From Prevotella sp. (GTDB lineage Bacteria > Bacteroidota > Bacteroidia > Bacteroidales > Bacteroidaceae): a stretch of 45,196 bases of DNA. Position 1 is the first letter of the stretch, and each line of letters starts with the position of its first letter. Made by a program: the position numbers and the translations under genes. Of this stretch, positions 1-45,196 are shown piece after piece. The notes under the pieces are model-generated. The model was not told where the DNA came from, made no database searches, and saw only the letters and a list, made by a program, of their open reading frames with translations. The stretch spans positions 1-45,196 of the forward strand of contig JAFZIL010000079.1 in the NCBI GenBank assembly GCA_017554385.1. The letters are read 5' to 3'.

Positions 1-104
1 AGCTGCAAACCGTTGCTGCTGCCTGTGGTTATGACCTGCAAAACCATCACCATGCCTTGGCCGATGCCGAAGCCTGTGCCGCAATAGCATTATATCTATT
101 GTGA
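1..104 (+). CDS. DnaQ-like 3'-5' exonuclease, C-terminal fragment (cut by window edge)
   Basis: Reading from base 3 gives 33 residues and a TGA at 102-104. The visible end contains HHHALADAEACAAIALYLL, which fits the Exo III motif of DEDDh exonucleases (DNA polymerase III epsilon family): a histidine followed five residues later by the catalytic aspartate, then a hydrophobic helix. Such proteins remove nucleotides from DNA 3' ends in proofreading or repair. The start lies outside the window, so length and extra domains (for example a BRCT or polymerase fusion) cannot be judged. The family is inferred from one motif only. Confidence 0.7.
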   Translation, partial: LQTVAAACGYDLQNHHHALADAEACAAIALYLL

Positions 105-113
105 AGCCCCAAT

Positions 114-161
114 GTTTAAACGAGTTTAAAGGATTGGCAGCATAGTTTAATCGAGTTTAAA
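114..161. repeat. Two 17-bp direct repeats of a TTTAAA dyad
   Basis: The copies at 114-130 (GTTTAAACGAGTTTAAA) and 145-161 (GTTTAATCGAGTTTAAA) differ at one base and start 31 bp apart, about three helical turns. Each is a TTTAAA-CGAG-TTTAAA dyad. They lie just downstream of the exonuclease stop and upstream of the Hsp20 remnant. They could be protein-binding sites or remnants of a lost promoter region. No function is shown. Confidence 0.5.
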
Positions 162-180
162 TATCGCGCCAACTTGACTA

Positions 181-396
181 ATGCGCCGCAGTTCTTCGCA
201 AGCGAAGCGACCTTTGGTCGAGCGCAGCTACTCGAACTACGAGCAGAGCTACACGCTGCCTGATGATGTCGTGAAAGATCAGATCTCTGCCAAGGTGGAG
301 GACGGCATCTTGACCGTCACCATGCCGAAGACCGAGGTGAAGGCAGGTGTTCAGCTAAGTGCCATACTTACATGGCGACGGTACTTCCCAAGCTGA
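181..396 (+). pseudogene. Hsp20 small heat-shock protein fragment
   Basis: Residues 15-54 (from ERSYSNYEQSYTLPDD to TVTMPKTEV) match the C-terminal half of the alpha-crystallin domain of Bacteroidales Hsp20: the S-Y-x-L-P segment, KVEDGIL, and a T-V-x-M-P strand. A complete Hsp20 is about 140-150 residues. The N-terminal arm and first strands are missing, and the reading frame runs out soon after the domain. The 5' edge coincides with a palindromic repeat at 207-224 that is read in frame as KRPLVERS. Truncation and the lack of a promoter suggest a dead remnant. Small heat-shock proteins are ATP-independent holdases that bind unfolding proteins. Confidence 0.7.
207..224. repeat. Dispersed palindrome CGACCTTTGGTCG, copy 1
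   Basis: The core CGACC-TTT-GGTCG (208-220) is a 5-bp stem with a 3-base loop. The same 13-mer occurs at 38113-38125 and 40889-40901. Its flanks here (GCAAGCGA before, AGCG after) are those of the other two copies in reverse orientation, although the TTT loop is not inverted. This REP-like element sits at the breakpoint of the Hsp20 fragment. Confidence 0.6.
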
Positions 397-635
397 CCAA
401 GGAACTGCCGCGTCCTTTCAAGATGGTTGGGATGGAGCGCGATGACGGTACCTTTATCAGCTATCTGGCCAACGAAGACCTCCACGTGCTCGACGTAGAG
501 CGCGACCGTCCTGCCAACTTGCAGTCCTACACACTTGAAGAAGTTGCCGAAAAAATTATTTTTTTTCTGATTTTTACCTACACTGCTTACATCTTAGAAG
601 CAACATTCTGTTATTCAGTAACTTGCAGGGTGTAA
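372..635 (+). pseudogene. Unidentified ORF remnant
   Basis: Residues 1-58 (beginning MATVLPKLTKELPRPFK, with the acidic stretch VLDVERDRPANLQ) look like genuine soluble protein with the codon use of nearby genes. From about base 551 the composition turns abruptly AT-rich and the translation becomes FFLIFTYTAYILE, which is typical of non-coding sequence. I do not recognise the family. It is probably the 5' part of a gene whose remainder was lost, next to the Hsp20 fragment. The ATG overlaps the end of the Hsp20 frame by 25 bp. Confidence 0.35.
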
Positions 636-665
636 GTAACGGTGTAGGTATGGTGTAGGTAAAAA
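571..665. repeat. 13-bp perfect inverted repeat
   Basis: TTTTTACCTACAC at 571-583 is the exact reverse complement of GTGTAGGTAAAAA at 653-665. The 69-bp interval holds two further partial copies of the GTGTAGGT motif. It begins about 20 bp after the unidentified ORF remnant loses coding character. Confidence 0.6.
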
Positions 666-698
666 TTCTTGCTACACCAATCAGCACAAAGGCAATAC

Positions 699-764
699 GT
701 CCCACCCATTGGAACACTTTGTCCCACCCATTGGGACACTTTGTCCCAGCCGTTGGGACGCTTT
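699..764. repeat. 22-bp-period array, locus 1 (three units)
   Basis: Three units at 699-720, 721-742 and 743-764. Each is a 17-bp near-palindrome, GTCCCA-ccca(t)-TGGGAC in unit 2, followed by the 5-bp spacer ACTTT (or GCTTT). Unit 1 has TGGAAC in its right arm. Unit 3 changes only the centre (GCCG for CCCA) and one spacer base. The arms are better kept than the centre. Two other loci (2294-2376 and 42752-42812) have the same 17+5 design with unrelated sequence. Confidence 0.8.
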
Positions 765-1002
765 GCATGCCCTATGCAATGATACGAAAAAAAGTGGATG
801 TAAGTTTTTTCCTAATTATTTTGGTGTAGGATAGATAGCGGATAAATAGCGGATAAATTGCACGTAACAGATTGATAATCAGTATTAGGTGTAGGATAAG
901 CGGATAAACTACCATTTTTATTCTGGTAGCATTAAATATTTGGGGGATAGCAGAGGTCAAGAAGACAGCCGGAAAAGCTGTCAAACTACCCAAAACAGCA
1001 TT

Positions 1003-1020
1003 ATACCAAACTTATGGTAT
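1003..1020. promoter_or_regulatory. Candidate operator upstream of cysK
   Basis: ATACCA (1003-1008) and TGGTAT (1015-1020) form a 6-bp inverted repeat with a 6-bp centre. It lies about 45 bp upstream of the -7 element proposed for cysK, where a dimeric activator might bind. That it is a sulfur-responsive site is only inferred from the neighbouring gene. Confidence 0.35.
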
Positions 1021-1042
1021 ATAGAATGACATATAAAGGGGA

Positions 1043-1073
1043 TTGTGGGAGTGGGAAAAACGCCGTAACTTTG
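1043..1073 (+). promoter_or_regulatory. Bacteroidetes-type promoter for cysK
   Basis: A TTG at 1043-1045 and TAACTTTG at 1066-1073, separated by 20 bp, match the -33/-7 pattern (TTG, TAnnTTTG) of the Bacteroidetes housekeeping sigma factor. Transcription would begin near 1080, about 90 bases before the cysK ATG. Confidence 0.6.
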
Positions 1074-1086
1074 CACCGTCAAACTA

Positions 1087-1120
1087 AGTGAAGAGTGAAA
1101 AGTATATAATTTGCTGTCGC
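1087..1120. repeat. Short AGTGAAW heptamer array with conserved tail
   Basis: About two and a half heptamers (AGTGAAG AGTGAAA AGT) at 1087-1103 are followed by AATTTGCTGTCGC at 1108-1120. The tail AATTTGCTnnCGC recurs after AGTGAAW arrays at 4775-4787, 6144-6156 (and inverted at 6220-6232) and 22913-22925. All lie 25-110 bp before a start codon. Here the element lies in the cysK leader. Confidence 0.6.
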
Positions 1121-1169
1121 TCCCCCAAACAGAAAAATCATTATTTATTAAATTTAAAAGGATAAGATT

Positions 1170-2117
1170 ATGACAAAGATTGCAAAGCAGCTGACCGAGC
1201 TCGTCGGCAACACCCCACTTCTGGAGCTCAACAAGTATTCACAGGCTAAGGGTCTTGAGACCCCAGTGATAGCAAAGGTAGAGTTTTTCAACCCCGGCGG
1301 CAGCGTGAAAGACCGTATCGCACTGGCGATGATTGAGGATGCCGAAGCAAAGGGCATTCTGAAGCCCGGAGCTACCATCATCGAACCCACAAGCGGCAAT
1401 ACAGGTGTAGGACTGGCCCTGGTGAGCGCCGTCAAGGGCTACCATCTTATCCTTACCATGCCCGAGACCATGAGTGTGGAGCGTAGGAACCTTGTGAAGG
1501 CCTACGGTGCTGAGGTGCGCCTCACCTCTGGTAAGGACGGTATGCCAGGTGCCATCCGCGCCGCCGAGGCACTGCGCGACTCTATCCCTGGAGCCGTCAT
1601 CCTGCAACAGTTTGAGAACGCTGCCAACCCTGCCAAGCACTATGCCACGACAGGTCCCGAGATCTGGCGCGACACCGATGGCAAGGTCGACATCTTCATC
1701 GGTGGCGTGGGTACCGGCGGTACTATCAGCGGCACGGGTAAGTATCTGAAGGAGCAGAACCCCAACGTGAAGATCATCGCCGTGGAGCCGAAGTCGAGCC
1801 CCGTGCTGAACGGTGGCCAGAGCGGTCCTCATAAGATTCAGGGTATCGGTGCAGGCTTCGTGCCGAAGACTTACAATTCTGAGGTAATCGACGAGGTGTT
1901 TGATGTTGAGAACGACGATGCCATCCGCACCGGACGCGAGATAGCTCAGTCTGAGGGACTGTTGGTGGGTATCAGCGCAGGTGCAGCCCTCTATGCTGCC
2001 ATCCAGGTGGCCAAGCGTCCGGAGAACAAGGGTAAGAAGATTGTGGTGTTGCTGCCTGACACGGGCGAGCGCTATCTGAGCACCGTGCTCTATGCTTTCG
2101 AGGACTATCCTCTCTGA
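1170..2117 (+). CDS. cysK: Cysteine synthase A (O-acetylserine sulfhydrylase)
   Basis: This PLP enzyme makes L-cysteine from O-acetylserine and sulfide, the last step of sulfur assimilation in the cytoplasm. The 315-residue length is normal. PGGSVKDR carries the PLP lysine (K47). [12 protein letters not shown] is the substrate/asparagine loop, GTGGTISG the PLP-phosphate loop, and VGISAGAA the conserved C-terminal serine region. The ATG at 1170 is preceded by A-rich sequence without a strong Shine-Dalgarno, usual for this phylum. The gene stands alone with its own promoter and is followed by a strong stem-loop at 2295-2331. Catalytic sites look complete. Confidence 0.96.
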
Positions 2118-2160
2118 ATCTGCGTACAACGGATATACATTGAGTTGCGAAGAAGTATCT

Positions 2161-2260
2161 ATGAGTCCACTTTAAAAAGTCCACATACTGCCGTAACGGG
2201 AGGCTGCGCACAGAGTCCTTCTCAGATTTCTCATGTTCGGACTTTTTAAAGTGGACTCAT
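2161..2260. mobile_element. MITE-like element, 100 bp with 22-bp terminal inverted repeats
   Basis: The left terminus 2161-2182 (beginning ATGAGTCCACTTTAAAAAG) is the exact reverse complement of 2239-2260. The element encodes nothing. It is flanked by imperfect ~20-bp direct repeats, 2141-2160 and 2265-2284, both containing AAGAAGTATC. Perfect termini around a short non-coding core suggest a non-autonomous transposable element moved by a transposase elsewhere. The exact target duplication is unclear. Confidence 0.6.
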
Positions 2261-2293
2261 CTATTGACTCGCAAAGAAGTATCCGTTGGGTTG

Positions 2294-2376
2294 CAAACAG
2301 CCCCTGTCAGAGGGTCTGACAGGGGCTGTTTGGTGTCCTAACAGGGGCTGTTAGCAGGTCAAACAGCCCCTGTTTT
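2294..2376. repeat. 22-bp-period array, locus 2 (four units); also a terminator
   Basis: ACAG starts at 2297, 2319, 2341 and 2363, exactly 22 bp apart. The 17-bp units are CAAACAGCCCCTGTCAG, CTGACAGGGGCTGTTTG, CTAACAGGGGCTGTTAG and CAAACAGCCCCTGTTTT, with 5-bp spacers. Unit 2 is the exact reverse complement of unit 1, and units 2 and 3 have GGG centres against CCC in 1 and 4. Units 1-2 form a 16-bp stem with a 5-base loop (2295-2310 and 2316-2331). Units 3-4 form a 12-bp stem. The array lies between the convergent cysK and lipoprotein genes and could terminate both. Confidence 0.8.
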
Positions 2377-2412
2377 CATTCAACAAAGCCGGGCGATGAG
2401 CCGTGTAAACAG

Positions 2413-3246
2413 CTATTTGCCGTTGATGGTAACTATATAACTCTCATTTTCAGCAAACTCTGGTGACGTACCACGATAGTTGACAACTTTTCCATAGACT
2501 ACGACTTCGTCGCCAACGGCAATCTGCCTGTTGCCTTCTACCCATTTCTGTCCGAGGCTTTTGTAGTAGGTGGCATAGACGGTAAACACCTTATCACCTG
2601 TATATCCGGTATCTGAGATGTTGAATACCGATGTACCATATTCAACACTGAAAGGGTACTTGATGCTGCAGATCTTGCCCTTTACGCAATAAGGGTATAC
2701 GGAAACTTCGTCCTTGGGCATTGCCGTTACGATTTTGTATATCTCAGCGACAGTGATTGGGTTGTTGATGGAGTCGTTGTTTGAACTGTTTCCGTTGTCA
2801 GGGGTGTAGTCACCGTTGTGCCTATAGCATATATAGCTTTTCTGCTTGTTCCGATGAGTTATTGTTATTTCGACGGTGTTGTTGTCGATGACTTGTGTTA
2901 TCTGGATAATATCCACCACACTCTCATCAGCTGTATATTTGACCCTGATCGTATTGCCGGTCTGAGACCAAGTGTAATAATCGGGCTTGTCGCTTCCATA
3001 GCCTACTTCCTCAATAAGGTATCCCGTATGGTCGCTGTTGAATGTGAGTAAGTCGTAAACCTCACCACGGTTGGGGTCGTTCGACATATAATGGACGCGC
3101 CAGGTACCTACTACGTTGAAAGCAGCAACTTGGTTGTTGTCGCTGTTTACTATTTCGTCGTCACCATCGTTATCGCCGCAGGCAACCGTCAGGGTGAGGA
3201 TCGTTACCACGAGCATCAACATGCTCCAAATATTCAGTCTTTTCAT
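2413..3246 (-). CDS. Lipoprotein with lipocalin-like and OB-fold-like domains
   Basis: 277 residues. A signal peptide ends at LTVAC, giving a lipidated Cys23, then an acidic GDNDGDDE segment typical of Bacteroidales surface-exported lipoproteins. Residues ~45-145 resemble a lipocalin-like beta-barrel (VVGTWRVHY, LTFNSDHTGYL, TWSQTGNTIRVKY). An Asn/Ser-rich linker (~148-162) leads to a C-terminal ~110-residue domain (VAEIYKIV...GKICSI...VGDEVVVYGKVVNY), a pattern seen in Bacteroidales OB-fold lipoproteins. The role is unknown, possibly ligand binding at the cell surface. It is the second gene of a two-gene minus-strand operon, 9 bp after its partner. Confidence 0.8.
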   Translation of the reverse strand: MKRLNIWSMLMLVVTILTLTVACGDNDGDDEIVNSDNNQVAAFNVVGTWRVHYMSNDPNRGEVYDLLTFNSDHTGYLIEEVGYGSDKPDYYTWSQTGNTIRVKYTADESVVDIIQITQVIDNNTVEITITHRNKQKSYICYRHNGDYTPDNGNSSNNDSINNPITVAEIYKIVTAMPKDEVSVYPYCVKGKICSIKYPFSVEYGTSVFNISDTGYTGDKVFTVYATYYKSLGQKWVEGNRQIAVGDEVVVYGKVVNYRGTSPEFAENESYIVTINGK

Positions 3247-3255
3247 ATTATGGTT

Positions 3256-3837
3256 TTAGTAGATTTCGTCGGGGTCGAATTTTGAAAAGGCGAAGGAACT
3301 ACCGTCGGGAATCAGTCCCGAGGGGGTGATGGTATAGACAGTCCATCCGTCTTCTGTCGTATACAGCTTGTTGCCCTCTCTCCAGTAAGTATAGTAGTAA
3401 GTATGTTCAGCATAAAGCCCCAGTGTGCCAAGGCTGCCATAGCTGAATCTGTACAGGAGTGTCTTGTTACCCGCTGCAGGCGCGTTTTCTCTGTAGTATC
3501 CGGCATAATACCTTATAAAAGTTTCATTGTCTGGTATAAAGTAGACAGTGGTTACCATGTCTCTACTCCACTCTGTCATGTTTATTTCTTCACCGTCCCA
3601 CGGCCATGCCTTACCTTTTCCGATAATCTCACCTTGCATGTTAAAAGTAAAATCGAAACTGTTAGCCCAACTGTCGAGAACATTGCCTTTCAGGTCTTGC
3701 CGGATATACCAGCCAGTAAGACCGGAAGAGGTGCCTTTGTCGTCGTCGTCGTCGCTTCCACAAGATGTGAGGCTAAAACTTGCCGTTGCTGCCATCGCAA
3801 TGACAAGAAAGTTCAACATAAACGCCTTTTTCTTCAT
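3256..3837 (-). CDS. Small lipoprotein of unknown function
   Basis: 193 residues beginning MKKKAFMLNFLVIAM. A lipoprotein signal peptide ends at SLTSC (Cys26), followed by GSDDDDDKG, an acidic surface-export-like signal. The rest is rich in Tyr, Trp and Gly with alternating polar/hydrophobic strands (FDFTFNMQGEIIGKGKAWPW, TTVYFIPDNETFIRYY, HTYYYTYWREGNKLY), which suggests a small beta-sandwich or lipocalin-type fold. No catalytic motif is seen. It is first in the operon with the lipocalin/OB lipoprotein. Confidence 0.75.
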   Translation of the reverse strand: MKKKAFMLNFLVIAMAATASFSLTSCGSDDDDDKGTSSGLTGWYIRQDLKGNVLDSWANSFDFTFNMQGEIIGKGKAWPWDGEEINMTEWSRDMVTTVYFIPDNETFIRYYAGYYRENAPAAGNKTLLYRFSYGSLGTLGLYAEHTYYYTYWREGNKLYTTEDGWTVYTITPSGLIPDGSSFAFSKFDPDEIY

Positions 3838-3877
3838 TTTCTCATTGTTTTAGTTATAGGTAATTTGAAATTAGTTA

Positions 3878-3885
3878 CAAAGATA
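3878..3885 (-). promoter_or_regulatory. Possible -7 element for the lipoprotein pair
   Basis: On the minus strand 3885-3878 reads TATCTTTG, matching TAnnTTTG, 41 bp upstream of the lipoprotein start at 3837. No clear -33 TTG is visible at the usual spacing, so the call rests on one half of the promoter. Confidence 0.4.
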
Positions 3886-3900
3886 CATGTTTTTCTTTGA

Positions 3901-4101
3901 ATTACCTCTTTTTTTTTTAAGAAAAAGTCAATCTTGCGTGATTTTGAAGATTATTTATCCAAAACTGAACATCGTTGTTTTTTCTGCGTACCTTTCATAG
4001 ACCACGCACCCGGTCTGAGGTTCGAATAGTTCGAAAATTCAGCGTTGCAGCCGTAAAAAGAAGAAAAATAGGTGTGCAGATGCAAGTTTTCGTCGAAATA
4101 C
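3901..4101. other. Divergent intergenic region, no gene seen
   Basis: About 200 bp between the minus-strand lipoproteins and the rimP promoter. It is AT-rich with a poly-T run near 3910-3919, a TACCTTTC at 3989-3996 resembling a degenerate -7 element, and TTCGAATAGTTCGAA at 4021-4035, a TTCGAA-TAG-TTCGAA dyad. No ORF is credible. Confidence 0.4.
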
Positions 4102-4132
4102 TTGCGCAATTCGGGAAAAATGCGTACCTTTG
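4102..4132 (+). promoter_or_regulatory. Promoter of the rimP-nusA-infB operon
   Basis: TTG at 4102-4104 and TACCTTTG at 4125-4132 with 20 bp between fit the Bacteroidetes -33/-7 consensus. Start of transcription would be near 4139, just ahead of a stem-loop, giving a leader of about 60 bases before the rimP ATG. Confidence 0.65.
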
Positions 4133-4146
4133 CAACCGTTCAGTGG

Positions 4147-4175
4147 AATGAGGGGCTTGACAAGAGCCCCTCATT
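4147..4175 (+). promoter_or_regulatory. Leader stem-loop before rimP (possible attenuator)
   Basis: AATGAGGGGCT (4147-4157) pairs perfectly with AGCCCCTCATT (4165-4175) across a 7-base loop. The stem is followed by TCTGTTAT, only a weak U-rich tract. It lies inside the predicted transcript a few bases after the start point. It could be an attenuator, a processing or stability element, or the terminator of a very short RNA. NusA itself acts at such hairpins, so autoregulation is plausible but unproven. Confidence 0.5.
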
Positions 4176-4199
4176 TCTGTTATAAACCAAGATGTGTAA

Positions 4200-4670
4200 A
4201 TGATTAACAAGGAGAATTTAAAAACATTGGTTGAGGAGTGGTTGCAGAATGGCGACTACTTCTTGGTGGACATTCAGATGGACGGCGGCGACGACCGTAT
4301 AGCCATCGAGATTGACAATGCCGACGGTGTGTGGATTGAGGACTGCGCCGAGCTGAGCCGCTTCCTTCAGGAGCGTCTGGGCGAGGAGCTGGGCGAGTAC
4401 GAACTCGAAGTGGGTTCGGCCGGCCTGGGACAGCCTTTCAAGGTGGCTCAGCAGTATGAGAACCACGTGGGCGATGATGTGGAAGTTATTGGAAAAGACG
4501 GCAAGAAAACCACGGGCGTGCTGAAAAGCGTCGATGCCCCACGGTTTGTTGTCACTACGAAAGAGCGTCAGGTGCCCGAGGGTAAGAAGCGCCCCGTGCA
4601 GGTCGACGTTGACCGCGAGTTCTCGATGGACGAAGTAAAGAGCACCCGCTATCTGCTGGCGTTTAAGTAA
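4200..4670 (+). CDS. rimP: Ribosome maturation factor RimP
   Basis: 156 residues, the usual size, assisting 30S subunit assembly in the cytoplasm. The N-terminal alpha/beta domain holds DIQMDGGDDRIAIEIDNADGVWIEDCAELSRFL, close to the family pattern of a V-x-I-D strand followed by a D-C-x-x-x-S helix (quoted loosely, residues ~24-58). ELEVGSAGLGQPFK matches the conserved E-V-S-S-P-G-L-x-x-P segment with substitutions, and the C-terminal SH3-like part carries IGKDGKKTTGVL. The position ahead of nusA and infB is the classical gene order and the strongest support. Cotranscription from the 4102 promoter is inferred. Confidence 0.92.
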   Translation: MINKENLKTLVEEWLQNGDYFLVDIQMDGGDDRIAIEIDNADGVWIEDCAELSRFLQERLGEELGEYELEVGSAGLGQPFKVAQQYENHVGDDVEVIGKDGKKTTGVLKSVDAPRFVVTTKERQVPEGKKRPVQVDVDREFSMDEVKSTRYLLAFK

Positions 4671-4787
4671 GTGAAAAGTGAATAGTGAATAGTGAAAAGT
4701 GAATAGTGAAAAGTGAATAGTGAAAAGTGAATAGTGAAAAGTGAAAAGTGAATAGTGAATAGCGAAAAGTGAAAAATTTGCTTCCGC
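4671..4787. repeat. AGTGAAW heptamer array with tail, rimP-nusA gap
   Basis: Directly after the rimP stop, about fifteen 7-bp units alternate AGTGAAA and AGTGAAT (4671-4774), with one AGCGAAA. They end in AATTTGCTTCCGC (4775-4787), the tail shared with three other loci. The array fills most of the rimP-nusA gap, 66 bp before the nusA ATG, so it is transcribed. Confidence 0.85.
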
Positions 4788-4853
4788 TGTTCACATAGAC
4801 AACCAATTAATAATATTAATAAACAAAAATAAGAAAAAGCCCGAATAGAAACT

Positions 4854-6116
4854 ATGGCAACAAGAAAAGACGCGAAAGGTCCAAGCATGTTTGAGACCTT
4901 CCAGGAGTTCAAGGAGACGAAGAACATTGACCGCACCACGTTGGTGAGCGTGCTCGAGGAGAGTTTCCGCAACGTGCTGGCTAAGATGTTTGGCTCTGAC
5001 GAGAACTTCGACGTGATTGTGAATCCCGACAAGGGCGACTTTGAGATCCACCGCAACCGTATCGTGGTTGAGAACGGCGAGGTCCAGGACGAGAACAAAG
5101 AGATCTCGCTGGCTGACGCCCAGAAGATTGAGCCCGACTACGAGGTGGGCGAAGAGGTGAGCGAACCCGTTGACTTTGCGAAGTTCGGTCGCCGCGCCAT
5201 CCTGAACCTGCGCCAGACGCTGGCCTCGAAGATTTTGGAGCTCGACCACGATGCCCTGTACCAGAAGTATAAGGACAAGGTGGGCACCATCGTCTCGGGC
5301 GAGGTCTACCAGATGTGGAAGCGCGAAGTGCTCCTCATGGATGATGAGGGTAACGAGCTCCATCTGCCGAAGAGCGAGCAGATTCCTGCCGACAGCTACC
5401 GCAAGGGCGAGACCATCCGTGCCGTGGTGAAGGAGGTTCAGAACGAGAACAACAATCCGCGTATCATCCTCTCGCGTACCAGTCCCGACTTCCTGCGTCG
5501 TCTGCTTGAGGCCGAAGTGCCCGAGATCAACGATGGTCTCATTGCCATCCGTCGCGTGGCACGTATGCCGGGCGAGCGTGCCAAGGTGGCCGTCGAGAGC
5601 TTCGACGATCGTATCGATCCCGTAGGCGCCTGTGTCGGCGTGAAGGGCAGCCGCGTACACGGCATCGTGCGCGAGCTGTGCAACGAGAATATCGACGTGA
5701 TCAACTTCTCGAACAACGTGCAGCTCTTCATCCAGCGCGCCCTGTCGCCTGCCAAGGTGACCAGCATCACGCTCGACGAGGCCAACCACAAGGCTGAGGT
5801 CTACCTGCAACCCGAAGAGGTCTCATTGGCCATCGGTAAGGGCGGTATGAACATCAAGCTGGCCTCGATGCTTACCGAGCACACCATCGACGTGTTCCGT
5901 GTGGTCAACGAGGGCGAGGCCGACGACGAAGATATCTACCTCGACGAGTTCAGCGACGAGATCGACCAGTGGGTCATCGATGCCATCAAGGCCATTGGAC
6001 TCGACACCGCCAAGGCTGTCATCAACGCTCCGCGCGAGATGCTCATCGAGAAAGCCGACCTGGAAGAGGAGACCGTTGACCATCTTCTCGAAGTATTGAA
6101 GGCAGAATTCGAATAA
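4854..6116 (+). CDS. nusA: Transcription termination/antitermination protein NusA
   Basis: 420 residues. NusA binds RNA polymerase and nascent RNA and controls pausing, termination and antitermination. The N-terminal polymerase-binding domain (~1-130) includes VSVLEESFRNVLAKMFG. An S1 domain (~140-205) starts at VGTIVSGEV. KH1 carries GVKGSRVHGIVREL near residue 261. KH2 carries AIGKGGMNIKLASML near residue 326. A short acidic helical tail (~375-420) ends in HLLEVLKAEFE. The repeated C-terminal acidic domains of enterobacterial NusA are absent, as in most bacteria. ATG 4854 is chosen because it gives the normal N-terminus. Confidence 0.96.
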   Translation: MATRKDAKGPSMFETFQEFKETKNIDRTTLVSVLEESFRNVLAKMFGSDENFDVIVNPDKGDFEIHRNRIVVENGEVQDENKEISLADAQKIEPDYEVGEEVSEPVDFAKFGRRAILNLRQTLASKILELDHDALYQKYKDKVGTIVSGEVYQMWKREVLLMDDEGNELHLPKSEQIPADSYRKGETIRAVVKEVQNENNNPRIILSRTSPDFLRRLLEAEVPEINDGLIAIRRVARMPGERAKVAVESFDDRIDPVGACVGVKGSRVHGIVRELCNENIDVINFSNNVQLFIQRALSPAKVTSITLDEANHKAEVYLQPEEVSLAIGKGGMNIKLASMLTEHTIDVFRVVNEGEADDEDIYLDEFSDEIDQWVIDAIKAIGLDTAKAVINAPREMLIEKADLEEETVDHLLEVLKAEFE

Positions 6117-6122
6117 GGGAAC

Positions 6123-6253
6123 AGTGAATAGTGAAAAGTGAAAAATTTGCTTCCGCTATTCTATATAGAAAGAATAAAGAAATAATTACATTGAATAAAA
6201 GGACGAATAGTAAAGAAGAGCGGAAGCAAATTTTTCACTTTTCACTATTCACT
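6123..6253. repeat. 35-bp perfect inverted repeat in the nusA-infB gap
   Basis: The arm 6123-6157, two to three AGTGAAW heptamers plus the tail AATTTGCTTCCGCT, is the exact reverse complement of 6219-6253. The arms are separated by 61 bp. They are two opposed copies of the dispersed heptamer-plus-tail element. In the operon mRNA they could fold into a 35-bp stem ending 13 bases before the infB ATG, a position that could limit ribosome entry or invite RNase III-type processing. Confidence 0.8.
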
Positions 6254-6266
6254 TTTACCTTAAATT

Positions 6267-9227
6267 ATGGGAATAAGATTAAATAAAGTATTAACAGAAC
6301 TGAACATAGGACTTCAAACGGCAGTTGATTTCCTAAAGAAGAAGAATCATCTGGGCGAGATTCGCGACGACGCCACCTCGAACACCAAGATCAGTGACGA
6401 GCAATATCAGGCACTGTTCAACGAGTTCAAGGGCGACAAGGACGTGAAGACTCAGGCTTCGGCTCTCTTCCCTAAGAAGAAAGAGAAGAAGCCCGAGGTG
6501 GTCAAGACCAAAACCGAAGAAGAGATGGCCCAGCGCCAGCAGTTCAAGCCTTTGGGAAAGATTGACCTTGACAACATTGGCAAGCCCAAGCCTGCGGCTC
6601 CTGCTACCAAAGAAGCAGCTGAGCCAGAGAAGAAAGCCGAGCCGAAACAACAGCCGCTACCCGCTGCCGAGAGTACGGTCGTGAAGGAAACAAAAGTGTC
6701 TGAGAGAGTCGACGTGACCGAAGAGAAGTCCGCTGAGCCTGCACAGCAGCAGGAGTCTGCTGTTCAGCAGTCTGCCGAGGCCGAGCCTGAGGTCGAGAAG
6801 ACACCAGTTCAGCAGCCTGATGACGTGTCAGCCGAGCCTGAAGAAGCCGCTACCGCTGATGAGCCTGAAGCAGAAGCCGAACCCGCAGCCGAAGAAGCAC
6901 CAGAACCCGCTGCCTCAGCCGGTCCCGAAATCTTCACACTGAAGAGCGAGGCCAAGCTGGCTCCGAAGGTCAACGTGCTGGGCAAGATCGATCTGTCGGC
7001 GCTGAACCAGAGTACCCGTCCTAAGAAAAAGTCGAAGGAGGAGAAGCGCAAGCAGCGCGAGGAGAAAGCTGCCCAGATGCGCGGTGCACAAGGCGCACAA
7101 GGCGGTGAGAAGAAGAAGCGCGAGCGCATACACAGCGGCAAGGAGAAGGTCGACATTGAGGCTGCTGCCAAGCAACAGCAGCAACAGCAGCAACAGGGCG
7201 GCAAGAAGAAGAACAAGGGAGGCAACCAGAACTTCAACGATAACGTCGGTGCTCACCGTCAGGACCAGCAGGGCGGCAAGAAGAACAAGAAGAACCGCCA
7301 GCAGGTGAAGCCCATCGAGGTGAATGAGGAGGACGTGGCACGCCAGGTCAAGGAGACGCTGGCCCGCCTCACGTCGAAGACCACACAGACGAAGAAAGGT
7401 GCCAAGTACCGCAAGGAGAAGCGCGATGCCGTAGCCGAGCACATGCGTGAGGAGATGGAGTCGCAGGCAGCTGAGAGCACGGTGCTGAAGCTCACCGAGT
7501 TTGTGACCGTCAGCGAGCTCGCCACGATGATGAACGTGCCCGTTGTCAAGGTCATCGCCACCTGTATGTCAGTGGGCATCATGGTCAGCATCAACCAGCG
7601 CCTGAATGCCGAGACTATCAACCTGGTGGCCGAGGAGTTCGGCTTTACCACCGAATATGTATCGGCCGAAGTGCAGGAGGCCATCACCGAGGAGGCCGAC
7701 GACGAGAACGATCTCGTCAACCGCGCCCCCATCGTCACCGTCATGGGACATGTGGACCACGGTAAAACCTCGTTGCTCGACTATATCCGCAAGACCAACG
7801 TTATTGCCGGTGAGGCCGGTGGCATCACCCAGCACATCGGTGCCTACAATGTGGAGCTGCCCGACGGTCGTCAGATTACGTTCCTCGACACACCTGGTCA
7901 CGAGGCGTTCACCGCCATGCGTGCCCGTGGTGCCCAGGTCACCGATATCGCCATTATCATCGTCGCTGCCGACGACTCTGTGATGCCCACCACGAAGGAG
8001 GCCATCGCCCATGCGCAGGCAGCCAACGTGCCGATGGTCTTTGCCATCAACAAGATTGATAAGCCCGGTGCCAACCCCGACAAGATCCGCGAGGATCTGG
8101 CCAACATGAACCTGCTGGTCGAGGACTGGGGCGGCAAGTACCAGTGTCAGGAAATCTCGGCAAAGAAGGGCGTGGGCGTCGAGGAGCTGCTCGAAAAGGT
8201 GTTGCTCGAAGCCGAGATGCTCGACCTCAAGGCCAATCCGAACCGCAAGGCTACCGGCTCTATCATTGAGTCGAGTCTCGACAAGGGTCGCGGCTATGTC
8301 TCAACCGTGCTTGTGAGCAACGGTACGTTGCGTCAGGGCGACATCGTCATCGCTGGAACAGCATGGGGCAGGGTTAAGGCCATGTTCAATGAGCGCAACC
8401 AGCGTATCGAGAGTGCCGGGCCTGCTGAGCCCGCTATCATCCTCGGTCTGAACGGAGCACCCACTGCCGGTGACTCGTTCCATGTCATGGATACTGAGCA
8501 GGAGGCACGCGACATTGCAAACAAGCGTGTGCAGCTGCAGCGCGAACAGAGCCTGCGTACCACGACGAAGCTCGGACTCGACGAGTTGTCGCATCGCATC
8601 GCATTGGGTGAGTTCCATGAGTTGAACATCATCGTCAAGGGCGACACCGACGGTTCTATCGAGGCCCTGAGCGACTCGTTCATCAAGCTCTCGACCGAGA
8701 AGGTCCAGGTGAACGTCATCTCGAAGGCCGTGGGCCAAATCTCGGAGAACGACGTCATGCTGGCCAGCGCTTCGCAAGCCATCATCGTTGGATTCCAGGT
8801 GCGACCCAGTGCCGACGCCCGCCGTCTGGCCGAGCGCGAAGGCGTGGAGATCAATACCTACTCTATCATCTACGATGCCATCGACGAGGTGAAGAGCACC
8901 ATGCAGGGCATGCTTGACAAGGTGAAGAAAGAAGTTGTCAGCGGCATGATCGAGGTGAAGCAGGTGTTCAAGATCTCGAAGGTGGGCACTGTGGCCGGTG
9001 GTCTCGTCACCGAAGGCAAGGTGCACAACAAGGACAAGGCGCGCGTTATCCGCGACGGTATCGTGGTGCACACTGCACCCATCGATGCGCTGAAGCGCTA
9101 CAAGGACGACGCGAAGGAAGTGGCCACTGGTCTGGAGTGCGGTATCTCGCTGGTGAACTTCAACGACATTCAGGTGGGCGACATGATTGAGACGTTCACT
9201 GAGATTGAAGTCGAACAAAAACTGTAG
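6267..9227 (+). CDS. infB: Translation initiation factor IF-2
   Basis: 986 residues. This GTPase delivers initiator tRNA to the 30S subunit. It has an IF2-N helical domain at the start ([21 protein letters not shown], slightly abbreviated), then a ~350-residue low-complexity linker rich in Glu/Ala/Pro and Lys, including eight consecutive Gln (7171-7197, codons with 9-bp periodicity). A second IF2-N-like segment (~410-450) follows. The G domain begins near 490 with GHVDHGKTS (G1), then DTPGHEAF (G3), NKIDKP (G4) and SAKKGVGV (G5). Domains II-IV follow. The long charged linker is usual in Bacteroidetes. Stop TAG at 9225-9227 is one base before the next ATG. Confidence 0.97.
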
Positions 9228-9228
9228 G

Positions 9229-11298
9229 ATGAGGAGTAAGCGCAAGCTAAGACCTTTTTATCGAAGGCTGACACGACGGATTGGTATTGCCCAGTTCGTC
9301 GTGATGGCTCTTGCATCATACCTTATTTATATAGTAGCAGAGGAAGCTCTTAAAGAGGAAGAATTCGACCTCTACGAGAAAACCCTGAAGGTGACCGAGG
9401 AAAGGGTCAGGCGCATACTCTCTGATGTCTATGTGGGCACGTATAATCATGTGCCGGAAATAGAGGAGAACCTCAACAATCCCGACAAGATGTACGACAT
9501 CATGCACCGGGTGGTTGAGCTGAATCCTCATATCCGCAGTTGTGGTCTCAGCTTTGTGGCCGACTACTATCCGCAGAAGGGCCATTGGTTTTGTCCCTAT
9601 GCCATAAAGGGTGCCGACGGTAAGATTGTAAGCAGTAACATTGGTAGTGCCAAACAAGACTACTTAAAGGCTGAGTGGTTTACAGAGGCAATAAAAGCCG
9701 ACACCATCTATTGGTCAAAGCCTTTCTTTGATTCTCGCGATACCGTTACGCCATTGGTTTCCTTCATCGTTCCCATTCACGACAAGCAAGGAAAAACGGT
9801 TGCTATTCTCGGTGCTGACATGTCGCTAAGCAGATTCAGCGGTCGGCTGATGAAGGGACAGATTCTCAAGAGAGATTCCATCCACGTTCAGGTAAAAACC
9901 GACCAGGCCGCATACGACGATTCAGATGATGAGGTAACGGTCAGTAGCTTCAGGGAGTTGAAGGAGTTGGGTAGCTTTAATTTTGTCATCGACCATGATG
10001 GTACTTATATTGCTCATCCTGACAGTAGTTACGCTATCAAGAACAACTATTTCGAAATGGCCAAGGCCACTACCGACACCATCGACGACTACGTGGGACA
10101 CCAGATGGTAAAAGGTGAAAAAGGCGCCTACACGGACGATGAAAACGATATAAGCCATTTTGAATTCTTCGACCTCAATTCCTCCAATGTCTATTTGTTC
10201 TACAGGCCTATCGAGCATACGAGCTGGTCTGTCGGACTTGTGGTGCCCAGATTCATGATTGACGGATTTGCCATCTTCATTGCAGTCATCTTACTGATAC
10301 TCATCGGTCTTGCCTTGTTGATAGGTCGTCTCGTGGGAAAATCTGTCATCAAGAATGCCGCCAAGCCTTTGAGACAGCTGGCCGAATCGGCAGATGAAGT
10401 ATCAAAGGGAAACTTCATGACATCGCTGCCCCGCATCAAGCACAACGACGAGATACGGCTGTTGCGCGACTCGTTCGAGCAGATGCAGCACTCGCTGAGA
10501 CAATATATAGAGGAATTGAAGGAGACCACTGCCTCGAAGGCTTCTATAGAGAGCGAGCTGAAGATAGCGCACGACATTCAGATGTCGATGCTGCCCAAGA
10601 CGTTTCCTCCATTCCCTGAGCGCGACGATATTGACATCTACGGCACGCTGACGCCGGCCAAGGACGTTGGTGGCGACCTTTTCGACTTCTTCATTCGCGA
10701 CGAGCACCTGTTTTTCTGCATCGGCGACGTGTCGGGCAAGGGTGTGCCTGCATCGCTGGTCATGGCTGTGACGCGCTCGTTATTCCGCAACATCTCGGCT
10801 CACGTCACCGATCCGAACCTGATCATGACAGCCCTGAACGACGTCCAGTCCGAGTCTAACGACACGAACATGTTTGTCACACTGTTTGTGGGTGTGCTCG
10901 ATTTGGCGAATGGCAAGCTGCAATACTGCAATGCCGGTCACAACGCGCCACTGATCATCCTTGCCACAACCCAGCGTCCGGTCTTCCTGAACGTTCATCC
11001 CAACCTGCCTATTGGTGTTATGCCCAAGTGGCAGTTCACCCTTCAGGAGACGGTCTTAGAGCCGCAATCAGCCATTTTCCTCTTCACCGACGGTCTGAAC
11101 GAGGCTGAGGATGCTACCCATGCGCAGTTCGGGCAGTTGCGCATTATCAGGGAGATTGAAAGTTTGCTGGCCAGGAGTGGAAACCAGCCCGAGGTTATGG
11201 TTCGCTGCATGACCGATGCCGTTCATGCCTTTGTGGGCGAGGCCGAGCAGAGCGACGATCTGACGATGCTCGCCATCAGATACCAGCACCATCATTAA
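9229..11298 (+). CDS. Membrane PP2C phosphatase, RsbU/SpoIIE type, with Cache sensor and HAMP
   Basis: 689 residues from ATG 9229, the first ATG after the infB stop; an upstream in-frame ATG at 9187 lies inside infB. TM1 is ~residues 18-38 (FVVMALASYLIYIVA). An extracytoplasmic dCache-like sensor runs ~40-335 (YWSKPFFDSRDTVTPLVSFIVPI is the typical PDC segment, given loosely). TM2 is ~342-368, then a HAMP/linker helix, and a SpoIIE domain from ~440: AKDVGGDLFDFF, CIGDVSGKGVPAS, GHNAPL, FTDGLNEA, EQSDDLTML, with all metal-binding aspartates present. Such proteins dephosphorylate STAS anti-sigma antagonists, so the STAS protein at 33746-34048 is a candidate substrate. Confidence 0.9.
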   Translation: MRSKRKLRPFYRRLTRRIGIAQFVVMALASYLIYIVAEEALKEEEFDLYEKTLKVTEERVRRILSDVYVGTYNHVPEIEENLNNPDKMYDIMHRVVELNPHIRSCGLSFVADYYPQKGHWFCPYAIKGADGKIVSSNIGSAKQDYLKAEWFTEAIKADTIYWSKPFFDSRDTVTPLVSFIVPIHDKQGKTVAILGADMSLSRFSGRLMKGQILKRDSIHVQVKTDQAAYDDSDDEVTVSSFRELKELGSFNFVIDHDGTYIAHPDSSYAIKNNYFEMAKATTDTIDDYVGHQMVKGEKGAYTDDENDISHFEFFDLNSSNVYLFYRPIEHTSWSVGLVVPRFMIDGFAIFIAVILLILIGLALLIGRLVGKSVIKNAAKPLRQLAESADEVSKGNFMTSLPRIKHNDEIRLLRDSFEQMQHSLRQYIEELKETTASKASIESELKIAHDIQMSMLPKTFPPFPERDDIDIYGTLTPAKDVGGDLFDFFIRDEHLFFCIGDVSGKGVPASLVMAVTRSLFRNISAHVTDPNLIMTALNDVQSESNDTNMFVTLFVGVLDLANGKLQYCNAGHNAPLIILATTQRPVFLNVHPNLPIGVMPKWQFTLQETVLEPQSAIFLFTDGLNEAEDATHAQFGQLRIIREIESLLARSGNQPEVMVRCMTDAVHAFVGEAEQSDDLTMLAIRYQHHH

Positions 11299-11307
11299 CA
11301 TTAGGTT

Positions 11308-14214
11308 ATGAACAGGCTATTTGCACTCCTTTTGTTTTTGCTTCTCGCTGTACATTCGACAGGTTTAGCACAGGTACTGGGCATTGGTGGCCAGGATGTG
11401 AACAGTTTCACCTACAGTCATCTTGGTCAGGGCGAAGGCATGCTGAGCGAGCGTGTCTACTCCCTGCTCCAGAGCGATGACGGTGCGTTATGGTGGTCGA
11501 CGAAGAAAGGCGTTGAGCGCTATAACGGTGTAAGCATCCGTCATTACGCGATGGGCAATTTAGGATTGTTCAGCAATAATGCCGGTTTGATAACGAAGCT
11601 GTCGATGAGTGCCGATTCGTTGCTGATGGCTTTTGACAACAAAGGCGGCATTTTCGTCTATGATGAGGTGCAGGACATGTTCCGGGCTTTTGTCGACCTT
11701 ACGCAGCAGTTTCATGGCGATGTTATCCTGAACGATATCCTGCCCACCCGCGAAGGCATGTGGCTGGCCATGCGCGAAGGAGTGTTTTTTGCTCATGGCC
11801 AGAAGCTTGTGCCCGTGGTGAGGAATGTCTATGTCAACACGATCGTGCCCACTGGCGACCACCTGCTCTTCTGTACGCGCAACGGTGTGCTGGGCTATGC
11901 CCTCAAGAACGGGGGCGTACCGTCGGCCGACATGAAGCTGCCCACGCTGTTGACTTACAATGTGGAGAGCGGCTACTATGACCATATATATAATAAGGTG
12001 TGGTTAGGCGGCTTCCTTAACGGCCTGCGCATCTTCACACCCGGTGAGGACGGAACCCTCGTTGAGCACGGGTTACTGGTCAAAGACATCAGCAACCCCG
12101 TGCGCTCTATCACTCCCTATAACGACGAGACGATGCTGGTAGGTATCGATGGCATGGGAGTCTACAAAGTGCGACGCCAGCCATCGGCATCGGGCATGTA
12201 TGAAGGAGAGCTGCTCTTCGATGCCAATGAAGGCAAAGAGGGCGTGCTCCACGGCAACGGTGTCTATGCTGTGATGCGCGATTCATGGGAAAACATCATC
12301 ATTGGCACCTATTCCGGTGGTATCGATATTGCGCGTCCTGTGGGCAGTACGCCTGCGCTGTTCCAGCATATACGCGACAACCAGCAGTCGCTTCAGAATG
12401 ACCACGTGAACTGTGTGGCCCAGTTGCCCGACGGTATGCTTGTCATGGGTACCGACAACGGTGTCAGCCTACATAATCCGCTGACGCGACAGTGGGTTCA
12501 TGCTTGCCAGGGCGCAGTGGTGCTGAGCCTGTGTGTTACGCCCGACGCGACGTTGCTTGCCGCCACCTATGGCAAGGGCGTCTACGAGATTAGGGAGAAC
12601 GGTGCTTCGCGCCAGCTTTATACCAAGAAGGATGGCGTTCTGAAGGACGACCATGTCTACAAGCTGTTCTACGACCGCGACGGTAGTCTCTGGATGGGGT
12701 GCCTTGACGGCGAGTTGGTAAAGAAAGGTCGTGAGGGGACTGTACATTACTATCCTATCAACAACGTGCAGGACATCACGCAGCTTCCCGACGGAAAGAT
12801 TGCCGTAGGCACTGCTAACGGCATCCGTCTCATTGACCCCGAAACGGATGCGGTTGGCGAGCTGGACTACTCGGTGGCCAATCCTGACGATATTAACAAG
12901 TATATCCATACGCTCTTCGTCAATGACAACGATGAGCTCTGGATAGGTACTGACGGCGGTGGCGTTTATATTTATGACCTGAAGAAGAATACTTGTCGCC
13001 AGCTGACCACTGCTGATGGACTGCCTTCAAACACGGTGTCCAGCATCGACAAGGACTGCAAAGGCAGGATGCTCATTGCTACCGACTGGGGACTCTCTTT
13101 CGTTGCCCAAAACGACCAGGTTGTCGATGTCAACTACTGCTATGGCATTGAGCGAGAGTACTCGGCACGTGCGGTAGTCAACATGCGCAACAACCACGTT
13201 CTATATGGCACCAGTACAGGAGCTCTGATTATTAATCCTGACAACATCCAGAAGATCAATTACGAGGCGCGTCTAAACATCCTCGGCGTCAGCTGTACTG
13301 ATGATGACAGCGAGCTGTTCAACGAGCGCATCCACTCCATGCTGAAGGAGAAGAAACTGCGCCTGCATTATACACAGCGCACTTTCGACCTCTTCTTTGA
13401 AAGTATCAACCTGCGCAACCAGTTCGACATTGTCTACCAGTACAAGGTTGGTGAGGGCGAATGGAGCACACCTTCCGATTTGCAGTACATACGTTTCACC
13501 AATCTTGAAGCAGGCACCCATCGGCTATTGTTGCGCAGCGTCAGCCGAACCTGTGGAGCTGTGCTCGACGAAGTGGAACTCACCATTATCGTGGCAGAGC
13601 CCTGGTGGAACTCATGGTGGATGTGGGTGGTTTATATCAGCTTAGTTGTTCTGGCTTTCTTTGGTGCCTGGAGGGTCTATCAGCTACATACCAAGTATAT
13701 GCGCTTGGTGGTGAGCTCTTTGGAAGCTCCGGAGATGTCGGCAATCCCGGAAGTCCTGGAAATTCTGGATAATCCGGAGAATCCGGAAGCCCCGGCAATC
13801 CCGGAAGCCCCGGAAAGTCCGGAAAATCCGGAAGCTTCGCCAATCCCGGTAGTTCCGGAAACTCCGGATAATCAGGAGATCCTTGATGCCCCTGATGCCA
13901 TAGAGTCTTCTGAATTTATCGGCAAGGTAACGAAGATGGTGGTGGAGCACCTTTCCGATTCCGACTTCAACATCGACCGTCTGTGTCGTGAGATGGCCAT
14001 GAGCCGTACGCTGTTCTATATCAAACTGAAGTCGTATACGGGTAAGTCGCCGCAGGACTTCATCCGCGTCATCCGTTTAGAGCGTGCTGCCGCCCTGCTG
14101 CGCAGTGGCCATTCGGTTACCGAAACAGCCACCCTTGCCGGCTTTGATAATGCCAAGTACTTCAGCACTGTGTTTAAGAAGTATTTCGGATTGTCGCCCT
14201 CGAAATATTGCTGA
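11308..14214 (+). CDS. Periplasmic-propeller membrane regulator with AraC domain (HTCS-like, no kinase)
   Basis: 968 residues. Signal peptide 1-21, then two seven-bladed propeller-like regions of hybrid two-component sensors to ~680 (GALWWSTKKGVERYNG, ELWIGTDGGGVYIYD). A Y_Y_Y domain (~690-750; FTNLEAGTHRLLLRSVS) and one TM (~769-790, WMWVVYISLVVLAFFGAW) follow. A 9-bp-repeat-encoded Pro/Glu linker (~806-860) leads to an AraC HTH (~869-968: DFNIDRLCREMAMSRTLFY, FDNAKYFSTVFKKYFG). The HisKA, HATPase and receiver modules of true HTCS proteins are absent, so signal must pass directly from periplasm to DNA-binding domain. It is likely the regulator of the adjacent glucan locus. Confidence 0.9.
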   Translation: MNRLFALLLFLLLAVHSTGLAQVLGIGGQDVNSFTYSHLGQGEGMLSERVYSLLQSDDGALWWSTKKGVERYNGVSIRHYAMGNLGLFSNNAGLITKLSMSADSLLMAFDNKGGIFVYDEVQDMFRAFVDLTQQFHGDVILNDILPTREGMWLAMREGVFFAHGQKLVPVVRNVYVNTIVPTGDHLLFCTRNGVLGYALKNGGVPSADMKLPTLLTYNVESGYYDHIYNKVWLGGFLNGLRIFTPGEDGTLVEHGLLVKDISNPVRSITPYNDETMLVGIDGMGVYKVRRQPSASGMYEGELLFDANEGKEGVLHGNGVYAVMRDSWENIIIGTYSGGIDIARPVGSTPALFQHIRDNQQSLQNDHVNCVAQLPDGMLVMGTDNGVSLHNPLTRQWVHACQGAVVLSLCVTPDATLLAATYGKGVYEIRENGASRQLYTKKDGVLKDDHVYKLFYDRDGSLWMGCLDGELVKKGREGTVHYYPINNVQDITQLPDGKIAVGTANGIRLIDPETDAVGELDYSVANPDDINKYIHTLFVNDNDELWIGTDGGGVYIYDLKKNTCRQLTTADGLPSNTVSSIDKDCKGRMLIATDWGLSFVAQNDQVVDVNYCYGIEREYSARAVVNMRNNHVLYGTSTGALIINPDNIQKINYEARLNILGVSCTDDDSELFNERIHSMLKEKKLRLHYTQRTFDLFFESINLRNQFDIVYQYKVGEGEWSTPSDLQYIRFTNLEAGTHRLLLRSVSRTCGAVLDEVELTIIVAEPWWNSWWMWVVYISLVVLAFFGAWRVYQLHTKYMRLVVSSLEAPEMSAIPEVLEILDNPENPEAPAIPEAPESPENPEASPIPVVPETPDNQEILDAPDAIESSEFIGKVTKMVVEHLSDSDFNIDRLCREMAMSRTLFYIKLKSYTGKSPQDFIRVIRLERAAALLRSGHSVTETATLAGFDNAKYFSTVFKKYFGLSPSKYC
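13723..13875 (+). repeat. 9-bp tandem array encoding an X-P-E linker
   Basis: About 17 units of 9 bp, consensus GAAnnnCCG with GATAATCCG and GCAATCCCG variants, encode repeated Pro-Glu-x tripeptides (PEAP, PENPE, IPEAPESPE). The array lies between the transmembrane helix and the DNA-binding domain, so copy changes would alter linker length without frameshift. Confidence 0.85.
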
Positions 14215-14235
14215 TATAGGTATAATATCTGACTG

Positions 14236-14279
14236 TAAAAGGTTTCAAAACGTGATTTTGTCAGTTTTGAAACCTTTTA
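14236..14279. terminator. Stem-loop after the propeller-AraC gene
   Basis: TAAAAGGTTTCAAAAC (14236-14251) pairs perfectly with GTTTTGAAACCTTTTA (14264-14279) around a 12-base loop. It is 21 bp after the regulator stop and just upstream of the GH5 promoter. It is probably a terminator separating the two transcription units. Because it abuts the promoter, it might instead be an operator. Confidence 0.6.
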
Positions 14280-14296
14280 TGTATGCTATCAAACCA

Positions 14297-14323
14297 TTGG
14301 CAGCAAGGAAAACAGTAACTTTG
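14297..14323 (+). promoter_or_regulatory. Candidate promoter of the glucan locus
   Basis: TTG at 14297-14299 and TAACTTTG at 14316-14323 fit the Bacteroidetes pattern, though the 16-bp spacing is short. Transcription would begin near 14330 and the GH5 ATG is at 14343. No comparable promoter is seen further down the locus, so one long transcript through GH3 is inferred. Confidence 0.5.
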
Positions 14324-14342
14324 CACCACAAAAATCTAAAAT

Positions 14343-15614
14343 ATGTCTAAAACAATAAAGCAAATAATAGTGAAGATGATTAACAGTTTTCTTGTCGGAT
14401 TAGGAATTCTCCTAACCATTCCTGCCTGTACGACAGAGGCAGCAGAACAGTCGGTAGATGGACAGTCAGCAAACGAAGTGCAACAATCCGCTCAGGCGAT
14501 TACTGCCAAACAGTGGAACCAGGACGTTGTAGGCTGGAACCTTGGTAACCAGTTTGAGTGCTCGGCTCCCGGCCAGGACGGTGAGTCAATGCAGATTGGC
14601 ATGCCAGACAACAGCATTAAGGCCGAGACAGCCTGGGGTAACCCGACGGTGACGAAGAAGACTATCAAGGCCGTGAAGGATGCTGGCTTCAACGCCGTCC
14701 GCATCCCAGTGCGCTGGCAGTGCCACATCACCAATCCTTTGGCCATGAGCATCGACAAGGCTTGGCTGGCGCGTATCAAGGAAGTGGTGGACTGGTGCTT
14801 GTCGTATGACCTGAAGGTGATTATCAATACCCACCACGACAAGTGGTTGGAGGGTCGTCCCACCTATACATATAAAGACGAGAACAACCAGAAGCTGGCT
14901 TTGCTGTGGATGAACATTGCCAGTGAGTTTGCCAGCTACGATTACCGCGTGGCCTTTGCCGGTACCAACGAGGTGCATATCCGGGACAATTGGGGCAAGC
15001 CTGCAGCAGAGAACTTAGCAGTACAGAACTCGTACAACCAGACCTTTATCGATGTGGTGCGTGCCACAGGCGGAAACAACGAGAAGCGTCACCTCATCGT
15101 GCAGACCTACGTTTGTAACCCCGACTTCGGACTCTACGACGGTGATTTTATCATTCCCACCGATACTGAGGGCAACGACAACAACTACATGAGCGTGGAG
15201 TTCCACTATTATACGCCGTGGGACTATGCTGGAAACTGCAAGTATTATTTCTGGGGCGACCAGTACAAACAGTATGGCGAGGTGCCGCAGGAGAACGAGA
15301 AGACAATGACCGACTTCTTTGACAAGGTGGTGAACACCTGGAGTGACAAGGGTCTGGGCGTTGTTATCGGCGAATGGGGTGTCACCGACCATACGAAGGG
15401 TAGTCAGGCCGACCTGCAACACGAGAACGCCACCTACTATAGCCGTTTCCTTGTTAGCGAGGCCCGTAAGCGTGGATTCTCAACCTTCGTCTGGGACAAC
15501 AACGCGTTTGGCAACGGACAGGAGAAGTTCGGCATCTTCGACCGCAAAGCTGGCATGAAGGTGAAGAACGACTGGGTACTGAAAGGTATCATGGAAGGGA
15601 AGAGTGATAAGTGA
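14343..15614 (+). CDS. GH5 endo-beta-glucanase lipoprotein
   Basis: 423 residues. A lipoprotein signal ends at TIPAC (Cys29). The GH5 TIM barrel (~55-415) opens with VVGWNLGNQFE and has WGNPTVTKKTIKAVKDAGFN, the R-I-P-V-R-W strand, and THHDKW. The general acid/base is Glu210 in GTNEVH and the nucleophile Glu344 in IGEWGV. HYYTPWDYAG is the substrate-binding histidine/tyrosine loop. The pattern suggests subfamily 4 (endoglucanase or xyloglucanase); GEWGV and HYYTPWD support it, while NEVH instead of NEPR weakens it. An alternative start at 14376 also gives a good signal peptide. The last residues (KSDK) are encoded by the start of the following heptamer array. Confidence 0.85.
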   Translation: MSKTIKQIIVKMINSFLVGLGILLTIPACTTEAAEQSVDGQSANEVQQSAQAITAKQWNQDVVGWNLGNQFECSAPGQDGESMQIGMPDNSIKAETAWGNPTVTKKTIKAVKDAGFNAVRIPVRWQCHITNPLAMSIDKAWLARIKEVVDWCLSYDLKVIINTHHDKWLEGRPTYTYKDENNQKLALLWMNIASEFASYDYRVAFAGTNEVHIRDNWGKPAAENLAVQNSYNQTFIDVVRATGGNNEKRHLIVQTYVCNPDFGLYDGDFIIPTDTEGNDNNYMSVEFHYYTPWDYAGNCKYYFWGDQYKQYGEVPQENEKTMTDFFDKVVNTWSDKGLGVVIGEWGVTDHTKGSQADLQHENATYYSRFLVSEARKRGFSTFVWDNNAFGNGQEKFGIFDRKAGMKVKNDWVLKGIMEGKSDK

Positions 15615-15686
15615 AGAGTGAAAAGTGAAGAGTGATAAGTGAAGAGTGAAAAGTGAAAAGTGAAGAGTGAAAAGGGATAAGTGAAA
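15599..15686. repeat. Heptamer array bridging GH5 stop and GH94 start
   Basis: Units AGTGAAR/AGTGATA with 7-bp period run through the last codons of GH5, its TGA (15612-15614), the whole gap, and up to the GH94 ATG at 15687 (context GTGAAAATG). The AATTTGCT tail seen elsewhere is absent. Both the stop of one gene and the start of the next lie in repeat DNA. Confidence 0.8.
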
Positions 15687-18200
15687 ATGAAGACTTTTGG
15701 ATATTTCGACGATAAGAACAGGGAGTACGTCATTACAGACCCGGCTACGCCGTTTCCCTGGATCAACTATTTGGGCAACGAAGACTTCTTCGGTCTGATT
15801 TCTAATACGGCTGGCGGTTACGACTTCTATAAGGACGCCAAGTTCCGCCGTATTACCCGCTATCGCTACAACAGCGTGCCGATGGATAATGTGGGTCGTT
15901 ATTTCTATATCGTGGATGGTGAGTCTTTCTGGTCTCCCGGCTGGAAACCTTGTAAAACGCCGCTTGACAGTTATGAGTGCCGCCACGGTATGAACTACAC
16001 CCGTATCACGGGCAGTAAGAATGGCGTAGAGGCCAGCGTGCTCTTCTTCGTACCATTGAAGACATGGGCTGAAGTGCAGAAGTTGACGCTGACGAATCAT
16101 ACAGACAGCGTTAAGAGCCTAAAGTTGTTCAGCTATACTGAGTGGTGCCTATGGAATGCTGCCACCGATGGCGAGAACTTCCAGCGTAACCTTTCGACGG
16201 GTGAAGTAGAAATTGAGAATAGTGTGCTTGACGGTTCTGCCGTCAAGACTACCGCCATCTACCATAAGACTGAGTACAAGGAGCGCCGCAACCACTATGC
16301 TTACTATGCACTGACCAACGCTGAGGCTCAGGGCTTCGACACCGACCGCGAGTCGTTCGTAGGTCTCTATAATGGGCTCGAAGCACCGCAGTGCGTCCTT
16401 GCCGGCAAGTCCGCCAACTCGGTAGCCCATGGTTGGAGCCCCATCGCCTCGCATTATATCGAGGTGGAGCTGCAACCCGGTGAGTCGAAGGATTTCATCT
16501 TTGTGTTGGGCTATGCCGAGAATAAGCAGGAGCAGAAGTTTGCTCCCGACGGTTTACCCGTCGAGTCAAGCCTCATCACCTCTCTCGGCGACCTTGACCG
16601 TACTATTATTAATAAGGAGAAGGCGCATGCAGTGATGGAACGTTTTTCAACTGTTGAAGCTGTCGATGCTGCCTTCGATGAACTGCACCTGATGTGGGAC
16701 GAACTGCTGTCGAAGTTTACAGTTACGAGCACCGATGAGCGCATGAACCGCATGGTGAACATCTGGAACCAGTACCAGTGCATGATTACCTTCAACTTCT
16801 CGCGCTCGGCCTCGTTCTTCGAGAGTGGGGTAGGGCGTGGCATGGGTTTCCGCGACTCCAATCAGGATCTTGTTGGCTTTGTCCATCAGGTGCCGAGCCG
16901 CGCTCGTCAGCGCATCATCGACATTGCCTCGACACAGTTCCCCGATGGTGGCTGCTATCACCAGTATCAGCCGCTCACCAAGCGTGGCAACAACGACATT
17001 GGTGGTGGCTTCAACGACGACCCCTGCTGGCTCATCTTCGGCACCGTGGCTTATATTAAAGAGACGGGCGACTTCAGTATTCTTGACGAGATGGTGCCTT
17101 TCGACAACCAGGCTGGTACGGAGGTCAGCCTTTTCGAGCACCTGCGAATCTCGTTCAACCACGTCATTGAGAACCTCGGGCCGCACATGCTGCCTCTCAT
17201 CGGACGAGCCGACTGGAACGACTGCCTGAACCTGAACTGCTTCTCCTGGGATCCCAACGAGAGCTTCCAGACCACCGAGAACCAGAGCGAAGGCTCGAAG
17301 GCTGAGTCGCTGATGATCGCTGGTTTGTTTGTCCTCACGGGCAAGCAGTACGTGGAGCTTTGCGACAAAATCGCAAAACACAGTGAGGCCGATCGCGCCC
17401 AGCGCTGCGTCGACGCTATGGTGGAGGCAGTGAAGAAGCACGGCTGGGACGGCGAGTGGTACCTACGCGCCTATGACTATTACGGGGGCAAGATTGGTTC
17501 CAACGAGAACGAAGAAGGCAAGATCTTCATCGAGAGCCAGGGCTTCTGCACGATGGCAGGCATCGGACTTGAGGAAGGAATGGTCGATCGTGCCCTTGAC
17601 TCCTGTAAGAAGTATCTTGACTCGGAGCATGGCATGGTGCTGAACCATCCCGCCTTCACCCGCTACTACGTTGAGATGGGCGAAATCAGCAGCTATCCTG
17701 CAGGCTACAAGGAGAATGCCGGCATTTTCTGTCACAATAACCCGTGGGTCATCATCGGCGAGACTGTGGCCCGTCGCGGTAACGATGCCTGGGAGCACTA
17801 TACGAAGATATGTCCCGCATGGATCAAAGACCAGCAGCTGCACAAGGTAGAGCCATACGTCTACTGTCAGATGGTGGCTGGCAAGGATGCCGCAAAGCCT
17901 GGTGAGGGCAAGAACTCGTGGCTCACGGGTACGGCTGCCTGGAACTGGCTGACCATCACGCAGTATATCCTCGGCATACGTCCCACCTACGACGGTTTGG
18001 AGATAGACCCCTGTATTCCCTCTACGCTGAAGGAGTTCACTGTGCACCGCGTTCTCCGCGATGCCACGTTCGACATCACCGTGAAGAATCCTGATGGCAA
18101 GGAGTGCGGTGTGCGGCAGATTACCATCGATGGCAAAACCATCGAGCACACGGTTATTCCGGCCACGCCCGGAAAACATGTAGTAGAAGTAATGATGTAA
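15687..18200 (+). CDS. GH94 cellobiose phosphorylase
   Basis: 837 residues, normal for the family. It phosphorolyses cellobiose in the cytoplasm to alpha-glucose-1-phosphate and glucose, saving one ATP. The N-terminus [13 protein letters not shown] and [20 protein letters not shown] are typical of cellobiose phosphorylases. The catalytic region [16 protein letters not shown] places the general acid at Asp512 (second Asp of DWND). There is no signal peptide, consistent with the cytoplasm. A GTG at 15681 is in frame but ATG 15687 gives the family N-terminus. Laminaribiose or cellodextrin specificity cannot be excluded. It is followed after 6 bp by a sugar symporter. Confidence 0.92.
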
Positions 18201-18206
18201 CAGACT

Positions 18207-19580
18207 ATGGCTAAGCTAAGTGAAAAGATAGGCTACGGCATGGGCGACATGTCGAGTAGCATGTTTTGGAAGATATTTTCCTATTATCTTCCCATTTTCT
18301 ATAGTGACATCTTCCAGTTGTCGTTAGCTCAGACAGCTACGCTGATGTTTGTGACGCGGTTCTGGGACACGGTGAGCGACCCGATGATGGGTGTCATTGC
18401 CGATCGCACGGAGACGCGCTGGGGCAAGTATCGTCCTTACCTGATGTGGTTTGCAGCTCCGTTTGCCATCGCTGGCGTGCTGCTATTCACCACGCCCGAC
18501 TGGGACAATCAGGGACGGCTCGTATACGCGTACATTACTTATATTTTAATGATGACCGTCTATACGGGTATCAATGTGCCTTACGCCTCGATGCTTGGTG
18601 TGATGACGAGCGACTCGCAGGAGAAGACGGTGTTCTCGAGCTATCGTATGTTCTTTGCCTATGGTGGCTCGTTCATTGCTCTCTTTGCGTGGGAGCCGCT
18701 GTGCGACTTCTTTACGAAGTACCAGCCGTTGGCACCTGTTGACAACGTGGCCGATGCCTGGCAGGGAGCGATGATTGTCATTGCCGCTGTGTGTTTCCTG
18801 CTTTTCATGGGTAGCTTTATGCTGACCCGTGAGCATGTGAGGGTGAAGCCGACGGCCGGTTTGGGCAGCGACTTCAAGCATCTGTTGAAGAACGCCCCGT
18901 GGTGGATCATCACGGCAGGCGCCATGTGTACCAACCTCTTCAATACCGTTCGTGGTGCGACGGTGGCCTATTACTTTAAGTACTATATTGGCGAGAGCGC
19001 GCATATCGACCTCGGTGTCGTGGAGTTTCTGTTCTTCGCAGGCCTGTTCTTAGCCGTTGGCGAGGTGTGCAACATGGTGGGTGTGGTGAGTGCCGTTCCC
19101 CTGAGCAAGCGCTTCGGCAAAAAGACGACGTTCATTGCCTCGGCCATTGCCATGGGTGTGCTCAGTGTGCTGTTCTTCTACGTGCCGGTGAGCAACGGAG
19201 GTTTTATGACGATGTTGCTGCTTCAGGTTCTGATCAGCTTGTTTACCGGCATTGTGAGTCCGTTGGTGTGGAGCATGTATGCCGACGTGGCAGACTACTC
19301 GACCGTGAAGAACGGCACGTCGTCTACGGCCCTTATCTTCTCCAGTGGTTCAATGGCCCAGAAGTTTGGTGGTGCCATTGCAGGCTCGGCAGTGCTTCTG
19401 CTTTTCGATGCCTTTGGCTTGGTGCCCAACGCTGCGGAGCAGACCGAAACGGCGCTGCTGGGCATGCGCCTCACCATGAGCTATATACCCGCTGTGATTG
19501 CTGCGGTGATGGCTTTGGTCATCTGGATATATCCGCTCACCACTGCTAAGATGAAGGAGATCAGTCAGGAATTGAAATAA
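18207..19580 (+). CDS. GPH-family sugar:cation symporter (MFS)
   Basis: 457 residues with about 12 hydrophobic helices. It opens with LSEKIGYGMGDMSSSMFWKI, the typical N-terminus of glycoside-pentoside-hexuronide symporters. FWDTVSDPMMGVIADRTETRWGKYRPY is the family's loop 2-3 signature (given loosely). It is expected in the inner membrane, importing an oligosaccharide with Na+ or H+. The 6-bp spacing after cellobiose phosphorylase suggests that the cargo is cellobiose or a short cellodextrin. The substrate is inferred from context only. Confidence 0.9.
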   Translation: MAKLSEKIGYGMGDMSSSMFWKIFSYYLPIFYSDIFQLSLAQTATLMFVTRFWDTVSDPMMGVIADRTETRWGKYRPYLMWFAAPFAIAGVLLFTTPDWDNQGRLVYAYITYILMMTVYTGINVPYASMLGVMTSDSQEKTVFSSYRMFFAYGGSFIALFAWEPLCDFFTKYQPLAPVDNVADAWQGAMIVIAAVCFLLFMGSFMLTREHVRVKPTAGLGSDFKHLLKNAPWWIITAGAMCTNLFNTVRGATVAYYFKYYIGESAHIDLGVVEFLFFAGLFLAVGEVCNMVGVVSAVPLSKRFGKKTTFIASAIAMGVLSVLFFYVPVSNGGFMTMLLLQVLISLFTGIVSPLVWSMYADVADYSTVKNGTSSTALIFSSGSMAQKFGGAIAGSAVLLLFDAFGLVPNAAEQTETALLGMRLTMSYIPAVIAAVMALVIWIYPLTTAKMKEISQELK

Positions 19581-19603
19581 CATTTTTTACAAACTTACCT
19601 TAT

Positions 19604-22600
19604 ATGAAAAATTATCAAAGATTATCTTGTGTGGCAGTTGTCAGTGGACTTATGCTGACGGCTGTCATACCATCGGCCTCGGCTGCAGCAAGCGTTCAGG
19701 AGACGCAGCAGCAGTCGGCAAAGGTGTATGGCACGGTGACCGACGGCACGGAGCCGATCATCGGTGCCAGTGTGAAAGTGAAGGGAACGAGTCAGGGTAC
19801 GGTGACCGACCTTGATGGAAAGTTCCGTCTCGATGTGGCTCCCGGCACTGAGCTGGTGGTCAGCTACGTAGGTTACAGGGATGTGACGGTGAAGGCTGCT
19901 GCCGGCATGAAGATTGTGCTGCAGGAAGAGAGCACCGCCCTGAGCGAGGTGGTGGTGACCGCTTTAGGCATCAAGCGCGAGCGCAAGGCCTTGGGCTATG
20001 GTCTGGCCGAGGTGAAGGGCGAGGAGCTGACGAAGGCGAAGGAGACCAACGTCATCAACTCCCTTTCGGGTAAGGTGGCCGGTCTAATCGTTCAGAACAC
20101 GGCTGGTGGTGCCTCGGGTTCTACCCGTGTGTTGTTGCGTGGTAACACCGAGATCAGCGGCAACAACCAGCCGCTGTACGTTGTTGACGGTGTGCCCTTG
20201 GACAACACCAACTTCGGCAGTGCTGGCGTTGAGGGAGGCTACGACCTGGGCGATGGCATCTCGGCCATCAACCCCGATGATATTGAGAACATGACGGTGC
20301 TGAAAGGTCCTGCCGCCTCTGCGCTCTACGGTAGCCGTGCCTCGCATGGTGTGATCCTGATCACGACGAAGAAGGCCGAGAAGGATCAGATCAGTGTGGA
20401 GTATAACGGTTCGCTGACCATCGATACGCAGTTGGCCAAGTGGGACGACCTGCAGCAGGTCTACGGTATGGGCTATAACGGTCAGTACTCTCCTACGGCC
20501 ACTTCGGGCACGAACTCGAGCTGGGGTCCGAAGGCCGACGACTTTGAGGTAGAGTATTTCGACCATGAGAAGCGCCCGTTCCTGATGTACCCGAACAATA
20601 CCTCCGACTTCTTCCGCACGGGTCTGACGGCGCAGAACACCGCTATCCTGAGCGTGAACAGCGGCAAAACCGGCGTACGCTTCTCGGTGACCGACATGCG
20701 CAACAAGGACATCCTGCCGGAGACGCACATGAGTCGTGACAACTTCAACCTGCGCGTGAATACATCGGCAGGTCCTGTTGACCTGGACTTCACGGTGAAC
20801 TACACGCGTGAGGACGTGAAGAACCGTCCAGCACTGGGCGACTCGCAGAGCAACGTGGGTAAGAACCTGATGACGCTGGCCAGTACGTATAACCAGTCGT
20901 GGCTGAAGAACTACGAGACGAGTGAGGGCGACTATGCTAACTGGAACGGCAACGACCAATATAACAAGAACCCGTACTGGGACCTGTACAAGAACGAGAA
21001 CACGACGGCGAAGGACGTACTGCGCATGACGGCGAAGGCCATCTGGAACGTGAACAAGCACCTGAAGATTCAGGGTACAGTGGGTACGGACATGAACCGC
21101 ATGACCTTTGAGGATTTCATTGCGAAGACCACGCCGGGCAAGCTGGCAGGTCAGCTGCAGAACCAGCATTTCAACAACAATACGCTGAATGCGGAGCTGC
21201 TGGCACTGTACAATAACCAGTGGGGTGACTTCGACTTCAATGCTACGCTGGGTGGCAACATCTTCAGGGTAGACAACAAGACGGACGTGTTCACTGGTAC
21301 GGACCAGCAGATGAAGGATGTGATAGCCATCATGAACTATGCTGAGCAGAACGTGCAGCAGAATGCCTATAAGAAGCAGATCAACTCGCTGTACGGCAGT
21401 GCGAGCGTGGGCTACCAGCACACCTACTATTTAGAGGCTACGCTTCGTGGCGATAAGTCGTCGACGCTGCCTGTAAGCAACAACGTGTATGTGTATCCGT
21501 CGTTCTCTGGAAGCGTGGTGTTCTCGGAATGGATCAAGAACAAGAAGCTCATCAACTACGGTAAGCTGCGTGCTTCGTGGGCACAGGTGGGTAGCGATAC
21601 TGACCCATACCAGCTGGCGCTGAACTACTCTACCGGCAAATATTCGTATGGTAGTGGCTATATGATTGGCATGATCAACAACAGCAGGCAGCCCAACAAG
21701 GATCTGAAGCCGACGATGACGAAATCGTATGAGCTGGGTCTGGAGATGAAGTTCTTCAATGGTCGTTTAGGCTTGGACATGACATACTATAACCAGGTGT
21801 CGAAGGACCAGATCATCCCGCTGCACACCGCAGCCTCTTCGGGCTACACGTACAGTCTGGTGAACGCTGGTGAGATTGTGAACAAGGGTATAGAGATTGC
21901 CCTGAACGGAAGAGTGCTCCAGTATAAGGACTTTGCGTGGGATGCCGGTGTGAACTTCTCGAAGAACATCAACAAGGTGAACGCGCTGGTCGACGGTATG
22001 GACGACCTGATGCTGGAGGCAGCCAGCTGGTGCGACGTCGAGGTGAAGGCTGTCGTGGGCGAGGAGTACGGTGCCATTGTAGGTAAGGACTTCAAGCGTA
22101 CGGAAAACGGTCAGGTGATAGTGAACGCCATCACCGGAATGCCGGAGGTTGAGGCGACTCCAAAGACCATAGGTAACGCCTCCTGGGACTGGACGGGCGG
22201 TTTCTATTCTACCTTTACTTATAAGAACTTCCGTCTCTCTGCCGGTTTCGACGTGAAGGTGGGTGCCGACCTCTACTCGATGTCGATGCGCTCGGCCTTT
22301 GAGACCGGTAAGGCTACGGAGACGCTGGAAGGCCGCGAAGAGTGGTATCGTTCTGAGGAGAACCGCAAAGCAGCCAACATGACACTGGACCAGTGGCGTC
22401 TTGTCGGCAAGTGTGAGGGCTATGTTGTGCCGGGCGTCATCGACAATGGCGACGGAACCTACCGCCCGAACGATATCGCCATCAACCCCGAGTCCTATTG
22501 GAAGAGCGTGTCGAGAGACGTTCCCAGTCTGTTTATCTATGACAACAGCTATGTGAAGTGTCGTGAGATCACGTTCGGCTACACCTTCCCCGAGACATGG

Positions 22601-22780
22601 TTGGGCAAGTATGTGAAGGGTCTGAGCGTTTCGTTCGTAGCCCGTAACCCGTTCATTGTCTGGAAGAACATCCCCAACATCGATCCCGACTCCGGCTACA
22701 ACACCTCGGGTCTGGGCTTAGAGTACGGTTCGCTGCCCTCTCGTCGTAGCTATGGTTTCAACGTAAACGTGAAATTTTAA
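19604..22780 (+). CDS. SusC-family TonB-dependent outer-membrane transporter
   Basis: 1058 residues. Signal peptide to ~SASA (residue 27). A carboxypeptidase-regulatory-like domain (~40-105: VYGTVTDGTEPIIGASV, VSYVGYRDVTV) is followed by the TonB-box region LSEVVVTALGIKRE, the plug (VNSLSGKVAGL-like segment, LRGNTEISGNNQPLYVVDGV, ASALYGSRASHGVI) and a 22-strand-type beta-barrel ending in SYGFNVNVKF with terminal Phe. It imports oligosaccharides with its SusD lid, powered by TonB. The start is 23 bp after the symporter stop, so the order enzyme-symporter-SusC suggests one operon. Full length with no frameshift. Confidence 0.96.
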   Translation: MKNYQRLSCVAVVSGLMLTAVIPSASAAASVQETQQQSAKVYGTVTDGTEPIIGASVKVKGTSQGTVTDLDGKFRLDVAPGTELVVSYVGYRDVTVKAAAGMKIVLQEESTALSEVVVTALGIKRERKALGYGLAEVKGEELTKAKETNVINSLSGKVAGLIVQNTAGGASGSTRVLLRGNTEISGNNQPLYVVDGVPLDNTNFGSAGVEGGYDLGDGISAINPDDIENMTVLKGPAASALYGSRASHGVILITTKKAEKDQISVEYNGSLTIDTQLAKWDDLQQVYGMGYNGQYSPTATSGTNSSWGPKADDFEVEYFDHEKRPFLMYPNNTSDFFRTGLTAQNTAILSVNSGKTGVRFSVTDMRNKDILPETHMSRDNFNLRVNTSAGPVDLDFTVNYTREDVKNRPALGDSQSNVGKNLMTLASTYNQSWLKNYETSEGDYANWNGNDQYNKNPYWDLYKNENTTAKDVLRMTAKAIWNVNKHLKIQGTVGTDMNRMTFEDFIAKTTPGKLAGQLQNQHFNNNTLNAELLALYNNQWGDFDFNATLGGNIFRVDNKTDVFTGTDQQMKDVIAIMNYAEQNVQQNAYKKQINSLYGSASVGYQHTYYLEATLRGDKSSTLPVSNNVYVYPSFSGSVVFSEWIKNKKLINYGKLRASWAQVGSDTDPYQLALNYSTGKYSYGSGYMIGMINNSRQPNKDLKPTMTKSYELGLEMKFFNGRLGLDMTYYNQVSKDQIIPLHTAASSGYTYSLVNAGEIVNKGIEIALNGRVLQYKDFAWDAGVNFSKNINKVNALVDGMDDLMLEAASWCDVEVKAVVGEEYGAIVGKDFKRTENGQVIVNAITGMPEVEATPKTIGNASWDWTGGFYSTFTYKNFRLSAGFDVKVGADLYSMSMRSAFETGKATETLEGREEWYRSEENRKAANMTLDQWRLVGKCEGYVVPGVIDNGDGTYRPNDIAINPESYWKSVSRDVPSLFIYDNSYVKCREITFGYTFPETWLGKYVKGLSVSFVARNPFIVWKNIPNIDPDSGYNTSGLGLEYGSLPSRRSYGFNVNVKF

Positions 22781-22782
22781 GG

Positions 22783-22925
22783 GAAAAGTGAATATTGAAA
22801 AGTGAATAGTGAAAAGTGAAAAGTGAAAAGTGAACAGTGAAAAGTGAAAAGTGAATAGTGAAAAGTGAATAGTGAAAAGTGAATAGTGAAAAGTGAATAG
22901 TGAAAAGTGAATAATTTGCTACCGC
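22783..22925. repeat. AGTGAAW heptamer array with tail, susC-susD gap
   Basis: About eighteen 7-bp units (AGTGAAA and AGTGAAT, one ATTGAAA, one AGTGAAC) start 3 bp after the SusC stop and end in AATTTGCTACCGC (22913-22925). The whole 170-bp gap before SusD is this array plus 25 bp. SusC-SusD gaps are usually short, so the insertion may change the SusC:SusD expression ratio. Confidence 0.85.
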
Positions 22926-22950
22926 ATTTAGAATAAACACATTGAGAATT

Positions 22951-24699
22951 ATGAATACCAAGATATTTAAGTCAATCTGCGCAATCTGCGTAATCTGCGG
23001 TTTGTTTTCCTGTAGCGACAGCTATATGGAGGAGCTGAACACCGACGAGACGAAATCGGTGACGATAGACCCAAACTCGCAGCTGACAACATCGCTGTTG
23101 CAGACCTATGGCGACTTCAGCATGATGGATACCTACCGTAGTTATATTACGGGCTTCACGCAGCACTTTGCCGGTGGCTGGAACGTGACGAACTATGCCG
23201 GCAGCGTGTATGCGCTGAACAGCGAGATGAGCCATGTGTGGCAGCAGCTGTACTCTGTGGGAGTGAAGAACATCGTCGATGCCATTGCCAATTCGGCTGA
23301 GATGCCCAATGTGAATGCCGCCCTGCGCATCCATAAGGTTTACGTGATGTCGGTGTTGACCGACATCTACGGCGACATTCCCTGTTCGGAGGCAGGTCAG
23401 GCCTATATCAGCGGCATTGCCACGCCCAAGTTTGACAAGCAGGAAGACATCTATAACTACTTCTTCGAAGAGCTGGCAGCCTGTGTCGACCAGTTGGGCA
23501 CGGGTAGCGACCGCATCAGCGGCGACGTGACCAGCATGGGTGGCGACACCGACATGTGGAAGAAATATGCCAACTCGCTGCGCCTGCGCTTTGCCATGCG
23601 CATCAGCGACGTGAACCCCACGAAGGCGAAGGAGGAGTTTGAGAAGGCGCTGGCAGCCGATGGAGGCTATATCTCCACCGCAGCCGACGACGCCTACATT
23701 ATCTATACCGACAGCCCCTTCACGCTGTATGATGGAGCCCGTGACCTGGACTTCCGCGTGAACGCCCTCGGTGAGATACTCTACGGTCAGGACCCCACGT
23801 CGCCCACGTTTGTCTGTGCAACGTTCTTCAACCTTATGCAGGACAACAATGACCCGCGCCTCTATCGTATCTGTCGTCACTACATTAACACCAAGCGTGC
23901 CGAGGTGAAGCCCGACCGCGAGTGGAACGTGGATGTGACCGACGAGGTCATCGCCTATCTGAAGCGTGCTGGCGAGAAGGTGCAGCCCTGCAATCCTGGT
24001 GCTGCCTGGTACAACAACTGGGTCAACGCTCCTGCTACCAGCGAGATTCCCACTCTCCAGAAGTTGGTGAACACCTATCCTGAGACCGGTTTCGACGGCA
24101 ACAACTATCCAGCCCGTATGATGCGTCCGTTCCTCTCTATCGACTTCGAGATGCCCGACCGTCCTGGCTTCCTTATCTCTTCAGCTGAGGTGCAGTTCCT
24201 GCTGGCTGAAGCCAAGAGTAAGGGCTGGAATGTCAGTGGGGACGTGGAGACCCACTTCACCGCTGGTGTCAAGGATGCTATGCAGATGCTGAACACCCAC
24301 TATCTACAGGCAGACAAGAAAATCACCGACACCGAGATTGAAAGCTATATCGCAGCCCAGTTGGCCAAGGGTACGCTTGCAGCCAATCCTCGTGAGGCCA
24401 TCAACACCGAGGCTTGGATACTGCACATGATGAACCCCAACGAGGCATGGGCCAACCTGCGTCGTGCTGACTATCCCGTGCTGATGGATCGCACGAAACT
24501 CGATAAGTTTGATGGCTTCACCTATGATTCCGACCTGACGACGCCGACCCGTCTGCGCTATCCTACTGACGAACAAAGCTACAACAAGGCCAACCGCGAC
24601 GAGGCAGTAGAGCGCATGGGTGATACGGATGACAAGGGGTATGTAGACAACTGGCATCATCGTCTCTGGTGGGACAAGAGCGATATTAACGTGAAGTAA
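22951..24699 (+). CDS. SusD-like outer-membrane glycan-binding lipoprotein
   Basis: 582 residues from ATG 22951; an in-frame TTG at 22942 is less likely. The signal peptide FKSICAICVICGLFSC gives a lipidated Cys, followed by SDSYMEELN, the usual SusD start. TPR-type helices and loops include LRIHKVYVMSVLTDIYGDIPCSEAG (a family hallmark, quoted loosely) and SSAEVQFLLAEAKSKGW. The pattern fits the SusD-like_2 subgroup. It caps SusC and hands over oligosaccharide. The Cys/Ile-rich signal core is encoded by a 9-bp tandem repeat also used by the next gene. Confidence 0.94.
   Translation: MNTKIFKSICAICVICGLFSCSDSYMEELNTDETKSVTIDPNSQLTTSLLQTYGDFSMMDTYRSYITGFTQHFAGGWNVTNYAGSVYALNSEMSHVWQQLYSVGVKNIVDAIANSAEMPNVNAALRIHKVYVMSVLTDIYGDIPCSEAGQAYISGIATPKFDKQEDIYNYFFEELAACVDQLGTGSDRISGDVTSMGGDTDMWKKYANSLRLRFAMRISDVNPTKAKEEFEKALAADGGYISTAADDAYIIYTDSPFTLYDGARDLDFRVNALGEILYGQDPTSPTFVCATFFNLMQDNNDPRLYRICRHYINTKRAEVKPDREWNVDVTDEVIAYLKRAGEKVQPCNPGAAWYNNWVNAPATSEIPTLQKLVNTYPETGFDGNNYPARMMRPFLSIDFEMPDRPGFLISSAEVQFLLAEAKSKGWNVSGDVETHFTAGVKDAMQMLNTHYLQADKKITDTEIESYIAAQLAKGTLAANPREAINTEAWILHMMNPNEAWANLRRADYPVLMDRTKLDKFDGFTYDSDLTTPTRLRYPTDEQSYNKANRDEAVERMGDTDDKGYVDNWHHRLWWDKSDINVK
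22973..22999 (+). repeat. 9-bp tandem repeat in the SusD signal peptide
   Basis: CAATCTGCG, CAATCTGCG, TAATCTGCG (22973-22999) encode S-I-C-A-I-C-V-I-C. It is part of a ~48-bp block (22953-23000) nearly identical to 24739-24786 in the next gene. Confidence 0.85.
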
Positions 24700-24735
24700 C
24701 AACGAAATAACGTAATAACGAAACAACGTAATAAC
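24696..24735. repeat. 8-bp tandem array filling the SusD-SGBP gap
   Basis: Five 8-bp units, GTAACAAC, GAAATAAC, GTAATAAC, GAAACAAC, GTAATAAC, begin in the SusD stop codon region and end one base before the next ATG (24737). The entire gap is repeat. Confidence 0.8.
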
Positions 24736-24736
24736 T

Positions 24737-26092
24737 ATGATTACCAAGATATTCAAATCCATCTGCGCAATCTGCGTAATCTGTGGCTTCGTCTCCTGCT
24801 CATCCAGCGAAGACCCGTTCTTCACGGCTGGCGAGGACGACGATCCGCGCATCCTGAACACTGACCTCCCTGAGGGCAGTGCCGGTGAACCTGCTGTGAT
24901 CAAGAACATTGAGCGCACCACTAACTTTACCTATGAGGTGATGGTTACGCCCGTACATTACACTACCGTTACCTGGTTCATCGACGGCCAGCAGGTGGCC
25001 GATGGCCTTACCATCGACGTGCCCGTCCTGGCAGGCGACCACATCCTGCAGATCGTGGCTACCACTGTGAAGGGTAAGAGCACCTCACGTACCTGTAAGC
25101 TTGTTGTTCGCCCTGCTGCCGGTGATCCTGAACTGGCTGGTGACGCTAAGTCGCGCTGGCTCACCATCGGGACGACGAAGACGATTGACTGTGCTAATGT
25201 AGAAAACGTTACAAAGGTGTTCATCGGTGGACAGGAAGCTTCTAATGTGTCCTATGCCAATGGCAAACTCACCTTCGACATTCCTACGATGGAGGAAGGC
25301 GAATACATGGTCAGCATCGAGGACGAATCCGGTATGCGCTATGGTTGTGGCTTGTTCACCGTGAGCAGCGAGGCCTACGTGGATCCGGGTGTGAAGGAGA
25401 CCGTGCTTTGGGAAGGCGATATTGATATCAACTGGGGTACATCTAATGTGACTGTAAGTGCTGAAGCTTTGGCAAACGTGGCCGTGGGTACTACGATTCG
25501 GTTGGTCTACGAGATGATTGAAATGCCCGACGGTTACCACGCCATGCGCATCACCACCCCCTGGTGGGGCGACAATGCCGAGGATCAGGTGGTGGCACAG
25601 TTCGACCTCACCGCAGAGACTCCCAACCCCTTCGAGTTTACCTATACCGAAGCCAACAAGGCTATTGTCGACGAGCGTGGCGGTATGCTGATCGTAGGCT
25701 ACGGCTACAAATTGACCAAGGTACTGGCTGTTGAAAACGTTGCTCCTGCTGAAACAATCGTTTGGCAAGGAAGTGTTGATATCAACTGGGGCGAAAGCAA
25801 TGTGCAGATTTCTGCCGAGGAGATGGCTGCTGTGCCTGTGGGTGCAAAGATCAACATGTACTACGAGATGATTGATATGCCCGACGGTTACCACGCCATG
25901 CGTGTCACCACCCCCTGGTGGGGCGACAATGCCGAGGATCAGGTGGTAGCACAGTTCGACCTCAGCGCTGATACTCCCAACCCCTTCGAGTTTACCTATA
26001 CTGAAGCCAACAAGGCTATTGTCGACGAGCGCGGCGGTATGCTGATTGTAGGCTACGGCTACAAACTGACTAAGGTTACTTACGCAAAGTAA
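24737..26092 (+). CDS. Surface glycan-binding lipoprotein (SusE/F-position) with duplicated C-terminal domain
   Basis: 451 residues. Lipoprotein signal FKSICAICVICGFVSC, then SSSEDPFF and GEDDDP. Two Ig/PKD-like segments follow (~residues 45-125, FTYEVMVTPVHYTTVTWFIDG; ~130-215). Two tandem ~107-residue domains (~223-329 and ~341-447) each contain DINWG, MPDGYHAMR, TTPWWGDNAEDQVVAQFDL, NPFEFTYTEANKAI and GGMLIVGYGYKLTKV. The exposed Trp-Trp-Gly and Tyr residues are the kind that stack on glucose rings. Position after SusD and before GH3 marks it as the locus's surface glycan-binding protein. The binding role is inferred. Confidence 0.85.
   Translation: MITKIFKSICAICVICGFVSCSSSEDPFFTAGEDDDPRILNTDLPEGSAGEPAVIKNIERTTNFTYEVMVTPVHYTTVTWFIDGQQVADGLTIDVPVLAGDHILQIVATTVKGKSTSRTCKLVVRPAAGDPELAGDAKSRWLTIGTTKTIDCANVENVTKVFIGGQEASNVSYANGKLTFDIPTMEEGEYMVSIEDESGMRYGCGLFTVSSEAYVDPGVKETVLWEGDIDINWGTSNVTVSAEALANVAVGTTIRLVYEMIEMPDGYHAMRITTPWWGDNAEDQVVAQFDLTAETPNPFEFTYTEANKAIVDERGGMLIVGYGYKLTKVLAVENVAPAETIVWQGSVDINWGESNVQISAEEMAAVPVGAKINMYYEMIDMPDGYHAMRVTTPWWGDNAEDQVVAQFDLSADTPNPFEFTYTEANKAIVDERGGMLIVGYGYKLTKVTYAK
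24759..24785 (+). repeat. 9-bp tandem repeat in the glycan-binding protein's signal peptide
   Basis: CCATCTGCG, CAATCTGCG, TAATCTGTG encode the same S-I-C-A-I-C-V-I-C core as in SusD. The conserved block extends from the third base of the ATG to about 24786, so the signal sequences are either copied between the genes or independently built on the same repeat. Confidence 0.8.
25403..26077 (+). repeat. Tandem duplication of a 107-codon domain
   Basis: Copy 1 is 25403-25723 and copy 2 is 25757-26077, offset 354 bp. The last ~65 codons are nearly identical in DNA, including silent positions. The first ~40 codons have diverged clearly (EGDIDINWGTSNVTVSAEAL against QGSVDINWGESNVQISAEEM). This suggests gene conversion or an uneven history across the domain. 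Confidence 0.9.
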
Positions 26093-26097
26093 GAAGG

Positions 26098-28527
26098 ATG
26101 AAAAAGGTATTGTTTTTAGGATTGCTGACGCTTCTGGCGGCTTCCTGCAATAGGCAGGAGGCCGCTCAGGGCCGAGATGCCGAAATTGAGGCGCAGGTGG
26201 CCGAGACGCTCAGCAAGCTGACGCTCGAAGAGAAGATCGGTCAGATGATGCAGCTTGTCACCGACCTCTTCGGCACGAACGACGAGCAAGGTGTGTTCCA
26301 CATCGATCCTGCTAAGGCTGATACTCTTTTCTCGAAATACAAGATAGGTTCTATCCTGAACGCTCCGAACACCTGTGCCCCGACGGCAGAGCAGTGGGAG
26401 GAGATTATTGCCGACATCCAGCGGCTCTCGATGGAGCACATCGGCATTCCCTGCCTCTTTGGTCTCGACCAAAACCATGGTTCCACCTATACGCAGGGGG
26501 GTACGCTCTTCCCGCAGAACATCAATGTGGCTGCAACGTTCAATCGCGACATTGCCCGCCGTAGTGCCGAGGCCACTGCCTATGAGACCCGTGCTGTGAG
26601 TGTGCCCTGGACGTTCAGTCCTACCCTTGACCTGGCACGCGACGCCCGCTGGCCCCGCTTCTATGAGAACTTCGGCGAGGACTGTTATGTCAACGCTGAG
26701 ATGGGAGTGGAACAGACGCTTGGCTTCCAGGGCGAGGACCCCAACCACGTAGACCAGCAGCATGTGGCCGTGTCGCTGAAGCACTATATGGGTTACAGCG
26801 TGCCCTGGTCGGGCAAGGACCGTACGCCGGCCTATATCGCTCCTGCCCAGTTGCGTGAGAAGTTCTTTGCCCCCTTCCTTGCTTGTGTCAAGGCGGGTGC
26901 CCACTCTATCATGGTAAACTCGGCATCTGTCAACGGTATGCCCGTTCATGCCAACCGCGAGCTGCTCACCGTTTGGCTGAAGGAGCAGACGGGATGGGAC
27001 GGTGTGCTTATCACCGACTGGGCCGACGTGAACAACCTCTACACCCGCGAGATGGTGGCACGCGACAAGAAGGATGCCCTTCGCATTGCCATTAATGCCG
27101 GTATCGACATGATCATGGAACCCTATAGCGTCGATGCCTGCATCCTGCTGAAGGAGCTGGTAGACGAAGGAAAGATTCCCATGAACCGCATCGACGATGC
27201 CGTGAGCCGCGTGCTCCGTATGAAGTACCGCCTCGACCTCTTCAACCATCCCACGCAGCGTCTGGCCGATTACCCGAAGTTCGGTGGCGAGGAGTTTGCA
27301 CAGCTTGCCCTCGAAGGTGCCGTCGAAAGCATGGTGCTGCTGAAGAATGAAGAATTAAGAATGAAGAATGAAGAATCGGCTGTGCCATTGTTGCCGCTGG
27401 CGAAGGGCAAGAAGATTCTGGTGACTGGTCCCAACGCCAACCAGATGCGCTGTCTGAACGGTGGTTGGAGCTACACGTGGCAGGGCCATCGCACCGACGA
27501 GTTTGCCGGACAGTATAACACCATCTACGAGGCTTTCTGCAATGAGTTCGGACAGGACAACGTGCGTCTCTGTCAGGGCGTGACCTACAACGAGACGGGC
27601 AAATACTGGGAGGAAAGTGCGTGTTGCGGTTTTGCCGCAACAACCGACGGTATCGCTGCCGCAGTGCGTGCCGCACAGGGTGTCGATGTCATCGTGGCCT
27701 GCATCGGTGAGAACAGCTACACCGAGACGCCCGGTAACCTGACCGACCTCACGCTCTCCGAGAACCAGCGCAACCTGGTGAAGGCCCTCGCTAAGACGGG
27801 CAAGCCCATCGTCCTCGTGCTCAACGAGGGCCGTCCGCGCATCATTGCCGACATCGAGCCTCTGGCTCAGGCCGTCATCCACATCATGCTGCCTGGCAAC
27901 TATGGTGGCGACGCACTGGCAGGGCTCGTCTCTGGCCGATATAATTTCTCCGGTCGTCTGCCGTTCACCTATCCCAGTGAGATCAACTCGCTCACCAACT
28001 ACGATTTCAAGAAGAGCGAGGAAACGGGAACGATGGAGGGTGCCTACGACTACAACGCCCGCATCACCCAGCAGTGGGGTTTCGGCCACGGTCTCAGCTA
28101 CACCACTTTCGAATACAGTAACCTGCAAGTCACTGTGCTCGACGGTTTTGCCGTCGAGGGCAAATCGTCCCAAGGGCCGAGCGCTGCCGCCAAGTCCCGC
28201 TTCACCAAGGACGACACCCTCACCATCTCCGTCGATGTCGCCAACACCGGCCAGCGTGCTGGCAAGGAGAGCGTGCTGCTCTTCAGCAGCGACCTCATCG
28301 CCTCGATGGTGCCTGACGGTCGCCGTCTGCGTCGGTTTGAGAAGATTGAGTTGCAGCCCGGTGAGAAGCGCACCGTCACTTTCCAGCTGCCTGCTGCCGA
28401 TCTCGCCTTCGTGGGCTACGACGGTCGCTGGACGCTTGAAGAGGGCGACTTCCTGTTGAGCGTGGGCACATTGACGCACACCGTCAACTGCACCGAGACC
28501 TACATCTGGGATAGCCCTAACCGCTAA
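26098..28527 (+). CDS. GH3 beta-glucosidase lipoprotein
   Basis: 809 residues. The signal ends at LAASC (Cys17), so it is lipidated, probably facing the periplasm or surface. N-terminal TIM barrel: LTLEEKIGQMMQ, GLDQNHGSTYTQGGTLFPQ, ARDARWPRFYENFGED, VSLKHYMGYS, and nucleophile Asp307 in VLITDWADVNN. The second alpha/beta sandwich includes LLKNE, LVTGPNANQM and GENSYTETPG; the C-terminal fibronectin-like domain has SVDVANTGQRAGKE. It releases glucose from beta-glucan oligomers. An insertion KNEELRMKNEES (27343-27377) follows the barrel domain. It starts 5 bp after the binding protein's stop. Confidence 0.94.
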   Translation: MKKVLFLGLLTLLAASCNRQEAAQGRDAEIEAQVAETLSKLTLEEKIGQMMQLVTDLFGTNDEQGVFHIDPAKADTLFSKYKIGSILNAPNTCAPTAEQWEEIIADIQRLSMEHIGIPCLFGLDQNHGSTYTQGGTLFPQNINVAATFNRDIARRSAEATAYETRAVSVPWTFSPTLDLARDARWPRFYENFGEDCYVNAEMGVEQTLGFQGEDPNHVDQQHVAVSLKHYMGYSVPWSGKDRTPAYIAPAQLREKFFAPFLACVKAGAHSIMVNSASVNGMPVHANRELLTVWLKEQTGWDGVLITDWADVNNLYTREMVARDKKDALRIAINAGIDMIMEPYSVDACILLKELVDEGKIPMNRIDDAVSRVLRMKYRLDLFNHPTQRLADYPKFGGEEFAQLALEGAVESMVLLKNEELRMKNEESAVPLLPLAKGKKILVTGPNANQMRCLNGGWSYTWQGHRTDEFAGQYNTIYEAFCNEFGQDNVRLCQGVTYNETGKYWEESACCGFAATTDGIAAAVRAAQGVDVIVACIGENSYTETPGNLTDLTLSENQRNLVKALAKTGKPIVLVLNEGRPRIIADIEPLAQAVIHIMLPGNYGGDALAGLVSGRYNFSGRLPFTYPSEINSLTNYDFKKSEETGTMEGAYDYNARITQQWGFGHGLSYTTFEYSNLQVTVLDGFAVEGKSSQGPSAAAKSRFTKDDTLTISVDVANTGQRAGKESVLLFSSDLIASMVPDGRRLRRFEKIELQPGEKRTVTFQLPAADLAFVGYDGRWTLEEGDFLLSVGTLTHTVNCTETYIWDSPNR
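27343..27377 (+). repeat. Heptamer array inserted in the GH3 reading frame
   Basis: Five 7-bp units (AAGAATG, AAGAATT, AAGAATG, AAGAATG, AAGAATC) encode KNEELRMKNEES between the two catalytic domains. Relatives usually read LLKNE-x-x-LLPL directly, so about 10 residues are extra. 35 bp is not a multiple of three, so flanking bases were adjusted to keep frame. Confidence 0.8.
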
Positions 28528-28536
28528 CCCCAATTT

Positions 28537-28599
28537 GCCTTATAAGTCTCAGAGGCCCCATGAGCCCCATTGGCCTGATAAGCCCCATTTGCCCCATAC
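28537..28599. repeat. 9-bp tandem array after GH3
   Basis: Seven 9-bp units with consensus GCCCCATnn (GCCTTATAA, GTCTCAGAG, GCCCCATGA, GCCCCATTG, GCCTGATAA, GCCCCATTT, GCCCCATAC) occupy most of the GH3-sufB gap, ahead of a terminator-like stem. Confidence 0.75.
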
Positions 28600-28603
28600 T
28601 ATA

Positions 28604-28641
28604 AAAAAAAGGTGGGAAATTTTTGTCTCCCGCCTTTTTTT
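28604..28641 (+). terminator. Stem-loop at the end of the glucan operon
   Basis: A-rich then GGTGGGA (28611-28617) pairs with TCCCGCC (28628-28634, one G-T pair), followed by a seven-T run. The A tract also pairs with the T tract. This is a good intrinsic terminator for the glucan locus and it overlaps the -33 region of the sufB promoter. Confidence 0.7.
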
Positions 28642-28651
28642 CGTACCTTTG
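28623..28651 (+). promoter_or_regulatory. Promoter of sufB
   Basis: TTG at 28623-28625 and TACCTTTG at 28644-28651 with 18 bp between. The predicted start near 28658 is only about 13 bases before the proposed GTG start codon, leaving a very short leader. This supports GTG 28671 rather than any start further upstream. Confidence 0.6.
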
Positions 28652-28670
28652 CAGCCAAATTATAGTAGTT

Positions 28671-30131
28671 GTGGAAACCAGTAGCAATGAATTTGTAAAG
28701 CAAGTGGCCGAGCAGAAGTACGAGTTCGGCTTCACTACCAATGTACATACGGAGATTATCGAGAAGGGTCTGAACGAGGATGTCGTACGGCTCATTTCGG
28801 CCAAGAAGGGCGAGCCCGAGTGGATGCTCGAGTTCCGCCTGAAAGCCTTCCGCTACTGGCAGCAGCAGAAGCAGCCCACGTGGGGCCACGTTCATGTGCC
28901 CCCCATCGACTACCAGGCCATCAGCTACTACGCCGACCCCACGGCAAAGAAAAGTGTGCCCGGCGGTTTTGCCGCCGAGAAAATCGACCCCGAACTCGAG
29001 AAGACTTTCGACAAACTCGGCATCCCCCTTGAGGAGCGCCTTGCCCTCTCTGGCAATACCGCGGTCGATGCCATCATGGACTCCGTCTCGGTGAAGACCA
29101 CCTTCAAGGAGGTGCTCCGCGAAAAGGGCGTTATCTTCTGCTCCATCGGTGAGGCTATCAAGGAGCACGGTGACCTTGTGCGCCAGTACCTCGGTACCGT
29201 CGTTCCCTACAAGGACAACTTCTTTGCCGCGCTCAACAGCGCTGTGTTCAGCGACGGCTCCTTTGTCTATATTCCTCGTGGCGTGCGCTGCCCTATGGAG
29301 CTGAGCAGCTACTTCCGCATCAACGCCCGTAATACCGGACAGTTTGAGCGCACGCTCATCGTGGCCGACGACGACTCCTACGTCTCCTACCTCGAGGGCT
29401 GTACCGCCCCGATGCGCGACGAGAACCAGTTGCATGCCGCCATCGTTGAGATCATTGTCAAGGACCGTGCCGAGGTAAAATACTCCACCGTGCAGAACTG
29501 GTACCCCGGCGACGAGAACGGCCGAGGCGGTGTGCTGAACCTCGTCACCAAGCGTGGCGACCTGCGCGGCGTGGACTCGAAGCTCTCGTGGACGCAGGTC
29601 GAGACCGGTAGTGCCATCACATGGAAGTACCCCTCCTGTATCTTAAGGGGCGACAACAGCACCGCTGAGTTCTATAGCGTCGCTGTGACCAACAACTACC
29701 AGGAGGCCGATACAGGCACGAAGATGATACATATAGGGCGCAACACCAAGTCGACCATCATTTCTAAGGGCATCTCTGCAGGACACTCGCAGAACAGTTA
29801 CCGAGGACTCGTGCGTGCCGCTGCTACTGCCGAGAACGCCCGCAACTACTCCTCCTGCGACTCCCTGCTCTTAGGCAGCCAGTGCGGAGCCCACACCTTC
29901 CCCTATATGGATGTCCACAACCCCACCGCCATCTTCGAGCACGAGGCCACCACCTCGAAGATTTCCGAGAACCAGCTCTTCTACTGTAACCAGCGCGGCA
30001 TACCCACCGAGCAGGCCGTAGGCCTCATTGTCAATGGCTATGCCAAGGACGTGCTGAACAAACTCCCCATGGAGTTTGCCGTCGAGGCACGCAAATTGCT
30101 CAGCGTCTCGCTCGAAGGTACAGTAGGATAG
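28671..30131 (+). CDS. sufB: Fe-S cluster assembly scaffold protein SufB
   Basis: 486 residues from GTG 28671, chosen because upstream codons lie before the predicted transcript start and no ATG is available. SufB is the scaffold of the SufBCD complex. [81 protein letters not shown] with the conserved Cys, and [18 protein letters not shown] match the family throughout. sufC and sufD, normally directly downstream, are absent: the next gene is convergent and begins 1 bp after the stop. The complex would need partners encoded elsewhere. Confidence 0.95.
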
Positions 30132-30132
30132 C

Positions 30133-30903
30133 TCAAGAAACCACTCTTTTCATGCGCAGATGGAGCTGATAGAGGGCGGGCAAGAGGATGAAGAGCGAGA
30201 AAATGACGGCGGCACCGACGGTTCGCTGTTGACCACTAAAGATGTCTACAAGGCGTAACGACGGGTCTGGATACATACGGAAAAGCAAATAAGCCACGGT
30301 ATTGTTGGCCCAGTGGTAGGCAATGCCGGGTGCCATGGAGCCTGTGCGCTGGTACATCCATCCGAGGAGCAGACCGATAATAAAGGCATGAGGCATCTGT
30401 GCAGGATTGAAATGTACCAAAGCAAAGAGCAGAGCCGAGACCATAATCATTATCCATTTTCTTTCGGGCTTCCATGCCAGGAGCGAGCGTAGCACGGCAC
30501 CACGGAACACGAGCTCTTCGGCTACCGGTGCCAAAAGGCAGATAACGAAGTAGCCACCGCGATGCATCATGATGTCGCCCAGTTCCTGCTCAACGATGTT
30601 GGGCAGCTCTGGAAGCTGTTCCTGTAGCCACATCGAGGGCACCACGGCTCCTAACGCGGCCACTACGCTCCACGTCAGCACGCCCCAAGGGCGCGACTGC
30701 ATGTACTGGCGTGTGGGCTGTGCCCATCGGGTCATGCAAAAAACAATGATGGTGATGAGTGAGGCTGCGGCTGCAGAGAGTATCTGCATGTCGGTGGTGA
30801 GGGTACCGTCACCGCCCAACAGTCGGCTGGCGGCGATGAAGGCCGTCGACGTGAAAAACTGTATGACGGCAAAGATGATGGTGAAAAGGATAGCGTTGGA
30901 CAT
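30133..30903 (-). CDS. CPBP-family intramembrane metalloprotease
   Basis: 256 residues and about eight hydrophobic segments. The motif PVAEELVFRG (EE at 129-130) is the CPBP/Abi glutamate pair with downstream Arg. A second site HFNPAQMPHAF carries the metal-ligand His and HWANN is the third motif. This inner-membrane family includes CAAX prenyl endopeptidase relatives and bacteriocin self-immunity proteins; the substrate is unknown. It is the last gene of the minus-strand STAS-RelA-ArgB-RibF series, 5 bp after ribF. Its stop is 1 bp from that of sufB with no visible terminator. Confidence 0.88.
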   Translation of the reverse strand: MSNAILFTIIFAVIQFFTSTAFIAASRLLGGDGTLTTDMQILSAAAASLITIIVFCMTRWAQPTRQYMQSRPWGVLTWSVVAALGAVVPSMWLQEQLPELPNIVEQELGDIMMHRGGYFVICLLAPVAEELVFRGAVLRSLLAWKPERKWIMIMVSALLFALVHFNPAQMPHAFIIGLLLGWMYQRTGSMAPGIAYHWANNTVAYLLFRMYPDPSLRLVDIFSGQQRTVGAAVIFSLFILLPALYQLHLRMKRVVS

Positions 30904-30908
30904 GTTTT

Positions 30909-31847
30909 TTATAGGGGGAGTGAAATCCCAGCGACATCCTGCTGCATCTGGCGGATGAGGTCGGCTGGTGAGTCGAAGTGGCGCTCGTCTCGGAGTCGCT
31001 GGAGGAAGCTGACGGTGATGGTCTGTCCGTAGAGGTCACCGTCAAAGTCGAGGATATGTACCTCGAGGGTGGTGCGGTGTCCGTCGAACGTGGGTCGATG
31101 GCCTATGTTCATGACGCCTCGTAAGGGTGACGGATGGTGGGTAGAGGGAGTTATGTGGACGGCGACGGCGTAGACGCCATTGCGGGGGATGATCTTGTAG
31201 GGATGCGAGACCTCGATATTGGCGGTGGGAAAGCCTATCTTACGGCCTATCTGTTCACCGTGGACCACGCTTCCGGTGAGGCTGTAGGGCCGACCGAGAC
31301 AGTTGCGGACGGCTTCGACATCGCCCTCGGCAAGCAGTCGGCGCACGAGCGAGGAGCTGTAGCGCAACGTTCCCTCGGTAAACGCCTCAGCAGCAATCAC
31401 CTCGATGCCCAACTCGCGGCCGTATGCCTGATAGTCGGCAAAGCCCTCGCACTTGGTTTCGCTTTCTGTGGAGCGATGTCCGAAGTGGTTGTCGTAGCCC
31501 GTAAGCAATAGTCGTACACCGAGCTGGTCGCGCAGCACCTGTTCCATGAACTGGCGGGCGGTGAGCTGCGACATGGCTGCATCGAAAGGCAGGAAGACCA
31601 GGCGGTCGATGGCCGTCTGGCGTAGCAGTTCCTCTTTCTCTTCGGGTGTGGAAAGCAGTTGCGGATGCCAGTCAGGACAGAGTACCTGCCGCGGATGGTT
31701 TCCGAAGGTGACAACCATCGAAGCAAGCCCCCGCTGCCTGGCTTCCTCCTTCAGACAGTCTATGAGGAAGCGGTGGCCGCGATGGACACCGTCAAAGAAG
31801 CCGATGGTAGCCGCAAAGCTATGGATATTCTTATTTCTAAACCTCAA
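30909..31847 (-). CDS. ribF: Bifunctional riboflavin kinase / FAD synthetase
   Basis: 312 residues; makes FMN and then FAD. N-terminal FAD synthetase: ATIGFFDGVHRGHRFLI is the nucleotidyltransferase motif, then TFGNHPR and a YSSSLVRRLL segment. C-terminal riboflavin kinase: GRKIGFPTANIE and NGVYAV. No ATG or GTG precedes the conserved start. The only codon after the in-frame TGA (31853-31851) is TTG at 31847, supplied by the adjacent heptamer array. An extra ITPSTHHPSPLRG loop, encoded by a degenerate TCCACCC-like array (about 31116-31152), interrupts the usual AV-x-V...G-x-MNIG segment. Confidence 0.93.
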   Translation of the reverse strand: MRFRNKNIHSFAATIGFFDGVHRGHRFLIDCLKEEARQRGLASMVVTFGNHPRQVLCPDWHPQLLSTPEEKEELLRQTAIDRLVFLPFDAAMSQLTARQFMEQVLRDQLGVRLLLTGYDNHFGHRSTESETKCEGFADYQAYGRELGIEVIAAEAFTEGTLRYSSSLVRRLLAEGDVEAVRNCLGRPYSLTGSVVHGEQIGRKIGFPTANIEVSHPYKIIPRNGVYAVAVHITPSTHHPSPLRGVMNIGHRPTFDGHRTTLEVHILDFDGDLYGQTITVSFLQRLRDERHFDSPADLIRQMQQDVAGISLPL

Positions 31848-31904
31848 ACCTCAAATCTCAAACCTCAAACCTCAAATCTCAAACCTCAAACCTCAAATCT
31901 CAAA
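31842..31904. repeat. TTTGAGG/TTTGAGA heptamer array in the argB-ribF gap
   Basis: Nine 7-bp units; on the transcribed (minus) strand they read TTTGAGG, TTTGAGG, TTTGAGA in a repeating group of three, giving a 21-bp higher-order period. The array contains the argB TGA stop (31902-31900) at one end and the TTG start of ribF (31847-31845) at the other, so it forms the entire gap. Confidence 0.85.
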
Positions 31905-32676
31905 CCTTAATAACCGTTCCGTGCTGGCCGTCGATAGCGGTGGCCAGGGTGATGATGACGCGTGCGACACCGGCATCAACGGCAGCCAGGGCATTCTCAA
32001 TCTTGGGCAGCATGCCACCGGAGATAGTGCCGTCGGCACGGTAACGCTCGAAGTCGGCATGGGTGATGACGGGAATCAGCGAGCTGTCATCATCGGGATT
32101 GCGCAGCACGCCAGCCTTCTCGAACGAGTAGATGAGTGTCACGTCGAAGTCGGGAGCCAAGGCACGGGCCGTCTCCGAAGCCATCGTGTCGGCATTGGTG
32201 TTCAGGATGCAGCCCTGACCGTCGTGGGTCAGCGGTGCGATGACGGGTGTCAGACCGGCACGGATGAGGGCGGCGAGCGTCTTTCCGTCGACGGCATCGA
32301 CATCGCCCACAAAGCCGAAGTCAATGCCATCCTTGAGTGGCCGCTTGTGCGAACGGATGATGTTGCCGTCGGCACCGCAGAGCCCGATGGCGTTGACACC
32401 GAGCGCCTGCAGACGGGCCACCACCTGTTTGTTGACCAGTCCGCCGTAGACCATCGTCACCACCTCGAGCATCGGGCCGTCGGTAATGCGGCGTCCACCC
32501 ACCATCTGGGTCTCTATACCCAGCTGTGCGGCCACCTTCGTGGCACGTCGTCCACCGCCATGGACCAGGATCTTCGGTCCTTCGATGGCAGTAAAGTCAC
32601 GTAACAAAGCGGTGAGCTGTGCTTCGTCCTCGACGATGGCACCGCCCACCTTTACTATGGTTAGTCGTTCTTTCAT
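31900..32676 (-). CDS. argB: Acetylglutamate kinase family (ArgB)
   Basis: 258 residues from ATG 32676. A longer frame to 32832 overlaps the RelA-like gene and is rejected because KERLTIVKVGGAIVED is the normal N-terminus. It phosphorylates N-acylated glutamate, the second step of arginine synthesis; Bacteroidetes are known to use N-succinyl intermediates, so N-succinylglutamate is possible. Motifs: VKVGGAIVE, LVHGGGRRAT, GLCGADGNII, VNTNADTMA-like ILNTNADTMASETA, SGGMLPKI. The start lies 2 bp after the RelA-like stop, suggesting translational coupling. The stop codon is in the heptamer array. Confidence 0.93.
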   Translation of the reverse strand: MKERLTIVKVGGAIVEDEAQLTALLRDFTAIEGPKILVHGGGRRATKVAAQLGIETQMVGGRRITDGPMLEVVTMVYGGLVNKQVVARLQALGVNAIGLCGADGNIIRSHKRPLKDGIDFGFVGDVDAVDGKTLAALIRAGLTPVIAPLTHDGQGCILNTNADTMASETARALAPDFDVTLIYSFEKAGVLRNPDDDSSLIPVITHADFERYRADGTISGGMLPKIENALAAVDAGVARVIITLATAIDGQHGTVIKV

Positions 32677-32678
32677 GA

Positions 32679-33749
32679 TTATTTCTTGTGGCTGGCAAAG
32701 GGCAGCGTGGCTGCTTGCTGAAGAATGGCATCGGCCAAGATGCCATTGGAAGATTGCTGGCCGTTGAGTTTGTCGTAGATGTAGATGAGATCGTCGCGAT
32801 TGCCCCCCTTCTTGAGCACATATACGAGGCATAGATTCTGCAGACCTACGTTCGAAGAAAGGATGTCAAGGTCGGTGACGGCCAGCTGTGACAGTGCCAA
32901 CTGATAGGCATCCTCGGCATTCTCGGTGACGAAGCGTTGCACATCGCCCAGCGACTCAAACCCGAAGTGTTCAAGGATGGGCAGGAAGTTGGCAAGCGAT
33001 GCGGGATAGAGCTCAGCCTGATTGACGGCAGCTATGCGCCTGTTGAGCCGTTCGAAGGGATGCAGCTCCAGATAGCTGTTGAACGAGTCGGTGGAGAGGG
33101 GCACCTCGTCGAGCTGTCCGCTCTTGACAAGTGCCTGCACCTGCCGGCGATAGTCGGTCATCGTGGTGCGCAGTCTGCTGAACTCGTCGTCGGCCAGCTC
33201 GAGCATGCCTGCCAGTCGGCTGAACTGTCGCCGGTATTCTGGCGGCAGCTTCACCGCACCCTTATAGCCGATGTCATGCTCAATGGCCGACCACACATGT
33301 TGCAGGGCGGTGCGCATTTGCAGCTCGAAGGGAATGGTGCTCAGCGGTCCTTCCTTCAGCCGGCAGATGTAGTGCAGGGAGTTATAACCGAAGCTGGTCA
33401 GCTCGTGGAGCTTGCGCTTGTCGACCGAGTTGCTCCAGTCGACGACGAAAAGACTCTTGACAATGGCTGCTACCTTGTCGACATCGTCGGTATAGAAGGT
33501 GATGATGCGCAGACCCACAAGGTCGGTGACGTCTTCGAGCGTGTGGTATTTGTCACCCTTGCGCTCCAGCTTTCCGGCCAGCGATGCCTCCGTCTTGACA
33601 CGATGCTCAATGGAGTTAAGCTCGATGCCCTGTTCACGAAACACCTTGCACAGCTGGTCATAGACCTGCTGCGACAACTGGCAGAACTGAGGATAGTGCT
33701 CACGGTATTGCTCCATGAGCATCTCGCTATGTGGAGACAGCGAGCTCAT
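32679..33749 (-). CDS. RelA/SpoT-type (p)ppGpp synthetase without hydrolase domain
   Basis: 356 residues. The synthetase domain (~45-170) has EHRVKTEASLAGKLERKG, DLVGLRIITFYTDDV, FGYNSLHYIC (substrate-binding Tyr/His) and ELQMRTALQHVWSAIEHDIGYK with the catalytic Glu-Gln-like pair. There is no HD hydrolase, TGS or ACT domain. Residues ~175-356 are helical, with no family I recognise. It would make the alarmone (p)ppGpp from ATP and GTP/GDP. The ATG overlaps the STAS stop by 4 bp (ATGA), so the two are translationally coupled. Pairing with an anti-sigma antagonist suggests a link to stress signalling. Activity is inferred. Confidence 0.85.
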   Translation of the reverse strand: MSSLSPHSEMLMEQYREHYPQFCQLSQQVYDQLCKVFREQGIELNSIEHRVKTEASLAGKLERKGDKYHTLEDVTDLVGLRIITFYTDDVDKVAAIVKSLFVVDWSNSVDKRKLHELTSFGYNSLHYICRLKEGPLSTIPFELQMRTALQHVWSAIEHDIGYKGAVKLPPEYRRQFSRLAGMLELADDEFSRLRTTMTDYRRQVQALVKSGQLDEVPLSTDSFNSYLELHPFERLNRRIAAVNQAELYPASLANFLPILEHFGFESLGDVQRFVTENAEDAYQLALSQLAVTDLDILSSNVGLQNLCLVYVLKKGGNRDDLIYIYDKLNGQQSSNGILADAILQQAATLPFASHKK

Positions 33750-34048
33750 TTGAACTCAAACAGGTTGGTAAAGCCGGTCATGGCAAACACCTGACGCAGC
33801 TCGTCGTTCAGTCCGGTGATGAAGACGTGGCTTCCCTTGGGTTTGGCATTCTTCAGGATGGCTAAGAAGATACGCAGGCCACTCGAAGAGATGTAATCCA
33901 GCTGGCTGCAGTCAAGGACGACGTCGCGTCCGTCGCTCTGGTAGAGCGGGGCCAGTTCTTTTTCTGTCTGGGGAGCTGCTGCCGTGTCAAGTCTGCCGTT
34001 CAGGAATGCAATCAGATTGCCATCTTTTTCTTCAATTGTTGTTTTCAT
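33746..34048 (-). CDS. STAS-domain anti-sigma-factor antagonist (SpoIIAA/RsbV-like)
   Basis: 100 residues, one STAS domain: LIAFLNGRLDTAAAP, DVVLDCSQLDYISSSGLRIFL, and a C-terminal LRQVFAMTGFTNLFEF. Ser55 in ISSSGL aligns with the serine that RsbW-type kinases phosphorylate, although the usual preceding Asp is Ser. In partner switching the unphosphorylated form binds the kinase and frees its target. A candidate kinase (43720-44148) and phosphatase (9229-11298) are in this window. It is first in the minus-strand operon and overlaps the RelA-like gene by 4 bp. Confidence 0.9.
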   Translation of the reverse strand: MKTTIEEKDGNLIAFLNGRLDTAAAPQTEKELAPLYQSDGRDVVLDCSQLDYISSSGLRIFLAILKNAKPKGSHVFITGLNDELRQVFAMTGFTNLFEFK

Positions 34049-34100
34049 CGCGTTCGAATTATTTGTAATGATTTTGTTGACTCCATGTCATTTTATGTTG

Positions 34101-34108
34101 CAAAGTTA
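34101..34108 (-). promoter_or_regulatory. -7 element for the STAS operon
   Basis: On the minus strand 34108-34101 reads TAACTTTG, matching TAnnTTTG, 53 bp upstream of the STAS ATG. A TTG lies 24 bp further upstream (34135-34133), slightly beyond usual spacing. The rest of 34049-34270 is an AT-rich divergent promoter region with no gene. Confidence 0.5.
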
Positions 34109-34213
34109 ATTAATTCCACAAAAATAGCCACACAAAAAGTAAGAATAAATATTCTGAAAGGCTTTTTTTTATGTTATTAACTATTTTTTTCTATGACTTA
34201 AACATTTATTTCG

Positions 34214-34221
34214 TAATTTTG
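34214..34221 (+). promoter_or_regulatory. -7 element for the ABC exporter
   Basis: TAATTTTG at 34214-34221 fits TAnnTTTG and lies 50 bp before the transporter ATG. The -33 region is poly-T without a clear TTG. It is divergent from the STAS promoter. Confidence 0.45.
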
Positions 34222-34270
34222 CCGACAAATATCTAACCAACCCACTGGGCTATAGTATTACATCAACACG

Positions 34271-37180
34271 ATGACGGACATCATTCTTTCCAGTTTCCTT
34301 AGTCTGTTCGCCTTGTTCGGCAAGGAGGAGCAGGTCGATGAAACGCGGGCAAAAGCCATGCTCGTCAGCTATTTGCGTCATCAGTTCGGCATACGTAACA
34401 TCGACAGCTACCTGGATCTCTACAGCGACATGCGGGGTGTCTACGAGATGACCGATGACCTTGATACCGAACAGGCCGTGGCCTCTATCTGCTCGAACCT
34501 GCAGGGTAAGATCCGTTCTACCGAGGCCGAGATGCTGCTGCTGCGACTCATGGAGTTCTGCGGTGTGAAGGAAGATCGCGTACACACCATCTTCAAGGTG
34601 ATGGCCGAGACGTTCGGCGTGAACGGCCACCTGTTCCGCGACTTCGTGAACTTCGTGGCTGGCAAGCCTTCAACCCATGTGATGCTCCACCAGCTCGACG
34701 GCTTCGACGGTCAGCTGAAGACGCTTATCATCCCTGCTACCGGTGTCATCGTGTTTACCTATACCGGTAGCGAGACCGTATTGCTCAACGATGTTCCTGT
34801 GCTCTCAGGTTCCTATCAGGTGCTCCAGCAGAGCAGCGTGCTCAAGGGAAAGGACGGCCATCCTGTCTACTACTCTACCATACTCGATGCCTACAACCGC
34901 AAGTCGGGCAAGAAAGGCAAGGACGTACAGCGTGTGGAGTTCTGCGGACGCGACATCAACTTCCGCTTCCCCAACAGCGACAACGGCATGCACAACCTCA
35001 GCTTCAACCTCCACAGCGGAGAGCTGCTGGCCATCATGGGTGGCTCTGGAACGGGCAAGTCGACGCTCCTCTCCATCCTCAACGGCAGTCTTAAGCCGCA
35101 GGAGGGCACCATCACCATCAACGGCCACGACATCAGCGAGCCCGGGGCGAAGGATCTCATAGGCTTCGTGCCCCAGGACGACCTGCTCATCGAGGAGCTC
35201 ACCGTCTATCAGAATCTGCTCTTCACCGCCCGCCTCTGCTTTGCGGGCATGAGCGAGGCCGAGATCGACCGTCGTGTGATGAAGACGCTGAAGGACCTGG
35301 GGCTCGACGCAGCGAAGGACCTGAAGGTGGGCTCGCCCATCAACAAATATATCTCTGGCGGTCAGCGCAAGCGACTGAACATTGCGCTTGAGCTCATTCG
35401 CGAGCCGGCAGTACTCTTCCTCGACGAACCTACGTCGGGTCTGTCATCGTCCGATACCGAGAAGGTGGTCAACCTGCTGAAGGAGCAGACCTTCAAGGGC
35501 AAGCTCATCGTGGTGAACATCCACCAGCCGTCGAGCGACGTCTATAAGCTCTTCGACCGCCTGTGGCTGCTCGACAAAGGTGGCTATCCCGTGTTCGACG
35601 GCAACCCCATCGATGCCATCACCTATTTCAAGGAGGCTGCCTGCTATGCCGACGCCGAGACCAGCGCCTGTCCCACCTGTGGCAACGTCAATCCGGAGAT
35701 TGTGCTGAACATCATCGATGAGAAGGCATTAAATAATAGTGGTGAGATTTCTGACGAGCGGAAGACCACGCCACAGGAGTGGCACGAGCTCTATCTGAAG
35801 AACCGTCCCCAATCCACCCTCCACCATCCACCCTCCACCCTCACCCTCCCTCCCTCCGACCAGCGCAAGCCGGGCAAGCTACGTCAGTTTGCCATCTTCA
35901 TCCATCGCAACTTCCGTACGAAGATTACCAATATGCAGTACCTGCTCATCGCGCTGCTCGAGGCACCGCTGCTGGCTGTAGTATGCGCCATGCTCACCCG
36001 CTATGCGCCGCCCGAGGGCTACAGCGTGATGGACAACAAGAACCTGGTCAGCTACTTCTTCATGTCGGTCATCGTCGCCACCTTTATCGGCATGAGCGGC
36101 AGTGCCGAGGAGATTATCAAGGACCGGGCCCTGCTGAAGCGTGAAAAGTTCCTGCAACTGTCCTACGGCAGCTATATCTGGTCAAAGATTGTGTTCATGG
36201 CAGCCCTCTCGCTTCTGCAGACGCTGCTCTTCATCCTCATTGGCAACACCATCATGGGCCTTCACGGGCTCTTCGGCGTGTGGTGGTTCATCCTCTTTAT
36301 GACCTCCCTGCTGGCCAACCTCACAGGTCTGCTCCTGTCGCAGTGCCTCAGTTCCGTAGTAGCCATCTATATCAGCATCCCCATGCTGCTCATACCCCAG
36401 ATTCTGCTCTGCGGACTCGTGGTCAGCTTCAGCGACCTCACACCCGGTAGCACCACCGGCAACGTGCCCCTCATCGGCGATATCATACCCTCGCGCTGGA
36501 GCTACGAGGCGCTCGCCGTCACCTCGTTTACCGACAACCGTTACGAAAAACCCTTCTTCGAGGTCGACAAGCAGAAGTACGAGAACCAGTTCTATAATGC
36601 CGCCTTCCTCTACGAGCTTGAGTCGCAATTGGAGACGATGAACGACGAGGCCCGCCGAGGCAAGGAGGTCAACCCGCATCACCTTCAGGTCATCCGTACC
36701 AACCTCCCCGTCATTACCGAGTATTGCGGCATGGAGCCCTATCAGGGCGACGAGTCCTACGCTTCGCTCCATCAGTATATGAAGCAGGCCGAGGACACCC
36801 TCGCCCGTCGTGGCAACAAGGCAACGATGAAGAAAGACGCCATGGTGTCGTCGTTTATCCGCAAGAACGGCAAGGACGCCTTGCTCGAGCTGAAGCGCGA
36901 CAACTTCAACATCAGTCTCGAGGACTTCGTCATCGGCGTCTCGCAGCAGCATGCCGTCGAGGTCATCGACGACTATGTCGTGCCCCGCGCCGCCATCGTC
37001 TATCTCACACCGCTCAGCCACATAGGCCGTGCGCCCTTCTACAGCAGTGAGAAGGTCGTAGGGTCGGCCCACATCAAGACGCTGTGGTTCAACATGGGCA
37101 TCATCTTCCTCATGTGCATCCTCGCCACGGTGCTGTTGCTCACCGACTGCCCCGGTCGTTTCCTTAGAAAAGAACAATAA
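34271..37180 (+). CDS. ABCG-like ABC transporter, ATPase and permease fused, with N-terminal extension
   Basis: 969 residues. N-terminal helical domain (~1-130, FALFGKEEQVDETRAKAML) resembles a TerB-like fold and precedes a short beta-rich segment (FHA-like position, ~150-215). ATPase: Walker A GGSGTGKST (~256), Q-loop VPQDDLL, signature ISGGQRKR (~361), Walker B AVLFLDEPTSGLSS (~380), switch His in VNIHQPSSD. A CPTCG pair lies near 465. An ABC2-type permease (~560-960) has about six TM helices and a large loop after TM5. The ATPase-first order is that of ABCG/White exporters. Substrate unknown. A repeat-encoded linker occurs at 35812-35859. Confidence 0.88.
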   Translation: MTDIILSSFLSLFALFGKEEQVDETRAKAMLVSYLRHQFGIRNIDSYLDLYSDMRGVYEMTDDLDTEQAVASICSNLQGKIRSTEAEMLLLRLMEFCGVKEDRVHTIFKVMAETFGVNGHLFRDFVNFVAGKPSTHVMLHQLDGFDGQLKTLIIPATGVIVFTYTGSETVLLNDVPVLSGSYQVLQQSSVLKGKDGHPVYYSTILDAYNRKSGKKGKDVQRVEFCGRDINFRFPNSDNGMHNLSFNLHSGELLAIMGGSGTGKSTLLSILNGSLKPQEGTITINGHDISEPGAKDLIGFVPQDDLLIEELTVYQNLLFTARLCFAGMSEAEIDRRVMKTLKDLGLDAAKDLKVGSPINKYISGGQRKRLNIALELIREPAVLFLDEPTSGLSSSDTEKVVNLLKEQTFKGKLIVVNIHQPSSDVYKLFDRLWLLDKGGYPVFDGNPIDAITYFKEAACYADAETSACPTCGNVNPEIVLNIIDEKALNNSGEISDERKTTPQEWHELYLKNRPQSTLHHPPSTLTLPPSDQRKPGKLRQFAIFIHRNFRTKITNMQYLLIALLEAPLLAVVCAMLTRYAPPEGYSVMDNKNLVSYFFMSVIVATFIGMSGSAEEIIKDRALLKREKFLQLSYGSYIWSKIVFMAALSLLQTLLFILIGNTIMGLHGLFGVWWFILFMTSLLANLTGLLLSQCLSSVVAIYISIPMLLIPQILLCGLVVSFSDLTPGSTTGNVPLIGDIIPSRWSYEALAVTSFTDNRYEKPFFEVDKQKYENQFYNAAFLYELESQLETMNDEARRGKEVNPHHLQVIRTNLPVITEYCGMEPYQGDESYASLHQYMKQAEDTLARRGNKATMKKDAMVSSFIRKNGKDALLELKRDNFNISLEDFVIGVSQQHAVEVIDDYVVPRAAIVYLTPLSHIGRAPFYSSEKVVGSAHIKTLWFNMGIIFLMCILATVLLLTDCPGRFLRKEQ
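35812..35859 (+). repeat. TCCACCM heptamer array inside the ABC transporter
   Basis: ATCCACC, CTCCACC, ATCCACC, CTCCACC and degenerate CTCACCC/TCCCTCC units encode STLHHPPSTLTLPPSDQ at the junction between ATPase and permease (residues ~514-530). The same heptamer in opposite orientation fills the speA-rsbW gap at 44153-44201. Confidence 0.8.
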
Positions 37181-37219
37181 TCATTACATTAATAACCAAT
37201 TAAAAAACCAAACAAAACA

Positions 37220-38023
37220 ATGAAGAAACTTTCAATTTTCGCAGTGGCTATCGCCGCTATCGCCTTCACCGCTTGTGGAGGTAACAAGAATGCTCAGCCC
37301 GCACAGGAGACTGGCGAAGAGAAAAGCTTCGAGCAGGAGCAGGTAGAAGCAAAGATCAAGCTCGAACTCGACAGCCTGGCTTCGGCCGTTGGTCAGCTCA
37401 AGCAGCTCCCCATCCTCAAGGAGGGCGACGACGGCATCCAGCTCACCGATGCCGAGAAGCAGGTGAAACCCGACTATCTGCTCGATCCTGCCGTTGCCGA
37501 GAACGCTGCTACCCTATCTGAGAAGTACCGCATGGTCAGCGCCCTGAGCGTCGACAAGAAGATTGCCGAGTTGTATGAGATGCCCACCGAGGCCTACGAG
37601 AAATCCATCTCGAAGCTGCTCGCCGACATCAACGATCCCTCGTTCAAGGAGTGGGAAGATGCTGAAACCATCTACGAGACCACGCAGAACCTCTATGAGG
37701 CTATGGAGAAGAACGGTCGCATCAACTACTTCTGGCAGCTCGCAGCTACCTCCCTCGTCGAGGAGCTCTTCGTCATGAACCAGAACGAGGAGAAGTTCAT
37801 CGGCGTCTTCGACGATGAGTCCGCCTCCAACGTCACCTATCGCGTAGCCCTGCTTATCGATGCCGTCAACCGCCTCGCTGCCTACGATCCCGACATCGAG
37901 CCCGTGGCACAGGCCATCGCTCCCCTGAGCGTCCTCAACGCCATCTCTGTTGACCAGCTGAAGACCCAGCTCGCCGAGGCCAAGGACAACATCGTTGCAG
38001 CACGAGCAGCACTCGTGAAGTAG
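37220..38023 (+). CDS. Alpha-helical lipoprotein of unknown function
   Basis: 267 residues. The signal ends at AFTAC (Cys19), then GGNKNAQPAQETGEEKSFEQEQ, a flexible acidic stretch (given loosely). The remainder is Glu/Lys/Ala-rich and predicted helical, with one aromatic-rich segment (NYFWQLAATSLVEELFVM). It has no catalytic motif. It starts 39 bp after the ABC transporter with no visible promoter or terminator between, so it is probably cotranscribed and might be its periplasmic partner. Function unknown. Confidence 0.8.
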   Translation: MKKLSIFAVAIAAIAFTACGGNKNAQPAQETGEEKSFEQEQVEAKIKLELDSLASAVGQLKQLPILKEGDDGIQLTDAEKQVKPDYLLDPAVAENAATLSEKYRMVSALSVDKKIAELYEMPTEAYEKSISKLLADINDPSFKEWEDAETIYETTQNLYEAMEKNGRINYFWQLAATSLVEELFVMNQNEEKFIGVFDDESASNVTYRVALLIDAVNRLAAYDPDIEPVAQAIAPLSVLNAISVDQLKTQLAEAKDNIVAARAALVK

Positions 38024-38029
38024 TTTTTT

Positions 38030-38052
38030 GGGGAGTTAAGGGGAGTTTAGGG
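38030..38052. repeat. 10-bp repeat, first part
   Basis: GGGGAGTTAA, GGGGAGTTTA and GGG follow the lipoprotein stop. They are the reverse complement type of the CTTCCCCTAA array at 38141-38190. Together they could pair into a long imperfect stem of about 160 bp span. Confidence 0.65.
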
Positions 38053-38084
38053 ACAATACTCAGCTATTCCCCGCTTACCAGCAA

Positions 38085-38134
38085 AACATTTGTCCCCTAA
38101 CTCCCCTTCGCTCGACCTTTGGTCGCTTGCAAGG
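38085..38134. repeat. 50-bp direct repeat, left copy
   Basis: This block (starting AACATTTGTCCC, with CTCGACCTTTGGTCGCTTGC near its end) has a second copy at 40861-40910 of equal length and about 85% identity. The two flank the 38200-40848 gene. The CGACCTTTGGTCG palindrome is at 38113-38125. Confidence 0.75.
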
Positions 38135-38140
38135 CAAGAA

Positions 38141-38190
38141 CTTCTCCTGACTTCCCCTAACTTCCCCTAACTCCCCTTAACTTCTCCTGA
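38141..38190. repeat. 10-bp tandem array before the 882-residue lipoprotein gene
   Basis: Five 10-bp units, CTTCTCCTGA, CTTCCCCTAA, CTTCCCCTAA, CTCCCCTTAA, CTTCTCCTGA, end 9 bp before the ATG at 38200. They replace any recognisable promoter or ribosome-binding site close to the start. Confidence 0.8.
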
Positions 38191-38199
38191 CTTCATTAT

Positions 38200-40848
38200 A
38201 TGAAACCAAGACAACTATTCCAATGGGCGATGGCCGCAGCGATAGCTATGGCCCTGCCAATGTGTGTGACATCTTGTACCGACAAAGACGACGACAATAC
38301 TACGTCTGAGAATAATGCCGTCGAGCTGGAAGAGACACCCACCGAGGACGCGCTGAGCGTGACCACCGACAAGTCGTATGTATTGTTTGGCGACTATGAC
38401 GATGAGTTCGGCAAGGCCTTAGGACGGCGCCTGCGGGGTACGATGACCTCATCCATCGATGCCGACATCTTCGTTGTCGACCCCGTGGCAGTAAACAAGA
38501 TGAACGCCATGGACACCGAAGAGCTGAAGACCTTGATTCAGCGCACGGAGTCGGGAGAGGCATCAGTGGTGCTGACGCAGACCACGTTCCGCGAGTTCTA
38601 CGACTGGGCCCAGATCTATGTCATGGGCTATCTGCTCCTGGAACTTGAGAACTATTATGGCGACCACGGCTACGACTCGCCGGCAGCTGCACCCGCACGC
38701 CGCAAGATGGCCAACATCGTGCGCAATGCCTATATGGCCAGCCAGCCGCAGACGGCACAGACACGTGCCACTACCGTGAACGGCACGGAGCTGGACTGGG
38801 AGCACGTGAACACCTGGCCCGAAGAGCAACAGAACGCTGTGATGTTCGACGGCTTCGCACAGTGTGGCGGCAACGAGCTGTTCATCATGAACGCTGCATC
38901 GACCCTCGATGCCGAAGCCGAAGCTCAGCAGCCACAGAACGACTACGAATGGGGAAACAAGGCCGATGCCATGGCCGACTGGCTGAACCATCAGGGCAAG
39001 GAAGATGCCCAGACCCGTGCCGACTTGAAGAGCTTTGCACAGGCTGTCACCCGCGCCGGCAATGCCGACATCAGCGACCTGATGAGCGCACAGACCAAGG
39101 ACTTCGTGTTTGACTACCAATATCAGGGTAAAGTGCATTCTAAAATCGAAACCATACATTCTGCCCTCAAGGCGCAGTATACCGCCTATAGTGCCTACGA
39201 CTTTGGTGACAACATTGAATATTATCAAGTCCGGCAGAGAATTACCGCGATGAACAACAAAATTTTTACTGCTTATACTTCTAGTTGGATAGCCAGATAT
39301 GGCGATGGCGACTACAACAATGCTCGCGGTGCCTGGATGAAGCGTATTGACACGAAGATGTGGCTTGCAGGCAAAGGAACGAAGGTCATCATGTCTGCCG
39401 GCCCTCTCAACGAGAACGGTACCAGCTCCGGTAGTACCTCTGCCGGAGGCTCATCCTCCGTCACCACTGGATCCAGCGATGGATATTCTATCGGGATTTC
39501 CACGGGGGCATCTGTTGGACTCACAGGCCCCTCCATTAGCCTTTCGGCATCTTACAATGAAAGCCACACCAATTCATACTCCAAATCATCAGGACTGACA
39601 TGGGGTACCTCGACAAGCTGGAGCACCAAAGACCTGACCACAACATATACGGAAGGCACCGATGCCAACAAAACCGTATCATGGAAACATAATGGCCATA
39701 CGCCCACTACTAAAGATCAAACAAGTGCAGACTGGGTACCACAACTGTTGAAGGGTACCTGCCAGACCGATGAGCAAGTGCTCTGGAAAGTGCAGAATCC
39801 TTCGGGCGTCTACACACTGAAAGCCAGCTTCAACGTGGTGAACGAAACTGTAAAGATGAAAGGTTGGGACTACAGCACACACGTTTTCGTCACTCAGGAC
39901 AACAAGCACGACATCAGCTTCGAGCTGAATACCCCCGACCGCTATAAGATGAGGTGGAACAACGTCATCTACGACTACGGCACCGCTCCTGAAGGCATGT
40001 CGCAGTTGCAATATACCAGCTATCTCGACAACTTTATCGAGGAAAGCTACGGCAATAACTCTGCCTGCTTCTGTTGGGCTCGCCTGTTCACCTCTACCGA
40101 AGCCACAGCCAATGGTTCGGACAACGCCTGTGCCGTGTTCCAGACCTTCAAGAACAGTATCACCGGTATGAAGATACAACTCTATCAAAAGGGATTCCGG
40201 GGGCAGATAGTGTTCGGACTGAAGCGCGACGGCAGCAGCACCTTGATTGATCAGATTATGATCGATCTGGACAACATCTATACCGAGGGAGAGACGCTGA
40301 AGGAAGAAGTGAACGGCTATACGCTCTCCTTCAAGGTAACCAAGACGAACGAGGAAGTGCAGTTAAAAAGCGTTCCATCGAATTTCACGGGAGAGCTGGT
40401 GATTCCGGAACAGATAGGTGTAGGTATCCATCTGAAGGTAACTTCATTAGGTAATACTTGTGCCTACAAACGTACTGGTATCACCTCCGTTACCATCCCC
40501 ACTACAGTACAATCCATCTACTACAGTGCTTTAGGCAGACTCACAGTCAAAAGTCTTACCATTCCAGAAGGCGTAACCTACCTTGGACAGTATTCATGCA
40601 GTACCAACAGCGAACTGGCGAAACTCTATTTGCCCAGTACGCTGACAGAAATAGCTAAATATGCTTTCTGGAATTGCGATGGCATCACCGAGATACACAT
40701 CAAGGCCACGACACCGCCTACTGTAGCGTATAAAGGTCTCAATCCCGCCTACAAGAATGCGACTCTCTACGTGCCAAAGGGCTGCAAGGACGCATACGCC
40801 TCGGCAAGCTACTGGAAAGACTTCGTGCAGGAAATAGTAGAAGAATAG
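38200..40848 (+). CDS. Large lipoprotein: possible leukocidin-like beta-barrel region plus BspA-type LRR
   Basis: 882 residues. The signal ends at VTSC (Cys26), then TDKDDDN. N-terminal ~30-390 is mixed alpha/beta with no family I know. Residues ~405-440 are Ser/Gly-rich, followed by strands GYSIGISTGASVGLTG, ISLSASYNESHTNSYSKSSG, TSTSWSTKDLTTTYTEG and NKTVSWKHNG. This alternation and the final T-Y-x-E...K-x-V-x-W segment resemble the stem and rim of leukocidin/hemolysin-type pore-forming proteins. The C-terminus (~715-882) is BspA-like LRR_5 (ITSVTIPTTVQSI, LYLPSTLTEIAKYAFWNC, IHIKATTPPTV, LYVPKGCKDAYASA). The pore-forming role is a hypothesis from pattern only. Confidence 0.75.
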   Translation: MKPRQLFQWAMAAAIAMALPMCVTSCTDKDDDNTTSENNAVELEETPTEDALSVTTDKSYVLFGDYDDEFGKALGRRLRGTMTSSIDADIFVVDPVAVNKMNAMDTEELKTLIQRTESGEASVVLTQTTFREFYDWAQIYVMGYLLLELENYYGDHGYDSPAAAPARRKMANIVRNAYMASQPQTAQTRATTVNGTELDWEHVNTWPEEQQNAVMFDGFAQCGGNELFIMNAASTLDAEAEAQQPQNDYEWGNKADAMADWLNHQGKEDAQTRADLKSFAQAVTRAGNADISDLMSAQTKDFVFDYQYQGKVHSKIETIHSALKAQYTAYSAYDFGDNIEYYQVRQRITAMNNKIFTAYTSSWIARYGDGDYNNARGAWMKRIDTKMWLAGKGTKVIMSAGPLNENGTSSGSTSAGGSSSVTTGSSDGYSIGISTGASVGLTGPSISLSASYNESHTNSYSKSSGLTWGTSTSWSTKDLTTTYTEGTDANKTVSWKHNGHTPTTKDQTSADWVPQLLKGTCQTDEQVLWKVQNPSGVYTLKASFNVVNETVKMKGWDYSTHVFVTQDNKHDISFELNTPDRYKMRWNNVIYDYGTAPEGMSQLQYTSYLDNFIEESYGNNSACFCWARLFTSTEATANGSDNACAVFQTFKNSITGMKIQLYQKGFRGQIVFGLKRDGSSTLIDQIMIDLDNIYTEGETLKEEVNGYTLSFKVTKTNEEVQLKSVPSNFTGELVIPEQIGVGIHLKVTSLGNTCAYKRTGITSVTIPTTVQSIYYSALGRLTVKSLTIPEGVTYLGQYSCSTNSELAKLYLPSTLTEIAKYAFWNCDGITEIHIKATTPPTVAYKGLNPAYKNATLYVPKGCKDAYASASYWKDFVQEIVEE

Positions 40849-40860
40849 CTCCTCCAAATA

Positions 40861-40910
40861 AACATTTGTCCCTTGACTTCCCCTCGCTCGACCTTTGGTC
40901 GCTTGCTAGG
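40861..40910. repeat. 50-bp direct repeat, right copy
   Basis: Second copy of the block at 38085-38134, in the same orientation, with the palindrome CGACCTTTGGTCG at 40889-40901. It begins 12 bp after the stop of the 882-residue lipoprotein. Confidence 0.75.
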
Positions 40911-40932
40911 TAATCGTATAAAATAAGTGGGC

Positions 40933-42768
40933 ATGATTTTAACTAAACACGAAGAAACGAAGAAAGGAAGATTATTTCACGAGAACGAAAAACTTCGTAT
41001 CTTCGTATCTTCGTGTTCCATTAATTATTTGTACCAAGTTGTTTTTTTATCATCACTAAGCAAGAAATTCTTCTTAATACCTCTAACCTCCTTACTATTC
41101 CTCACCGCCTGCACGAACTGTGGCAACAGAACTGACGAACAGATGGCGCAGGTGGCGCAGCAGCGATATGACGAAGCGTGCCAGGCAAACGACATGAACC
41201 GCACCCTGGCCGTCATCGACAGCATGGAAAAGGCCCGCATCATCAGCACAGCAAAGGCTGACAATTGGCGGGCCTTTGCTTACGACCGGGGGTGGCAGAG
41301 GCGCATAGCCGAACACTACTACAGAAAGGCATACGAAGGCTATCGTGCCGACCTCAAACCTCAAAACTATTCAAGTTATGCCGATGCAGGCTTCCGCTGG
41401 GCATACCTGCGCTCGAGCAGAGGCGATACTGAGGGAGCGCTGGGCGTCATCACCGACCTGCTGGGCCAGGCAGAAGACAATCAAGACTTCCCGAAGAGCA
41501 CAGAGTCGGCCCTGACTATGCTCATGGCCCACTGCTACCTGCAGCTCCACCAGTGGGATGCCTGCCGGCGCAGCTGTCAGAAGGCCTACGAGATACAGAA
41601 GGCCATCACCGACGACAAGGCCGACGACAGGTTCAACCTCACCATCACCTGCATGAACATCTCTTCCTTCTACTTCGATATGGGCGACGTAGAGGGCGCA
41701 CAACAATGGCTCGAACGCTGCGAACAGGCGTTTGACCACTATCAACAGGTGGGCGACTCCATGCTCATAGAGGAATACAAAGGCCATATCGCCCTGGAGC
41801 AAGCACGCTACCTGCAAGCAACGGGCCATGCCGACGAGGCCGCAGCCACCTACGCCGCCGTCCCCCACACCCGCATCTTCGAAGCCGGGGGCTACACCGA
41901 GGCAGCCGATTACCTGATGGCTGCCGGACGCTACGACGAGGCCGCCTACTGGTACGAACAGATCGACAGCACCTACATAGCCACTGACGGAGCACAGATG
42001 ACCTTCGACATCATTGCCTCTCGCCTCTCACCACGCTATACGGCCTACCGCAAGGCCGGGCGCAACGACGATGCGCTGGTCATTGCCGACAATATCAGTG
42101 CCGCCATCGACTCTGCCCTCGCCTGGCAGAAACAGAACGATGCCGCCGAGCTGGCCGTCGTCTACCAGACACATGAGCGCGATCTGCAACTGACGAACTT
42201 ACGGTTTAAGGTCTCCCTACACCGTGTCATGGCTGTCGCCCTCGTGATCATTCTCCTGCTTATTGGCTATCTGCTCTGGCGCTCAAGGAAATACAACAGA
42301 GTGCTGGCCAAGAAGAACCAACATCTCTACGAGCAGATGAAGCTGCGTGAACAGGCCATCGAAGAGGAGCGCAAGGCATTGCAGGCACAGCCCGAAGACA
42401 GTCTTACCTCAGCGCAGCAGCTCTTCCGGCAACTATGTACGCTCATGGACGAGCGTCAGCCCTATATCGACGAGACGTTGAACCGCGACACGCTGGCACA
42501 GATGTTAGGCACCAACGCCAAGTACGTCGTACAGGCCATCCGCGAGTGCTCGCATGGCGAGACCGTCACCGATTTCATCACCCGATACCGTCTGGAGAAC
42601 GTAGCCCGTCTGCTGAAGACCACCGACGACCCCATATCGCTCATCGGCGAGCTCTCAGGCATCCCCAGCCGCGCCACCCTCGCCCGCCTCTTCCGTAATA
42701 CCTACGGCATGACCTGCAGTGAATTTCGCCAAGCAGCGAGAGCAGAGGCCGTTACAGAATATTTGTAA
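40933..42768 (+). CDS. TPR membrane regulator with AraC-type DNA-binding domain
   Basis: 611 residues from ATG 40933, the only upstream ATG, though the start is doubtful: the first ~30 codons are an inverted 9-bp-type repeat (40946-41017). A lipoprotein-like signal FFLIPLTSLLFLTAC follows. TTG 41029 would give a normal signal length. TPR-like helical repeats (~80-410: QRRIAEHYYRKAYEGYRADL, ISSFYFDMGDVEGAQQWLERC, given loosely) are followed by a TM (VMAVALVIILLLIGYLLW), a coiled coil, and an AraC HTH (~505-605: DTLAQMLGTNAKYVVQAI, PSRATLARLFRNTYGMTCSEF). It would be a one-protein membrane-to-DNA signalling regulator; ligand unknown. Confidence 0.82.
   Translation: MILTKHEETKKGRLFHENEKLRIFVSSCSINYLYQVVFLSSLSKKFFLIPLTSLLFLTACTNCGNRTDEQMAQVAQQRYDEACQANDMNRTLAVIDSMEKARIISTAKADNWRAFAYDRGWQRRIAEHYYRKAYEGYRADLKPQNYSSYADAGFRWAYLRSSRGDTEGALGVITDLLGQAEDNQDFPKSTESALTMLMAHCYLQLHQWDACRRSCQKAYEIQKAITDDKADDRFNLTITCMNISSFYFDMGDVEGAQQWLERCEQAFDHYQQVGDSMLIEEYKGHIALEQARYLQATGHADEAAATYAAVPHTRIFEAGGYTEAADYLMAAGRYDEAAYWYEQIDSTYIATDGAQMTFDIIASRLSPRYTAYRKAGRNDDALVIADNISAAIDSALAWQKQNDAAELAVVYQTHERDLQLTNLRFKVSLHRVMAVALVIILLLIGYLLWRSRKYNRVLAKKNQHLYEQMKLREQAIEEERKALQAQPEDSLTSAQQLFRQLCTLMDERQPYIDETLNRDTLAQMLGTNAKYVVQAIRECSHGETVTDFITRYRLENVARLLKTTDDPISLIGELSGIPSRATLARLFRNTYGMTCSEFRQAARAEAVTEYL
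40946..41017. repeat. 25-bp imperfect inverted repeat at the 5' end of the TPR-AraC gene
   Basis: 40946-40970 (AACACGAAGAAACGAAG...) pairs with 40993-41017 (...TTCGTATCTTCGTGTT) with about four mismatches. Both arms are built of 9-bp ACGAAGATA-like units. It could fold in the leader RNA, and it makes translation from the upstream ATG less likely. Confidence 0.65.
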
Positions 42769-42812
42769 TGGCATTACAGACTATTTGTAACGGCGTTACA
42801 AACCGTATGTAA
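42752..42812. repeat. 22-bp-period array, locus 3 (three units)
   Basis: TTACAGAATATTTGTAA (42752-42768), TTACAGACTATTTGTAA (42774-42790) and TTACAAACCGTATGTAA (42796-42812) are 17-bp dyads spaced by TGGCA and CGGCG. The arms TTACA/TGTAA are invariant and only the 7-bp centre varies. Unit 1 overlaps the last codons and stop of the TPR-AraC gene. The same 17+5 geometry occurs at 699-764 and 2294-2376. Confidence 0.85.
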
Positions 42813-42910
42813 CGAAACCGAGTGACTTTCGCATGTAAATAAAATCGTATTTTTCCCAGATTTGAGACATTTTTTCCCGCCAGTGAGACATCCGTTTCGC
42901 AGGTTTTTCG

Positions 42911-42918
42911 TAATTTTG
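42911..42918 (+). promoter_or_regulatory. -7 element upstream of the small membrane protein gene
   Basis: TAATTTTG at 42911-42918 fits TAnnTTTG, 49 bp before ATG 42967. No -33 TTG at normal spacing. The 42769-42910 stretch otherwise contains only the 22-bp array and AT-rich DNA with two GTGAGACAT/TTGAGACAT motifs (42862-42870, 42883-42891). Confidence 0.4.
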
Positions 42919-42966
42919 CACCCAGATGGAGTGACATCAACCATCAACCTTAAGCAAAACTATCTA

Positions 42967-43200
42967 ATGGTAACGATGCAAACATCATTCATCTTAGCAG
43001 TAGCGTTGGGAGTAGCCGTTGTCATGGTTATTCTCACGTTGGTGGTCGTCATTGTCTATCAGCATTGGCGCATCAACGACAGCAACGTCCACTTGGAGAA
43101 GTTCATCTCCGAGAACATCGAGCTACGCGAAAAGCTGCGAAGACTGGAAAGTTCGCTCGACCGTCGGTCGTCGGCTGCCGAAGTGTCACAAGATGAGTGA
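42967..43200 (+). CDS. Small single-pass membrane protein with coiled coil
   Basis: 77 residues from ATG 42967, or 74 from ATG 42976. A longer frame from 42862 would begin before the putative promoter. One TM helix (~8-30, ILAVALGVAVVMVILTLVVV) is followed by a charged heptad-like segment (FISENIELREKLRRLESSLD) suggesting a cytoplasmic coiled coil. I do not recognise the family. The coding signal and promoter-like element support a real gene. The upstream palindrome array may bear on its control. Confidence 0.6.
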   Translation: MVTMQTSFILAVALGVAVVMVILTLVVVIVYQHWRINDSNVHLEKFISENIELREKLRRLESSLDRRSSAAEVSQDE

Positions 43201-43260
43201 GACATCAGAAAAAAGAAACGAAACAAAATGAAAACCGAAGAATCAATCATCAACATCAAT

Positions 43261-43623
43261 ATGAAAAAGGTATTTACTCTGACCCTGCTGTTCCTGTTAG
43301 TGACAACAGCCCCGTCGTGGGCAAAAGACCCATTCGGCTTTGTAGATGTATGTACAGGCCATCATGGTTCTATCTTTTTAGACCTCTGGGCTCTCGATGA
43401 AGATGATTTGAATGCCCAACAGCATTCGTGCCTTTAAGCTGAACTTCAGCAATGACAACGATGTCACGACGGGAATACTTGATGCGGAAGCAAATTCTTC
43501 ATTCTTCATTCTTCATTCTCCGGCTATTACACCCTCGACGGCATGAAGCTCGACAAGCGGCCTACCCGCAAGGGAATGTACATCTACAATGGGAAAAAGA
43601 TCGTGATTACTCGAACGGAGTAA
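43261..43623 (+). pseudogene. Broken gene for a secreted protein with C-terminal tail motif
   Basis: ATG 43261 starts a good signal peptide (KKVFTLTLLFLLVTTAPSWA) and a piece DPFGFVDVCTGHHGSIFL. The frame then stops at 43435-43437. In another frame, 43412-43493 encodes SIRAFKLNFSNDNDVTTGIL, the kind of segment that precedes the tail of secreted Prevotella proteins. Back in the first frame, 43522-43623 encodes YYTLDGMKLDKRPTRKGMY and IYNGKKIVI, a common tail of secreted Prevotella proteins. Two frameshifts and an internal deletion are needed to explain it. The second shift falls in a heptamer array (43494-43521). Confidence 0.65.
43494..43521. repeat. ATTCTTC heptamer array at a frameshift
   Basis: Three ATTCTTC units and one ATTCTCC (28 bp). 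The reading frame before the array is +1 relative to the frame after it. Five units, or two, would join the two frames. The unit is the reverse complement of that in the GH3 gene (27343-27377). Confidence 0.8.
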
Positions 43624-43655
43624 TGTCTTTAATACGACAACTGATGAAACACCAA

Positions 43656-43695
43656 AAAAGTACCCGACTGTACATGAGTATAGTCGGGTGCTTTT
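43656..43695. terminator. Bidirectional terminator
   Basis: AAAAGTACCCGACT (43656-43669) pairs with AGTCGGGTGCTTTT (43682-43695) with one G-T pair and a 12-base loop. A runs on the left and T runs on the right let it terminate both the plus-strand remnant and the minus-strand rsbW-like gene that ends at 43720. Confidence 0.75.
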
Positions 43696-43719
43696 AGGGT
43701 GAAAAACCGTCGGAAATGC

Positions 43720-44148
43720 TCAGCCTATCTGTTTGCGTAACGTGAGCACGTTACGTCCCTCGATGCGTTGGTATTCCACCTCATCCATGATCTGGCGCAC
43801 AAGGAAGATGCCCAGTCCTCCGATGGGACGCTCGTCGACACCGAGCGACGTGTCGGCCTCGGCAGCAACGGTAGGGTCGAAAGGCTTTCCGCTGTCGGTG
43901 ATGACAAACATCAGGCGGGCACCATCACACTGGGCCTCAATGGTCACGTCGCCAACTGTTCCTTCGGGATAGGCATAGTTCATCACGTTCACCACGGCTT
44001 CTTCCATGGCGAGGTTCAGTTGCATCGTCGTGCCCATGTCGAGGTTCAGGGCTTCGCAGATTTCTTCTATGAAGGCTGCGAGGCTGGGCACTTCCTGCAC
44101 ATCGTTGGGCAGGGTGATGCTGCGAGGTGAGAGATGAGGGGCGTTCAT
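43720..44148 (-). CDS. RsbW-like anti-sigma serine kinase (HATPase_c_2)
   Basis: 142 residues, one GHKL ATPase domain. The N-box is LNLAMEEAVVNVMNYAYPEG (Glu and Asn bind Mg-ATP), the G1 box ITDSGKPFDP and the G2 box GGLGIFLVRQIMDEVEY. This family phosphorylates STAS antagonists and sequesters a sigma factor or another target. The STAS protein (33746-34048) and PP2C phosphatase (9229-11298) in the window are plausible partners. It lies downstream of speA on the same strand, separated by a heptamer array. Its target is unknown; no sigma factor gene is in the window. Confidence 0.9.
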   Translation of the reverse strand: MNAPHLSPRSITLPNDVQEVPSLAAFIEEICEALNLDMGTTMQLNLAMEEAVVNVMNYAYPEGTVGDVTIEAQCDGARLMFVITDSGKPFDPTVAAEADTSLGVDERPIGGLGIFLVRQIMDEVEYQRIEGRNVLTLRKQIG

Positions 44149-44152
44149 TATT

Positions 44153-44201
44153 GGTGGATGGTGGATGGTGGAGAGTTAAAGGTGGATGGTGGATGGTGGA
44201 G
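44153..44201. repeat. GGTGGAT heptamer array, speA-rsbW gap
   Basis: Seven 7-bp units: GGTGGAT, GGTGGAT, GGTGGAG, AGTTAAA, GGTGGAT, GGTGGAT, GGTGGAG. It occupies nearly all of the 57-bp gap between the speA stop and the kinase start. On the coding (minus) strand it reads ATCCACC, as in the ABC transporter insert. Confidence 0.85.
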
Positions 44202-44205
44202 GGGG

Positions 44206-45196
44206 TTATTCAAGATAGGTATAGCCGTAGAGGCCGGAGCGGTAGTTGGAGAGGAACTCTTTGCCCTCCTCAAGCGTGATGCGACCCTCCTTGACGCTCT
44301 TCGTCACCCATATCTCGAGCTGGCGAACGAGCTTCTTTGGGTTGTACTGCACGTACTCGAGCACCTCCTCGACGGTCTCGCCGTCGAAGATCTGGTCGAT
44401 GTGGTAGTGGCCGTCCTTTACGGAGACGTGGACGGCGGTGGTGTCGCCGAAGAGGTTGTGCATGTCGCCGAGGATTTCCTGATAGGCACCGACGAGGAAC
44501 ACGCCGAGGTAGTAGTTCTCATTGCGCTTCAGCGTGTGGACGGGCAGCGAGTGGGAGTTGTGGCGGTTGGTCACGAAGTTGGCAATCTTGCCGTCAGAGT
44601 CGCAGGTGATGTCCTGCAGGGTGGCGTTGCGTGTGGGACGCTCGTCGAGCCGCTGTATGGGCATGATGGGGAACATCTGGTCGATGGCCCACGAGTCAGG
44701 CAGCGACTGGAACAGGGAGAAGTTGCAGAAATACTTGTCGGCCAGCAGCTTGTCGATGTTCATCAGCTCTTCGGGCACGTGCTTCAGGTTCTTGGCCAAG
44801 GCGTGGATCTCATGGCACACGCTCCAGTACATAGCCTCAATTTCGGCGCGCGTCTTCAGGTCGACGATTCCATGCGAGAACAGGTCCAGCACTTCCTCGC
44901 GTATCTGCTCTGCATCGTGCCAGTCCTCCAGCACGTTACGGGGCGAGAGGTTGTCCCAAATCTCGTAGAGATCCTTCACCAACTGGTGAGAATTCTCATC
45001 AGGCTCAAACTCCTCTGGCATTTCTGGCAGAGAGGCTGTTTCCAGTACATCGATGACAAGCACGGAATGGTGGGCAGCTAATGAGCGACCGCTCTCTGTG
45101 ATGATATTGGGGTGAGGCAGGTCGTTCTTGTTGGCGGCATCCACAAAGGTGTAGATACAGTCATTGACATACTCCTGAATGGAGTAGTTCACAGAA
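44206..45196 (-). CDS. speA: Biosynthetic arginine decarboxylase, C-terminal half (cut by window edge)
   Basis: About 330 of the usual ~630 residues are present; the N-terminal PLP barrel start lies beyond 45196, and the GTG at 45192 is an internal codon. It converts arginine to agmatine for polyamine synthesis. Matches include ESGRSLAAHHSVLVIDVL, NFSLFQSLPDSWAIDQMFPIMPI and the loop LDERPTRNATLQDITCDSDG (family hallmark with Cys), and YYLGVFLVGAYQEILGDMHNLFGDT (quoted loosely). The C-terminus EFLSNYRSGLYGYTYLE is typical. The rsbW-like kinase follows on the same strand. Complete as far as visible. Confidence 0.95.
   Translation of the reverse strand, partial: SVNYSIQEYVNDCIYTFVDAANKNDLPHPNIITESGRSLAAHHSVLVIDVLETASLPEMPEEFEPDENSHQLVKDLYEIWDNLSPRNVLEDWHDAEQIREEVLDLFSHGIVDLKTRAEIEAMYWSVCHEIHALAKNLKHVPEELMNIDKLLADKYFCNFSLFQSLPDSWAIDQMFPIMPIQRLDERPTRNATLQDITCDSDGKIANFVTNRHNSHSLPVHTLKRNENYYLGVFLVGAYQEILGDMHNLFGDTTAVHVSVKDGHYHIDQIFDGETVEEVLEYVQYNPKKLVRQLEIWVTKSVKEGRITLEEGKEFLSNYRSGLYGYTYLE

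Follow-up and report, generated by a model that had tools for sequence, protein, structure and literature searches.

Our analysis favors a model whereby the phased palindrome arrays of a Prevotella sp. genome (assembly GCA_017554385.1) are cooperative binding sites belonging to small, mobile-looking elements, with dimers of the DUF6078 protein binding the sites and with the arrays spreading in a RAYT/REP-like manner; judged from sequence comparison, we consider this model probable. The arrays are built of 17-bp dyads on a 22-bp pitch and recur across the genome and in other species. They stand beside DUF6078 genes with different arm sequences, the resulting cassettes are bounded by inverted repeats, and some of the scattered copies contain cassette DNA. 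Binding of the array by DUF6078, movement of the elements and any benefit are what we infer.

Results

The window, i.e., the whole stretch of 45,196 bp that was analyzed, is contig C78 of a 3.06-Mb draft genome (98 contigs, 81.3% complete; here called the own genome). It holds three arrays, none assigned to a strand, in which 17-bp dyads alternate with 5-bp spacers on a 22-bp pitch; written as half-sites, each dyad is 7 + 3 + 7 bp. Array A3 (42752-42812) comprises three dyads TTACA-N7-TGTAA, mostly TTACARA-N3-TYTGTAA, the first of which overlaps a stop codon, that of the gene at 40927-42768, whose product has an AraC-type HTH_18 domain. Array A2 (2294-2376) comprises four dyads CWRACAG-N3-CTGTYWG in the orientations F,R,R,F, with units reading C[AT][AG]ACAG-(CCC/GGG)-CTGT[TC][AT]G and the outer G missing from the last unit, and is flanked by convergent ORFs at 1170-2117 (PALP family) and 2413-3246 (no Pfam match). 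Array A1 (699-759) has three dyads GTCCCA-N5-TGGGAC with one mismatch in the first, and arms like these recur in an array beside DUF6078 on contig C32 as well as in G050 (L307) and G020 (L348). Autocorrelation in the three regions peaks at 22 and then at 44. The geometry described in an earlier, sequence-only reading of this DNA (three arrays of 17-bp dyads with 5-bp spacers, 22 bp from start to start) is thereby confirmed at 42752-42812, 2294-2376 and 699-759. Center triplets flip while the pitch is unchanged. Two other repeats were seen in the window: arrays of a 7-bp unit, AAGTGAA, lie close to gene ends at 4669-4775, 15595-15691 and 22779-22911, and an inverted repeat (AGTCCACTTTAAAAAGTCC...) at 2160-2262 has pieces of 29-61 bp at 95-100% in L034, L039, L048, and L049.

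Neighboring dyads 22 bp apart were found throughout the own genome: 19 pairs of the TTACA family (0 mismatches), 14 of the TCCCA family and 51 of the ACAG family, the commonest there (both with ≤2 mismatches); the patterns of all three families read backwards, as a control, gave 0 occurrences in the same genome. The sequence-only reading had held that the shared geometry would be coincidental if a 22-bp period were no commoner than others. In a scan for alternating inverted 5-mers at periods of 12-40 in a 445-kb own sample (the window and 20 stretches of 20 kb each), 22 alone stands out, with 53 matches in 17 bins, as against 0-6 matches in 0-2 bins at every other period. Dyad centers are also enriched at 11, 33, 44, and 55 bp (relative to one shuffle), because the spacers too are symmetry centers. 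That independent tandem repeats merely happen to share 22 bp nevertheless has some points in its favor, in that some runs are plainly duplicated units (L031:15596-15727) and the excess at 22 in congener samples is small. Against such a coincidence speak the period spectrum of the own sample, the same pitch across species, the mixing of families in one register and the observation that around DUF6078 genes other periods are not equally frequent, and we regard it as extremely unlikely. Two mixed arrays were observed, with CAATAG..TTTG units standing in the 22-bp register of ACAG units at L031:15540-15750 (own genome) and of TCTAG units at L095:2540-2715 (G133); L095:8000-8066 matches the Rfam family BTncRNA_FopS, a Bacteroidetes sRNA family.

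Sequences of the arrays are species-bound and the 22-bp pitch is not. Four sets of congener samples (1.17 Mb in all, periods up to 60) had 3+1, 1+3, 0+1, and 0+1 bins with matches at 21 and 22, a smaller excess than in the own genome, with mostly 0-3 bins per set at other periods ≤60 and 6 at 41 in G016. TCTAG-GGG-CTAGA arrays and one array switching family in register occur in G133, and further array sequences at pitch 22 or 21 in G016, G061, and G142. Other families of the order, sampled over 245 kb, gave no matches at 21 or 22 (and two at 44), and 50 kb of E. coli K-12 gave one match only, at period 56. Of 150 genomes searched in the genus, two had the ACAG pattern (≤1 mismatch), the own genome with 31 pairs and G021 with one. 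TTACA-type arrays are present in many Prevotella species, and other arms share the same pitch. When the TTACA pair pattern was scanned over 84,980 species genomes, for which about 0.2 chance matches are expected at equal base frequencies, at least 109 stretches matched; the 109 listed come from Prevotella (97), Prevotellaceae (2), Bacteroides/Bacteroidaceae (9), and a Campylobacterales MAG (1). All 261 neighbor steps in the listed arrays equal 22 bp, the pattern itself having demanded at least one such step per array, and the arrays have 2 (12 arrays), 3 (53), 4 (35), 5 (7), or 6 (2) units. With the spacer left free at 1-30 bp, TTACA pairs were found in 30 of 398 genomes of the genus, the own genome included, and spacings among the matches listed were 22 or 44, with one of 40. 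One viral contig, L261 (IMG/VR), carries a TTACA array. Palindrome arrays of G016 on a 41-bp pitch (L115:2761-3440, L117:1-620) switch palindrome blockwise (TCCGA..TCGGA, TTCGGCC..GGCCGAA, TCCAA..TTGGA) while an A-rich linker is kept; judged by eye, a stop codon precedes such an array, whose A-rich side is that of the coding strand.

The palindromic units could also serve as RNA or single-strand hairpins, such as terminators or mRNA stabilizers, all the more as some neighboring units are inverted and form long perfect hairpins (e.g., C45:13035). Covariation of the arms bears on this point, because it would be required of a paired stem but not of a symmetric protein. TTACA units covary slightly at position 7 (p 0.034, 370 units from other genomes), but the ACAG arms do not covary (p 0.30, 0.85, and 0.90 in 79 own units) and TTACA position 6 prefers unlike letters in 32 own units (p 0.66 in the 370 units elsewhere). 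Apart from this one weak sign, the half-sites thus have degenerate positions that vary without arm covariation, which favors a dimer site over a stem and agrees with the dimeric proteins suggested at the outset. Moreover, the orientation of neighbors within an array is free (35 ACAG pairs alike, 19 opposite), and a hairpin has no need of a fixed pitch, yet 54 of 56 steps in the 23 ACAG arrays of the fetched loci are 22 bp and the other 2 are 21 bp. No Rfam match was found at arrays in the five sources searched. Hairpins are therefore a highly unlikely explanation.

When the 847 ORFs of 122 array loci were clustered (four of the original 126 loci had no exact pair), DUF6078 emerged as the gene that accompanies the arrays. 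The largest cluster, which corresponds to this Pfam family, contains 10 ORFs in 10 loci, i.e., 8 distinct genes, as two pairs are one gene fetched twice, and these lie ≤64 bp from the array in 9 of 10 cases and at 248 bp in one. A VapE-like family (5 loci) follows, and after it come five clusters, each from 3-5 loci, whose members are near the array less frequently. In the alignment, DUF6078 has four near-invariant cysteines. Genes for it are present in 35 of 60 genomes of the genus, the own genome among them with four genes, one interrupted by a stop. DUF6078 was the sole family matched in a Pfam scan of two own proteins, PHROGs and PADLOC gave no matches for three proteins, a PDB profile search gave a best E of 0.1, which is not significant, and the word DUF6078 has no occurrence in the open-licence papers searched.

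The association was also examined from the side of the gene, in a locus test without ASCERTAINMENT for which 69 genes were found without using arrays. A strict 22-bp array lies ≤500 bp away in 19 of 33 DUF6078 loci, compared with 0 or 1 locus at each other period of 14-45 except 44, the double (15 loci), and 45 (2 loci). Among 78 genes, one counted twice, the best period within 17-30 is 22 in 59, and a score of ≥34/42 is reached by 45 at period 22 and by 1 at 23; 41 of these 45 high-scoring arrays are downstream of DUF6078, and 33 of the 78 loci have no array at this score within 400 bp. For the array-independent genes, 37 of 69 have a clear 22-bp array (≥34/42) within 400 bp, 33 of them downstream, while only 16 of 764 unrelated control ORFs from the congener samples pass the same score at 22, with 6 more best at 21. 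The arms beside DUF6078 vary widely (TTACC, ATTCCCA, GTCCCAC, GTTTC, TGGTAC, AGAAAAC, GTGCA, ATCATCA, and others), and protein similarity tracks array similarity (Mantel rho 0.355, 0 of 2000 permutations, 45 genes; rho 0.349 once protein pairs >90% identical are removed), a result that could be inflated by shared descent of neighboring DNA. Of 121 alignment columns compared in 43 proteins, those that follow array type most closely are 92, 131, and 93 in the C74 DUF6078 domain (z 4.1, 3.3, and 3.1), and their possible link to array specificity is a lead only.

At the level of genomes, TTACC arrays occur in 5 of 60; G043, G044, G060, and G070 each have a DUF6078 gene beside such an array, and G012 has TTACC arrays (8 pair matches) and no DUF6078 match. 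In G017, a TTACC-like array without an exact pair lies at a DUF6078 gene. TTCCC arrays occur in 12 of 60 genomes, of which 11 have DUF6078 (35 of 60 overall) and 6 have the array adjoining the gene; G067 has TTCCC arrays and no DUF6078 match. G016, in which a 200-kb sample contains a 22-bp array, has no DUF6078 match either. For the ACAG family, no DUF6078 partner or cassette was found in the 81%-complete own draft. The DUF6078 gene at C62:192521 was considered as its partner and rejected, as there is no array at that place and only two ACAG-like units 2.3 kb away.

One frequent gene order is inverted repeat, DUF6078, array, primase-helicase (PrimPol/VapE-like), inverted repeat, with an element length of 2.8-3.2 kb in the seven that were measured. 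In the own genome, a TTACA array follows DUF6078 on C74 and a TCCCA array follows it on C32, and each is followed in turn by a gene with BT4734-like_N, VapE-like, and DUF3874 (DUF5906) domains; the N-terminus of the C74 VapE-like protein matches PrimPol and its C-terminal part matches phage DNA helicase/primase families. Across the 78 DUF6078 loci, DUF6078, array and VapE lie on one strand in 18, VapE and DUF6078 occur without an array in 10, an array occurs without VapE in the fetched flank (often ~1.5 kb) in 25, neither is present in 21, and 4 are arranged otherwise. Inverted repeats upstream of DUF6078 and just past VapE (≥30 bits) were detected in 16 of 19 cassettes, with 21-158 bp aligned (at best 158 bp at 87%); two of the three cassettes without a match have almost no upstream sequence. 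In the null set, 10 of 342 cross-cassette pairs reached 30 bits, with a maximum of 48 bits, so that five of the cassettes' own pairs (79-196 bits) lie above all null pairs and eleven within the upper null range. The inverted repeats differ between most cassettes. At nine elements inspected, with ends set by alignment only, no convincing target-site duplication was seen, and Pfam recognized no transposase in either gene of two own cassettes. Within the inverted repeats of L401 and L402, and at 629-662 of the window, there are internal short repeats ~11 bp apart (GTGTAGGTA, GTGACATTA, GTGATGTTT), which are perhaps sites for a second protein.

The neighboring primase-helicase raises the possibility that this protein reads the array as a replication origin of the iteron type, with DUF6078 as an accessory. 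Iteron origins of the RK2 type, known from plasmids and phage satellites, have ~17-bp sites on a 22-bp pitch, those of the RK2 plasmid being 17 bp long and about 22 bp apart, and the arrays resemble them in both respects; in 18 of 78 loci they also stand between DUF6078 and the PrimPol/VapE-like gene, putatively of the replication type. The array ends 13-88 bp before the predicted primase-helicase start in the own C74 and C32 cassettes and in L168, L186, L200, L278, and L267 (incomplete gene), and the PrimPol and phage helicase/primase matches fit such a role. Unlike iterons, however, the units are dyads that occur in both orientations and at scattered places of the chromosome. In addition, 25 of 45 arrays beside DUF6078 lack a VapE-like gene, within flanks that are often ~1.5 kb, and the 10 VapE-DUF6078 arrangements lack an array. 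We therefore consider an iteron origin rather unlikely.

Some of the scattered arrays appear to be copies or relics of cassettes because cassette DNA is carried in them; on the sequences compared, this would account for the scattered arrays in part. One scattered array of G070 aligns with the cassette at 94% over a stretch of 127 bp that takes in the final codons and stop of DUF6078; in G051, the cassette's leader, which is its inverted repeat, is carried by 3 of 7 fetched scattered arrays; and ten scattered arrays of G060 share little with the cassette beyond the array itself. Own GTCCCA arrays at C52 and C20 are inside small elements, between inverted repeats of the C32-cassette family, and those at C80 and C95 have a C32-family inverted repeat on one side. 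The window array at 699 likewise has a repeat on one side (550-679, + strand), which belongs to the family seen as inverted repeats in the C32 cassette and in the small C52 and C20 elements; at 821-907 (+ strand) there is a second repeat family, the one whose inverted copies enclose the VapE-like gene of C62 (L359 507-599 and 2914-3007). Three of the nine own TTACA arrays share a flanking repeat with each other, and the one at C72 has a repeat of the 550-679 type ~50 bp away. Five of the nine show neither repeat, and solo arrays are therefore common.

By their placement in the own genome, 21 arrays are co-directional with their neighbors, 8 convergent, 3 divergent, 2 inside an ORF, and 6 unclassified. 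For TTACA arrays of the named genomes, with ORFs called by length only and 80 classifiable arrays compared with 179 other gaps, 28 are in convergent, 43 in co-directional, and 9 in divergent gaps and 1 is inside an ORF, the other gaps being 24, 108, and 47, respectively. Convergent gaps are thus enriched (28 of 80 vs. 24 of 179, p 1.7e-4) and divergent gaps depleted (9 of 80 vs. 47 of 179, p 0.008), and co-directional arrays are more often nearer a 3' end (29 vs. 14, p 0.03). This pattern may reflect function or mere promoter avoidance. The neighbors of 33 own arrays look unrelated (gyrB, HU, hisC, rubrerythrin, CoA transferase, hybrid sensor-regulator), as named by eye from the sequence, with a Pfam basis for five proteins only. 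Chromosomal arrays might be retained because, with DUF6078 or a different dimeric protein bound to them, they act as roadblocks to transcription or as insulators, as their preference for convergent gaps and 3' ends and their avoidance of divergent gaps would suggest. Their patchy presence (TTACA pairs in the 30 of 398 genomes above), the unrelated neighboring genes and the cassette DNA inside some scattered copies argue against this idea, as does the fact that promoter avoidance alone yields the same placement, and we consider it unlikely. A set of transcription-factor operators forming a regulon was rejected, given the few arrays in divergent gaps (3 of 32 own, 9 of 80 TTACA) and the unrelated neighbors.

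Discussion

In our model, which goes beyond the sequence comparisons that suggest it, the element consists of an inverted repeat, DUF6078, the 22-bp dyad array, a PrimPol/VapE-like gene and a second inverted repeat, and each DUF6078 lineage would have its own arm sequence. A dyad of 17 bp would be read by one DUF6078 dimer as two half-sites of 7 bp, one on either side of a 3-bp center. Half-site centers alternate at 10 and 12 bp and would therefore all lie on about one helix face, and dimers 22 bp apart could in this way assemble three or four side by side. The array, sometimes with inverted repeats, would be copied or left elsewhere, giving rise to scattered arrays that are mostly intergenic and often near 3' ends; the primase-helicase presumably takes part in the copying, and the placement probably reflects tolerated insertion rather than gene control. 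Of the two ideas put forward in the sequence-only reading, a generating mechanism common to the arrays finds support in scattered arrays that hold pieces of DUF6078 cassettes. For the other, site-specific dimeric proteins of one family sitting two helical turns apart, DUF6078 is a candidate, found as it is beside many different 22-bp arrays, with the protein-array correlation as further support.

It is tempting to speculate that these elements represent mobile elements of a new class, one without a transposase, in which a zinc-type DUF6078 dimer and a PrimPol-helicase would copy the element from the phased dyad array as an origin or loading platform, and in which diversification of DUF6078-array pairs would give each element a private address, allowing several to coexist per genome; we offer this as a possibility that is somewhat more likely to be wrong than right. 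For DUF6078, an unstudied Pfam family, a concrete role can be proposed, and in dozens of natural pairs of gene and site the spacing is identical and the sites differ, which makes them a natural data set on how a DNA-binding protein could change specificity yet keep cooperativity. Should the elements prove mobile, the RAYT-REP lifestyle would have been invented independently, with a primase-helicase replacing the transposase, and part of the intergenic repeats of Prevotella would be explained.

We found no description of such 22-bp dyad arrays in titles and abstracts of the open-licence literature searched on palindromes, REPs, iterons, and Bacteroidetes/Prevotella repeats. Multi-dimer operators and phage stoperators have helically phased dimer sites, and the array dyads are phased likewise; unlike these, the arrays are often near 3' ends of unrelated genes, with no regulon seen. 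CRISPR repeats are ~23-47 bp long and separated by unique spacers of similar length; judged by repeat geometry, a CRISPR array was rejected for the 17-bp dyads with 5-bp spacers and free orientation. With MITEs and inverted-repeat transposons, the cassettes share inverted repeats (21-158 bp aligned) and short gene-less derivatives, but no transposase was recognized, no target-site duplication was convincing, and the inverted repeats are mostly cassette-specific.

The closest analogy is to RAYT-REP systems, in which a gene lies beside its own palindromes, scattered copies occur in both orientations with species-specific sequences, gene and repeat presence are correlated, and copies capture gene 3' ends (PMC2817692). 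To this extent, the arrays are like RAYT-REP, REPIN, and BIME, with gene-specific palindromes beside DUF6078 and dispersed copies that have captured gene 3' ends. They are unlike them in having DUF6078 and PrimPol/VapE-like partners and no Y1/HUH transposase beside the arrays, and in the 22-bp pitch with mostly three or four dyads and no GTAG tag. By this analogy, the DUF6078 system would work like RAYT-REP but lacks the transposase that defines it. The own genome does have one Y1 transposase gene, and dispersed, orientation-free palindromes look similar to REP/BIME elements spread by a single RAYT-like transposase. This sole Y1_Tnp gene is, however, flanked by a different inverted pair (TGTAGGGGCAGGCCC...) and not by 22-bp arrays, which accompany DUF6078 instead; the RAYT as array spreader is contradicted by its own cognate pair, was rejected and has in our estimate almost no chance of being correct. 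The Y1 transposase gene (L045:2367-2912) sits between hisC-like and hisD-like genes within the inverted pair, and a copy of this pair adjoins a 22-bp array (L031:15750-15880).
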